Source of the DNA: a virus
Length of the DNA: 38,800 nt
Direction: 5' to 3' (one strand)
Virus record (IMG/VR): IMGVR_UViG_3300006920_000097
Coordinates: 1 to 38,800 of that record
Both the position numbers and the translations under genes were made by a program. Below the pieces are notes generated by a model, which saw nothing but the letters and a program-made list of their open reading frames with translations, was not told the DNA's origin and searched no databases. Position 1 is the first letter of the stretch. Each line of letters starts with the position of its first letter. Of this stretch, positions 1-38,800 are shown one piece after another.

Positions 1-917
1 CTGGTGCTGATGGAGAAGGGGTACCTGTTGGTGGTACTGCTGATCAACTTCTGGCTAAGATAGACGGAACTGACTACAACACTGAATGGGTTGATGCCCC
101 TACAAGCTTACCCATTGGTGGTACAGATGGTCAGGTACTAACAAAACAATCAGCAACTGATGGAGATGCAGACTGGGAGACACCAGCCATTAGCGGTGGA
201 TCTACCCCAGCGACGTTCAAAGGCTTCCGCGCACACCTACTCTCCAACCAAGCTCTACCAGCTACCACTGGTGTAGATATCGTGTGGGATGACGTACAGG
301 TAGATACAGTAGGTGGCTTCGATACTACTACTGGAATATGGACTACTCCTTCTGCACTAGATGGAAAGTACATGATGTTCAACGCATTCGTACGCCTTGA
401 TAGCGTCGAAAACTCGCAGATATATATCTACATTAACGGTGCAAACGTAGGTCAGAATACAAACGATAGCGATCCCGGTTCAGGTACTATTATAGGTCCT
501 ATTCTGGTTAATACTGGGGATGAAGTTAAGATACGTTACTACTCTGGATCAACTACTAACGCAACGGCAAGCGCACGATGCTACTTCGGTGGCTTTGTAA
601 TCGAGAGTAGCGACAACTCAATTGAGCGGATCGTAGACGTATCTGGATTAAGGGTAATATCTGATGAAGACCTTAATGGTCGACGTATAATCTACATGGA
701 TAACGCTTCTGCCCAAACGCTAACTGTTAATACAGGTCTTACTGGAACAGAACCGATTACTATTATTACTAGAGGTGGTGGTCAACTTACAGTTGGTGGT
801 ACTGCTACTATAAATTCTAAAGGTAGTGCAACAAAATCCAATGGTGATAACTCTTCATTTACTCTGATACCAGAAGGAAGTGATACGTACACAATGATAG
901 GGGATATTACAAGCTAA
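1..917 (+). CDS. Tail fibre / receptor-binding protein, C-terminal part (5' end outside window)
   Basis: The frame is open from base 3, so this is the 3' end of a longer gene; the in-frame GTG at 282 is not a credible start. The visible part begins with two copies of a shaft-type linker (GGTxxQxLxK...TDxxxxW), common in phage fibres and collagen-like proteins. Next comes a segment beginning FKGFRAHLLSNQALP that reads like a C1q/TNF-type jelly-roll, with alternating hydrophobic strands. The last ~100 residues (from ERIVDVSGLRV) are a beta-rich tip resembling C-terminal domains of other fibres. Inference: a trimeric fibre whose globular head contacts the host surface. Which residues bind receptor cannot be seen. 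No terminator follows it, so transcription probably continues into the next genes. Confidence 0.75.
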   Translation, partial: GADGEGVPVGGTADQLLAKIDGTDYNTEWVDAPTSLPIGGTDGQVLTKQSATDGDADWETPAISGGSTPATFKGFRAHLLSNQALPATTGVDIVWDDVQVDTVGGFDTTTGIWTTPSALDGKYMMFNAFVRLDSVENSQIYIYINGANVGQNTNDSDPGSGTIIGPILVNTGDEVKIRYYSGSTTNATASARCYFGGFVIESSDNSIERIVDVSGLRVISDEDLNGRRIIYMDNASAQTLTVNTGLTGTEPITIITRGGGQLTVGGTATINSKGSATKSNGDNSSFTLIPEGSDTYTMIGDITS

Positions 918-965
918 TATTCAATAAGCACAGTATAAAATAAATTCTTAACAAGGAGAAGTACA

Positions 966-1433
966 ATGGCAGCTTTCAATTTCCCGGCTAGTCCGGTTAC
1001 TGGAGACAAGGTTACTAACAGTGACTCTGGTATTACCTATGAGTGGCAAGCTGGCGAGTATTGGAAGTCCATCAAGTACGATGTACCTTCACTAAGCCCA
1101 GCGATGCTATGTTTTAGACAAGAAGGTCCACCAGCTAATGATGCTGTTGAACTGATGAGCCTATTCATACCTGAAGGGTACGAAGTGGATCTAAGTACTT
1201 TCGAGTACTCACTATCAGCTAACCCATCGTCACAGATGGAGTTCGATATATTGGTTAATAATGTTAGATCAACCGATGGTATTACAATAACAACAGGTGG
1301 TGTTGTCACAGTAGATGATACAAGGGGACCATATATAGGTCCTCTAGACCTTACCATATACTATGAGTTGGGTGGAACCCCAGATGCAGGGTTTGGTACA
1401 TTTACTTTGGTAGCTCCAATAGAGGTGGTATAA
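966..1433 (+). CDS. Small tail-associated protein with phage tail N-terminal module
   Basis: A 155-aa protein with a good ribosome site (AAGGAG) before the ATG. Residues ~4-36 form a recognisable module, FNFPASPVTGDKVTN...YEWQAGEYWKSI. This pattern (FPxSPxxGDxxx...YEWxxxxWK) recurs at the start of the next gene and in short tail proteins of other phages. The remainder is beta-rich, with many Thr, Val and Gly and no catalytic motif. It lies between the fibre gene and a second tail protein and overlaps the latter by one base (TAATG), suggesting translational coupling. Likely a virion component or fibre partner; the exact role is unknown. The module may be an attachment or trimerisation element, which is inference. 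Confidence 0.55.
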   Translation: MAAFNFPASPVTGDKVTNSDSGITYEWQAGEYWKSIKYDVPSLSPAMLCFRQEGPPANDAVELMSLFIPEGYEVDLSTFEYSLSANPSSQMEFDILVNNVRSTDGITITTGGVVTVDDTRGPYIGPLDLTIYYELGGTPDAGFGTFTLVAPIEVV

Positions 1434-3121
1434 TGGTAGTAGGTACATTAACAGGATCTGAACTTGATCTCCCTAATTCACCAGAAAACGGTGATGAGTT
1501 CCAAGCTAGGACTAAGTTTGTATACGAGTGGTCAGGTGATAACCGATGGAAGAACATCCACAGGCCTCTATATATACCTGACTATATCTGGGATAGCGAT
1601 CAACCTCCAACAGCTGATGGTGGTGGTGGTGACGACTGGACAAGGGAAGCATTTGAGATAGATGTAAACAACGGTAAATCTATTATATATATATACCCTG
1701 AGATGAATCTAAGCGCTGGATCTGATCCTGCGACACCGGGATCTATTGCATTAGAAGAAGTAGATGATGCAAGACATAATTCAAGTATGTTGAGCGCATT
1801 ATTTATAGGTGATGAAAAGGCCAAATACCCAAATGTAGCATCTAAAGGAACTCTTCAAAGTGCTACACGTAGATCAGTAGGAGAATCAAGCATGCCAACT
1901 GGTGTGTATCTTGCCGCTCAAAATCCGGGAACAAAATGGTTTGTATTTGCACCATTGGGACAACCAGAGTACGATTCATCTGCACCTTGTATGTGGATTG
2001 AATTAGATGAAGTTCTATCAGAGTATGGATTTGCAAACCTTGATGAAGTTAGAGTTAGGCTGACATTGTCTGGTAACTATGTTGGTAAAACATTCGCAGC
2101 TATCTATAGACAAGTCAGCATAAGGCTATATAGTGAACTGAAGGTTGTAACTAATAATGACTCAAACATTTATGTAGATGTAACTGGTTTGGGGACAGGT
2201 CCAACTACACAGACAACAGGGTGGAGTAACCTACAAGATTGGGGACGATACCTTACTCTAGAAGGTCGAATTGCTGGTGGTTATGCATTTGGTGACGTGA
2301 TACTAGAGATAGAGGATCCGGGTGGTGTAACTAGGGGCAATCCTCCTATAGGACTATGGACTGATCCAACTGGTAATTGGTCATATATCTCATTCGGTGG
2401 ATTGACTGGATCTGTAATGAGATCACTAAGACATGGAAACCCAAATAGTTTAGAGAATTCCAACTGGACTGATATTGTTGATGGTGAAGATGTACTTGAC
2501 CTAACAGGAGCAGCAACAGGACTTAACTGGACTTGTCTGTGGGGTAGAAGTGACGGTAACTGGTATGCTACCGTTGACTCAGAAGACACTAACGTAGTTA
2601 TAGGTAGACACCTATTTAAATCATTCGATATCACAACACACTCAGATGTTTATAATGATGTTACTAATGGTTACTATGACTACAAAGACTACGGATCAGA
2701 AACACCTGATCTAGGAGTGTCTGTTTCAGGTATCTATATGAAACCTGATGGGACTGTTCTATATGTTATGACATCTACTGGAGTATTCAGAGCTTACACT
2801 CTTGGATCTGCATGGGACCTTAGCACTGTAGACGATGCGGTATATGAGACATATGACGCTGGGTGGGGACAGAGCTGTTTCACTATATCTCACGATGGTT
2901 ATGTTTTAGCTATGGCTAAGGCTGGTAAGGTTAAACAAATCGTACTTGACACCGCTTGGGATATTACAACTGCAATCGATACAGGGTTTGATAGAGACTT
3001 CACTATTGAGGAACCAGTAGGTATATCCATATCTTCAGATGGATACTCTTTGATGATCCTAGATATTCCATCTAATACAGATGAGAATTTCAAACTATAC
3101 AATTACACTAGGAACGCATGA
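1433..3121 (+). CDS. Tail-associated protein with beta-propeller-like C-terminus
   Basis: A 562-aa protein starting on the ATG that overlaps the previous stop. Residues ~10-45 repeat the N-terminal module of the preceding gene (LDLPNSPENGDEFQA...FVYEWSGDNRWKNI). The middle is beta-rich with no motif I recognise. From about residue 420 there are repeated blade-like units: SGIYMKPDGTVLYVMTSTG, then FTISHDGYVLAMAKAG, then VGISISSDGYSLMILD, each followed by a W-D-(I/L)-(S/T)-T motif or similar. This is typical of beta-propeller repeats. Inference: a receptor-binding or accessory tail protein, with the N-terminal module docking it to the tail and the propeller as the outward part. No hydrolase signature was found, so a tailspike depolymerase is not supported. 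Confidence 0.6.
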   Translation: MVVGTLTGSELDLPNSPENGDEFQARTKFVYEWSGDNRWKNIHRPLYIPDYIWDSDQPPTADGGGGDDWTREAFEIDVNNGKSIIYIYPEMNLSAGSDPATPGSIALEEVDDARHNSSMLSALFIGDEKAKYPNVASKGTLQSATRRSVGESSMPTGVYLAAQNPGTKWFVFAPLGQPEYDSSAPCMWIELDEVLSEYGFANLDEVRVRLTLSGNYVGKTFAAIYRQVSIRLYSELKVVTNNDSNIYVDVTGLGTGPTTQTTGWSNLQDWGRYLTLEGRIAGGYAFGDVILEIEDPGGVTRGNPPIGLWTDPTGNWSYISFGGLTGSVMRSLRHGNPNSLENSNWTDIVDGEDVLDLTGAATGLNWTCLWGRSDGNWYATVDSEDTNVVIGRHLFKSFDITTHSDVYNDVTNGYYDYKDYGSETPDLGVSVSGIYMKPDGTVLYVMTSTGVFRAYTLGSAWDLSTVDDAVYETYDAGWGQSCFTISHDGYVLAMAKAGKVKQIVLDTAWDITTAIDTGFDRDFTIEEPVGISISSDGYSLMILDIPSNTDENFKLYNYTRNA

Positions 3122-3405
3122 TGGCAACCGAAGAACTAAAAATGAACACAGAGGCATTTATGGCTGACCTTGTTACCAGAGTCTCAAGACTAGAGACAGG
3201 TCACCAAGCTATAGTAGAGAAACACTATCAGTTCGATAAAGAACTCTCAGGTGTTCATATTGACTTAAAATATATCCGAGAGGGACTTGATCAAACTAAA
3301 GGTGGCATACAAAAACTACTCTATGGTATAGCTGCAATCTTTATAACATATGTTGTGGGGTTTATAGTTAGTGGAGGTCTTCTCTCAACACAAATAATCC
3401 AATAG
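3118..3405 (+). CDS. XhlA-like coiled-coil membrane protein, putative holin accessory
   Basis: A 95-aa protein. Residues ~10-65 are a heptad-like amphipathic helix rich in Glu, Lys and Leu. A single hydrophobic transmembrane segment follows (~68-88, YGIAAIFITYVVGFIVSG). This coiled-coil-plus-C-terminal-anchor plan matches the haemolysin XhlA family, often encoded beside holins. The start overlaps the previous stop; either of two adjacent ATGs (3118 or 3121) could be used, and AGGA at 3110-3113 fits the second slightly better. The next gene, 9 bases downstream, is a 3-TM-family holin, so this pair is the probable lysis cassette. Function is inferred from architecture and context; no catalytic residues are expected. 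Confidence 0.55.
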   Translation: MMATEELKMNTEAFMADLVTRVSRLETGHQAIVEKHYQFDKELSGVHIDLKYIREGLDQTKGGIQKLLYGIAAIFITYVVGFIVSGGLLSTQIIQ

Positions 3406-3414
3406 GAGTGAATT

Positions 3415-3891
3415 ATGTATTTACCCTTAATATCACCAATTATACGTGTAGCATCTGATCTAGGCGGTAAATGGTTAGACAAACAACGAGCAGTTGCAGA
3501 CGGTGCTATCACCGTTGCAGTTGCTACAGCACAGGCAAAAGCTACTATTGCAGTAGCGAAAGCCACATCAGAGATTGAGTGGGAAGCTCAAATGGCGAAG
3601 AACTCGGCATCTTCATGGAAAGATGAAGCTTGGACTGTATTCTTCATAGCTATCCTATCACTATCATTTATACCCGGAATGCAAGAATACATTCAAACGG
3701 GATTCAACAATATAGCACAACTACCAGACTGGTTTGGTTATGCTGTCATGTTAGCTATCTCAGCAGCATTTGGTAAGAATATCGTAAAAGACTTCCAGAG
3801 CCTAGCGAATAATCGTCGTGGCTCTAAAATGAATATCGACGGTAATCATAGCATCAGTGTTGAGGAATCAGCTATTGACAAACGAACATAG
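3415..3891 (+). CDS. Holin of the 3-TM (GTA_holin_3TM-like) family
   Basis: A 158-aa protein. An Ala/Val-rich amphipathic N-terminal half (~30-60) is followed by the family hallmark around residues 56-105: EWEAQMAK, SSWKDEAWTVFFIAILSLSF, then IPGM...GF...LPDWF and a second hydrophobic stretch (GYAVMLAISAAFG). The pattern WKDEW-x-hydrophobic-IPG-x-LPxWY is typical of 3-TM holins first named from gene transfer agents and alphaproteobacterial phages. The product should sit in the inner membrane and form the lesion that times lysis. A GGAG ribosome site precedes the ATG, and a coiled-coil membrane protein lies immediately upstream. The C-terminal ~30 residues are hydrophilic and probably cytoplasmic. 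Confidence 0.7.
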   Translation: MYLPLISPIIRVASDLGGKWLDKQRAVADGAITVAVATAQAKATIAVAKATSEIEWEAQMAKNSASSWKDEAWTVFFIAILSLSFIPGMQEYIQTGFNNIAQLPDWFGYAVMLAISAAFGKNIVKDFQSLANNRRGSKMNIDGNHSISVEESAIDKRT

Positions 3892-3900
3892 GAGAATGGA

Positions 3901-5673
3901 ATGCCCGTTGCACCTCTAGAAAATGTAGGTATGGGAGGATTGAACACCGACCAACCTAAGGAGTCCTTGGACTTAGCTTTCTGGGATACTGGCCTCGATA
4001 TGCGTACCTTCGAAGGTGCACTTAGGGGTGTTCCAGACTTCAATACTGACGTGGATACAGTCAGACTCTACCAGAACATGACTGATGGTCCAGATTATCC
4101 AGCGAACTACGAAACAATACGACCAATTGAGATCATACAGTGGACAGCTGCAGGTACAAATCAAGTAGATATACTTACTATCGGTCTAGACGAATTCGAT
4201 GCATGTCAAGTTAAGATCGTAGGCGGTGGTGAAGATCCTGCCGTAGTAACTGAACCCTCAACTGTATATTCATTTACATATAATCAACAGTATGGACTAC
4301 AAGCATTCACCTTTAACGAGATTGCTGTTATCAACCCAACAACTGAAGGACCTATGTACTCATTTGACAGATCTACTTTCTACCCGCTTCCTAATTGGTT
4401 CGGTGAGGAGACTGGCTCTGCAAAGACTACTCTGGTACAATTCGATGTGTATCGTGCAGAAGCTATTACTGATCCTGATTGGTCAGCTATTGGCGGTTCT
4501 ACTAATATGGTATCAGGTCAAACCTTTACCGCAACAGTAGCAAGCGCAGATATAACAGCTTATGGGTCTGTAAAGGATACTAATCCATACTTTGCTAAAA
4601 AGATGACTACTTATAATGGTAGACTTGTAGCACTAAACCTATTCAATGACTTCAATGATGTTGATGATACTAATGATATCTATTCACCACTTGAACTAGT
4701 ATATTCATCCTCAGTATCTGACGTTGGTACTATTCTAGACTTAGAGTGGTATGCGTCATTTAGAAACACTGCAGGTAATGCTTTCTTTACCCAAACTCCG
4801 GGAAGGGTTGTGGATGCAGCACAATTAGGTGAATTCCTGATGGTGTATAAGACAGACGCAGTTATTCGTATGCAAGATACTGGTGAACCACTATTTGTTG
4901 TAGGTGATACAGCATTCCTAGATGATGGTATTCTATCAGAAGGATGTGTTGTTGATATTGGATCTAATAGACACTTCGTCGTAGGTCAGTATGGCATCTA
5001 CATTCATTCAGGTGGTCCAGAGAAGGAAGTAATCTCTAACAACAAAGTAGAGAAGTTCTTCTACGGAGATCTGGCTACTAGCTTAGAAGACCGTAATCTA
5101 ACATTTGTATTTCATGATTCACTTGATAAAGAAGTATGGACTTGCTATAGAAGTAAGGCTGCTTCATCTGGTGACACGTATAAAGGATGTAATCGTGCAT
5201 TAGTTTATAACTATGAACAAGGTACTTGGTATCTACGTTCGTTGCCTAATGTAACTTCAATTACAGAAACTGAGGTAGAGGGTGCAGTACGTATCTTCGC
5301 AGCATCTATTGATGTATCACCAGCATCCTCTGTAACAGGATCTCTGTATGAGATAGACAGGGATACTCTGGTATCAGATGGATACATACAGTGGACATCT
5401 AGGGGCTTGGGAAATGTAAACCAAGTTAAGGCAGTCGATGGGCTTTACCCAACATCAGAGAATGAGTTCGATATCCGTATCGCAACATCCAGAACTCCGA
5501 CTGCTCCTGATATAGCATCAGTAACACCTAAGTCCTTCGATCCAGACTCTGACTTCAAAGTAGACTTCAGACAACTAGGTCGTTATTATACTATGAGGTG
5601 GGCTATGGATGGTACTATAGATCCTAAGATATCAGCATGTCTTGTAGATCAGAGATTCGAGGGTACAAGATAA
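3901..5673 (+). CDS. Tail tube/nozzle-like virion structural protein
   Basis: A 590-aa beta-rich protein with no signal peptide or membrane segment. Features typical of podovirus nozzle (T7 gp12-like / P22 gp10-like) proteins: an N-terminal GGLNTDQP...LDLAFWDTGLDMRT segment, and a middle section alternating short strands. A characteristic stretch at ~330-440 includes FLMVYKTDAVIRMQDTG, FVVGQYGIYIHSGG, then KEVWTCYRS and CNRALVYNYEQGTWYLR. The last pattern (E-V-W...A-L-V-Y-N-Y...G-T-W) is common in marine podovirus tail proteins. It is coupled to the next gene by a TAATG overlap and sits just before the ejection-protein block, as gp12 does in T7. Assigned by pattern and position; similarity to T7 gp12 itself is not obvious in primary sequence. 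Confidence 0.5.
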   Translation: MPVAPLENVGMGGLNTDQPKESLDLAFWDTGLDMRTFEGALRGVPDFNTDVDTVRLYQNMTDGPDYPANYETIRPIEIIQWTAAGTNQVDILTIGLDEFDACQVKIVGGGEDPAVVTEPSTVYSFTYNQQYGLQAFTFNEIAVINPTTEGPMYSFDRSTFYPLPNWFGEETGSAKTTLVQFDVYRAEAITDPDWSAIGGSTNMVSGQTFTATVASADITAYGSVKDTNPYFAKKMTTYNGRLVALNLFNDFNDVDDTNDIYSPLELVYSSSVSDVGTILDLEWYASFRNTAGNAFFTQTPGRVVDAAQLGEFLMVYKTDAVIRMQDTGEPLFVVGDTAFLDDGILSEGCVVDIGSNRHFVVGQYGIYIHSGGPEKEVISNNKVEKFFYGDLATSLEDRNLTFVFHDSLDKEVWTCYRSKAASSGDTYKGCNRALVYNYEQGTWYLRSLPNVTSITETEVEGAVRIFAASIDVSPASSVTGSLYEIDRDTLVSDGYIQWTSRGLGNVNQVKAVDGLYPTSENEFDIRIATSRTPTAPDIASVTPKSFDPDSDFKVDFRQLGRYYTMRWAMDGTIDPKISACLVDQRFEGTR

Positions 5674-6080
5674 TGGGTCAATCAGTACAAGTGAGTACAA
5701 GTATTAAAGATCGTCAGATCTATCAAACTCTCCAGAAGATCGCAAGAGGTCTTGGGGAAGCAAACAGATTTGTACAGAGAGCCTCTGGCACAGTATCATT
5801 CACTGATGCTACTGCTACGCCCTCTGCACCTACCTTGGTAGAAACTGTTGTAATTAATACTGGCTATGTCCCCTTAGAGGACAGTAAATTATCATTTAAA
5901 GTTGGTAATATCTATAACTATTCAAATACTACTTTAACTGGCACAATAGGTGCAGAGGCAGTTCGTACTGTTACAAATAGCGACGGTGAGATTATTCTTA
6001 TTGTAGAGCTTTGGACAGCAGACGACTACAGCTTCACAGGATTAACCGCAGATTGGGTTCTGTTAGAAATTAAGCCCTGA
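5673..6080 (+). CDS. Small putative virion protein
   Basis: A 135-aa protein. The ATG at 5673 overlaps the previous stop (TAATG), with GAGGG just upstream, so I prefer it to an in-frame ATG at 5637 inside the previous gene. The N-terminus (~1-45) looks helical and basic (SIKDRQIYQTLQKIARGLGE). The remainder is a compact beta-rich domain ending ADWVLLEIKP. I do not recognise the family. Its place between the nozzle-like protein and the gp13-like ejection protein suggests a small structural or assembly component of the tail. Nothing catalytic is visible. Confidence 0.5.
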   Translation: MGQSVQVSTSIKDRQIYQTLQKIARGLGEANRFVQRASGTVSFTDATATPSAPTLVETVVINTGYVPLEDSKLSFKVGNIYNYSNTTLTGTIGAEAVRTVTNSDGEIILIVELWTADDYSFTGLTADWVLLEIKP

Positions 6081-6089
6081 GGACAAAAA

Positions 6090-6569
6090 ATGGACAAAAC
6101 ACTTTTAAGTATTCCCAAGGAAAAGCTCCTTGAGGTAATGCCTTTCATAGATAAATATGTAAAACCAGCATTCGAATCAGGAACTGGTGAACAAAAATGG
6201 GAAACACTAATAGGACGAGCCTTACTAGGTGACGTTATTATGTGGTTAGCATTTATTGATGGAACGGTAGTTGGCGCAGCCTCTACTGAGATATTAGAGT
6301 TCGACGGATACAGATGTTTACATATCATCACATCAGGAACTGACAATCATGTTGGTTTTGAAGACTTCCACATAAACCTTTATAACTACGCAAACCAAAT
6401 AGGCGTTAAGAACCTACAGTTTTGGGGTAGAAAAGGATGGAGTCGAGCCGCTGACAAGATAGCTGGTGGTAAAGGAGAGAAGTACAAAGAAGTGTACCGT
6501 GTCTTTTCAATGGAGATAGACTATGAGTCTTATGACAAACTTACTGAACCCAGTATCGCGACACCTTAA
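6090..6569 (+). CDS. GNAT-fold protein, T7 gp13-like internal virion protein A
   Basis: A 159-aa protein. The central part reads like a GNAT acetyltransferase core: WLAFIDGTVVGAASTEIL (strands with a turn), DGYRCLHIITSG, a helix over the IGV region, then NLQFWGRKGWSR and a final KEVYRVFSMEID strand. T7 gp13 is a small acetyltransferase-like protein at the same map position, immediately before gp14. The typical acetyl-CoA pyrophosphate loop (Q/RxxGxG/A) is not evident, so it may be structural rather than enzymatic, as is usual for gp13-type proteins. The last 47 bases overlap the next gene, indicating tight translational coupling. Function as an ejection or assembly protein is inferred from fold and order. 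Confidence 0.55.
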   Translation: MDKTLLSIPKEKLLEVMPFIDKYVKPAFESGTGEQKWETLIGRALLGDVIMWLAFIDGTVVGAASTEILEFDGYRCLHIITSGTDNHVGFEDFHINLYNYANQIGVKNLQFWGRKGWSRAADKIAGGKGEKYKEVYRVFSMEIDYESYDKLTEPSIATP

Positions 6570-7281
6570 TAACTGGAACGTCGCCCCACGTAAGGGTGGC
6601 GGTGGTGGTACTAGCACTAGTAAAACTACATCATCTACAACTATGAATAAAGACTTTCAACCTGTTGTGGATGAAGGTCTAGCAGAACTCGAGAAGCTTT
6701 ACGGTGAAGGCGCACTCGGAAAAGTAGCTGGAACATCAGGACTACAAGATATGGTTTTCGATAGATCAGAAGGCGCTCTTGATAAGGGCATGGAAGTAAT
6801 GGGCACTGCTCGTGAAACCTACTCTGATGCTATGGAAGGAACTGGTATATTTAGTAATGGTGATAATGCAGCAGTTAAACAAGCTGCTATAGATCAAGCC
6901 GCTAAAGAGTTCGGTGTACAGAATGATGATGTTGCAAAAGCAGGACTTATGGGTTCTTCAAGGGCAGCTATTATGGCTGGTGATAAAGAAGCTCAGTTGG
7001 CTAACGCTATGGCTGGACTAGATTATGAGCAAGCAGACAAACTGAAAGAACGTGCAATGTGGGGTGCAGACTCTATGATGCAATCTGGTCAGGGTGAAGC
7101 AGCTTTACTTGATGCTTATATGAATATGGGTAATAACCAACGAGACATCGAACAAGAACAACTAGATGCAGAGGCTAAAGGCCTAGAGAACTATCTGACT
7201 GGTATTCAGGCATTCACACCACTAATGACTAACCAAGAACAGAAAACTGTATCTAAATCTGAAGATAAGGGAGGGAAGTAA
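6523..7281 (+). CDS. Internal virion protein B-like (T7 gp14-position) ejection protein
   Basis: A 252-aa protein starting inside the preceding gene; GGAG at ~6511 is well spaced before ATG 6523. It has a Gly/Ser/Thr-rich N-terminus (PRKGGGGGTSTSKTTSSTT) followed by long helices rich in Ala, Glu, Met and Gln. One stretch, VAKAGLMGSSRAAIMAGDKEAQ, matches a pattern seen in short ejection proteins of other podoviruses. No enzyme motif or clear transmembrane helix is visible. It lies between the gp13-like and the Ala-rich protein in a block with the order of T7 gp13-gp16. Inference: one of the proteins that leave the virion to form the trans-envelope channel. Confidence 0.5.
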   Translation: MSLMTNLLNPVSRHLNNWNVAPRKGGGGGTSTSKTTSSTTMNKDFQPVVDEGLAELEKLYGEGALGKVAGTSGLQDMVFDRSEGALDKGMEVMGTARETYSDAMEGTGIFSNGDNAAVKQAAIDQAAKEFGVQNDDVAKAGLMGSSRAAIMAGDKEAQLANAMAGLDYEQADKLKERAMWGADSMMQSGQGEAALLDAYMNMGNNQRDIEQEQLDAEAKGLENYLTGIQAFTPLMTNQEQKTVSKSEDKGGK

Positions 7282-7695
7282 ATGGCTTTCGAGAAACTAA
7301 AACAAAGGAACGCATCTGCGGCTCCACTTATGCCATCTATGCAACATAATCCCGGATCTGCTCCAGCAATTAAAGGTCGACAACCGACCGCAGCTGAACA
7401 AATCGGAATGAGCGCTGCATCCACTGGTGCAACTACTGTCGCAAAGAAGGGTGCTGAAGCACTATTCGCAAAGTTGGCTCCAGCCGCTGTTGCTCCAGCC
7501 GCTGTTGCTCCCATTGCCGCAGCCGCTCCTATTGCCGCAGGTGCCGCAGGTGCTGCTGGTGCTGCTGGCGCAGGTGCTGCAGGTGCAGGTGCACTTGGAT
7601 CTGGACTGATGACTGCTGCAATGTCTAATCCAATTACTGCACCATTAGCTATCGGTGCTGCATTGCTCGGTGGTAAGAAACTAGCAGGTAAGTAA
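7282..7695 (+). CDS. Ala/Gly-rich hydrophobic protein, putative ejection protein
   Basis: A 137-aa protein starting directly after the previous stop. Residues ~55-135 are almost entirely Ala, Gly, Pro, Val and Ile. A Pro-Ala repeat (LAPAAVAPAAVAPIAAAAP) is followed by a Gly-zipper-like stretch (AAGAAGAAGAGAAGAGALGS) and a hydrophobic helix ending GAALLGGKKLAGK. Codon use here is richer in GC than in neighbours and the DNA is visibly repetitive (7481-7605). Such Ala/Gly zippers insert into or pack within membranes. With its position among ejection proteins this suggests a membrane-inserting component of the DNA-translocation channel. This is inference: low-complexity sequence gives no homology signal, and the repeat length may vary between relatives. 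Confidence 0.45.
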   Translation: MAFEKLKQRNASAAPLMPSMQHNPGSAPAIKGRQPTAAEQIGMSAASTGATTVAKKGAEALFAKLAPAAVAPAAVAPIAAAAPIAAGAAGAAGAAGAGAAGAGALGSGLMTAAMSNPITAPLAIGAALLGGKKLAGK

Positions 7696-7696
7696 T

Positions 7697-8467
7697 ATGG
7701 AATATAACGACAGAGACATTGATGTACTCACTAGGACAATCCTTGGTGAAGCTGCAAGTGAAAGTGATGCTGGTCAAACTGCTGTTGCTCATGTTATTCG
7801 TAATAGAGCAGCTGATCCTAGATGGCCTGATACACTATCAGAAGTTGCGCTACAGCGTAAACAGTTTTCTGCATGGAATGAAGGTGTTGGTGGTAATACA
7901 CTAACAGATAAGTATAATCCCGGTGATCCTCAGTATGAGAGAGCTAAGGCTAATGCAATACGCGCATTATCATCTAATGAGGACATTACTGGTGGTGCTA
8001 CACACTACTATTCACCAGCAGGTATGAAGGCTCACAAGGATCGTGGTGAACAACAGAACACAGTACCTAAGTGGCTACAGCAAGAAGCTTCTCGTCGTGA
8101 TGGTAATAATGTTACATTAGGTGGACATGTATTTACAGGTCTACGTCAGGGTGCAGAGAAACCTCTGACAGAGACTTACTATGATCCTGATGGACAACCA
8201 GCGGTTCCACCTGTATCTGATGGTATACCACAGATGCAAGATGAACCAGACTATTCAATAGTTCCACCTATTACAGGTAATGAAATGATTGATGGTACCA
8301 TTGATAACGCAGCTGGAGCACTACTAAGCACTGGTGTTAATGCACTATTGGGCGGTAATAGATCAACACCCACTACACCAGCACCCCCACCACCGCCACC
8401 TATGATGAATATCCAAGGTTCCGGTCCGGTGATATTTAAAATTAAACGTAAGAAGGAGACTAAGTAA
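7697..8467 (+). CDS. SleB-type cell wall hydrolase (Hydrolase_2), virion-associated lysin or endolysin
   Basis: A 256-aa protein. Residues ~8-135 match the SleB/CwlJ hydrolase pattern: LTRTILGEA with the catalytic-type Glu18, then GQTAVAHVIRNRA, QRKQFSAWN and GATHYYSPAGM. Family members cut peptidoglycan glycan strands. The C-terminal ~100 residues are disordered and Pro-rich (TPAPPPPPPMMN), ending in a basic tail. There is no signal peptide. It lies inside the internal virion protein block, like gp16-type or separate tail lysozymes that open the wall during DNA entry. Because no other muralytic gene appears in the window, it might also serve as the endolysin with the upstream holin pair. It overlaps the next start by one base (TAATG). 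Confidence 0.75.
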   Translation: MEYNDRDIDVLTRTILGEAASESDAGQTAVAHVIRNRAADPRWPDTLSEVALQRKQFSAWNEGVGGNTLTDKYNPGDPQYERAKANAIRALSSNEDITGGATHYYSPAGMKAHKDRGEQQNTVPKWLQQEASRRDGNNVTLGGHVFTGLRQGAEKPLTETYYDPDGQPAVPPVSDGIPQMQDEPDYSIVPPITGNEMIDGTIDNAAGALLSTGVNALLGGNRSTPTTPAPPPPPPMMNIQGSGPVIFKIKRKKETK

Positions 8468-10284
8468 TGGAAAGATTCCTACAATCTATTGGTAACCTAT
8501 TTAAGGACAACCAACAGATACCAATGAACCAATCACCTTCTATCGTTAAACTGGCAGAGGGAGAGGATATTATAACAAACAACCCCTCTAGTGGAGTTAT
8601 GAGTACAGGACCACAAGGTGGCCTATTCGGAAACAACCCTATCGGTGGAGTTATGAGTGAAGGACCTTCAGGTGGAATGTTTGGAGAACCTGCTGTAAAC
8701 GCTGGGCAACACCCTAATCCGTATATGCCACAACCTCTTGCACAACCAGTGCCAGCTATTGAGACAGTACAAGATAGTTCTGTAGTAGTACCACCTGTAT
8801 TCGAGGAATCTAGTATTCCGCCTGAACAGAATGAGACTATTAAGGATCTCGGTCAGAGTGAAGAGTATAAGAAGTATATGACTGGTCTTGGTGATGGTCA
8901 AGTTACAATCGCTGACTATGAAGAAGTCTACGGCGGTTATGAAGATAAAAGAACATATGATCCAAAGAAACCCGCATTTAAAGAGAATGGTGAAAGGGTA
9001 TTCTATGGGACAGAAGAAGATAAAGCTAAAGGCCGTAATCGTGTTCGTAGGAAGAAAGCACTATTAGAAGGGAAACCAATAATTGACACTGATATTGATC
9101 CGAGTACTATTACGCCAGAAGAAGCTTCGGAAAGCGAAAAGGTAGCTACAGAACTGACAACTCCGCAAGGACCAGATCAAGTTCCATACGTAGACACTGA
9201 GGGTGCAGTTAAAACACCTAATGGTGGTGAAGTTAATGTAACAGCATCAGACGTTAACAAGGTGAAATCAGAAGATCCATCTGGATGGGCTAAGGCTATG
9301 TCTTGGGCTAATCGTACATTTGGTATCACTGGACAAGACCTTAATCGTTTTGCACTTTTGTATGTAGGTTCTCGTATTGCTGGTTATGACCATAAAGGAT
9401 CCATGAGTTGGAGTTTTGGTACTGCTGCAGAGGGACTAGTTAACCGTGAGAGTATCACAAATGGACTAGCTGGTCAGGGAAAGTACACACCCGCCTCAGT
9501 CGAAGAATATCGGAAGACAGGTGACGTTTCTAAGCTTAAGGCTGTTGATGATCCTAAGAAAGGTATCAAATACGATAGGACTATCCGTAAATACAAGAAA
9601 GGTACTACAACTATTGTACACGAGGCAACTCTGCCCAACGGATCTAAGACTTATGTAGATCTAGCTGGTAAAGAGTATACTGGTGATGTTGTTGATCCTG
9701 ATGATGGAGAGACTCGTACTGAACAACGTGAGACTTCTACTAAGCAGACAGCAAAGATTATGGACCAACATCTTGTCAGACAAGATAAGGATAATCCGTA
9801 TTTCATTGGATCCACTGCTGAAGATGCATCAGTAGTCGAAGACCGACTTGATTCATTCCGAAGAGAGCATGGTGTAGATATAGATTCAGGATTATCGGCA
9901 CGTATTGTTGGTAATGCTTCACGACAAGCTGAACGTTGGGCAGCTGCAACTGGTGGTAAGGTTGAGTCCTTGGCTCCATTTATTGATGCACAGCTTATCT
10001 ATATGGATTCCAACAATGGCTGGTCACAACAGCTTCGTAGTGGTGGTAAGGAACTAAATCCTGACCAGATCTTCAAGCTAAACGATAAGGTACTAAGGTT
10101 CGCGATGAGCGCACCCGGATTCGATCCGAGTACAGTAGATAAAGGAGCTATGCTTAATACATTCATGCAGTATGCATGGGATGAATATGAGAAGCTTCCA
10201 ACTGATAAGAAGAATCAGTTTAATAGTAGGGATGGTTTTTACACCTTCCTAAATACAGAACTCGGTACATCCGTAGAGAAATAG
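8467..10284 (+). CDS. Internal virion protein (gp15-like position), 605 aa
   Basis: The first ~130 residues are Pro/Gly-rich, with a repeated unit GVMSxGPxGGxFG at ~38-75. They continue into a charged, probably flexible region with many Glu, Lys and Asp. From ~275 the protein becomes helical and more ordered (WAKAMSWANRTFGITGQDLNRFALLYVGSR), continuing to the end. I see no catalytic motif and no transmembrane helix. It is the third largest protein of a contiguous ejection-type block and sits where T7 has gp15. The family is not recognised from sequence. Inference: a structural internal virion protein. The N-terminal repeats may be a flexible tether or packing segment. Confidence 0.5.
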   Translation: MERFLQSIGNLFKDNQQIPMNQSPSIVKLAEGEDIITNNPSSGVMSTGPQGGLFGNNPIGGVMSEGPSGGMFGEPAVNAGQHPNPYMPQPLAQPVPAIETVQDSSVVVPPVFEESSIPPEQNETIKDLGQSEEYKKYMTGLGDGQVTIADYEEVYGGYEDKRTYDPKKPAFKENGERVFYGTEEDKAKGRNRVRRKKALLEGKPIIDTDIDPSTITPEEASESEKVATELTTPQGPDQVPYVDTEGAVKTPNGGEVNVTASDVNKVKSEDPSGWAKAMSWANRTFGITGQDLNRFALLYVGSRIAGYDHKGSMSWSFGTAAEGLVNRESITNGLAGQGKYTPASVEEYRKTGDVSKLKAVDDPKKGIKYDRTIRKYKKGTTTIVHEATLPNGSKTYVDLAGKEYTGDVVDPDDGETRTEQRETSTKQTAKIMDQHLVRQDKDNPYFIGSTAEDASVVEDRLDSFRREHGVDIDSGLSARIVGNASRQAERWAAATGGKVESLAPFIDAQLIYMDSNNGWSQQLRSGGKELNPDQIFKLNDKVLRFAMSAPGFDPSTVDKGAMLNTFMQYAWDEYEKLPTDKKNQFNSRDGFYTFLNTELGTSVEK

Positions 10285-10294
10285 GAGATATAGA

Positions 10295-13200
10295 ATGGAC
10301 TCCGTCCTAGACCCAAATAAATTCGTCGAAAAGACGTTCGATACCACTGCAGGTGAAGGTAATCACTTCATTGATGGTGATACCGTTCGTACTAAGGACG
10401 GAGAATCTATCCGTATATCAAACATTAACACTCCAGAAGTCGCTCATACGGACGACTACATCAGCGGAGATAAAAGCCATAAAGCTGGCAGTGCATATCA
10501 CAAAGAAGTATCTCGACTATCTAGAGAGAATGGATTTACAGAGATTCTACGTACAGGGCAGAAAGATGTCTATGGACGTTCAATCGGTGATATGTACAAC
10601 CCAGATACTGGTGAGCGTATGTCTTACTTCCTAGCTAAGGAAGGGATAGTGGCTCCATCCATATGGGCAGATAAAGGCTCAATTGACCAATCGGTCATTG
10701 GACACTCACAGAGGTACGCAGGTGCTGAACGTGACGAATCTACTCAGGAAGCTTTCGATGTAATATCAGAAGCATCTAAGGATGATGAAGGACAATTAAA
10801 TTTCAAAACTCTGGCTCTTAACGAGCGTGAGTATGATGAGGATATTCATGCTGGTGTGTCACTACGCCAACTTGATAGGACAATCGACAACAAAGCACTA
10901 AAACCACTTAGTACTTCCTTTGACACTGCACTTCTCGGTATGCGTTCAGGCTTTAACGGTATGCGCCAAGCGATTGGTTATGCTACTGGTAATGAGGCAA
11001 TGGAAACTAAAGGTAGGATTGGTGTATCTGAAGCCAATTCTGATATTGAAGATATGCCACAGGTACTCGTCGACTATAAAGATGTAGGAAGTATTTCTGA
11101 TGGATTCTCTTATCTGGCAAACAACGCAATCATGTCGACACCTTATATGGCCAACACAATTGCCTCTGCTGCAGCGGGTGCTGCGGCTGGTGCTGTCGCT
11201 GGCTCTATTGTCCCTGTTGGTGGTACCATCGTTGGTGCTGTCGTCGGTGGTACGGTTGGTCTTGCATCGCCTACAGCTATATATGCTGGTCAGGTGTATA
11301 ACTCACAAGATGAAAAGAACTGGAAGGTTGCACTAGCATCTGGCTTTGGTCAAGGTGTACTAGATAGACTCGGTCTGAAAGGTTTGTCCTCAGGTGGTAA
11401 GACACTAAAAGGAGTTCTAAAGGAAGCAGAGGATACTCTCGTAACAAGAGGTATGACTCGTGTTGCTGCTAAGAAGAAACTAGCAGATGCTTCTAAGACA
11501 GAACTAATGGGATTGGTAGAAGATGCAGATAAACTTGTGGCTCAACAACTTAGTGCCAGAAATGTTACTCGTACTATCCTCAATCGTGCTGCTAAAGGTG
11601 CTGGGGCTGAGGCAGTTACTGAAGCTGCTCAGGAAACTCTTGCCCAAATGGGTGAGAATTACGACGAGGAGAACCTCGGGCTATTTGATCACTCTGGCTT
11701 CAACTCTGAGTTCATTGACCGCATCACGAATGCAGCAATTGCTGGGGGTACGCTTGGCGGCGCATTTGGTGGCGTTGGTGGCGTACGTGAAGTGGGTGGT
11801 TGGGCCGATGCTGCTTGGGAGCGGGGTAAACCTAGAACATCTTTTGAAGACACCTTAGCAAACCTAGAGAATCAAGATGAGACTATCGAAGAGCGTCTTG
11901 AACTTATGCAACGTGGTGTAGAAGATACAACTGACCTTGCACTACGTATTGACTCACACATCGAACAGAAAGGTGGTCGTGATCTTACAGAGAAGGCTAT
12001 AGACTCATTTAAGAACTTGCCTATGCTATGGCGCGGTATGATGCGCTCTCGTATGACTAAGGACTCTCTTGTTCGTAGTTCCTCTTATAGACAACTTGGT
12101 GCTATGTTTGGAGCTACCTTAGGTAAAATTAAGGCTGGACATAACTACGAAGACTCTATGCATTTTATTGCACAAAAGTATAGTAATATGATTGGTGGTA
12201 ATGAGAAAATCTGGTATAGAGGACTTGCTGGTTCTGATGCTAAGTCTAAAGCTAAATTCAACAATGTATTAGAAAGGGCTAATCTAGACTATAACAATTG
12301 GCATGAAGAGAACTGGAAGAAGCCTCCTGAACAACGTACTGAGTTTGACTGGTCAAGGTATGACAACATTAAGTCAGCAGGTTGGGACGAGAAGTATAGC
12401 AAAGATCCAAACAAGAATATGATTCAACAGTTCATGGAATCTCGTGAGAAAGCTGCTAACATAATGAGAGACAGACAGAACAACTGGTGGAATAAGAATG
12501 CTAAACCAGCAGTAGATCCTGAAACAGGTGAAGTTGTTATCCCTAAAAGGGAAGAGAAGATCAAGAAGCTACATAACTACTTCGGTAAGTTTAAGGCTAT
12601 GGATCGTACTAATATTGGTCAACGTCGTGGTAACTTTGAAACACTGCTCCGCTCGGAGTACGCTATGTCAAAGGAAGCTGCGAATGAACTAACAACTAAA
12701 ATCTTGGATGGTGAAGCACTAGATGGTATGGATCAGAGTGTATTTGATCTTATAACTAAGGGTGTTCCAGCAACACATGGTAAGAAGCGTACTATGGGAC
12801 TCTCACAGAACCCTAAGTTCAACGAGTTCTTCCATCAGGATGCATTCCATAACTTCCGGGAAGGCGCACGTATGGCCGCACGTTTCGAGACTTATCATAA
12901 GTTTGTCGGGCGTGATAATTGGAGAGTAGCTAAGTTACTCGATCAGGCTGCAAGAGAAGGCGTACCGAAGGAAGAAGTAGATCAGATGGCTTTGGCTATT
13001 CAGAGCTACTTGGAAGCTCAATCTGGTAACTACAAACGACCGCCTAAAGGATCGTATGGTGAACGTGCACTCGGTGTGCAACGTGGAGTATTGGTTTGGT
13101 CACTACTGACCTCTCTACCACTCTCCGCACTCTCATCGACTGTGGAGCTTGCGTTGGTTACACAAGGACTGACAAACAAACAGATCTTTAACAATATCCA

Positions 13201-14257
13201 ACCGTTCGCTCATGAGTTAGCAAGTGGTATGGGACGAGGACTACACCGTTGGGGCGCAGAAATGTGGACTGGCCGTGAGTACGTTCCAGAGGGAGAGCAT
13301 ATGCAAACCCTTACCAGACTTGGGTACCTTAATTGGGAAGCTGGTGCAGCCAGTACAGTTGGTGCTACAGAGATGTCTGACTGGTCCAAGAAACTAGTAG
13401 ATCGATTCTTCAAGTACAATATGCTTCAAGATTTGACAAACGCAACACGAGCTATGAAAGTAGCATCTTACACGGACTTCATGAGAGATCATGTTGAACG
13501 TATTAAGAATGAACCAAGCAATAGTGAAGCCTACAGGTTTTCATTTGAGCAGATAAGGAACCTAGGTGTACCTGTTGATCGTTTTATCTCGTTGATGGAT
13601 ATGGATGAAAACTCCATGACACAAGAGCAGAAAGATCAATATGCACAGTTTGAAGACCTTGCACAGTATACGTTTATCAACCAAACGGTTGCTCTACCCG
13701 GTGCTGCAAACAGACCTCTTCTATATCAGGATCCACGACTAGCACTGTTCACACAGTTCAATGGTTACGTATCTACATTCACGGCTAACCATCTTCCAAA
13801 GATGTGGTCTGAATATGTATCTCGTGGTAGACCTTCAATAAAATTCAATACATTCGCTATGATGGCGACAATGATCTTCTTAGGCTTTGCATCGCAATAT
13901 CTAAAAGATTGGTTGAAGTACGGGGAACCTTCTCCATACCTAGACACAAATGAGAAGCTTCGTCGTGCTGTTAACTCCTCTGGCCTTCTTGGTCAAGGTG
14001 AACGCGCACTGAACTTCATATGGCCAACGTTTGAGAAACAGAGCTCTTCCGCAATTGGGGCTGGGTTCGATATGATCACAGACGAGATGCCAGCTATGGG
14101 ACCAGTTAGACGACTGCTTAAGTCAGCAGATGCTGCCTACCAAGGTGACGTAGATATGGCTCAATACAATGCACTTCGTGCTGCACCTGTATTAGGTCCA
14201 ATGACTCATTTGACACAGAAACTATCTGGTGTTGAGTTTGAACATAACAAAAATTAA
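10295..14257 (+). CDS. Giant internal virion protein with N-terminal staphylococcal-nuclease-like domain
   Basis: A 1320-aa protein. Residues ~22-122 read as an SNase/thermonuclease (OB) domain. FIDGDTV supplies D27 and D29; SIRISNINTPE supplies R40, T46 and E48; DVYGRSIGDMY supplies R95; and ERMSYFLAKEGIVAP is the terminal segment. In S. aureus nuclease the ligands are D21, D40, T41, E43, R35 and R87; the D40 position is Asn (N45) here. Residues ~285-330 are a long Gly/Ala zipper (AAAGAAAGAVAGSIVPVGG...), with another at ~480-500 and hydrophobic segments at ~930-957 and ~1186-1207, suggesting membrane insertion after ejection. The rest is helical. It occupies the T7 gp16-like position, so the nuclease-like domain is probably injected into the host. 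Activity is not proven. Confidence 0.7.
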   Translation: MDSVLDPNKFVEKTFDTTAGEGNHFIDGDTVRTKDGESIRISNINTPEVAHTDDYISGDKSHKAGSAYHKEVSRLSRENGFTEILRTGQKDVYGRSIGDMYNPDTGERMSYFLAKEGIVAPSIWADKGSIDQSVIGHSQRYAGAERDESTQEAFDVISEASKDDEGQLNFKTLALNEREYDEDIHAGVSLRQLDRTIDNKALKPLSTSFDTALLGMRSGFNGMRQAIGYATGNEAMETKGRIGVSEANSDIEDMPQVLVDYKDVGSISDGFSYLANNAIMSTPYMANTIASAAAGAAAGAVAGSIVPVGGTIVGAVVGGTVGLASPTAIYAGQVYNSQDEKNWKVALASGFGQGVLDRLGLKGLSSGGKTLKGVLKEAEDTLVTRGMTRVAAKKKLADASKTELMGLVEDADKLVAQQLSARNVTRTILNRAAKGAGAEAVTEAAQETLAQMGENYDEENLGLFDHSGFNSEFIDRITNAAIAGGTLGGAFGGVGGVREVGGWADAAWERGKPRTSFEDTLANLENQDETIEERLELMQRGVEDTTDLALRIDSHIEQKGGRDLTEKAIDSFKNLPMLWRGMMRSRMTKDSLVRSSSYRQLGAMFGATLGKIKAGHNYEDSMHFIAQKYSNMIGGNEKIWYRGLAGSDAKSKAKFNNVLERANLDYNNWHEENWKKPPEQRTEFDWSRYDNIKSAGWDEKYSKDPNKNMIQQFMESREKAANIMRDRQNNWWNKNAKPAVDPETGEVVIPKREEKIKKLHNYFGKFKAMDRTNIGQRRGNFETLLRSEYAMSKEAANELTTKILDGEALDGMDQSVFDLITKGVPATHGKKRTMGLSQNPKFNEFFHQDAFHNFREGARMAARFETYHKFVGRDNWRVAKLLDQAAREGVPKEEVDQMALAIQSYLEAQSGNYKRPPKGSYGERALGVQRGVLVWSLLTSLPLSALSSTVELALVTQGLTNKQIFNNIQPFAHELASGMGRGLHRWGAEMWTGREYVPEGEHMQTLTRLGYLNWEAGAASTVGATEMSDWSKKLVDRFFKYNMLQDLTNATRAMKVASYTDFMRDHVERIKNEPSNSEAYRFSFEQIRNLGVPVDRFISLMDMDENSMTQEQKDQYAQFEDLAQYTFINQTVALPGAANRPLLYQDPRLALFTQFNGYVSTFTANHLPKMWSEYVSRGRPSIKFNTFAMMATMIFLGFASQYLKDWLKYGEPSPYLDTNEKLRRAVNSSGLLGQGERALNFIWPTFEKQSSSAIGAGFDMITDEMPAMGPVRRLLKSADAAYQGDVDMAQYNALRAAPVLGPMTHLTQKLSGVEFEHNKN

Positions 14258-14268
14258 GGAGATAGCTA

Positions 14269-17200
14269 ATGGCTAAGATAGGCGCTGGGTTAGATGCTCA
14301 GAAAATACAAAGCGGCGAAGCCACGCCAACACCTAGCGATACGCTAAACAATGTACTCCATAAAACCATCGGATCTCTTGCTGAGAAAGTTAACACTCAG
14401 GGAGAGATGGATGAGGCTGTTCCAACAGTCGATCCTAAAGTCTCTGGTTTTACGGCTGACGATGAACTACTACCTATTAGTGAACGTTGGAATCCAGCAC
14501 AATCTGGTGAACTTAATCCAACATTCGATGATTGGCAGCAGTCAGGTAATCAAGTTGAGGGAGCAGAACAACAATCGTTCGCTCCCCGCAACACACCTGT
14601 ACTTAGTTCTAGTCCACAATCACAACTTCTTGAACGAGCTAAACGTACTGCAAGTATGATGAACCCATCGGATAACACCCAAGGTAACATCTCATTTAAT
14701 ACTCATGCTGATTCAGCTTATCGCGATCAGTTCCTTGAGGCCAACCGTAAGGTAGGTATGGCTCTTGATGAAACTGAGAGGGATGCTGCTAAACGTGAAA
14801 GGTACAATCTTGTAAAAGAGATGGAAAATAAGGAGAACACAATTCTCCAGACTATGTCAGGTAAGTTAGATGCACTAACGGTCGATCCAAAGACTAACTT
14901 CTCTTATCCTGATCCACGTTTCCTTATTACAGCACAACTAGCAACTGAAAACGAGCTAGATATGATGTTCCTAGGTAACAACGACGAAGCTGAGGTGATC
15001 GAACCAACAGGTGAAGATAATAGGCCACTATTGTCAAAGGAACTTATCAACCCCACAGAGGGTGCAGAGAGAGTAGGACGTTCAATCGGTACTTGGTGGA
15101 ATGCTGAGAAGCAGGGAGCCACTACCGCTGATAAGATGACCTCTCAAGAGAATAAGGATTTGGGCGCACAACACCTATTGGCATATGCACAGGCTAATCC
15201 GCATATGGTTAAGGCAACTCGTGTACGTACAAACGAAAAGGGTGAATCTGATCCTAATGGAACTAAGACACCTTGGCGTTTCCAACTAACTCCAGAGGGT
15301 GCAGATATTCTAGAGCAGAACCGTGAGTTCCGTCAACAGGCACTAGGGATCAATATTGGTCCTGAGAACTCACCTAAACGTTCTGGACTTCAGGGAGCTA
15401 AGGAAGTACTTCGTCCTGCTTATCGTAAACGTAATAAAATTGGATCAGATGATCCTTCTTATGCATCATTGTCTCAGTTTGAAGAGGCTATTGGTAACCA
15501 GAACGGTGTTGCACACGTAGTTGATGATCGCCGTATGCGTATTGCAGTTGCAATGTTGTTCCCTTCTCTATTTGGAAAGATTGGAGATAGGAATGATCGA
15601 TTTGGAGATGCATTCGGACTAGGACGTAAGTCTTTTGATACTGTTAAGAAACAAAAACAAGAACTAGACGGTATGGAAGAGGTTCAAGCCCTTGAAGAAG
15701 CTATTCAGATTACCCGTAGTAAGAAGGCTGATGCTGCTAGAGACATGAAAACTCTTGCAATGTATCGTAAAAGTCCAAACTACTTGACATTTGCTATGCA
15801 ACCACTGACTGGTCGTATGATGGCTCAACAAACTGAGTTCAATCCAACTAGAAAGAAGATTGTTCGTTTTGTTACAAGGTCCAAACACCCAGCTACTATC
15901 TCTAATCGTAGTGGTAGGATGTATAACAACTACATGAATATCATGGCACTATCCTTTGGTGCAGACGCTTCACTAGAAAAAGGCCGTATGGCTGATCTTA
16001 TGGAGAATAAGGATAAGTATGTGGGTTGGGGTAAGCTTCTAGAAGACACATTGAATCAAGTATTCCCTCAAAATGAGTTCGAACAACTCTCTGAGGCTGT
16101 TGCAAAAGGTTCAACTGTTCCAAACATGGAAGGTAAGTTTATGCAGTTCCAGCAGAAGCTGGCTGTAGATCCTTCTCTACTTGAGTTCATTGTGAGTAAG
16201 GGTGAAGATGGTATGATGGCTATTGATGCTCTCATCGACTTCAAGAACTTTAATGAAGCTATGGATAAAGGGCAGAACCATGTGACATTTATTAATGCTT
16301 ATATTGATGGTAAGACTAATGGTATCGCTAACCAAGGTATGATGTTAGGTAATCCTGAGATTGCTGCTCGTGTTGGCGCTCTTAGACCTGATGATTCTAC
16401 TGAGGCAGTAGGTGGTGGTGACCTTCGTGATGCTATGGTATCTCTGATTGACTCACGTCTTGAAGAAATGATCCCTGTATTCAACATGGATGAGATTAAG
16501 GGTAAGACAGAACTCATTCGTGACGTTCTACGATCAATCGGATCCTTCCGTGAGATCAATAAAACCGTTACTATGGTATTCCCGTATGGTAAAGAAGTCG
16601 CAGGACTCAAAGGTGAAATTAAGAAACACCTACCAGAACTACAAGTTAGCGATCCTACATTCGCTGGCAACCTTGAGATACTTAATGATGCTGGTATCAC
16701 TACTGATAAAGTGATTGATGCTGCTCACGACAACGTTGTGTATGCTCTGTTCGAACTATTCGGCACAGATACGTTTAATACACGAGGCGTTATGCGTTCA
16801 GTTGGCTTCATGCATGCACTAGGAGACAAGCTGTTCTCACTCAGAGGTCCATCAGGACACCGTATTTTGCTTGGAGACAATCGAAGTATTGGTGAGGAAG
16901 CTAAACAATCCAAAGTACGCATGCGATCTGATAAAGCTGATGCCACACTTATCCTACAAGACTCACCACAGTATGCATCAAGTGCCGCTAAGAAGGACGG
17001 TGAGAGTGCAGGGTATGTTCGTGGACGTGCAGCTGTTATTCCAACACAGTCAATCGATGCTGCAACTGTAGTTCGTACTGCCACTGGTAATTCTTGGGAT
17101 AAACTAAAGGAAAGTCACCCTGCAAAGGATCCATATTTCTTCCAGATCTATGATGCTTATAAGGTTGACGTCCATGGTTACGATACTATTGTTGATGAGG

Positions 17201-17823
17201 TTAATACTAACTTCTTAGACATTACTACTCGTGATTGGAACTTTGTTTCAGAGGCTCTAAAAGAGTATCGTGCACTCAAGAAAGATATGAAAACGATGCT
17301 AGACTCAGCTCCTGATAAAGAGTGGAGCCTTAAGGATGGTAAATTTGATTATCTGTATGATCTTATGAATCCTGAACATGGCCAAGCTGCTAAGGCGTTT
17401 ATTAAAGCTGCTGATCCTATTGATCCTAGTCCTAGAGTTAAATATCTTGATGGTAAGATTCTAGAAACTAAATCAGGTGAAGCTGCACAAGAACCGTCAG
17501 CACGTATTAAGGGTTATGATGAGTACATCAAGATCCGTACTCAACGTTTCCAGAATGCACTTCTACAGGCGTTTAATGTATCAACTACTCGCGATAAGAA
17601 TATTAGTGCTTCTTCGTTCATGAATCCTAATACTGCTCCTAAGTTAATTACTTCTAGGCAGGTTTCAAAGATTCTTGATACTATCGAAGGGAACATTAAA
17701 CTCGAAGAGAGGCTTTCTAAACTCAGTTCGAAAACTAACTTGGCGCGTGGGAAACTTCGCGGCGAGATCGAGTCACAGTTCAAACGAACTGGTGTAGGTG
17801 TGTTGCAATTCTGGGCGCACTAA
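14269..17823 (+). CDS. Putative virion-packaged single-subunit RNA polymerase (N4 vRNAP-like)
   Basis: A 1184-aa protein at the end of the ejection block. Conserved motifs of T7/N4-type RNA polymerases occur in order. A PLTGR segment (512-516) followed by TEFNPTRKKIVRFV resembles T7 DWRGR...FNP. Motif A is INAYIDGKTNGIANQGMML (D680, G681, G685, I686), like T7 FDGSCSGIQHFSAML. Motif B R761xxxK765x7Y773G774 exactly fits Rx3Kx7YG. PTQSIDAATVVRT (925-937) matches T7 HSQDGSHLRKT. Motif C is FQIYDAYKVD with D962; the usual His is Tyr961. The first ~350 residues are poorly conserved and may be a virion-packaging region. Size is close to the N4 mini-vRNAP core. The gene ends 69 bases before a strong terminator. 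Inference: injected with DNA to transcribe early genes. Confidence 0.8.
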   Translation: MAKIGAGLDAQKIQSGEATPTPSDTLNNVLHKTIGSLAEKVNTQGEMDEAVPTVDPKVSGFTADDELLPISERWNPAQSGELNPTFDDWQQSGNQVEGAEQQSFAPRNTPVLSSSPQSQLLERAKRTASMMNPSDNTQGNISFNTHADSAYRDQFLEANRKVGMALDETERDAAKRERYNLVKEMENKENTILQTMSGKLDALTVDPKTNFSYPDPRFLITAQLATENELDMMFLGNNDEAEVIEPTGEDNRPLLSKELINPTEGAERVGRSIGTWWNAEKQGATTADKMTSQENKDLGAQHLLAYAQANPHMVKATRVRTNEKGESDPNGTKTPWRFQLTPEGADILEQNREFRQQALGINIGPENSPKRSGLQGAKEVLRPAYRKRNKIGSDDPSYASLSQFEEAIGNQNGVAHVVDDRRMRIAVAMLFPSLFGKIGDRNDRFGDAFGLGRKSFDTVKKQKQELDGMEEVQALEEAIQITRSKKADAARDMKTLAMYRKSPNYLTFAMQPLTGRMMAQQTEFNPTRKKIVRFVTRSKHPATISNRSGRMYNNYMNIMALSFGADASLEKGRMADLMENKDKYVGWGKLLEDTLNQVFPQNEFEQLSEAVAKGSTVPNMEGKFMQFQQKLAVDPSLLEFIVSKGEDGMMAIDALIDFKNFNEAMDKGQNHVTFINAYIDGKTNGIANQGMMLGNPEIAARVGALRPDDSTEAVGGGDLRDAMVSLIDSRLEEMIPVFNMDEIKGKTELIRDVLRSIGSFREINKTVTMVFPYGKEVAGLKGEIKKHLPELQVSDPTFAGNLEILNDAGITTDKVIDAAHDNVVYALFELFGTDTFNTRGVMRSVGFMHALGDKLFSLRGPSGHRILLGDNRSIGEEAKQSKVRMRSDKADATLILQDSPQYASSAAKKDGESAGYVRGRAAVIPTQSIDAATVVRTATGNSWDKLKESHPAKDPYFFQIYDAYKVDVHGYDTIVDEVNTNFLDITTRDWNFVSEALKEYRALKKDMKTMLDSAPDKEWSLKDGKFDYLYDLMNPEHGQAAKAFIKAADPIDPSPRVKYLDGKILETKSGEAAQEPSARIKGYDEYIKIRTQRFQNALLQAFNVSTTRDKNISASSFMNPNTAPKLITSRQVSKILDTIEGNIKLEERLSKLSSKTNLARGKLRGEIESQFKRTGVGVLQFWAH

Positions 17824-17892
17824 TGAGACTCTTGTCGGACTCATACTAAAAAAGAAGGAACCATAAAAGGCTCCCATTCAGAAAAAAATATA

Positions 17893-17938
17893 GACCTATC
17901 TATACTCATTAAGAGTACGGATAGGTCCTTTTTATTTT
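17893..17938 (+). terminator. Nested-hairpin intrinsic terminator after the virion block
   Basis: The outer stem GACCTATC/GATAGGTC (17893-17900 with 17920-17927) encloses an inner stem TACTC/GAGTA (17903-17907 with 17913-17917) and an ATTAA loop. CTTTTTATTTT follows on the plus strand. On the minus strand the same stem is followed by CTATATTTTTTT (A-run at 17882-17888), so it can also stop minus-strand transcripts. It lies between the last plus-strand virion gene and the end of the minus-strand block, as expected for a shared bidirectional terminator. Confidence 0.85.
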
Positions 17939-17969
17939 CGTTTATACAATAGATATATAATTAGTAGTG

Positions 17970-18149
17970 TCATCGTTCTCTATCTGTAATTACGTTATCT
18001 AGATACGAATTTTTATAATATTCGTCACCACTTTCGTAGAAATCTTTCCACGGTGGTTCTACTTTATCCATATTGTTATTATTCCAACAAACGAGTAATT
18101 CATTATATAAACTAATCGGGATTGAGATATTGAAATCATCCTTCAGCAT
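17970..18149 (-). CDS. Small hypothetical protein (59 aa), last gene of minus block
   Basis: An ATG at 18149 preceded by AAGGAAGAAG opens a 59-codon frame ending at TGA 17972-17970. The protein begins MLKDDFNISIPISLYNELLV, continues CWNNNNMDKVEPPWKDFYES and ends in an acidic/tyrosine-rich tail (ITDRER). The ATG lies 14 bases inside the end of the upstream reading frame, the same kind of overlap seen one repeat earlier. No family recognised. The first 26 codons are duplicated 145 bp upstream, where they are joined to the end of a different gene. The near-synonymous differences between the copies suggest that the frame is real. The CWNNN motif resembles CWDNN in another small protein at 29261-29440. 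Confidence 0.55.
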   Translation of the reverse strand: MLKDDFNISIPISLYNELLVCWNNNNMDKVEPPWKDFYESGDEYYKNSYLDNVITDRER

Positions 18150-18201
18150 TATCTTCTTCCTTCGCTAATTCTAGTGCTACTTTCAGCTTTCCCTTGGTAG
18201 C
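18057..18201. repeat. 145-bp tandem duplication, left copy
   Basis: This segment and 18202-18346 are directly adjacent copies, with about 8 mismatches in 145 positions by my reading. The repeat unit contains, on the minus strand, the last ~22 codons of one small gene and the first ~28 codons of the next. The left copy holds the end of the chimeric frame and the start of the 17970-18149 gene. Confidence 0.9.
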
Positions 18202-18294
18202 TTCTATTCTATCCATATTGTTATTATTCCAACAAACGAGTAATTCATTATATAAACTAATCGGTATTGAGATATCGAAATCATCCTTCAGCAT
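18136..18294 (-). CDS. Chimeric 52-aa frame created by tandem duplication
   Basis: An ATG at 18294 inside the end of the upstream gene opens a 52-codon frame. Its first ~26 residues (MLKDDFDISIPISLYNELLV...) equal the start of the downstream 17970-18149 gene with one change (D for N at residue 7). Its last ~22 (EATKGKLKVALELAKEEDNA...) equal the end of the upstream 18281-18478 gene with one change (L for A). The ribosome site (AAAGAAGAAG) is slightly weaker than that of the downstream copy. Mismatches between copies are mainly synonymous or conservative in these frames, hinting that the chimera is translated and kept. It could also be a recent by-product with no function. Confidence 0.45.
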   Translation of the reverse strand: MLKDDFDISIPISLYNELLVCWNNNNMDRIEATKGKLKVALELAKEEDNAEG

Positions 18295-18346
18295 TATCTT
18301 CTTCTTTCGCTGCTTCCAGTGCTACTTTCAGCTTTCCCTTGGTAGC
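18202..18346. repeat. 145-bp tandem duplication, right copy
   Basis: Second copy of the unit, exactly 145 bp from the left copy (for example the minus-strand stop TCA at 18136 and 18281, and the start CAT at 18147 and 18292). The right copy holds the authentic end of the 18281-18478 gene and the start of the chimeric frame. Because 145 is not a multiple of three, the duplication joins two different reading frames. Confidence 0.9.
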
Positions 18347-18478
18347 TTCTGCTACTTTAAGTAATGCTTTCGTATCTTCTGGACGTGGACGTTTGCCACG
18401 ACCAATAGTAAACCCATGATCAAGGCCTTGTTCATATGCTGCTTGTAGTAGCCACTCTAGGTCATCTTCAACACTCAT
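18281..18478 (-). CDS. Small hypothetical protein (65 aa)
   Basis: An acidic N-terminus (MSVEDDLEWLLQAAYEQGLD) leads to a basic patch (IGRGKRPRPED) and a Lys/Ala/Glu-rich helix ending KEEDNAEG. AAAGGG is spaced 8 bases before ATG 18478, and the start overlaps the upstream stop by four bases (ATGA). No family recognised and no catalytic motif. Its 3' end is inside the 145-bp duplication, so the terminal ~22 residues are also encoded in the chimeric frame. It belongs to the run of small genes downstream of the RNA polymerase, a place where phages often keep host-interaction proteins. Confidence 0.6.
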   Translation of the reverse strand: MSVEDDLEWLLQAAYEQGLDHGFTIGRGKRPRPEDTKALLKVAEATKGKLKVALEAAKEEDNAEG

Positions 18479-18744
18479 GATAGTAGCCCTTTCTTAGCCA
18501 TAAGTTCTTTAACTTCGGCTCGTTTTGAATCCCGTTGACTATTAGCCATCTTCTGAGCTTCCCGATGAGTCATCCCTGAATCTTGGAATGCTTTAACATC
18601 ACGTTCGAATACATGATCAATCATCCAATAGTTAAGTTGTGGAGTATATGCATACTCAGGTGGAACTCCGAATTCATCGACATAATCTTCATCTGAGATA
18701 TCGAATCCTTGGAGAGCCATAAAGTTATAGTTTTGTTTATCCAT
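18475..18744 (-). CDS. Hypothetical protein (89 aa)
   Basis: The start at 18744 is preceded by AAGGAG and overlaps the upstream stop by 8 bases; the end overlaps the downstream start by 4. The first half is acidic and aromatic (FDISDEDYVDEFGVPPEYAY), the second helical and basic (MTHREAQKMANSQRDSKRAE). I do not recognise a domain. Tight coupling on both sides places it in the same transcript as the T7-like RNA polymerase. Function unknown. Confidence 0.65.
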   Translation of the reverse strand: MDKQNYNFMALQGFDISDEDYVDEFGVPPEYAYTPQLNYWMIDHVFERDVKAFQDSGMTHREAQKMANSQRDSKRAEVKELMAKKGLLS

Positions 18745-19081
18745 TTTTATTCTCCTTATTCCAGTTCTCTTTCTTCAGATGTTCTGGTTGATTGTTAGTT
18801 GGATTAAGCCACGAATATAGTGACCTCAAATTGAAGACTAGTGTGTCTGCCCGTCTTACTTCGACAAGGCGGTTAATATCGACGTTCTCAGTAGCTAGAT
18901 CATTCAATATGGACTTAATAATCCAACCATATCCCTCTCTGTACAGATTAAACTCTTCACAAGTAACAGTTGGTAATCCCTGCCACTCTGCTTTGTTACG
19001 CCATTTCTTCCGTAGTCCTAGTTCAATTAGAATGTTTGTATTAGGTTTCTCTTCCATATAGCTACTCTTTTTCGTCCCCAT
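18737..19081 (-). CDS. Hypothetical protein (114 aa) downstream of RNA polymerase
   Basis: The frame is open well into the polymerase gene, but the first ATG after the polymerase stop is at 19081, so I take 114 aa. No strong ribosome site precedes it. An internal ATG at 19057 has AAGAG at better spacing and is an alternative. The protein has a basic segment (LRKKWRNKAEWQGLPTV), a middle helix, and ADTLVFNLRSLYSWLNPTNN near the end, followed by a Lys/Asn-rich tail. No family recognised. Confidence 0.55.
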   Translation of the reverse strand: MGTKKSSYMEEKPNTNILIELGLRKKWRNKAEWQGLPTVTCEEFNLYREGYGWIIKSILNDLATENVDINRLVEVRRADTLVFNLRSLYSWLNPTNNQPEHLKKENWNKENKNG

Positions 19082-19088
19082 GTATTGT

Positions 19089-21467
19089 TTAGGCAAAGAA
19101 GTAATCGGATTCTCTAACAGATGAGATTGAGAGATTTCCTCTTGCTGGTTGTTCAACTGTGAGTCCTTCTTTGTTTGATAAGAGAGTTTCTTCAATCTCG
19201 TCATAGAAATTATCCTTTTCATATATTGCGATAAATACCTCTTTAGTTACAAATAACAAGTCATCAATGTCTGAGGCGTGTGTTGCAAATGCGTCGTGTA
19301 CTGCTGCGAATGATCTTTCCCAGTTATCAATAATGATAGCCATATGCGCTGCGTCCATAGAGTGTACAAAGTTAGGACTGATCCCACTCATGTAACCCTT
19401 TACGTTAGGCATTTCAGTTCTTTCGTAAGCTACGTGGTTGATACGTCCAACCCCGTTTATAGTACCCTTACATTTTATTGACCGTTGTATAAAGTTCTCA
19501 TAGATAATCTTGAATCCAGATGGAGATTCCCACCTGATTTTATTTGATCCATTACCTTCAACTAGTCTAGATTCGTATGTAGATTGTTCGTTTACTAGTT
19601 TAGATAGTTTCTCAAGTTCTTCATCAGTCTTATCTTTCTTATACTTCAGTTCTTTCAGTTCTTTCTTAAGTGTCTTATAAGCCTTAGCTGCGACCTTACC
19701 ATCCTTAAAGATAGTGTATGAACCAATCTCGTATGCAGCAAGACGCTGAAGGAACGACATTGTTTCTAATGGTCCCGGACAGACCTTATTGATCGCTGTT
19801 ATCAGATTGTGTGCTAACTTGTTACAATCTTCTACTGTTATACCATACTTAGTTGTGAAGTCTTCCTGATAACAATCAGCGTACATATTAGTAGCCATCG
19901 TTTTCTCACCAGCACTATATGCTCGTGTCATAGATCCACGTTTACTAATACCTTTTCTAATATGCTTCATTGGCATAGCCTTAGTTTCGAACCAATCAGG
20001 TATTAGTTTTATCAGAGACTTTGCTGTTGATACATAGAAGTCTTTCTGAATCTTAGATGGTATAAGACCTACTAGTGATCCTGTTTTAGAATCCTTTGAC
20101 ATCGCACCTAAGTGCTGCCATCCGTTGTTACTCCCATCAACCTGAATAGGTAGTCTTGATAGGTGTCCATCTGGATCACTAAGGTACTTAACCCATTCAA
20201 CACAACAAGCATAAAAGATAACTGGTTTCTCTGCATCCATAGGTATGTCTTGTTTATCAACATAATCTATGATCTCATCCAGATTGTTCTCTGTCCAGTT
20301 AGCCCTATCATTCAGTGTCATCTTATCCACAGAGATTGTATCTAGGCCTTCTTCTTCTAGGTACTCTTTGTAATCTTCTTCACACCAGTCTGGTAGTTCA
20401 TCTATTGAATACGACTTATTGAATGAACTCGCTGTATGAATTGCAAGCCAATACCTTCCTCTGTCAGTTATCTTCTTTCCATTAGAGAACTCTATTAGTC
20501 CTCTGGCTGCATCTGTTCCTTGGAAGTTAAAGAAGCTTTCAACATAGTAGAATCGTCCACGATAGTCTAATTCTAGTGTTTGATAGAACTCTGATTCTAG
20601 TTTTAGTATTTCAGCTTTTTGTATTGTGTATGTAAATGCAGTCTTCTTACTTTGATTCTTTAGAGCTATTAGTTTCTTATTCCAAAGCTCTGCTTCTTTT
20701 ACATACTTCTTTTTCTTCGATTCAACATCAGCACTAGGTTTACCCTTTGCTCTATTTTCTGCCATTCTCCAAGCATAATACGTATCATCCATACGTTTTT
20801 TATTACCTTCAGATGGAATTTCTATTCTCCCCTCTTTGATAAACTTATCCTTGTTTTTGTTTATAACTTCTAGAACGTCTAGGTTGATTCTTAGTGGTAT
20901 AGCTTGAAGTTTAGTTACTGCTGATATATGCTGTGATTCTTTTAGATCTTCCCATTCTTCTTTTGTAAACTTATCTCTCTTCAGGCAAGACCTTGATGCA
21001 GTCTTAGGGCTATCAAATGTTCCTCGTAAGTCTTTCCTAGACCTTACTAGTGGATACTCAGATAACTCTGACCATCTAGATTCAAGGTGTACTACATAAG
21101 GAGCCTCTCGGCTATGCTCTGAAAATGCAGGATCTCTGTATACGTTTATATATGATAGTGTGAATAAGGCTTCGATGAATAGATCACCTAGCCTTACTCT
21201 TTGATCAAATGGGGCTTCGTTATCCCCCATCATAGAGAGAACACGTTGCCCAATAGAAGTTGAGATTTGTGTTAGCTTAGCCATCCCCGGTATATCACTC
21301 CGGTTCATACAAGACATAATAGATTGAATACAAGCATTTATGTAATCATCTAGATCATTGTCAGACTTATCAAATCTCAGTATAGTTGCACCAGTCCCAC
21401 CAGATCTTCCTGTGTCTGGACCGATTCTATCTATTTTCTTTTGGATATAATCTTTTATGTCCTTCAT
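19089..21467 (-). CDS. T7-type single-subunit DNA-dependent RNA polymerase
   Basis: A 792-aa protein (T7 gp1 is 883). Motifs in order: DYRGR at 301-305 (T/DxxGR); motif A VDGSNNGWQHLGAMSKD with D444; motif B region KRGSMTRAYS with K509 and Y517; SPNFVHSMDAAHM at 697-709; motif C VHDAFATHASD with D725; and the C-terminus ESDYFFA, like the T7 FAFA end. In motif B the residue at the T7 R627 position is Lys505, with Arg504 beside it, and the usual Gly after Tyr is Ser. AAGGA precedes ATG 21467. The N-terminal ~290 residues are divergent, as usual for the promoter-binding domain. It should transcribe middle and late genes. It is distinct from the putative virion polymerase at 14269-17823. Confidence 0.95.
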   Translation of the reverse strand: MKDIKDYIQKKIDRIGPDTGRSGGTGATILRFDKSDNDLDDYINACIQSIMSCMNRSDIPGMAKLTQISTSIGQRVLSMMGDNEAPFDQRVRLGDLFIEALFTLSYINVYRDPAFSEHSREAPYVVHLESRWSELSEYPLVRSRKDLRGTFDSPKTASRSCLKRDKFTKEEWEDLKESQHISAVTKLQAIPLRINLDVLEVINKNKDKFIKEGRIEIPSEGNKKRMDDTYYAWRMAENRAKGKPSADVESKKKKYVKEAELWNKKLIALKNQSKKTAFTYTIQKAEILKLESEFYQTLELDYRGRFYYVESFFNFQGTDAARGLIEFSNGKKITDRGRYWLAIHTASSFNKSYSIDELPDWCEEDYKEYLEEEGLDTISVDKMTLNDRANWTENNLDEIIDYVDKQDIPMDAEKPVIFYACCVEWVKYLSDPDGHLSRLPIQVDGSNNGWQHLGAMSKDSKTGSLVGLIPSKIQKDFYVSTAKSLIKLIPDWFETKAMPMKHIRKGISKRGSMTRAYSAGEKTMATNMYADCYQEDFTTKYGITVEDCNKLAHNLITAINKVCPGPLETMSFLQRLAAYEIGSYTIFKDGKVAAKAYKTLKKELKELKYKKDKTDEELEKLSKLVNEQSTYESRLVEGNGSNKIRWESPSGFKIIYENFIQRSIKCKGTINGVGRINHVAYERTEMPNVKGYMSGISPNFVHSMDAAHMAIIIDNWERSFAAVHDAFATHASDIDDLLFVTKEVFIAIYEKDNFYDEIEETLLSNKEGLTVEQPARGNLSISSVRESDYFFA

Positions 21468-21475
21468 ATTATTCC

Positions 21476-21673
21476 TTAGATTGGTTCAACCGCATAGGTT
21501 GGTGTTGGTAAGTCTACCATCTTCATATTATGTGCGTGACGTAAGTGCATTTTGATTCCTGTGAACCTCTTTTGACATATGATGCATTTCGTCTTTCCCT
21601 CATTTAACTCTTTACTTAACTTCTTCTTTTGAGCGGCATTCCACTCGTCCTCATTTTGACCTATGTATGCCAT
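21476..21673 (-). CDS. Small C2H2 zinc-finger-like protein
   Basis: A 65-aa protein coupled to the primase-helicase by TAATG. The second half has CIICQKRFTGIKMHLRHAHN: Cys-x2-Cys, then His with His-x-His spaced as in a C2H2 finger. The N-terminus is acidic then Lys-rich. It lies between the primase-helicase and the RNA polymerase gene. A DNA- or RNA-binding role, perhaps in modulating transcription or replication, is inference from the finger and position; I cannot assign a known phage family. AAAGG is present 12 bases before the start. Confidence 0.6.
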   Translation of the reverse strand: MAYIGQNEDEWNAAQKKKLSKELNEGKTKCIICQKRFTGIKMHLRHAHNMKMVDLPTPTYAVEPI

Positions 21674-23460
21674 TACAAGCCAATCCTTTCTCTCATAACC
21701 TCGGGTGATATATTGTCAGCTTTACTGAACAGTTCATCAGCCCTTTCTTCTTGTGTTAATGATGCTGATTTTAATCTACGTGTCTTACCATCATAGTATG
21801 CAGCACCAGCGTCACCAGTTTTACCTGTGAATCGAGCTTTCAGTACCCTGAAGTAGATTGTATTCTTTTCACGTTCATCTGGATCAACCATGTTTCTTGA
21901 GAATGCAATGATATCGAATGAGATCTGTTTGATAGATCCTGATCCCTTGATGTCATCCATAGATGCCATGTGACCTTCTTCGAAGCTCTTACCACCAGAA
22001 CCTGATTTACGTAGGTGTGAGATAATTCCAAGCCATACCGGGAATTGTTTTACTAGTTTCAGAAGATCAGACATCATCTTATCTACTGCTTCATTCCCTG
22101 TTAGCCCATCGTTCCCTTCCGATACTGCGATAGTGATGTGGTCAAGAATAATGTGAGTACAGCCCATAGCACAGAGCGCCCGTAGTTTCTCAATAAGTGA
22201 ATCATCACCGACCGAACCTTGGTGGTCGAGGATAATAACTCTCTCTGATGCAAATAGTTTCTCAAATGCTTTACGTTGTTCACCTTCATCAATCTCCCCT
22301 TCTGTGTCTTGGAAGTTTGTTTCCATCTGCATCTCAATGAACTTCTCTACTGTCTCACCAACATCCTCTTCTAGGCTAACAATACCAAGTTTATTTTCAT
22401 CATTTTGTGTAATGTTGATCATAATCTCTTTTGTTACAGTTGATTTACCAGCACCAGTACCAGATGTTAGGAGTACAATCTCACTTTGACGCATACCATT
22501 TAGTTTTAGGTTGATCCCTGATAGGCAATCTGGGTATGGTTGGGATTTAGTTTCTTTACGCTTCTTGAAACGTTCCCATAGTTCTTCACCCTTTACGAAA
22601 CCTGCAGGTGTGTATGCTTGTGCATTAAAGATCTGGCTAATGATATAGTCAGCTTTTTCTGCCTTTAGAGCATCATTGGCATCCTTGTACTTCTTACAGC
22701 CTACTAGGTGTGCTTTTGGTCCAATGGCCTTTGCATATCGCTGCATGGTATCTTCACCAGCGCCATGTTCATCTTGGTCTGGCCATAGAATGACTTTGTC
22801 AAATGACATAATCCAATTTAGATTATTGATGAACACCTGATCTGCTTTAGAGTTGTACAATGATACTACAGGAAACCTGCGTCCACCATACTTCTGATCG
22901 TATGCTTGTTGAACTGCACATGTATCATCTTCGCCTTCGGTGATTACAAGTATTTTACCACCTGCTTCAAATAGATGCTGCCCGAATAACATACAGTCCT
23001 TTCGGTTCATGATTTGAGTATCACCATGCATATAGAACTGTTTCTTTTGTATTACTTCACCTTTATCGTTTAGTTTCTTATCGATCTTTTGTTTAAAAGC
23101 TACTACTTTGTTATCTCGTAGCCATGGATAATACCTGTGATCAGGCTCTCCATCTTCATTCAATGTAGATCGAACTCCGTAGAACTCATATATTGCTTTA
23201 TATATGTTCCTTTCCTTTGATCCTCTGATTGGCAGATCGTTAATCTGATTCAAAGTCTCAATGATTTCTTCGAAATCTATCTCTTCCATTATTGTATTAT
23301 TCCGTGTTCCCTTGTTATCTTCATAGAAGTATGTCTTATCACATGCTCCGAAGCAGGTCCAATGATCTTCGTAGTATCCTACTGAATCACTGGAACCACA
23401 ATCTTCACATGAATGACGCCCTCTAAGAAGTCTCGGGTTTGATATCGTTGGGTTCATCAT
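21673..23460 (-). CDS. Primase-helicase (T7 gp4-like)
   Basis: From ATG 23460 the protein is 595 aa (T7 gp4A is 566). An upstream TTG at 23502 is in frame but would deepen the overlap with the endonuclease gene. Zinc-binding primase N-terminus: HSCEDCGSSDS...HWTCFGACDK (Cys18, 21, 36, 40). Toprim-like primase core: VITEGEDD (~174-179) and ILWPDQDEHG. RecA-like helicase: Walker A SGTGAGKST (~333-341), CTHIILDHI (Walker B-like, D440), then GSIKQISFDIIAFSRN (motif 4/arginine region). It makes RNA primers and unwinds DNA 5'-3' at the fork, working with the gp5-like polymerase. The zinc domain would be lost with any start further downstream. Confidence 0.93.
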   Translation of the reverse strand: MMNPTISNPRLLRGRHSCEDCGSSDSVGYYEDHWTCFGACDKTYFYEDNKGTRNNTIMEEIDFEEIIETLNQINDLPIRGSKERNIYKAIYEFYGVRSTLNEDGEPDHRYYPWLRDNKVVAFKQKIDKKLNDKGEVIQKKQFYMHGDTQIMNRKDCMLFGQHLFEAGGKILVITEGEDDTCAVQQAYDQKYGGRRFPVVSLYNSKADQVFINNLNWIMSFDKVILWPDQDEHGAGEDTMQRYAKAIGPKAHLVGCKKYKDANDALKAEKADYIISQIFNAQAYTPAGFVKGEELWERFKKRKETKSQPYPDCLSGINLKLNGMRQSEIVLLTSGTGAGKSTVTKEIMINITQNDENKLGIVSLEEDVGETVEKFIEMQMETNFQDTEGEIDEGEQRKAFEKLFASERVIILDHQGSVGDDSLIEKLRALCAMGCTHIILDHITIAVSEGNDGLTGNEAVDKMMSDLLKLVKQFPVWLGIISHLRKSGSGGKSFEEGHMASMDDIKGSGSIKQISFDIIAFSRNMVDPDEREKNTIYFRVLKARFTGKTGDAGAAYYDGKTRRLKSASLTQEERADELFSKADNISPEVMRERIGL

Positions 23461-24016
23461 CGGCTGGTTTATCTCTGCAGTTATCGTTATGCCATCTTGC
23501 AAGGTTAGCTATATCACATGTAATGTCACAGTGTTTACATGTATCCTTTGGTAGTAAGTAAGCTTTCTTACGTAGTTTCTCCCGAGTACTTTCTGCAACA
23601 ATCTTTGGCGGTAAGAACTTAATTGCTCCGATTGCCTTGTTGTAGTATTTCCTCGTTCCGCATAACATTACATCTGTCAATACATTCATATCGTGTTGAA
23701 GCTTTGTCTCTGTAAATGTTAGCTCTGCTTGTGTCTCACATTCACATAATGTAATAAAGGAGAATTTATCTTTCCCCAGCTTCTCAATATCTTCATTCAG
23801 TTCTGCTGATGATCCTGTGTAAGATCGCCAAGCCATCTCCTTGAATTGTTTCCGCTTACGCTTCTTACCTTTCAACGGTGGCAGTGTCAGTACTGAGAAG
23901 TATTTCTTCTTACCAATGTATGCTCTTTGTGTATCATTATTCATGATTAAGTATATGAAGCCTTGGTATTTACTAGGCATCATCTCTCTGTCGAATTCCC
24001 AATGACCATTATCCAT
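23423..24016 (-). CDS. SegE-like GIY-YIG endonuclease with C-terminal zinc finger
   Basis: A 197-aa protein. Residues ~17-105 form a GIY-YIG-type nuclease: GFIYLIMNN...AYIGKKKYFSV, LPPLKGKKRKRK, then WRSYTGSSAELNEDIEKLGK, a pattern shared with T4 SegE-like proteins. The C-terminus holds CKHCDITCDIANLARWHNDN followed by Cys, a Cys2-His-Cys finger typical of this family. The start overlaps the exonuclease stop by 8 bases. The gene may be a free-standing homing endonuclease, or may serve the DNA-degradation/junction role that T7 assigns to gp3, whose position it takes between exonuclease and primase. The second possibility is inference. No endonuclease I-like gene appears elsewhere in the window. 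Confidence 0.75.
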   Translation of the reverse strand: MDNGHWEFDREMMPSKYQGFIYLIMNNDTQRAYIGKKKYFSVLTLPPLKGKKRKRKQFKEMAWRSYTGSSAELNEDIEKLGKDKFSFITLCECETQAELTFTETKLQHDMNVLTDVMLCGTRKYYNKAIGAIKFLPPKIVAESTREKLRKKAYLLPKDTCKHCDITCDIANLARWHNDNCRDKPADDEPNDIKPETS

Positions 24017-24749
24017 TCAACCAGTCCTCATATTTGAACTCGTCGTCAGGCCACCTTCGCATATACATAAGGTTAGTATTTACTCTTAGTTTGTTTTCCC
24101 AAGAGTCTCCAAATTCACCTTTGTACATTTCGACTATTGTACTCATCATTCCTTTTCTATCTTTGTTACCTACTGCTTTCGCAGCTTTTACGGCTCCAAC
24201 GTTAGTGATACACTTAATATTATCTACTACATCACCAGTCAATAGTTGACAAGCAAACTTGAAGTCTCCCTCTTCTTGTTCAATGAAGGTCCACTTCTTT
24301 TCTTCTGATAGTGGTTTCTTTTCATTACCACCATAGTTAAAGTGTGTTCCCGGAATCTGTAGTAGGTCTTTATCGATACCAGCTAATACCCAAGGTATAC
24401 CCTCTTGAGTAGCTTCCCATGCCCATGCTCGTACTTGATCATCTGCTTCCCATCCATCGCATCGTACAGCACCTTGATTGATCGCGTACTCATGTACCAT
24501 CTTTAATTTACGTCGCATATTTTCTTCTATAGGCTTTCGTTGAGCCTTGTATTCTGGATCGAGTTTTTCTCGGAAATTATTATATCCCTTTACAGCCACG
24601 AATACTTCATCAGCAAACGACTGTACTTTGATATAGTCAATCTTCCTATCGTACCTCTTTAGGACTTCTGCATCCCTTACTCTATCACCATATGCGCTTG
24701 TGTAGAGTATCGAATCCGCATCTATAAATACGTATCTTTTATCTGTCAT
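24009..24749 (-). CDS. 5'-3' exonuclease (FEN/T7 gp6-like)
   Basis: A 246-aa protein. Metal-binding acidic residues occur in the expected order: YVFIDADSI (D10, D12), DGWEADDQV (E101, D103, D104), LAGIDKDLLQIPG (D126, D128) and LTGDVVDNIKC (D173, D176). A helix-hairpin-helix-like segment follows (TNVGAVKAAKAVG). The enzyme removes nucleotides and flaps from 5' ends, removes RNA primers, and in T7-like phages degrades host DNA and makes ends for recombination. It lies two genes downstream of DNA polymerase, as in many podoviruses. AAAGG precedes the ATG. Confidence 0.92.
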   Translation of the reverse strand: MTDKRYVFIDADSILYTSAYGDRVRDAEVLKRYDRKIDYIKVQSFADEVFVAVKGYNNFREKLDPEYKAQRKPIEENMRRKLKMVHEYAINQGAVRCDGWEADDQVRAWAWEATQEGIPWVLAGIDKDLLQIPGTHFNYGGNEKKPLSEEKKWTFIEQEEGDFKFACQLLTGDVVDNIKCITNVGAVKAAKAVGNKDRKGMMSTIVEMYKGEFGDSWENKLRVNTNLMYMRRWPDDEFKYEDWLNG

Positions 24750-24761
24750 AAATCCTTTCTC

Positions 24762-24944
24762 TTATTGTGGATTGTTATATCCGTAATCTATTGTTCGCCA
24801 TTCATTATGCACAATGTATTCATTGTCTTCAAATGTCAGGAACAGTTTACCTGATTCATAATGGTGGTGTATTAGTATATCACAATCAATTTCTTGTCCA
24901 TTTCCACTAATGTCAACAAATATAAAATATTTATACTTATTCAT
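24762..24944 (-). CDS. Hypothetical protein (60 aa)
   Basis: The frame extends into the DNA polymerase gene, but the first internal ATG just after the polymerase stop gives a 60-aa protein starting MNKYKYFIFVDISGNGQEID. It is beta-rich with a His triplet (ILIHHHYE) and ends GYNNPQ. The ribosome site is weak. I do not recognise a family. It lies between DNA polymerase and exonuclease, with 13 bases on each side, so it is probably translated from the same transcript. Role unknown. Confidence 0.5.
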   Translation of the reverse strand: MNKYKYFIFVDISGNGQEIDCDILIHHHYESGKLFLTFEDNEYIVHNEWRTIDYGYNNPQ

Positions 24945-24957
24945 TTTGTTTTGTGCA

Positions 24958-26811
24958 TTAGTGAACGTCGGCGTAAGTTCTTCCAATTGCTGGTTCTCCT
25001 CCATCCATACATTCTACTCCGAATATCTTTGGACCTTCACGGAATCCGGCTGATATCAATGGTGCTGCAAGTTCTTGTTGTTCTTTCTTAACTGCAAATG
25101 CACCTTCATCGTGGTAGAATATTAGTGGGTAATAATCTATGTCTAGTTTCTTCATCTCTTCTTCAGCCCACCACAGTGCTGCTGCACATGTAGCTTTCTC
25201 TAAGTCCTGTAGGACTGCGTTTAGGCATTTACGAGCTTCTTCTACGAATAGTATATTTCCTGTTAATCCGAAGATAAATCCACCATTACTATTCCATTCT
25301 TTCTCATAGAAATCTTTTACTTTTTGGAACTCTGGTACGTCTTCATCGAACTTATCTAGAATATCTTGAGCGTAGGCTTCTGTCTTCTTGAACTCCTTTG
25401 CAAGTCCCCATGCTGTTGTCGCGAATAGAACTCGGTAAATGAATACCTTAGCTTCATCTCTGGTGCATCCTACTGCATCCGCATTCGCTTGGTGTGCATC
25501 TCCACCCTTTGTAATTCGATCAGTGAACTCTTGGTTGTTGAATACGTGACAAGCTCCTCGCAGTTGATTACCTGCTGAGTCTGCTCCAATAACAACACGA
25601 TCATCTTCTACTGTTAGTGTAGACCTGATCTCTTTACCGTATGGAACCTTATCTGATGCCTTTGGCATATTCACAATGCCCTCATGTCGAACTCTGAATG
25701 TTGGTGTACCGATGGTCCACATGTTACCATTAATTCTACCATCACCCCTTTTGTCTGACAAAGTATTATAGCCTTCTAGGAATGAACGTCTGTGGCGTAA
25801 CATATAGTATTCGGATATACCTTTTCCTATATCCCCTAGGTCCTCTAGGTTTTTACCTTCTAGTTTTGGTGATGAGTTTCTCCAACCACCATCCTTACCC
25901 CTTGTCCTATTCCAATCGTTAGGTACCCAACCTTCTTTCTCCATCAGGTATTCTTTTACATCATCCATATTACCCATGTTGATCTTTACTTCTTCGAATC
26001 TCTGGAAGTGTTCTCCCGGAAGAATTGGTGGATGTTCAAGTAGTGCGTCCTCTGCTTTCACAGGGACATCAAGGTACTCTGATAGAAGTTTTGCAGTTAC
26101 TGTATGGTATAGGCCTTTCTTAGTATACTTAGGTGTCTTAGGAGCCTTATCTATCCATACTCGTTTTGTACCAAGCTTTGGTTCAATCTTATCTTCTACC
26201 TTTTTCATCTTCTTTGTGATTTCTGCAATAGTATTGTCAGCTAGTTCTCTGTCATATACCCAGCCATGTTTTAGCTTCATATTCAGACGAGCAACATACA
26301 TTTCAATCATGATTCGCTTTGAGTACATAGGTTCTCGTTGAATCAATTTTGTTGCTTCACCATGTAGATGTTGATATACCTTTGCGTTCAAGTTCACGTC
26401 TTGTCGACAATATCTTTTCATCTCTGGTGAGTATTTCTCCCAGTCATCGAATTCAATCTTTGAAGATCCTAGTTTTTCTCCCCAACCCTTTAGGCCGTGA
26501 TTGTGAGTTCGTTTGTAGCAATTCAGTAGTGATAGAATCCAAGTATCAGTTACTTTTTGATCGTCTCTGATTTGCCATCCATAGTGCTGACACATCGCTT
26601 GGAAGTCGAATCCGAATACGTTGTGTCCTATGTGGTGATCACATTGGTCAAGTAGCTCAATACCATAATCCATACTTGGTAGATTCTTGTCGTGATCTGA
26701 AAAGTCATAAGTTGTTCCTGTGTCAATATCCTTTGCACACAGGATCCATACTTGGTCCATAGTATCTAACAGTCCATTAGTTTCTATGTCCCATACTAAT
26801 TGTTTTTTCAT
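24958..26811 (-). CDS. Family A DNA polymerase with 3'-5' exonuclease (T7 gp5-like)
   Basis: A 617-aa protein (T7 gp5 is 704). The proofreading exonuclease has WDIETNGL (D8, E10), IGHNVFGFDF and RYCRQDVNLNAKV (Exo I-III). The polymerase has NMPKASDKVPYGKEIRS, motif A GADSAGNQLR (D411), motif B RDEAKVFIYRVLF (R451, K455, Y459, F463) and motif C FYHDEGAF (D568, E569). The residue equivalent to E. coli F762 is Tyr, as in T7. The two residues equivalent to E. coli E710 and Y766 are Gln416 and Phe463, an unusual paired change. AGGAAAGGAAG precedes the start. It replicates the genome with the primase-helicase. Confidence 0.95.
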   Translation of the reverse strand: MKKQLVWDIETNGLLDTMDQVWILCAKDIDTGTTYDFSDHDKNLPSMDYGIELLDQCDHHIGHNVFGFDFQAMCQHYGWQIRDDQKVTDTWILSLLNCYKRTHNHGLKGWGEKLGSSKIEFDDWEKYSPEMKRYCRQDVNLNAKVYQHLHGEATKLIQREPMYSKRIMIEMYVARLNMKLKHGWVYDRELADNTIAEITKKMKKVEDKIEPKLGTKRVWIDKAPKTPKYTKKGLYHTVTAKLLSEYLDVPVKAEDALLEHPPILPGEHFQRFEEVKINMGNMDDVKEYLMEKEGWVPNDWNRTRGKDGGWRNSSPKLEGKNLEDLGDIGKGISEYYMLRHRRSFLEGYNTLSDKRGDGRINGNMWTIGTPTFRVRHEGIVNMPKASDKVPYGKEIRSTLTVEDDRVVIGADSAGNQLRGACHVFNNQEFTDRITKGGDAHQANADAVGCTRDEAKVFIYRVLFATTAWGLAKEFKKTEAYAQDILDKFDEDVPEFQKVKDFYEKEWNSNGGFIFGLTGNILFVEEARKCLNAVLQDLEKATCAAALWWAEEEMKKLDIDYYPLIFYHDEGAFAVKKEQQELAAPLISAGFREGPKIFGVECMDGGEPAIGRTYADVH

Positions 26812-26935
26812 TCTCTTCCTTTCCTAGAATGAGTGAAATCCATCTTTGTGGCTCTATAAGTCCTAACGTAAGTAACGCTATAAAGACTGATCCTACTATC
26901 AGATGGATATCTACTGGCTCAGGTGTTACTGGCAA
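26777..26935 (-). CDS. Possible small membrane protein with TTG start (52 aa)
   Basis: A frame opening at TTG 26935 with AAGAGA just upstream would encode PVTPEPVDIHLIVGSVFIAL followed by LTLGLIEPQRW and a charged end. That is a short N-terminal segment, one transmembrane helix (~10-27) and a Lys/Glu-rich tail. It overlaps the zinc-ribbon gene by 10 bases and the DNA polymerase start by 35. No ATG is available. Without it, bases 26812-26925 have no gene. Plausible from the helix and gene packing, but the rare start makes it tentative. Confidence 0.3.
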   Translation of the reverse strand: MPVTPEPVDIHLIVGSVFIALLTLGLIEPQRWISLILGKEENEKTISMGHRN

Positions 26936-27069
26936 TCTCTTTTCTGTTCTCTCTTATTGGAACATGTAGGGCAGAGATCGTCATCTTTGTGTTTTTCATT
27001 TAACACAATACGGGAATACTCTTCCCTACACACTAAACACTTGTAGTGTTCATAGTTAAATTCTTTCAT
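26926..27069 (-). CDS. Small zinc-ribbon protein (47 aa)
   Basis: ATG 27069 opens a 47-codon frame with CLVC at residues 11-14 and CPTC at 33-36, two Cys-x2-Cys knuckles separated by an 18-residue charged segment. The N-terminus is MKEFNYEHYK and the C-terminus is Lys/Arg-rich. This is the layout of a minimal zinc ribbon. It lies between the ribonucleotide reductase and DNA polymerase genes, after a UUCG hairpin. No strong ribosome site is visible. Probably a nucleic-acid- or protein-binding regulator; target unknown. Confidence 0.55.
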   Translation of the reverse strand: MKEFNYEHYKCLVCREEYSRIVLNEKHKDDDLCPTCSNKREQKRDCQ

Positions 27070-27081
27070 ATATTGAGTATT

Positions 27082-27101
27082 GGCCAGCCCGAAGGCCAGC
27101 C
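27082..27101 (-). other. UUCG-capped RNA hairpin after the RNR gene
   Basis: The minus-strand transcript reads GGCUGGCC-UUCG-GGCUGGCC. All eight positions pair, using two central G-U wobbles, and the loop is the very stable UUCG tetraloop closed by C-G. On the plus strand the same bases give two A-C mismatches, so the structure is specific to the minus transcript. It sits 8 bases after the RNR stop and 12 before the next start and lacks a U-tract, so it is more likely a stability, processing or attenuation element than a classical terminator. Confidence 0.6.
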
Positions 27102-27108
27102 GTTCTCT

Positions 27109-29025
27109 CTAGTTAATGTCGACAATCTCACATGATCCACCGGAACATGCGAATGTCTGTGATCCAGATGTATTGTCTTCAAGTTCAAAATCACTAAGTT
27201 GTGACCAGTCAATGTTTTTAGGCATTGCCTCTTGTAGCTCTTCATACTCTGATTTTGTTATCTCTTGGTAAGGTGCTTGTTGGTAGACATGATCGTCATA
27301 CGGCAAGAACGAGATACCTGAGATCTCATCGAAGTTTTTGTATACCCATGCACCAACTTCCAACCATTCGTGATCTCTCACATTGATAGTTACTGATGGT
27401 TTATGTTCACACCAACCACGTTGGAACTTTAGCCAGAACTCTAGTTGTTCTAATGCTGTCCAATCTTTGGCTTTAACTGCTCCCTCTGGAGCCTTCATCG
27501 GGAATGAGAATACTGTCGTTGCGTCAGGTTTCATAACGCATGGTTCATTAGGAACTCCCATCCATTTCATGAACTCTGTTAGTGGATCTTTATTATCACC
27601 CCTTACTGTGCGGATGTAATAATCTGCGTATCTTGCGTGGATTCCTGAGGAAGTATCTGTTAGCTGAGATACCGTTCCACTTGGCTTAACGCAGGTGATC
27701 GCAGCTGATTCCGGTATACCAAGTGCCTTGGCAAATTCTGAGTTGACCTCAACAGTGAAAGCTCTGAGTTCGTCAAGGGTTTCCTCTGAACACTCTCTGA
27801 GGAATTCTGAATCCATGATTCCGGTGATTGAGACACCGAGCAATGATTCTTCTTTTGTGTTGGTATGCCAAATATCTCTAAGGTACGGGAAGTTAGTGAG
27901 GGACGATTGAATCGTTCCAAGTACCGTAGCAACCCAGATTTTATCTTTAAGTGTTTCATGTGTATCTTCCTGTCTTGCAATTACTTCTGTCAGGTTACAG
28001 AATTGGTATGGTCTTAGAATAATCTCTGAACATGGGTTTGTCCCAAATTGGATTAATTCTTTTGATCCTAGTAGACTAGATTTACGTCGTCCGTATTTGT
28101 CTACTTGTTTCTGTGAAGCAACACGATTAAAGATACCCCTTTCACCTGACTTTGATTCCATCAACGCTAACCATTCTCGGATGAATGATTCTGTGTCTGG
28201 CTTTTCTGTGTATGCAATACTATTGTTTGCTAATGCTCGTTGTTTCTCATTATCGTACCAAGCTCCCATCTTTGCAGTTCGCATCCGTTGGTCGGACAGG
28301 TTACTAAGTGAGATCATTGCTGATCGTCTTACACCACCAACTACAACTACTTCACCAATCTTACACATGATGTCATGGCACTCTAGTGAGTTCAACTTTC
28401 GTCCTTGTGCATTCTTAAATGTTTGCAACATGAAATCAAACAGCTCTAATAGTGGTGCTGGTCCAGATGCTCGTCCACCAAATGTCTTTAGTCGTGCACC
28501 TGCTGGTCTTACATTATCTATATTAGTTGTTGGAATTAATCCATCATATAATGATGATATAAACTTCCTTAGACTATCTGCCCAACCTTCTTTTGAGTCA
28601 CCTACATCGATTATTACTTCACTGAAGTTTAGTGTTGGTACTTCTGGTAGTTTATTTACATCTTGTCGTTCTACTGAGAATCCTACCCCTGTACCACATA
28701 GTAGGATGAACATAGCTTCATCAAATGATCTCATATCATCTACGGGTAGGTATGCACAATTAAATGCGCATGTATTGTCACGTTCTAGTGCTGGTCCTGC
28801 AGTCATCATCGCTCGCATAGAAGGCATAACTTCCATCGCTTTGATTGCTTTCCTCAGCTTCATGATAACTTCTTCCGAGTTCTTCATTTTAGATTTAGAC
28901 ATTGCTGGTACAACAACACTATCTACGTAACGATCTACAGTTTCCTCGTAAGATTCTCTTCGGTTTTCTTCTTCCAGCCATCGTGCATAGCGGCTGGTTG
29001 CTATAAATTTTTGATAGTCGTTCAT
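27109..29025 (-). CDS. nrdJ: Class II (adenosylcobalamin-dependent) ribonucleotide reductase
   Basis: A 638-aa monomeric NrdJ type. Substrate-site residues: NTCAFNCAYLPVDD (Cys86), TNPCSEIIL (N330, thiyl-radical Cys332, E334) and QFCNLTEV (Cys343). The C-terminal swinging redox pair is CSGGSC (Cys627, Cys632). FILLCGTGVGFSVER and RPAGARLKTFGGRASGP are typical of the family. It converts ribonucleotides to deoxyribonucleotides using B12, with no separate small subunit, so the host must supply cobalamin. AAGGGAAAT precedes the ATG. The glutaredoxin gene is immediately upstream in the transcript (9 bases between) and probably reduces the C-terminal cysteines. Somewhat shorter than the Lactobacillus enzyme (~740 aa). 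Confidence 0.95.
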   Translation of the reverse strand: MNDYQKFIATSRYARWLEEENRRESYEETVDRYVDSVVVPAMSKSKMKNSEEVIMKLRKAIKAMEVMPSMRAMMTAGPALERDNTCAFNCAYLPVDDMRSFDEAMFILLCGTGVGFSVERQDVNKLPEVPTLNFSEVIIDVGDSKEGWADSLRKFISSLYDGLIPTTNIDNVRPAGARLKTFGGRASGPAPLLELFDFMLQTFKNAQGRKLNSLECHDIMCKIGEVVVVGGVRRSAMISLSNLSDQRMRTAKMGAWYDNEKQRALANNSIAYTEKPDTESFIREWLALMESKSGERGIFNRVASQKQVDKYGRRKSSLLGSKELIQFGTNPCSEIILRPYQFCNLTEVIARQEDTHETLKDKIWVATVLGTIQSSLTNFPYLRDIWHTNTKEESLLGVSITGIMDSEFLRECSEETLDELRAFTVEVNSEFAKALGIPESAAITCVKPSGTVSQLTDTSSGIHARYADYYIRTVRGDNKDPLTEFMKWMGVPNEPCVMKPDATTVFSFPMKAPEGAVKAKDWTALEQLEFWLKFQRGWCEHKPSVTINVRDHEWLEVGAWVYKNFDEISGISFLPYDDHVYQQAPYQEITKSEYEELQEAMPKNIDWSQLSDFELEDNTSGSQTFACSGGSCEIVDIN

Positions 29026-29034
29026 ATTTCCCTT

Positions 29035-29271
29035 CTACTCTTTGGATCCGAGATGTTTCTCTAGATCCTCGTACCCACCAATTAGTTTACCCTCTTGGAA
29101 TACCTGTGGTACAGTTGATAATCCCTGTTTACTAAGGAATCTTAATGCGTCGTCATTATCCTTTACTGATACTACCTTAAAGTCTAACTTATTCTTAATT
29201 AGTAGTTTCATAGCTTCTGAACACCAAGGGCATTTAACAGCTGTGTATACTACGTATCCTTTATTCTCCAT
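29035..29271 (-). CDS. Glutaredoxin
   Basis: A 78-aa protein. The active-site motif CPWC is at residues 14-17 (YTAVKCPWCSEA). The glutathione-site segment STVPQVF has the cis-Pro, and GGYEDLEKHL completes the thioredoxin fold at typical NrdH/glutaredoxin length. It should supply electrons to the class II ribonucleotide reductase encoded next on the same transcript. The start overlaps the preceding small gene by 11 bases. Whether glutathione or thioredoxin reductase recharges it cannot be told from sequence. Confidence 0.9.
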   Translation of the reverse strand: MENKGYVVYTAVKCPWCSEAMKLLIKNKLDFKVVSVKDNDDALRFLSKQGLSTVPQVFQEGKLIGGYEDLEKHLGSKE

Positions 29272-29440
29272 CTAGATAAATCCTATCTAATTCCCAACAT
29301 TTATGGTTTAGTACAATACCATTATTATCCCAACATTCATTCTTATATTGGGTTTCTCTATGTAACGCTCCACCTAACGTTAAGATTAGGCCTATCGTTA
29401 ATGCTACATATACCATAAAGTGTAGTTTAGCTAATGACAT
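29261..29440 (-). CDS. Small membrane-anchored protein with paired CW motifs (59 aa)
   Basis: ATG 29440, preceded by AAAGGG, opens a 59-codon frame that overlaps both neighbours (14 bases with thyX, 11 with glutaredoxin). An N-terminal hydrophobic helix (FMVYVALTIGLILTLGGAL) is followed by a short polar domain with two Cys-Trp pairs: NECWDNNGIV and NHKCWELDRI. The polar part may be periplasmic, with the two cysteines forming a disulfide. The family is not recognised. It fills an otherwise empty 155-base gap in a tightly packed operon. Confidence 0.6.
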   Translation of the reverse strand: MSLAKLHFMVYVALTIGLILTLGGALHRETQYKNECWDNNGIVLNHKCWELDRIYLDGE

Positions 29441-30152
29441 TAGTATACCCTTTCATCATAGGGAATACTTTCTGTATAGCTTCTGACATCAGTAGAGCTA
29501 ACATCATGTGTTCTTTTTGAGTTCCGTTTGCTGATCGTAGTTCAATGTAGTGTAGCCAGCTTCTCAGTGATCCCTTCATAAAGCCCCTAGTTGTTGTTAG
29601 GCCTTCGGGTAGAACCTTACGTGCGATCTCTTTGGCCAATCCTTTGGCAATGGCTTCTTGATATACGACTTTCGAGAGATTCGCGACAGCCTCTTGTTGC
29701 TCATCCCACCAACATTGCAGTGCGGCTTGGCTAGTATTTGAGAGATCCAATTCGGTTGAGCTTTGACGGTTCTTTTCATCTTGTAGCCTCGCTTCTGAAT
29801 ATACAAATTCAATTGCTTGATCATCATTAGTCAGAGCTTCTGCATAACGCTGAGAGAACTCTTGGAATGAGAATGACCTATGTCGTACAATTTGATGGCT
29901 GATATCTCTAGTTGTCTTGAATTCAATTGTTACATCTGCCATCTCTAGAGGCGACCAGTGTGCATTATCCATCAGGTAGTTGATTAACTTATCAGCATGT
30001 TCCATATCTGCTTGTTTGAATGAAGATGGATTAGATACCTTTGCAGCGTATGCGATAAGTTCCTGTAGTCCTTCTAGCTCTTCTGTATAATCTGGATTTA
30101 GTACTGTATAGCTAAATAGTTTTCCAGTTACTATTTCATCATAACTCTTCAT
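29427..30152 (-). CDS. thyX: Flavin-dependent thymidylate synthase ThyX
   Basis: A 241-aa protein, normal for the family. The ThyX signature RHRx7S appears as RHRSFSFQEFSQRYAE (R90-H91-R92 ... S100). Further family features are HWSPLEMADVTIEF near 65-78 and the C-terminal RSWLHYIELRS segment. It makes dTMP from dUMP using FAD, NADPH and methylene-tetrahydrofolate, and works with the reductase, glutaredoxin and dNMP kinase of the same cluster. The start overlaps the upstream stop (TAATG). Confidence 0.95.
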   Translation of the reverse strand: MKSYDEIVTGKLFSYTVLNPDYTEELEGLQELIAYAAKVSNPSSFKQADMEHADKLINYLMDNAHWSPLEMADVTIEFKTTRDISHQIVRHRSFSFQEFSQRYAEALTNDDQAIEFVYSEARLQDEKNRQSSTELDLSNTSQAALQCWWDEQQEAVANLSKVVYQEAIAKGLAKEIARKVLPEGLTTTRGFMKGSLRSWLHYIELRSANGTQKEHMMLALLMSEAIQKVFPMMKGYTNVIS

Positions 30153-30529
30153 TAATCTTCCTCGTATGCTGATATTACATCATCTTTAAATTCATTTAGT
30201 AGTTCTTTTAATCTATTTGCATCTGGTGTTATACCAATTTTTGCAGTTAGTTTAATCTCTTTAGATCCATAATGGTGATTATCATTAAATTCCCAATCTA
30301 TATTAACTGCTTTTGATTCTATTAAACTAAATCCTAATTCTTCAGCGATTATTTTTAGTAGCCTTTTCTTTGTAGACTCAATGTAATCCTCATTATTAGA
30401 ATCTAAAGTACCTCTATACATGCTATGAGTTCTTGATACTTCCTTATTAAAAATAAGTTTATCTATCTCTTCTTCAAACTTTGATCTTTCATACGTAACG
30501 TAATCATTATAGCTCGGATTCATATCCAT
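30152..30529 (-). CDS. Hypothetical protein (125 aa)
   Basis: The open frame reaches further upstream, but the ATG at 30529 (MDMNPSYNDYVTYERSK) has GAGG at the right distance, so I take 125 aa. The N-terminal half is helical and charged. The C-terminal half alternates strands (VNIDWEFNDN, KEIKLTAKIG) and ends in an acidic helix. No family recognised. It overlaps the 49-aa gene upstream by 23 bases and thyX downstream by one base. Probably a cytoplasmic accessory protein of the nucleotide cluster; function unknown. Confidence 0.55.
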   Translation of the reverse strand: MDMNPSYNDYVTYERSKFEEEIDKLIFNKEVSRTHSMYRGTLDSNNEDYIESTKKRLLKIIAEELGFSLIESKAVNIDWEFNDNHHYGSKEIKLTAKIGITPDANRLKELLNEFKDDVISAYEED

Positions 30530-30656
30530 ATAACTCATCCTCAAGTTGGTCCATTGCTTGATTAAATGTATGTAATGACATCAACCCATCTGCTAGGTCA
30601 TCTTCCATTTGTTGTATTTCTAACTTTGCCCATTGTGGCATATATTCGTAATTCAT
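30507..30656 (-). CDS. Small hypothetical protein (49 aa)
   Basis: The ATG at 30656 overlaps the stop of the upstream gene by four bases (ATGA), and the frame ends at TAA 30507. The protein (MNYEYMPQWAKLEIQQMEDD...) is acidic and wholly helical in appearance, with Met, Gln and Glu spaced as in a short coiled coil. It bridges the gap between its neighbours. No function can be inferred. Confidence 0.5.
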   Translation of the reverse strand: MNYEYMPQWAKLEIQQMEDDLADGLMSLHTFNQAMDQLEDELYGYESEL

Positions 30657-31060
30657 TGTTTCTCTACTTTCATTCCGTGTTCTTTCGCTAATTTCATCAG
30701 TAGCTTTAATTCATGCTCTTTCTGCATAGCAAAATGTTCTTCATCTTTTAATTTCTTAGCTTTTTCAAGTTTATTGAATCGATCACTCTCTTTAGGCCAT
30801 GTGTCAGCTAACCTTTTTCTAAAATCAGACTCTTTCTCTTCGAGTACCATCTCAGCTTCTAGTGAATCATATCCATCATAACTAATATATACACCTGTAA
30901 CCTTTAGGTCATCATGAGTTAATCCCCGGTAACCTTCTAGACCGCCTACCCAATCTCTTAATTCAGATAGTGGTATTTGGTATTCTATATTTAGTTCACT
31001 TATAATCTTAGATGATTTTTTCTTATGTTGTCTCTTTGACCATTCTTCAAAAGTATTCAT
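30653..31060 (-). CDS. Hypothetical charged protein (135 aa)
   Basis: ATG 31060 has AAAGG 8 bases upstream, so I prefer it to the preceding in-frame GTG. A basic N-terminus (WSKRQHKKKSSKIISE) leads to a small domain (LSELRDWVGGLEGYRGLTHD, then VTGVYISYDGYDSLEAE). A long Lys/Glu-rich helix follows to the end, likely a coiled coil. No family recognised. It is separated by 14 bases from the MazG-like gene upstream. Confidence 0.55.
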   Translation of the reverse strand: MNTFEEWSKRQHKKKSSKIISELNIEYQIPLSELRDWVGGLEGYRGLTHDDLKVTGVYISYDGYDSLEAEMVLEEKESDFRKRLADTWPKESDRFNKLEKAKKLKDEEHFAMQKEHELKLLMKLAKEHGMKVEKQ

Positions 31061-31074
31061 CACTTTAACCTTTC

Positions 31075-31611
31075 TTAAGTTAGATATGTTTGTCTATCAT
31101 TTGAACTAAAGATAGTTGCCATTTCAGCAGGACTAAACAGGTCACTCTTCAGCACCTTCCCATCTTCTCGTCTTAGTACATTACCTTTTTCATCTAATTT
31201 AGATAGATTACTCCGTTGTACTTCAGCGAATGCTTCACTTAATTGCCTGTTGGTAAAATATGTATGTACAACTGGAACCACTACGTATTCAATCTTATTC
31301 AATGCTGACTTTAGCAAGAACTCAGTCTCTTCTGTTACGTTAACATTCTCTTCACATTGAGCAATTAGGCCTTCTAGTACATATACGATGTCAATAGTCT
31401 CTTTTAGTAGGTTTGGTGTCACCCCGAATTCTCTCAGTTCTTCCAGAAACTCAATTGTTTCTTCTACTATCAGATTAGCTTGTAGCTCCATATTAGGTTT
31501 TACATTATATGTTACGTTAAACTCATTTACACCCCATAGAACTTCTAGGTAGTCTTCATCTTTTGTGATGATGGAACGGATTGAATCACTTAGTATGTTT
31601 CTAGTAAGCAT
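31075..31611 (-). CDS. MazG/PRA-PH-like nucleotide pyrophosphohydrolase
   Basis: A 178-aa protein. All-alpha NTP-PPase signature: LIVEETIEFLEEL (E50, E51, E54) and ETIDIVYVLEG (E71, D74), the ExxE...ExxD metal-binding set. The family's C-terminal tail is clear: AFAEVQRSNLSKLDEKGNVL then REDGKVLKS. Such phage enzymes hydrolyse nucleoside triphosphates (or alarmone-like nucleotides), helping to shape the nucleotide pool. The start overlaps the dNMP kinase stop by 11 bases, so the two are probably co-translated. Substrate cannot be read from sequence. Confidence 0.8.
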   Translation of the reverse strand: MLTRNILSDSIRSIITKDEDYLEVLWGVNEFNVTYNVKPNMELQANLIVEETIEFLEELREFGVTPNLLKETIDIVYVLEGLIAQCEENVNVTEETEFLLKSALNKIEYVVVPVVHTYFTNRQLSEAFAEVQRSNLSKLDEKGNVLRREDGKVLKSDLFSPAEMATIFSSNDRQTYLT

Positions 31612-32113
31612 TTAGAGCCTTCTTTCTATTATTTAGTAGTTGCATAATTGCGTCTACCTGTTGTCGAGTTTCATATAGTTCGCCGCTGTTATCAATGTAG
31701 AAGTCGTGTTTTACCTGTGGTGACATATCACAACTATCATTATCTTCCTTAGGTAATCCACGTCCTGATGCGTCTACCCAAATAGTTGCAGTTACCATAA
31801 ACTTACTTGCTTGGAATTCTTTTTGATTTCTGTGTCCTACAAACATGTCACCTTTTGTAAGTGCTATATTTGGATAATGTAGGTTATCATGTCTACACTT
31901 ATCTCTGATAAATGAGTACCAGTATCCACGATTATTTACCCTATCTTGGTAACAGTCTTCCACTGAATCATATGGTCCTAGTTCTCCCTTTTCAATTATA
32001 TCTTTTGCTATTACGAGTGATATAGCTACTTTCTTTAGTTTATGGAATTCTACAAACATATCAGCTACGGTATCTTTACCGTGTTGAGCGTACCCGTTAA
32101 TGTTTAACTTCAT
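31601..32113 (-). CDS. Deoxynucleoside monophosphate kinase-like P-loop protein
   Basis: A 170-aa protein. Walker A is at the N-terminus: NGYAQHGKDTVADMF (residues 6-20; GxxxxGKDT), as in phage dNMP kinases (T4 gp1 class). The middle contains SFIRDKCRHDN and a basic/acidic lid-like region (WVDASGRGL). The end, VKHDFYIDNSGELYETRQQV, resembles the C-terminal segment of adenylate-kinase-like dNMP kinases. It likely phosphorylates dNMPs from ThyX and from host DNA breakdown. It overlaps the upstream gene by 17 bases. Confidence 0.7.
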   Translation of the reverse strand: MKLNINGYAQHGKDTVADMFVEFHKLKKVAISLVIAKDIIEKGELGPYDSVEDCYQDRVNNRGYWYSFIRDKCRHDNLHYPNIALTKGDMFVGHRNQKEFQASKFMVTATIWVDASGRGLPKEDNDSCDMSPQVKHDFYIDNSGELYETRQQVDAIMQLLNNRKKALNAY

Positions 32114-32405
32114 TCGATAGTGTCCTCAGCTTTTCGCTTATTTCCGTTGAGACAAAGTTAGTATAGAAGTTTGTTATTTCTTGTATACAGAAGATGTCTC
32201 CATCTGCACCAATACGAGATGTCCACATAGCAACCTTAGCTACTGTATCTCTCAGATCGTATGGTGATATTAGGTTAATTACACAAGTCTTATAATTTAC
32301 TTGTCTAAATTTGAATATATCTAGAAATGAGTCTAGTCTATCCTCTTCTTCCTTTGTCAGTGCTGTATTAAGGATGATATTATATTCTTTTGTTAAGGTA
32401 TTCAT
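32097..32405 (-). CDS. Hypothetical protein (102 aa), first gene of the replication block
   Basis: ATG 32405 is preceded by AGGAG, and the gene heads the minus-strand block that runs to 17970. The product alternates helices and strands (LTKEEEDRLDSFLDIFKF, VNLISPYDLRD-like segment) with an ISEKLRTLS-type end. No domain recognised. Its ribosome site overlaps one of the GC-rich elements of the divergent control region (32411-32424), which might tie its translation to that element. Function unknown. Confidence 0.6.
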   Translation of the reverse strand: MNTLTKEYNIILNTALTKEEEDRLDSFLDIFKFRQVNYKTCVINLISPYDLRDTVAKVAMWTSRIGADGDIFCIQEITNFYTNFVSTEISEKLRTLSNEVKH

Positions 32406-32410
32406 GATGA

Positions 32411-32487
32411 CTCCTATTAGGGGGCAGTATATGTTGTATTTGAATCTCCATCTAACACTATATATCGCTATGTCCCCTTATAGGGAC
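32411..32487. promoter_or_regulatory. Divergent control region with two near-palindromic promoter-like elements
   Basis: Between the divergently oriented genes lie GTCCCCTTATAGGGAC (32472-32487) and CTCCTATTAGGGGG (32411-32424). The first reads CTTATAGGGAC on the plus strand, close to the T7 promoter core CACTATAGGGAG, 41 bases before the plus-strand gene. Both are almost inverted-symmetric, so each also gives CCTATAAGGGG or CCTAATAGGAG on the minus strand. They are the best candidate promoters for the T7-like polymerase in the window. Alternatively, short GC hairpins in AT-rich DNA resemble N4 virion-polymerase promoters. No transcription start is known. Confidence 0.4.
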
Positions 32488-32527
32488 CTAAGTCCTGTAT
32501 GAGTCAATATATATCTATAGGAGAAGT

Positions 32528-32959
32528 ATGAATATGGCAGATGAGAAGACGCCTTATAACGCACATCCGAACTCATTGAAGAACCTTAAGCCAGTCCGTG
32601 ATTCGGATAAGGCTAGGGAGATGCAATTGAAGTCTGCTGCGTCTAGGAAGGCTAAGACCATCTTGGCCAAGAAGATTAACAAGTCCATTTCTAATTGGAA
32701 TGTTATGAAGAATAAGATTAATATTAGTGATGCACCCTCAGCCCTAGAGTTTCTAAGGTTCAGGATGTTTGAACTTATGGAAGAAGGTAAGATGGTAGAG
32801 GCACAAGCTCTAGCTACTGAGCTAATTGAGTTTGAGACTCCTAAGCTTTCCCGCGTTGATCAAACTAATAAGAATGTTGATGTTTCTGATATCTCTGATG
32901 AGGATCTTGAAGCAGAACTTATTCATCTTGGTGTTATCAAAGGTGGTAAAACAAATTAA
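32528..32959 (+). CDS. Terminase small subunit-like protein
   Basis: A 143-aa protein. The N-terminus (NAHPNSLKNLKPVRDSDKAR then QLKSAASRKAKTILAKK) matches the start of many phage small terminase subunits, a basic DNA-binding stretch. The middle has helices (SALEFLRFRMFELMEEGKMV), and the C-terminus DEDLEAELIHLGVIKGG is typical of subunits that contact the large terminase. AGGAG precedes; ATG 32534 is an alternative start. It is the only plus-strand gene in the right half, with its own candidate promoter and terminator. If correct, it recognises genome ends for packaging. Other DNA-binding roles are possible. Confidence 0.5.
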   Translation: MNMADEKTPYNAHPNSLKNLKPVRDSDKAREMQLKSAASRKAKTILAKKINKSISNWNVMKNKINISDAPSALEFLRFRMFELMEEGKMVEAQALATELIEFETPKLSRVDQTNKNVDVSDISDEDLEAELIHLGVIKGGKTN

Positions 32960-32964
32960 ATGAG

Positions 32965-32990
32965 TGACCCTATTGGGTCATTCTTTTTTT
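32965..32990 (+). terminator. Intrinsic terminator after the terminase-like gene
   Basis: Stem TGACCC/GGGTCA (32965-32970 with 32975-32980), loop TATT, followed by TTCTTTTTTT. It lies 5 bases after the stop codon and just before the end of the convergent RNA ligase gene. This isolates the short plus-strand transcript from the minus-strand block. Confidence 0.9.
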
Positions 32991-33943
32991 CAGTTTACCT
33001 TACCTTGTACTACATTCTTCCACATCTCTACAATACGTGGGTTGATAGCTTTTGATATTGTTTTATACCCTACGTTCATTTGTTTTAAATCTTCAACACT
33101 TTCTTTTACGATATCTGTATGCATCCACTGTAGTACATTAGCAGTATCTTTCATAGATGGAGTCTCAATGCTTAATTCAGTTATACATTGTTTCAACCTA
33201 GGTAGCGTTGCATAAGTTTCTGCAAATTCGAAAGCTTCTTGTGGTAGTGGCTCTCTTACTGCTGCTGGTAGGTTTGTCTTCTTTACACGGTGTGCTTCTG
33301 TCTTAGCTTTAAATGCATGACTAAACCATTCATTACGATCTTCCATAAAGATAGGTGCACCAACAATACCTTCCCCTGATCCTTCAAGTTTGAACATACC
33401 TTTGATATATGGATCTTCAACTTCATAAGTGTCTACAATCTTATTTATTAGGTCTACTTCAGCTTGTACGTCTGCTCTGTGGTAAAAGTTAATCTTTCTA
33501 CGATCTAAGATAGGTAGTTCGTAAATATCATCACCATATTGGTTATATAGGATCTTATCTCCATAGAACATACCGTTAGATTCCATTGAGAAGATGAATA
33601 GTCGTTTCTTATCCATTTTACTTACTGCATCAGATCGTTGTACGCCCGGTCCTGCCCATTCACCAAATAGAGTTATGGTTTGTTGGTCCTTATGTTTCAA
33701 CTCTTCTAGTAGACTCTCTCGGTGTTTCTCCATCATCATACAGAATTCCATGTGATCGTTATTGATACTTAGAACTCGGTTCTTACTTCTACATTCAAAC
33801 TTTCCATCTTTATCCATTAGGATTGATACGTTTGTACCATGTAGTTTTGGTTTGTATACATATTCTACTACTCTATCCAGTTCCCCTGAATTATAGGAAT
33901 ACATAGATGCAAAGTTAGTAATGCTTTTCATTTCATTCTTCAT
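32990..33943 (-). CDS. RNA ligase (Rnl2-type nucleotidyltransferase)
   Basis: A 317-aa protein. Covalent nucleotidyltransferase motifs: motif I KPKLHGTN with nucleophile Lys33; ECRSKNR (motif Ia-like); motif III TLFGEWAGPG (~91-100); motif IV EGIVGAP (191-197); and motif V FSHAFKAK (Lys212, Lys214). The C-terminal ~100 residues are helical, as in Rnl2-family accessory domains. It seals nicks in RNA through an AMP intermediate and, in T4-like cases, repairs tRNAs cut by host defences. No polynucleotide kinase is present in the window. The start overlaps the upstream stop by 11 bases. Confidence 0.85.
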   Translation of the reverse strand: MKNEMKSITNFASMYSYNSGELDRVVEYVYKPKLHGTNVSILMDKDGKFECRSKNRVLSINNDHMEFCMMMEKHRESLLEELKHKDQQTITLFGEWAGPGVQRSDAVSKMDKKRLFIFSMESNGMFYGDKILYNQYGDDIYELPILDRRKINFYHRADVQAEVDLINKIVDTYEVEDPYIKGMFKLEGSGEGIVGAPIFMEDRNEWFSHAFKAKTEAHRVKKTNLPAAVREPLPQEAFEFAETYATLPRLKQCITELSIETPSMKDTANVLQWMHTDIVKESVEDLKQMNVGYKTISKAINPRIVEMWKNVVQGKVN

Positions 33944-34121
33944 TTACTACAACTCCTCTCGCTGCTATAAGTGTAACATAAGCTATATTTTCAGCTGCTG
34001 TTAAACTAATTACATTTGAATACTTTCCATGTATCGCTTTAGTAGCTGCTTCTAATTGTTTTCCTGATGCATCTGGTAGATAACCTTTATTATCAAGTTC
34101 TATCCGAGTATTACTATCCAT
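33933..34121 (-). CDS. Hypothetical protein (62 aa)
   Basis: A short protein beginning MDSNTRIELDNKGYLPDASG, with an amphipathic helix (KQLEAATKAIHGKY) and a hydrophobic, Ala-rich second helix (LTAAENIAYVTLIAARGVV). AAAGATATAT precedes the ATG. No family recognised. It lies 11 bases downstream of the GP88-like gene and overlaps the RNA ligase start, so it is translated in the same operon. Possibly a small accessory protein; no function inferred. Confidence 0.5.
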   Translation of the reverse strand: MDSNTRIELDNKGYLPDASGKQLEAATKAIHGKYSNVISLTAAENIAYVTLIAARGVVVNEE

Positions 34122-34132
34122 TATATATCTTT

Positions 34133-34864
34133 CTAGGTGTCGATTACGAAACCTGACTTGTCTTTCTTCGCAGATCCTTTTGCATATAGACCTACTATTG
34201 AGTTTTTCTTATCTAGGAACCTTAGATCATCTTCATCACCGTTAATAACTTTCCAGTTTAGGAACTTCTTTGGAAAATCCTTTGTCCTGAAAACTACTGC
34301 TATATTCATACCTGCCTTTTTAGCCTGTGTAAAGTACTTTGAGTACTTCTCATTAGCTTCTGAGTAAGACCACGTTAAATGATAGTTTTTCAGTAGTGAG
34401 ATCTTACGGTTTGGTATTTTTGTATAGTCATAGAACTGTACATCTGGAAATGCTTCGAATACTGACTTCTTATTTTTATCTTTAATAAGTTCCCAACGTA
34501 TGTCCGACGTTCCATTTAATCTTACGGCTGGTATCTTGTTATGTTTCTTGCAGAACTTTACGAATCTATCTATATCTTTGTATAGTAGTTCCATAAATTC
34601 ATCTTTGTTCTCCAAGAACTTCCTAGTCTTCCTGATACGCGCATTCTGAATTGATGTGAATTTACCTCGTCCGGCTGTATTTAGACATGGTTCGTGACAA
34701 CCTGCCATCTCTGCCATAGAGCATACATTACCAAGACCTGCTAGTTTATATGGTGCTAGGTACATAACTGCTGTTAAGTATTCTCTATCACCTTTCACTG
34801 TCTTGGCATTAGATCCTGCATTTATAGTCTTTGATGAGAATGTTAACTTCTTTTCTTTTGTCAT
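34133..34864 (-). CDS. GP88-like conserved phage protein with cysteine cluster
   Basis: A 243-aa protein. The central signature is YLAPYKLAGLGNVCSMAEMA then GCHEPCLNTAGRG (~33-66), the cysteine-rich pattern (LAP...C...GCxxxCLxxxGRG) of the GP88 family seen in many phages. Further conserved features are AVRLNGTSDIRWE (~113-125) and FYDYTKIPNR (~144-153). The remainder is a soluble alpha/beta fold ending in a basic tail. The four cysteines could bind a metal or iron-sulfur cluster. The family's reaction is, to my knowledge, unknown. The start overlaps the upstream gene by four bases (ATGA). Confidence 0.6.
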   Translation of the reverse strand: MTKEKKLTFSSKTINAGSNAKTVKGDREYLTAVMYLAPYKLAGLGNVCSMAEMAGCHEPCLNTAGRGKFTSIQNARIRKTRKFLENKDEFMELLYKDIDRFVKFCKKHNKIPAVRLNGTSDIRWELIKDKNKKSVFEAFPDVQFYDYTKIPNRKISLLKNYHLTWSYSEANEKYSKYFTQAKKAGMNIAVVFRTKDFPKKFLNWKVINGDEDDLRFLDKKNSIVGLYAKGSAKKDKSGFVIDT

Positions 34865-35067
34865 TCATTAACTTCCACATTAATATCTACTGATGGTTTA
34901 TTATATTTATCCTTTTGACATTTATATATCTTATAAGTTTCTACACCTTGACTATCTACATATACTAATTGATCTTTTAGGAATTCTAATAGGTCTTGTT
35001 TACTGTTAAATACGAAAACATCTTCATCATCATCATCTGTTATTACGAAATATATATATTCGTTCAT
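34861..35067 (-). CDS. Acidic hypothetical protein (68 aa)
   Basis: The frame extends upstream into the terminator, but AAAGGG six bases before ATG 35067 sets the start. The product begins MNEYIYFVITDDDDEDVFVF, so it is very acidic with a beta strand, followed by a helix (KQDLLEFLKDQL) and a second acidic/aromatic end. This is the first gene after the terminator, so it may begin a transcript. No family recognised. Acidic small proteins of this kind include DNA-mimic antidefence proteins, but nothing in the sequence proves that. Confidence 0.5.
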   Translation of the reverse strand: MNEYIYFVITDDDDEDVFVFNSKQDLLEFLKDQLVYVDSQGVETYKIYKCQKDKYNKPSVDINVEVNE

Positions 35068-35087
35068 CTTAAACCCTTTCATGTTCG

Positions 35088-35139
35088 AAAAAAGTAGAGG
35101 GATCCAATGTACAATATAGTGTGTACAGAGGATCCCTCT
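35088..35139 (-). terminator. Strong intrinsic terminator after rIIB
   Basis: On the minus strand, AGAGGGATCC (35139-35130) pairs perfectly with GGATCCCTCT (35105-35096), enclosing a second palindromic pair TGTACA/TGTACA (35127-35122 with 35113-35108) and an 8-base loop. Then ACTTTTTT follows (A-run at 35088-35093). It lies eight bases after the rIIB stop. It separates rIIAB from the downstream small genes, which probably need another promoter or antitermination. Confidence 0.85.
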
Positions 35140-35146
35140 TTGCGTA

Positions 35147-36382
35147 TTATTTGAGTCGATTACAGATTTCTTTAATAACCCAATCATCCAAGGTATATCG
35201 CGTGATAGCGTTTGCTAGTGTTAGTGGAACATCATCATTATTAATTGTATCAGCTAGTGATTTAATTGTTACATCAACACCATAATTATTAGCTACAACA
35301 AAGTCACCTAGGTCTTCTTCATCCTCTTGATCGATGTAAGCCACATGTGTATAGTATCCATCAGCGAATCCATCTAGATAAGTATACCATGCTTCATCTG
35401 AACTGAAGTCGGATCCAGATAGTTGATAGTCTGTATCTGATAGATTATGGGTAGCTGCACATTTACCTTCTTCAACTCCTTCAATATAAGCATTTTCACA
35501 TTCAGATTCAAAGTCTTCATCATCATCATCGTAGTTAGAGTACCAACCATCTTCGATATCTGAATAGTCAATATCACCTTTCTGTTCCCAAGTGATATAA
35601 TCTGAACTATCGTAACTTACATATGACAATCCGGGGAATGCATGTTTACATTGATCCTGTGGGATTTCCCCTACGATCAAATATCCTTCTGCACGACCTT
35701 TAGCGTTGTTATAGTCAGTTGGAATAGATACTACATGTGCTGGGTTAATCTCTAGGATTACAACCTTACCTGAACCACCATAGTATGAACCTAGGTAATC
35801 CCATGAACAGAAGTGAAGTCCACTTGAACATGTACGTGTACGATCATCATCTACTTTATTACGATCCATACTTGCAAATGTTCCGATACCATTATGGAAA
35901 TGTGTTCCATCTGGATTTTTGTGATAAGATGTATAATCATCGTTTACCTTTTTATAGGCTAGGAAATTACCACGTTCTGTGATTGGCATATTTGCATTCT
36001 CCAACCAACCATACAGTTCATCTACTGCATGTTTAGCCGGATTTTGTTTTAGGTTCTCTAGGAACAGCGCCCAAGGTCGAATGTCCATGCCTTGTTGTAG
36101 CATTTCAATCATTCGGTTAGCAAGGAAACCATTTACTGTCTCACCCTTATAAGTTACTACGCCATTATCTACTTTGACATTACCAAAGCTTGCTAGTGCA
36201 CGTCGTACTGCCTTACTTGAGTCCAACAGATCACGAACCTCTTGTGGTGTGATTGTTGAAATATTATTGTAGATCTCATCAAACTTAGGATGAGTATCAT
36301 CTACTTCTGTAGGAATACCTCCAAGGAATACTGTTAGTTGTGATTTTCCTTGTACGGTATTAAAAATGTATGGAATTTGCAT
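35147..36382 (-). CDS. rIIB: rIIB-like protein
   Basis: A 411-aa protein. The C-terminal half shows rIIB signature segments: WALFLENLKQNP...AVDELYGWLENANMPI (~103-135), then GNFLAYKKVNDDYTSYH, MDRNKVDDDRTRTCSSGLHF, CSWDYLGSYYG and VVSIPTDYNNAKGRAEGYLI. T4 rIIB, membrane-associated with rIIA, is needed to grow on lambda lysogens, so rIIAB acts against a host or prophage defence. The protein has an acidic region (~275-330) after the rIIB domain. AGAGGAAATA precedes the ATG. The pair is ordered rIIA-rIIB as in T4. Confidence 0.85.
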   Translation of the reverse strand: MQIPYIFNTVQGKSQLTVFLGGIPTEVDDTHPKFDEIYNNISTITPQEVRDLLDSSKAVRRALASFGNVKVDNGVVTYKGETVNGFLANRMIEMLQQGMDIRPWALFLENLKQNPAKHAVDELYGWLENANMPITERGNFLAYKKVNDDYTSYHKNPDGTHFHNGIGTFASMDRNKVDDDRTRTCSSGLHFCSWDYLGSYYGGSGKVVILEINPAHVVSIPTDYNNAKGRAEGYLIVGEIPQDQCKHAFPGLSYVSYDSSDYITWEQKGDIDYSDIEDGWYSNYDDDDEDFESECENAYIEGVEEGKCAATHNLSDTDYQLSGSDFSSDEAWYTYLDGFADGYYTHVAYIDQEDEEDLGDFVVANNYGVDVTIKSLADTINNDDVPLTLANAITRYTLDDWVIKEICNRLK

Positions 36383-36394
36383 TATTTCCTCTTT

Positions 36395-38770
36395 CTATGT
36401 ATACTGTTTATCTACAGCATGGTGCTTAATAGCACTGATTAACTCATCATCGATGTATAAGCTTATTTGATCTATAAGATATTTAAGTACTGGATCTTTT
36501 TGTACCATACCTAGATATATACTATCTGCTACTGGTTTAGGATACATCTTTACAGCTTGATCTATTTCCTTATCTAGTATTTTGTCATATCTTTTTGGAA
36601 GATTATATTCTGAACTGTAACTATTGGATGATCCCTTACTGATCTTCTCTTTATCTTTAACCAGTCTTTGTTTTAAGTCTTTGAATGATACATTATATTG
36701 TATTTGTAATCTAAGGAACTTCTTAGCATATTTAAGTTCCTCTGAATCATCTTCTCTCCAAGTTGACTCTACATACTTCTTTTTCCAATCCTTATTAGAA
36801 GCCATCCATTCTTCTTTCATCCACTCAACCCCATCTTTAAAGTATAATGGATTGTCTTTGTAGAATTTGATAGTTGAACCGTTTATTACATACAACTCTT
36901 TACCACCACCTACCCATGAATAGATAAATGATTCCATATCTTGTTGAATAAATGGATCTAGAAGGTCATTCATATCTTTTTCATTCAGGTAGAATTTATT
37001 ATTATTAAAGAAGATTACAGGTAGTTTTTTATTATCCTTAGTGAAGTCATTAGACTTGAAGTCTACTATCTCATATGTATTTGGGTCATATGAATATGAA
37101 TACCTAGCACCTGATAGTGTCCTTAGCTTCTTCTCGTCTGAACCGTTAGCTGCTAATGTACTAGTTGATGAACCTTTCTTCGGCATCTTAAGTTCTGAAC
37201 ATTTATGTAGATAGACTACCTTAGTTTTATCAGTGTGGAAGATTGTATCTAAGAACTTATCTGCATCACTCATATTATGCAACTTAATCCATAGGAACCC
37301 AGATGAATATGATCCATTAGATACTACTTTATTCTTCCAGTAGTCTCTCATTAATGCATTTTTATTCTTATCTCCATATTCACTTTCGATATCAATAAGT
37401 ATTTGAATATCGTTAACTTTGTGAACCATCGATTTATGTTTAAATTCTGAATTTTTACTATCCATTGATGGAAATTTAAACTGAGATTTTATTTCACCAA
37501 ACTTGTTACGGTAATCACCTTCCTTAATATATCTAAGTTCACCTAATACAGTACTTCCTGTAACTAGACCGTTAGTTACATTATTGGTGTAGTATGAATT
37601 ATGAATGTAATTTTGATTAACGAATTCTCCAACTTTACCATTTTCTTCACCAAATAGAATATTCTCTTTAATTTCCTGATCATTCCACTTACGTGCAGTT
37701 AGTCCTAGGTTAGTCTCAATGTTTGTTAAACCTGATGACTGTGCTTTAGACCTGAATAGACGTGCTTCCTTCATTGTTTTGAATTTTGCATACTCTTCGT
37801 CAAGTTTATCTTCAATCTCAGATACTACTACTTCACATTGTTTTACAATATTCTTACATGTAATATCATTGTAAGCTAGTTCTTCTCTACTTGTTGTCAT
37901 TGTCAAATCACCAATTGGGAATCTGATCAAAGTATCAGTATTTGATAGTAAAGCTTTTATTTTTCGATTAACACTTGAATTACTCATAAATGTTTGTAGC
38001 GTTTGGTTATTGATATTAATCGGATAAGCCACAGATCCTTGTATTGCAAAGGGTTTCCCTGCTCCGTAGTATGCAGACCTTTTAGCATCGATTGATGTAT
38101 ATAGTTTCCACGTATCTCCACTTAGTACCAAGTTTTCATCATTTAGCGGCTTATAAGATGGTGAGCTACGTGTGATCTTAGGTTGTGGATCGAATCCTCG
38201 TAGTTGTTGTGATGCTTCTCTATTAAAAGCCTCAATGTCTTCAGTCTTTACAGCGTATGAAATACGTACACCTTCCCGACCTGCGCTTGGTACTTCTGTG
38301 ATAAGGGACACCATAGGTTGTCCATTATTACCAATATAACAAGAGTAGTCTCGTTTCTTTCCATCTTTCCAGCAAGTAACTGAGAAGATATTAGTATACG
38401 CGAATGCACTTTTTGAACCTAGGCCTAGACAGCCTGTTTCGTTATTTGTATCCCGCTTCGTTGATTCACCCAATACCGCAAAGATATTGAATACATCATC
38501 ATGAGATAGTGAACAGCCAAAGTCCCTTACTTCAAAGAACGCTTTATCCGTAGTTGGAAGACCAACTTCGAATGGCTCTGATAGGTTTCCTTTTCGTGCA
38601 TGTCCATCACGAGCGTTTGTTGTGTATTCCCTTAGACCTGCTCCAATTTTATTAGAGTAGATACCGTTAATAAGGTTATCAAACATCATTCCATCTAGGT
38701 TCGCTCTGAAAGTTGTAGTATCTTTCATACCGCTAGATTCGACTTTTACATTTTTAGCTTCGAGAAGCAT
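36395..38770 (-). CDS. rIIA: rIIA-like GHKL-ATPase protein
   Basis: A 791-aa protein (T4 rIIA is 725). The N-terminal ~200 residues are a GHKL/HATPase_c domain: N box REYTTNARDGH (47-57), G1-like VRDFGCSLS (81-89, Asp83) and G2 ETGCLGLGSKSAFAY (111-125). The rest is a long helical/beta region, with Lys/Asn-rich parts near the C-terminus. In T4, rIIA with rIIB counters exclusion by lambda Rex and other prophage systems. The neighbouring rIIB gene is 12 bases downstream. AAGAAAGGATTG precedes the ATG, so the start is well supported. Confidence 0.85.
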   Translation of the reverse strand: MLLEAKNVKVESSGMKDTTTFRANLDGMMFDNLINGIYSNKIGAGLREYTTNARDGHARKGNLSEPFEVGLPTTDKAFFEVRDFGCSLSHDDVFNIFAVLGESTKRDTNNETGCLGLGSKSAFAYTNIFSVTCWKDGKKRDYSCYIGNNGQPMVSLITEVPSAGREGVRISYAVKTEDIEAFNREASQQLRGFDPQPKITRSSPSYKPLNDENLVLSGDTWKLYTSIDAKRSAYYGAGKPFAIQGSVAYPININNQTLQTFMSNSSVNRKIKALLSNTDTLIRFPIGDLTMTTSREELAYNDITCKNIVKQCEVVVSEIEDKLDEEYAKFKTMKEARLFRSKAQSSGLTNIETNLGLTARKWNDQEIKENILFGEENGKVGEFVNQNYIHNSYYTNNVTNGLVTGSTVLGELRYIKEGDYRNKFGEIKSQFKFPSMDSKNSEFKHKSMVHKVNDIQILIDIESEYGDKNKNALMRDYWKNKVVSNGSYSSGFLWIKLHNMSDADKFLDTIFHTDKTKVVYLHKCSELKMPKKGSSTSTLAANGSDEKKLRTLSGARYSYSYDPNTYEIVDFKSNDFTKDNKKLPVIFFNNNKFYLNEKDMNDLLDPFIQQDMESFIYSWVGGGKELYVINGSTIKFYKDNPLYFKDGVEWMKEEWMASNKDWKKKYVESTWREDDSEELKYAKKFLRLQIQYNVSFKDLKQRLVKDKEKISKGSSNSYSSEYNLPKRYDKILDKEIDQAVKMYPKPVADSIYLGMVQKDPVLKYLIDQISLYIDDELISAIKHHAVDKQYT

Positions 38771-38800
38771 ATCAATCCTTTCTTATAGATCTAATAGTAC
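38771..38800 (-). promoter_or_regulatory. Leader of rIIA with ribosome binding site
   Basis: The last 30 bases contain AAGAAAGG five bases before the rIIA ATG on the minus strand, then AT-rich DNA. The window ends here, so the rIIA promoter, probably just beyond, cannot be judged. Confidence 0.6.

Follow-up and report, generated by a model that had tools for sequence, protein, structure and literature searches.

The enzymes known to stand at the N terminus of podovirus ejection proteins have the cell wall as their substrate. In phage T7, the N-terminal enzyme of gp16 acts in the periplasm while the C-terminal part of the protein crosses the inner membrane, and the review that describes this does not contain the word nuclease (PMC8954989). 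A survey of polyvalent proteins likewise mentions no staphylococcal nuclease (SNase) domain, and the ParB-type DNases described there were neither accompanied nor displaced by other DNase domains (PMC5512222). The catalytic elements of SNase itself are R35, R87 and E43 together with Ca2+ (PMC8436206). The Roseobacter phage CRP-7, which carries a homologue of the protein studied here, is a podovirus, and its paper mentions no nuclease (PMC6918029). In targeted searches of the open-access literature, no internal virion protein with an SNase had been described.

The window, i.e. the whole stretch of DNA that was analysed, comprises 38,800 bases and is identical with its source record, an IMG/VR virus contig. 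On its plus strand it contained an ORF (10295..14257) with an ATG start codon and a product of 1320 aa, which was assigned from the ORF, the CRP-7 homologue and phrog_6958 as an ejection (internal virion)-type protein with an N-terminal SNase domain.

The N-terminal SNase domain

The SNase core was located at residues 22-122 (10358..10660, plus strand) on the basis of Pfam, a profile search against PDB, AF2, Foldseek and the family alignment, and the fold ran past this core to about residue 140. The original prediction, made from the letters alone, had read an S. aureus nuclease core into the same residues, and phrog_452, the family profile and AF2 with Foldseek agreed with that reading, as did Pfam, just above its cut-off, on the N-terminal stretch. 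The translation (...FIDGDTVRTKDGESIRISNINTPEVAH...KDVYGRSIGDM...) showed D27, D29, T30, R40, N45, T46, P47, E48, Y93, G94 and R95 at exactly the predicted positions. R40, E48 and R95 correspond to the catalytic R35, E43 and R87 of SNase, and D27 and D29 to the metal-site residues D19 and D21, while the Asp40 metal ligand is absent and N45 stands at its position.

Pfam SNase (PF00565) scored 21.6 bits (E 3e-4, cut-off 21) on the N-terminal stretch and 19 bits on the whole protein, and phrog_452 "endonuclease" matched with an E value of 1.7e-5. A single-sequence phmmer search of the domain against PDB gave no match, so the SNase match only emerges with a family profile or from the fold. When IMG/VR was scanned with the domain of this single protein, there was no match either, and a six-frame PF00565 search of the window's own record returned 0 matches although hmmscan sees the domain, the six-frame look being the less sensitive one. 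The profile of 49 relatives matched S. aureus nuclease over its full length (E~1e-6), the top 60 matches in PDB were all SNases, and the positions of D19, D21, R35, D40, E43 and R87 were in register between the family profile and the PDB chains.

The AF2 model of residues 1-162, built with 48 sequences, had a pLDDT of 85.7 and a pTM of 0.80. Such a structure prediction had been proposed as a check in the original prediction, and the model bore out the SNase OB-fold: the top 50 Foldseek matches in PDB were all SNases, with a probability of 1.00 and E values from 3e-5 to 2e-4. The TM-scores (target length) against PDB SNases reached up to 0.61, and values near 0.5-0.6 are due to loops that differ widely and to the additional N- and C-terminal helices. 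The best match among viral models (BFVD) was a 1368-aa protein, the same length as CRP-7 gp34, while the other confident BFVD matches were mostly short nuclease proteins. A chance local match to SNase was ruled out by the family profile and the fold.

Relatives of the domain and the Asp40 position

Relatives were collected by scanning IMG/VR with an alignment of the C-terminal third only, which gave 192 loci, and the best 80 of the 192 were kept. Together with the earlier seeds, and after removal of identical proteins, these gave 72 ORFs, none of them open at a contig start or end. The SNase domain was present by HMM in 69 of the 72, in one continuous frame with the virion part. In two of the three exceptions (L087 and L094), the domain lay in an upstream ORF and was split off by a frame break, either a sequencing error or a real split, and in the third (L091) the ORF began 132 bases from the contig end. 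Further relatives were obtained with a degenerate DNA pattern and a polymerase scan. Two proteins from the pattern scan, L020 and L024, were rejected as ejection proteins and are free-standing SNases. Such free-standing SNases in other phages, including those among the BFVD matches, would fit an ordinary accessory nuclease without a role at entry, for example one that is released by cleavage ahead of assembly and then serves inside the infected cell. The continuous frame in 69 of the 72 ORFs argues against this explanation, as do three relatives that place the SNase between a lysozyme and the virion part, and it is considered very improbable.

Among annotated phages, only the CRP-7 homologue was detectable starting from the window protein. 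CRP-7 gp34 (MK613349) is 1368 aa long, and its SNase part was 39% identical to that of the window protein (E 8e-14); the Gly-rich segment matched too, and the C-terminal 400 aa were 24% identical. The CRP-7 SNase domain was unseen by Pfam, yet it kept all of D, D, R, D, E and R. The fusion was thus found in cultured phages as well, in CRP-7 and in the Aeromonas phage phiA008, whose 2036-aa protein scored 29.9 bits for SNase in Pfam. Only 7 of 48 family domains reached an E value of 0.01 with Pfam SNase. The SNase-type domain at the front of this giant, presumably injected protein is carried by short-tailed phages that make up a large and mostly marine family.

The alignment set consisted of 50 non-redundant sequences with less than 90% identity over the first 200 residues. 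D27, D29, R40, E48, R95 and G106 were the only invariant columns, while T30, G36, G65 and G80 were nearly invariant. Five of the loci (L017, L021, L027, L028 and L032) were picked up by a pattern requiring YGR-like DNA, either solely or in addition to another search, and the large majority of rows were not. The conserved YGR as an artefact of that DNA pattern was ruled out, as the C-terminal scan did not use this region.

The Asp40 position was different. Among the same 50 sequences it was occupied by D in 25, S in 10, E in 7, N in 6, and R and T in 1 each, and a tree of the C-terminal 480 residues, which is independent of the SNase domain, required at least 12 changes there, compared with 0 changes in the five catalytic columns. 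In 80 cellular SNases sampled from GTDB genomes, the same position (X) was D in 68, N in 11 and A in 1, i.e. Asn in about 14% of a sample conditioned on the motif DGDT..RxxG[VIM]X[TA]PE and one DNA pattern. The survey of Asn at this position for which the original prediction had called found it in 11 of 80 sampled cellular enzymes. The changed metal ligand that it had reported stood in so far as Asn45 does occupy the Asp40 position, but it was not peculiar to the window protein, the position being variable across the family. Changes at D40 lower, but are not known to abolish, SNase activity. Since the position varies in the family and Asn is natural in cellular SNases, the changed ligand is no sign of a dead enzyme; Asn45 as the mark of one was rejected, D40 being the sole variable ligand and Asn being common in cellular SNases. 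From the alignments, Asn45 is a natural family variant and not a lesion peculiar to the window phage. The D40 ligand is no defining feature of the SNase family as a whole, and Asn45 is not disqualifying.

The loss of the Asp40 metal ligand in half of the family speaks against an active nuclease, as does the low share of domains (the 7 of 48) that Pfam SNase recognises. This loss would suit a domain that no longer cuts and whose OB-fold grips the DNA by its first end inside the ejection channel, with the D, R, E and R residues clamping phosphate. Such a grip would also accord with the position of the domain within a protein that presumably touches the incoming DNA, and next to packaged DNA an enzyme that is restrained or inactive would pose less danger. 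However, the equivalents of R35, R87 and E43 were kept in 50 of 50 sequences although the SNase domains share only about 20-30% identity, pure binding has no need of E43, and Asn at D40 is frequent among cellular SNases in which the rest of the site is intact. A gripping domain therefore seems unlikely.

The virion-type scaffold and neighbouring genes

The C-terminal region of the window protein (residues 872-1213; 12908..13933, plus strand) is common to virion proteins without an SNase domain. phrog_6958 "virion structural protein" matched residues 875-1213 with an E value of 1.7e-28, while Pfam gave no match on the scaffold. With relatives as queries, the C-terminal part matched the Pseudomonas phages tf and PaP3, KPP25-like phages, Vibrio phage VPp1 and others. 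These homologues (tf gp51, PaP3 orf19, KPP25) are annotated as "phage particle", "constituent" or "structural", in line with the proposed fusion of the nuclease domain to a virion-type ejection protein. The SNase domain was looked for in the homologues of tf, JB8, PaP3, VPp1 and the KPP25-like CRPAP1904 and was absent. Because the scaffold occurs with SNase (phiA008) and without it (tf, PaP3 and others), the domain is a module that the virion protein has gained or lost at its N-terminal end. This distribution bears on a role of the SNase on the phage's own DNA at packaging or entry (end trimming or nicking, or freeing the genome from the internal core) instead of on host or rival DNA. The predicted site of the domain in the packed virion, close to the genome end at the portal vertex, would suit such a role, as would its constant presence in one phage clade, which resembles that of a structural part. 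On the other hand, tf, PaP3, JB8 and VPp1, with the same C-terminal part, do without the SNase, and the low sequence specificity of SNase-type enzymes also speaks against it, making an own-DNA role quite unlikely.

A hydrophobic Gly-zipper stretch at residues 288-329 (11156..11281, plus strand) was the first possible membrane segment in a Kyte-Doolittle scan. It lies C-terminal to the SNase domain, and by hydropathy it lies behind both enzymes in the relatives that carry a lysozyme and an SNase. In these relatives (L021, L028 and L032; 1529-1604 aa), a T4-type lysozyme immediately precedes the SNase and is followed by the ejection part in a single chain. Identities of 43-48% linked this lysozyme both to the N-terminal part of N4-like Vibrio virion RNA polymerases and to its counterpart in Alteromonas phages H4/4 and R8W. 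In the window, the cell-wall hydrolase (Hydrolase_2, PF07486; phrog_15649 endolysin, 2e-43) is encoded by a separate gene (7697..8467, plus strand), two genes upstream of the SNase ejection gene. A 605-aa protein is encoded directly upstream of the latter (8467..10284, plus strand) and is syntenic in relatives, with tblastn matches to L018, L010 and L015 and weaker ones to the CRP-7 group; it is a probable second ejection protein.

A different junction was observed in two Alteromonas phages, vB_AspP-H4/4 (L034 8468) and vB_AmeP_R8W (L243 3004), where the end of the lysozyme gene (...PVKK-stop) lies over a conserved slippery heptamer, A_AAA_AAG. A -1 shift there joins the lysozyme to the internal virion protein at its SNase-like domain, in which NTPE occurs. 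The junction is annotated as a frameshift in H4/4 and as separate genes in R8W.

Downstream of the SNase gene, the window encodes a predicted virion-type single-subunit RNA polymerase of 1184 aa (14269..17823, plus strand), assigned from phrog_414 (2.9e-5), motifs, AF2 and Foldseek. The window copy contained D680 (motif A), K765, M769, Y773 and G774 (motif B) and D962 (motif C), and D680-G-x-T-x-G, K765-x3-M-x3-Y773-G774 and D962 were invariant or nearly invariant in 42 aligned copies. Pfam gave no match on this protein, tblastn against phages gave none either, and the family profile against PDB sequences returned chance matches only. The copy in L042 matched phrog_414 RNA polymerase (7e-8), and that in L025 matched phrog_2206 virion RNA polymerase (1e-6). 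Sequence profiles thus barely see the neighbour, and the fold search settled its identity: the AF2 model (pLDDT 77.9) was nearest in PDB to the mitochondrial, T7 and N4 virion RNA polymerases (Foldseek, E 1e-16 to 1e-11). The neighbouring RNA polymerase named in the original prediction was recovered by these family-wide motifs A, B and C and by the predicted fold. In all 81 readable loci, a large ORF of 1144-1471 aa started -41 to +33 bases from the end of the SNase gene, and 3 more were cut by a contig end.

A second, T7-like RNA polymerase of non-virion type was found on the minus strand (19089..21467; phrog_414, 5e-104), and the window phage thus encodes two single-subunit RNA polymerases. 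The minus strand also carries a ribonucleotide reductase gene (27109-29025; phrog_367, 8e-176) and, in this podovirus-type genome, adjoining rIIA- and rIIB-like genes (35147-38770).

Proposed role and comparison with known systems

On balance, we favour an ejection protein whose N-terminal SNase domain (about 140 residues) is catalytically competent, is ejected with the genome and, probably in the periplasm, cuts exposed nucleic acid. This reading is supported by the fold, the five invariant catalytic residues, the family-wide fusion and the synteny with the polymerase. The protein would be packed in the capsid beside the virion-type RNA polymerase and, as a component of the machinery for DNA ejection, would leave together with the genome. 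The SNase would come to lie on the side of the ejection channel that faces the periplasm, where Ca2+ would be available (plentiful for a marine cell), and could there cut nucleic acid released from the host or the entering DNA of rival phages. This periplasmic placement would be the most likely one by analogy and the hydropathy plot, because both the domain and, in the relatives, the lysozyme precede the first membrane-like segment and because T7 gp16 offers an analogy; delivery to the cytoplasm could also occur. By analogy with N4, the neighbouring RNA polymerase may be injected with the DNA, and the phage probably delivers an active nuclease together with it at infection.

A Ca2+-dependent nuclease packed beside the phage's own genome needs restraint, which weighs against this reading. 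As guesses, the phage's own DNA might be spared by restraint in the packed conformation or by a low metal affinity from the relaxed sixth ligand. A bolder version is put forward tentatively and with some doubt, in which the whole widespread clade would inject an active nuclease and its own RNA polymerase before phage gene expression, destroying host or rival nucleic acid at entry, with the sixth ligand tuned to spare the packaged genome. A conserved nuclease at this N terminus would place a nucleic-acid-degrading tool among the phage's first molecules, and it raises the questions of what shields the virion's own DNA from the enzyme, whether the enzyme acts on the periplasmic or the cytoplasmic side of the inner membrane, and whether it serves takeover, rival exclusion or counter-defence. 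It also labels many genes, largely from marine metagenomes, that were so far unannotated because Pfam rarely sees the domain.

The window domain has the fold, the motif order and the residues D19, D21, R35, E43 and R87 in common with staphylococcal nuclease/thermonuclease (PF00565; PDB 1SNC). It differs in being fused to a 1320-aa virion-type protein, in its free Asp40 position (Asn) and in belonging to a family that Pfam mostly misses. Roseobacter phage CRP-7 gp34, annotated as hypothetical, is a full-length homologue with the SNase and a downstream RNA-polymerase-type gene as in the window, but it keeps Asp at position 40 where the window protein has Asn. The virion proteins of LUZ24, PaP3 and tf (phrog_6958; tf gp51, PaP3 orf19) have a homologous C-terminal third and are likewise encoded by a large gene of the internal virion module, but they measure about 930-1060 aa without an SNase, against 1320 aa with one in the window. 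In Alteromonas phage vB_AspP-H4/4 gp40 (and R8W), an SNase-like VVDGDT..RVGYINTPE..HFGR, also with Asn, follows a lysozyme and forms part of an internal virion protein; H4/4 belongs to the Autographiviridae, its domain is reached by an annotated -1 frameshift, and the searches made showed no similarity to the window protein in the rest of the protein.

The polyvalent proteins and the N4 virion RNA polymerase are multi-enzyme proteins co-injected with DNA, with RNA polymerase and lysozyme as partners, as here (PMC5512222). The N4 virion RNA polymerase has about 3500 aa and the window neighbour 1184 aa, with the single-subunit fold and motifs A, B and C common to both; being no giant chain, the neighbour is called virion-type by its context and is not filed as an N4 virion RNA polymerase. 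The likeness to T7 gp16 lies in the size, the position in the module, an N-terminal enzyme and membrane-like segments behind it, a likeness of layout. The N-terminal enzyme of T7 gp16 is a transglycosylase (peptidoglycan hydrolase), whereas that of the window protein has a nuclease fold, and what appears new here, judged from sequence, is an ejection protein with a nucleolytic N-terminal enzyme instead of, or besides, a peptidoglycan-cleaving one.

Follow-up and report, generated by a model that had tools for sequence, protein, structure and literature searches.

The question raised by this locus is whether a tandem duplication lying across the overlap of two small phage genes has produced a new gene or only a new open reading frame. 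The window, meaning the whole stretch of 38,800 nucleotides that was analysed, represents the 38.8 kb record IMGVR_UViG_3300006920_000097 of a T7-like marine phage, as identified from a PF00940 RNA polymerase (E 4e-56) together with a DnaB-like helicase, a family A DNA polymerase and a 5'-3' exonuclease. These genes are encoded in a minus-strand block along with a B12-type ribonucleotide reductase and ThyX, and the large plus-strand genes, which are probably the virion genes, converge on this block. The nearest named T7-like marine phage is Roseobacter phage CRP-7, whose RNA polymerase is 38% identical to that of the window and which similarly has small genes and convergent large genes after a single-subunit RNA polymerase, but which has no match to ORF B, the downstream one of the two small genes considered here. 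Elsewhere in the window, a free-standing SegE-type GIY-YIG endonuclease gene (23423-24016, minus strand; PF19835, E 2.6e-30) is located between the exonuclease and helicase genes and overlaps the start of the longest helicase ORF (TTG at 23502). The class II B12-dependent ribonucleotide reductase is at 27109-29025 (minus strand; its Pfam matches are rather weak, best E 8.5e-10), ThyX at 29427-30152, and a Gp88-like protein at 34133-34864.

The duplication is situated at the end of the minus-strand block and is the sole long-unit tandem repeat in the window. Tandem Repeats Finder gave a score of 532 with a period of 145 for an array at 18057-18350, which is far above chance; with four bases in excess of two units, the unit edges can be fixed only to within TTCT (AGAA on the gene strand). 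The two copies abut, with no indels and exactly 8 mismatches between them (94% identity; 5.5% difference), so that the first-pass annotation, which had reported two adjacent 145-bp copies with about 8 mismatches spanning the overlap of two small minus-strand genes, was right in coordinates, count and position. Along the minus strand the order is gene A, then the head of ORF B fused to the tail of gene A (ORF C), then ORF B, and a 14-nt overlap, with the ATG inside the preceding gene, is found at both A/C and C/B. The features are collected in Table 1.

Table 1. Features of the duplicated locus, in order of position in the window
Feature	Position	Strand	Basis or context
Bidirectional terminator hairpin between the convergent gene blocks	17883..17940		fold -24.5 kcal/mol
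ORF B, 59 aa, orphan, downstream partner	17970..18149	-	coding score z 3.3 for the whole ORF
B-side breakpoint, short repeat TAAAGTAGAA, then CCACCG	18057..18066	-	AAA GTA in the same phase as in A
Downstream copy of the unit (A tail + B head), differing from the upstream copy at 8 positions	18057..18201	-	repeat and codon assignment, Tandem Repeats Finder
Chimeric ORF C, 52 aa	18136..18294	-	ORF list and codon assignment
Upstream copy of the unit (A tail + B head)	18202..18346	-	repeat and codon assignment, Tandem Repeats Finder
Gene A, 65 aa, conserved small protein, upstream partner	18281..18478	-	homologues in relatives; coding score z 5.3
A-side breakpoint, short repeat TAAAGTAGCAGAA, then GCTACC	18347..18359	-	sequence context

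Gene A carries the motif GLxxGFxxGxxxxPRPED, and its last 21 codons fall in the upstream copy. ORF B is probably coding as well, since the portion outside the repeat by itself reaches a coding score of z 2.9. No homologue of ORF B was found in the phage collection, IMG/VR, the GTDB species genomes or 10 related records, in scans that use short peptide patterns and by which relatives can be missed, and a comparison with phages at E values up to 10 returned chance-level matches only (best E 4). The possibility that ORF B is a diverged copy of another part of the window was also considered, and no credible match was obtained. Searches of Pfam and PHROGs with A, B and C gave nothing significant; a LicD match for ORF C (E 0.028) was under the Pfam cut-off and was discarded.

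Codons 1-31 of ORF C are the head of B, from the upstream copy, and codons 32-52 together with the stop are the tail of A, from the downstream copy, so the start of the downstream gene is joined in frame to the end of the upstream gene while A and B both remain complete on either side. The new 52-codon frame and its ATG overlap had been recognised in the first-pass annotation, whose figure of about 22 codons for the tail holds (21 plus the stop), whereas its figure of about 26 for the head falls short of the 31 counted here. The ribosome site that it had ascribed to C is present (AAAGAAG) but weak, with a Shine-Dalgarno energy of -1.8 kcal/mol in comparison to -5.7 kcal/mol for the AAGGAAG of B, -4.4 for A, and -3.0 to -9.3 for 16 yardstick genes, making it the weakest of all those compared; the difference between C and B comes from one synonymous A/G change. 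No counterpart of C was found elsewhere in the searches, nor a second genome that carries it.

Related contigs were also compared, as the first-pass annotation had suggested. Single-query scans with A, B and the 89-aa protein encoded before A gave nothing and a nucleotide search of the phage collection gave no match, while alignment queries retrieved the relatives. Gene A is conserved in four of them, where it follows the RNA polymerase gene and the 89-aa gene, with 38-54% identity for gene A (L002/L006, L004 and L010) and 74-78% for the polymerase (78% over the part held in L002 and L006). In L002, L006 and L004 no further gene follows A before a bidirectional terminator, which is found within about 15 nt of its stop, and neither ORF B nor the duplication is present in any of the four. 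The window hairpin, whose counterpart directly follows gene A in both L002 and L004, has 79% identity to the one in L002, and because the two terminators are homologous, ORF B and the repeat lie between gene A and a conserved terminator. Relative to the genes on either side, the window hairpin is matched by that of L002/L006 in reverse orientation, as though the palindrome were flipped in one lineage, and a distant hairpin in L005 shows the other orientation in its match. Another relative, L005 (RNA polymerase 74%), has no recognisable gene A at this spot; its region 7492-9498 holds a different gene set after the 89-aa gene, including, as judged by eye, an apparent ATP-dependent DNA ligase, and the operon end is thus a variable spot among the relatives. 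Among 36 related loci only one tandem array with a unit of at least 30 bp was found, with a 33-bp unit in L007.

Since the relatives carry A but neither B nor the repeat, and no homologue of B was found, ORF B and the duplication appear to be lineage-specific, and the duplication looks derived. A single-copy relative with the A-B arrangement was not found among the relatives examined, those without the duplication being also without B, and the polarity of the duplication therefore rests on the B-less relatives and parsimony.

The breakpoints point to how the array could have arisen. The contexts are CTTAAAGTAGCAGAA followed by GCTACC in A and GATAAAGTAGAA followed by CCACCG in B, and the junction reads GATAGAATAGAA followed by GCTACC. 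The breakpoints share AGAA at the crossover and, just beyond it and displaced by one codon, the short direct repeat TAAAGTAG; AAA GTA is in coding phase (K V) in both genes, so that an exchange there gives an in-frame fusion. Because both repeats have the same codon phase, the open chimeric frame is automatic and ends at the old stop of A; in general, such a frame follows by construction in one third of such duplications, depending on the remainder of the unit length and barring a stop in the junction codon. We propose an ancestor in which gene A was followed by an overlapping ORF B, itself lineage-specific at this place, just before the convergent terminator, and in which slippage or illegitimate recombination between the in-phase repeats (CTT AAA GTA GCA GAA in A and GAT AAA GTA GAA in B) would have duplicated 145 bp, with the junction running from the frame of B directly into that of A. 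The copies would have diverged later at 8 sites, or would have come from strains already diverged. Also located in the tail of A, a 31-nt stretch (within 18320-18380) is imperfectly repeated (74%) beside the duplication edge (LKVAEA / LKVALEA), and this may favour slippage.

The closest precedent is that of the chimeric sigH genes of Staphylococcus aureus, in which short-junction tandem duplications between direct repeats of 7-8 bp make chimeric genes (PMC3486894). There too the chimera consists of the start of the downstream gene joined in frame to the main part of the upstream gene, both genes remain intact on either side of it, and it is headed by the start codon and ribosome site of the downstream gene. 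The sigH units, however, were laboratory-derived and had lengths of 1210 and 1888 bp, in comparison to a 145-bp unit across a 14-nt gene overlap in a phage. The sigH fusion protein was also detected by Western blotting and that duplication is readily lost by reversion, whereas the present chimera is a predicted product and its two unit copies show 8 differences. Within the literature searched, no phage case of this geometry was found, an absence that is no proof of absence elsewhere. The tandem duplication with its chimeric ORF is real, and in view of the breakpoints and this precedent we consider it probable (roughly 0.7) that it arose by short-junction duplication, a known and mechanistically ordinary kind of event, with any function of C being putative.

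A misjoining of strain variants in the metagenome assembly or library would account for two copies that differ as strain variants do, in a record consisting of a single contig. This is very improbable, since the junction (ATGGATAGAATAGAA followed by GCTACC) is unique sequence in which only 4 bases overlap exactly, too short for a k-mer assembler alone to join, and two changes beside it are absent from the other copy. A further variant of the duplication, not exclusive of it, is unequal recombination between two co-infecting strains about 5% diverged, which would have joined the A tail and B head of one strain to those of the other. The 8 differences would then predate the duplication and be silent on its age and on selection, and an unstable repeat would not have had to survive for long to account for them; old standing variation also fits a codon in which two neighbouring bases are changed (GC/TT), and mixed populations are normal in sea water. 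On the other hand, no sister strains with the two parental types were found, and the same short-repeat breakpoint is still needed, and we regard this origin as possible, with the odds somewhat against it.

To what extent the 8 differences tell of selection was evaluated by a simulation in which 8 random changes were introduced at the observed transition:transversion ratio. Three of the differences are synonymous and the other five base changes give 4 replacements (I/V, R/K, D/N and A/L), of which all but one are conservative, and of the first-pass statement that the differences are mostly synonymous or conservative, the 'mostly synonymous' part is thus not borne out. Replacements numbered 4 in comparison to 6.0 expected, with a probability of 0.135 for 4 or fewer (0.18 among intact outcomes), and codon positions 1, 2 and 3 were hit evenly (3/2/3). 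All three frames are still open, an outcome reached in 57% of the simulated runs (76% for C alone). No excess of synonymous or third-position change was therefore seen as a sign of purifying selection, at a power that is low with only 8 changes; the pattern is compatible with no selection, and with so few changes selection is neither demonstrated nor ruled out. Since the array stays undamaged by chance in more than half of the runs and codon positions are evenly hit, the divergence is no proof that C is translated. The claim that all three frames are translated is unsupported, given a pattern like that of unselected divergence, the weak site of C and its single occurrence.

That C is a new functional gene under selection, encoding a two-helix protein (the head of B plus the charged C-terminal helix of A) and translated by coupling to A, appears unlikely. 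Its frame stayed open after 8 substitutions with mostly conservative replacements, its start overlaps the stop of A, and the repeat persists at its present divergence; moreover, a single-sequence AlphaFold model of C gave a helix-helix hairpin with a mean pLDDT of 81, in comparison to 60 for the model of B. C could fold according to this model, which says nothing on whether C is made, and short helical peptides often get confident in silico folds; the lack of any statistical sign of constraint, the weakest Shine-Dalgarno sequence of those compared and the failure to find a second genome with C also speak against it. We are likewise doubtful, and rather more than mildly so, of the stronger proposal that a single duplication spanning a gene overlap in a lytic phage gave rise to a translated, selected protein, an event made likely by the in-phase repeats, and that the translational coupling of B is preserved by the A-C-B overlap chain.

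Under the ordinary duplication that we favour, C most likely began as a by-product. If C is translated, coupling to the termination of A is the likely route, and its main effect would be to keep the A-C-B chain of stop/start overlaps unbroken, so that B would stay translationally coupled. Against the view of C as a by-product, the divergence of the copies points either to a repeat that has lasted for some time or to unequal exchange between strains that had already diverged, and as neutral tandem repeats tend to be lost through recombination between copies, the persistence of this one hints at some benefit. Of the new-gene birth announced in the first-pass annotation, the tandem duplication across the overlap and its in-frame, derived-looking chimeric ORF stand; they show a new open frame, and the birth of a new gene is possible.

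Even as a by-product, C illustrates that one third of duplications across overlapping genes yield an open chimeric frame at no cost, and an open frame is thus no evidence of function in such arrays. If C is translated and kept, the locus would offer a dissectable case of gene birth in a phage, in which the product lies next to the parts of the two overlapping parent genes.
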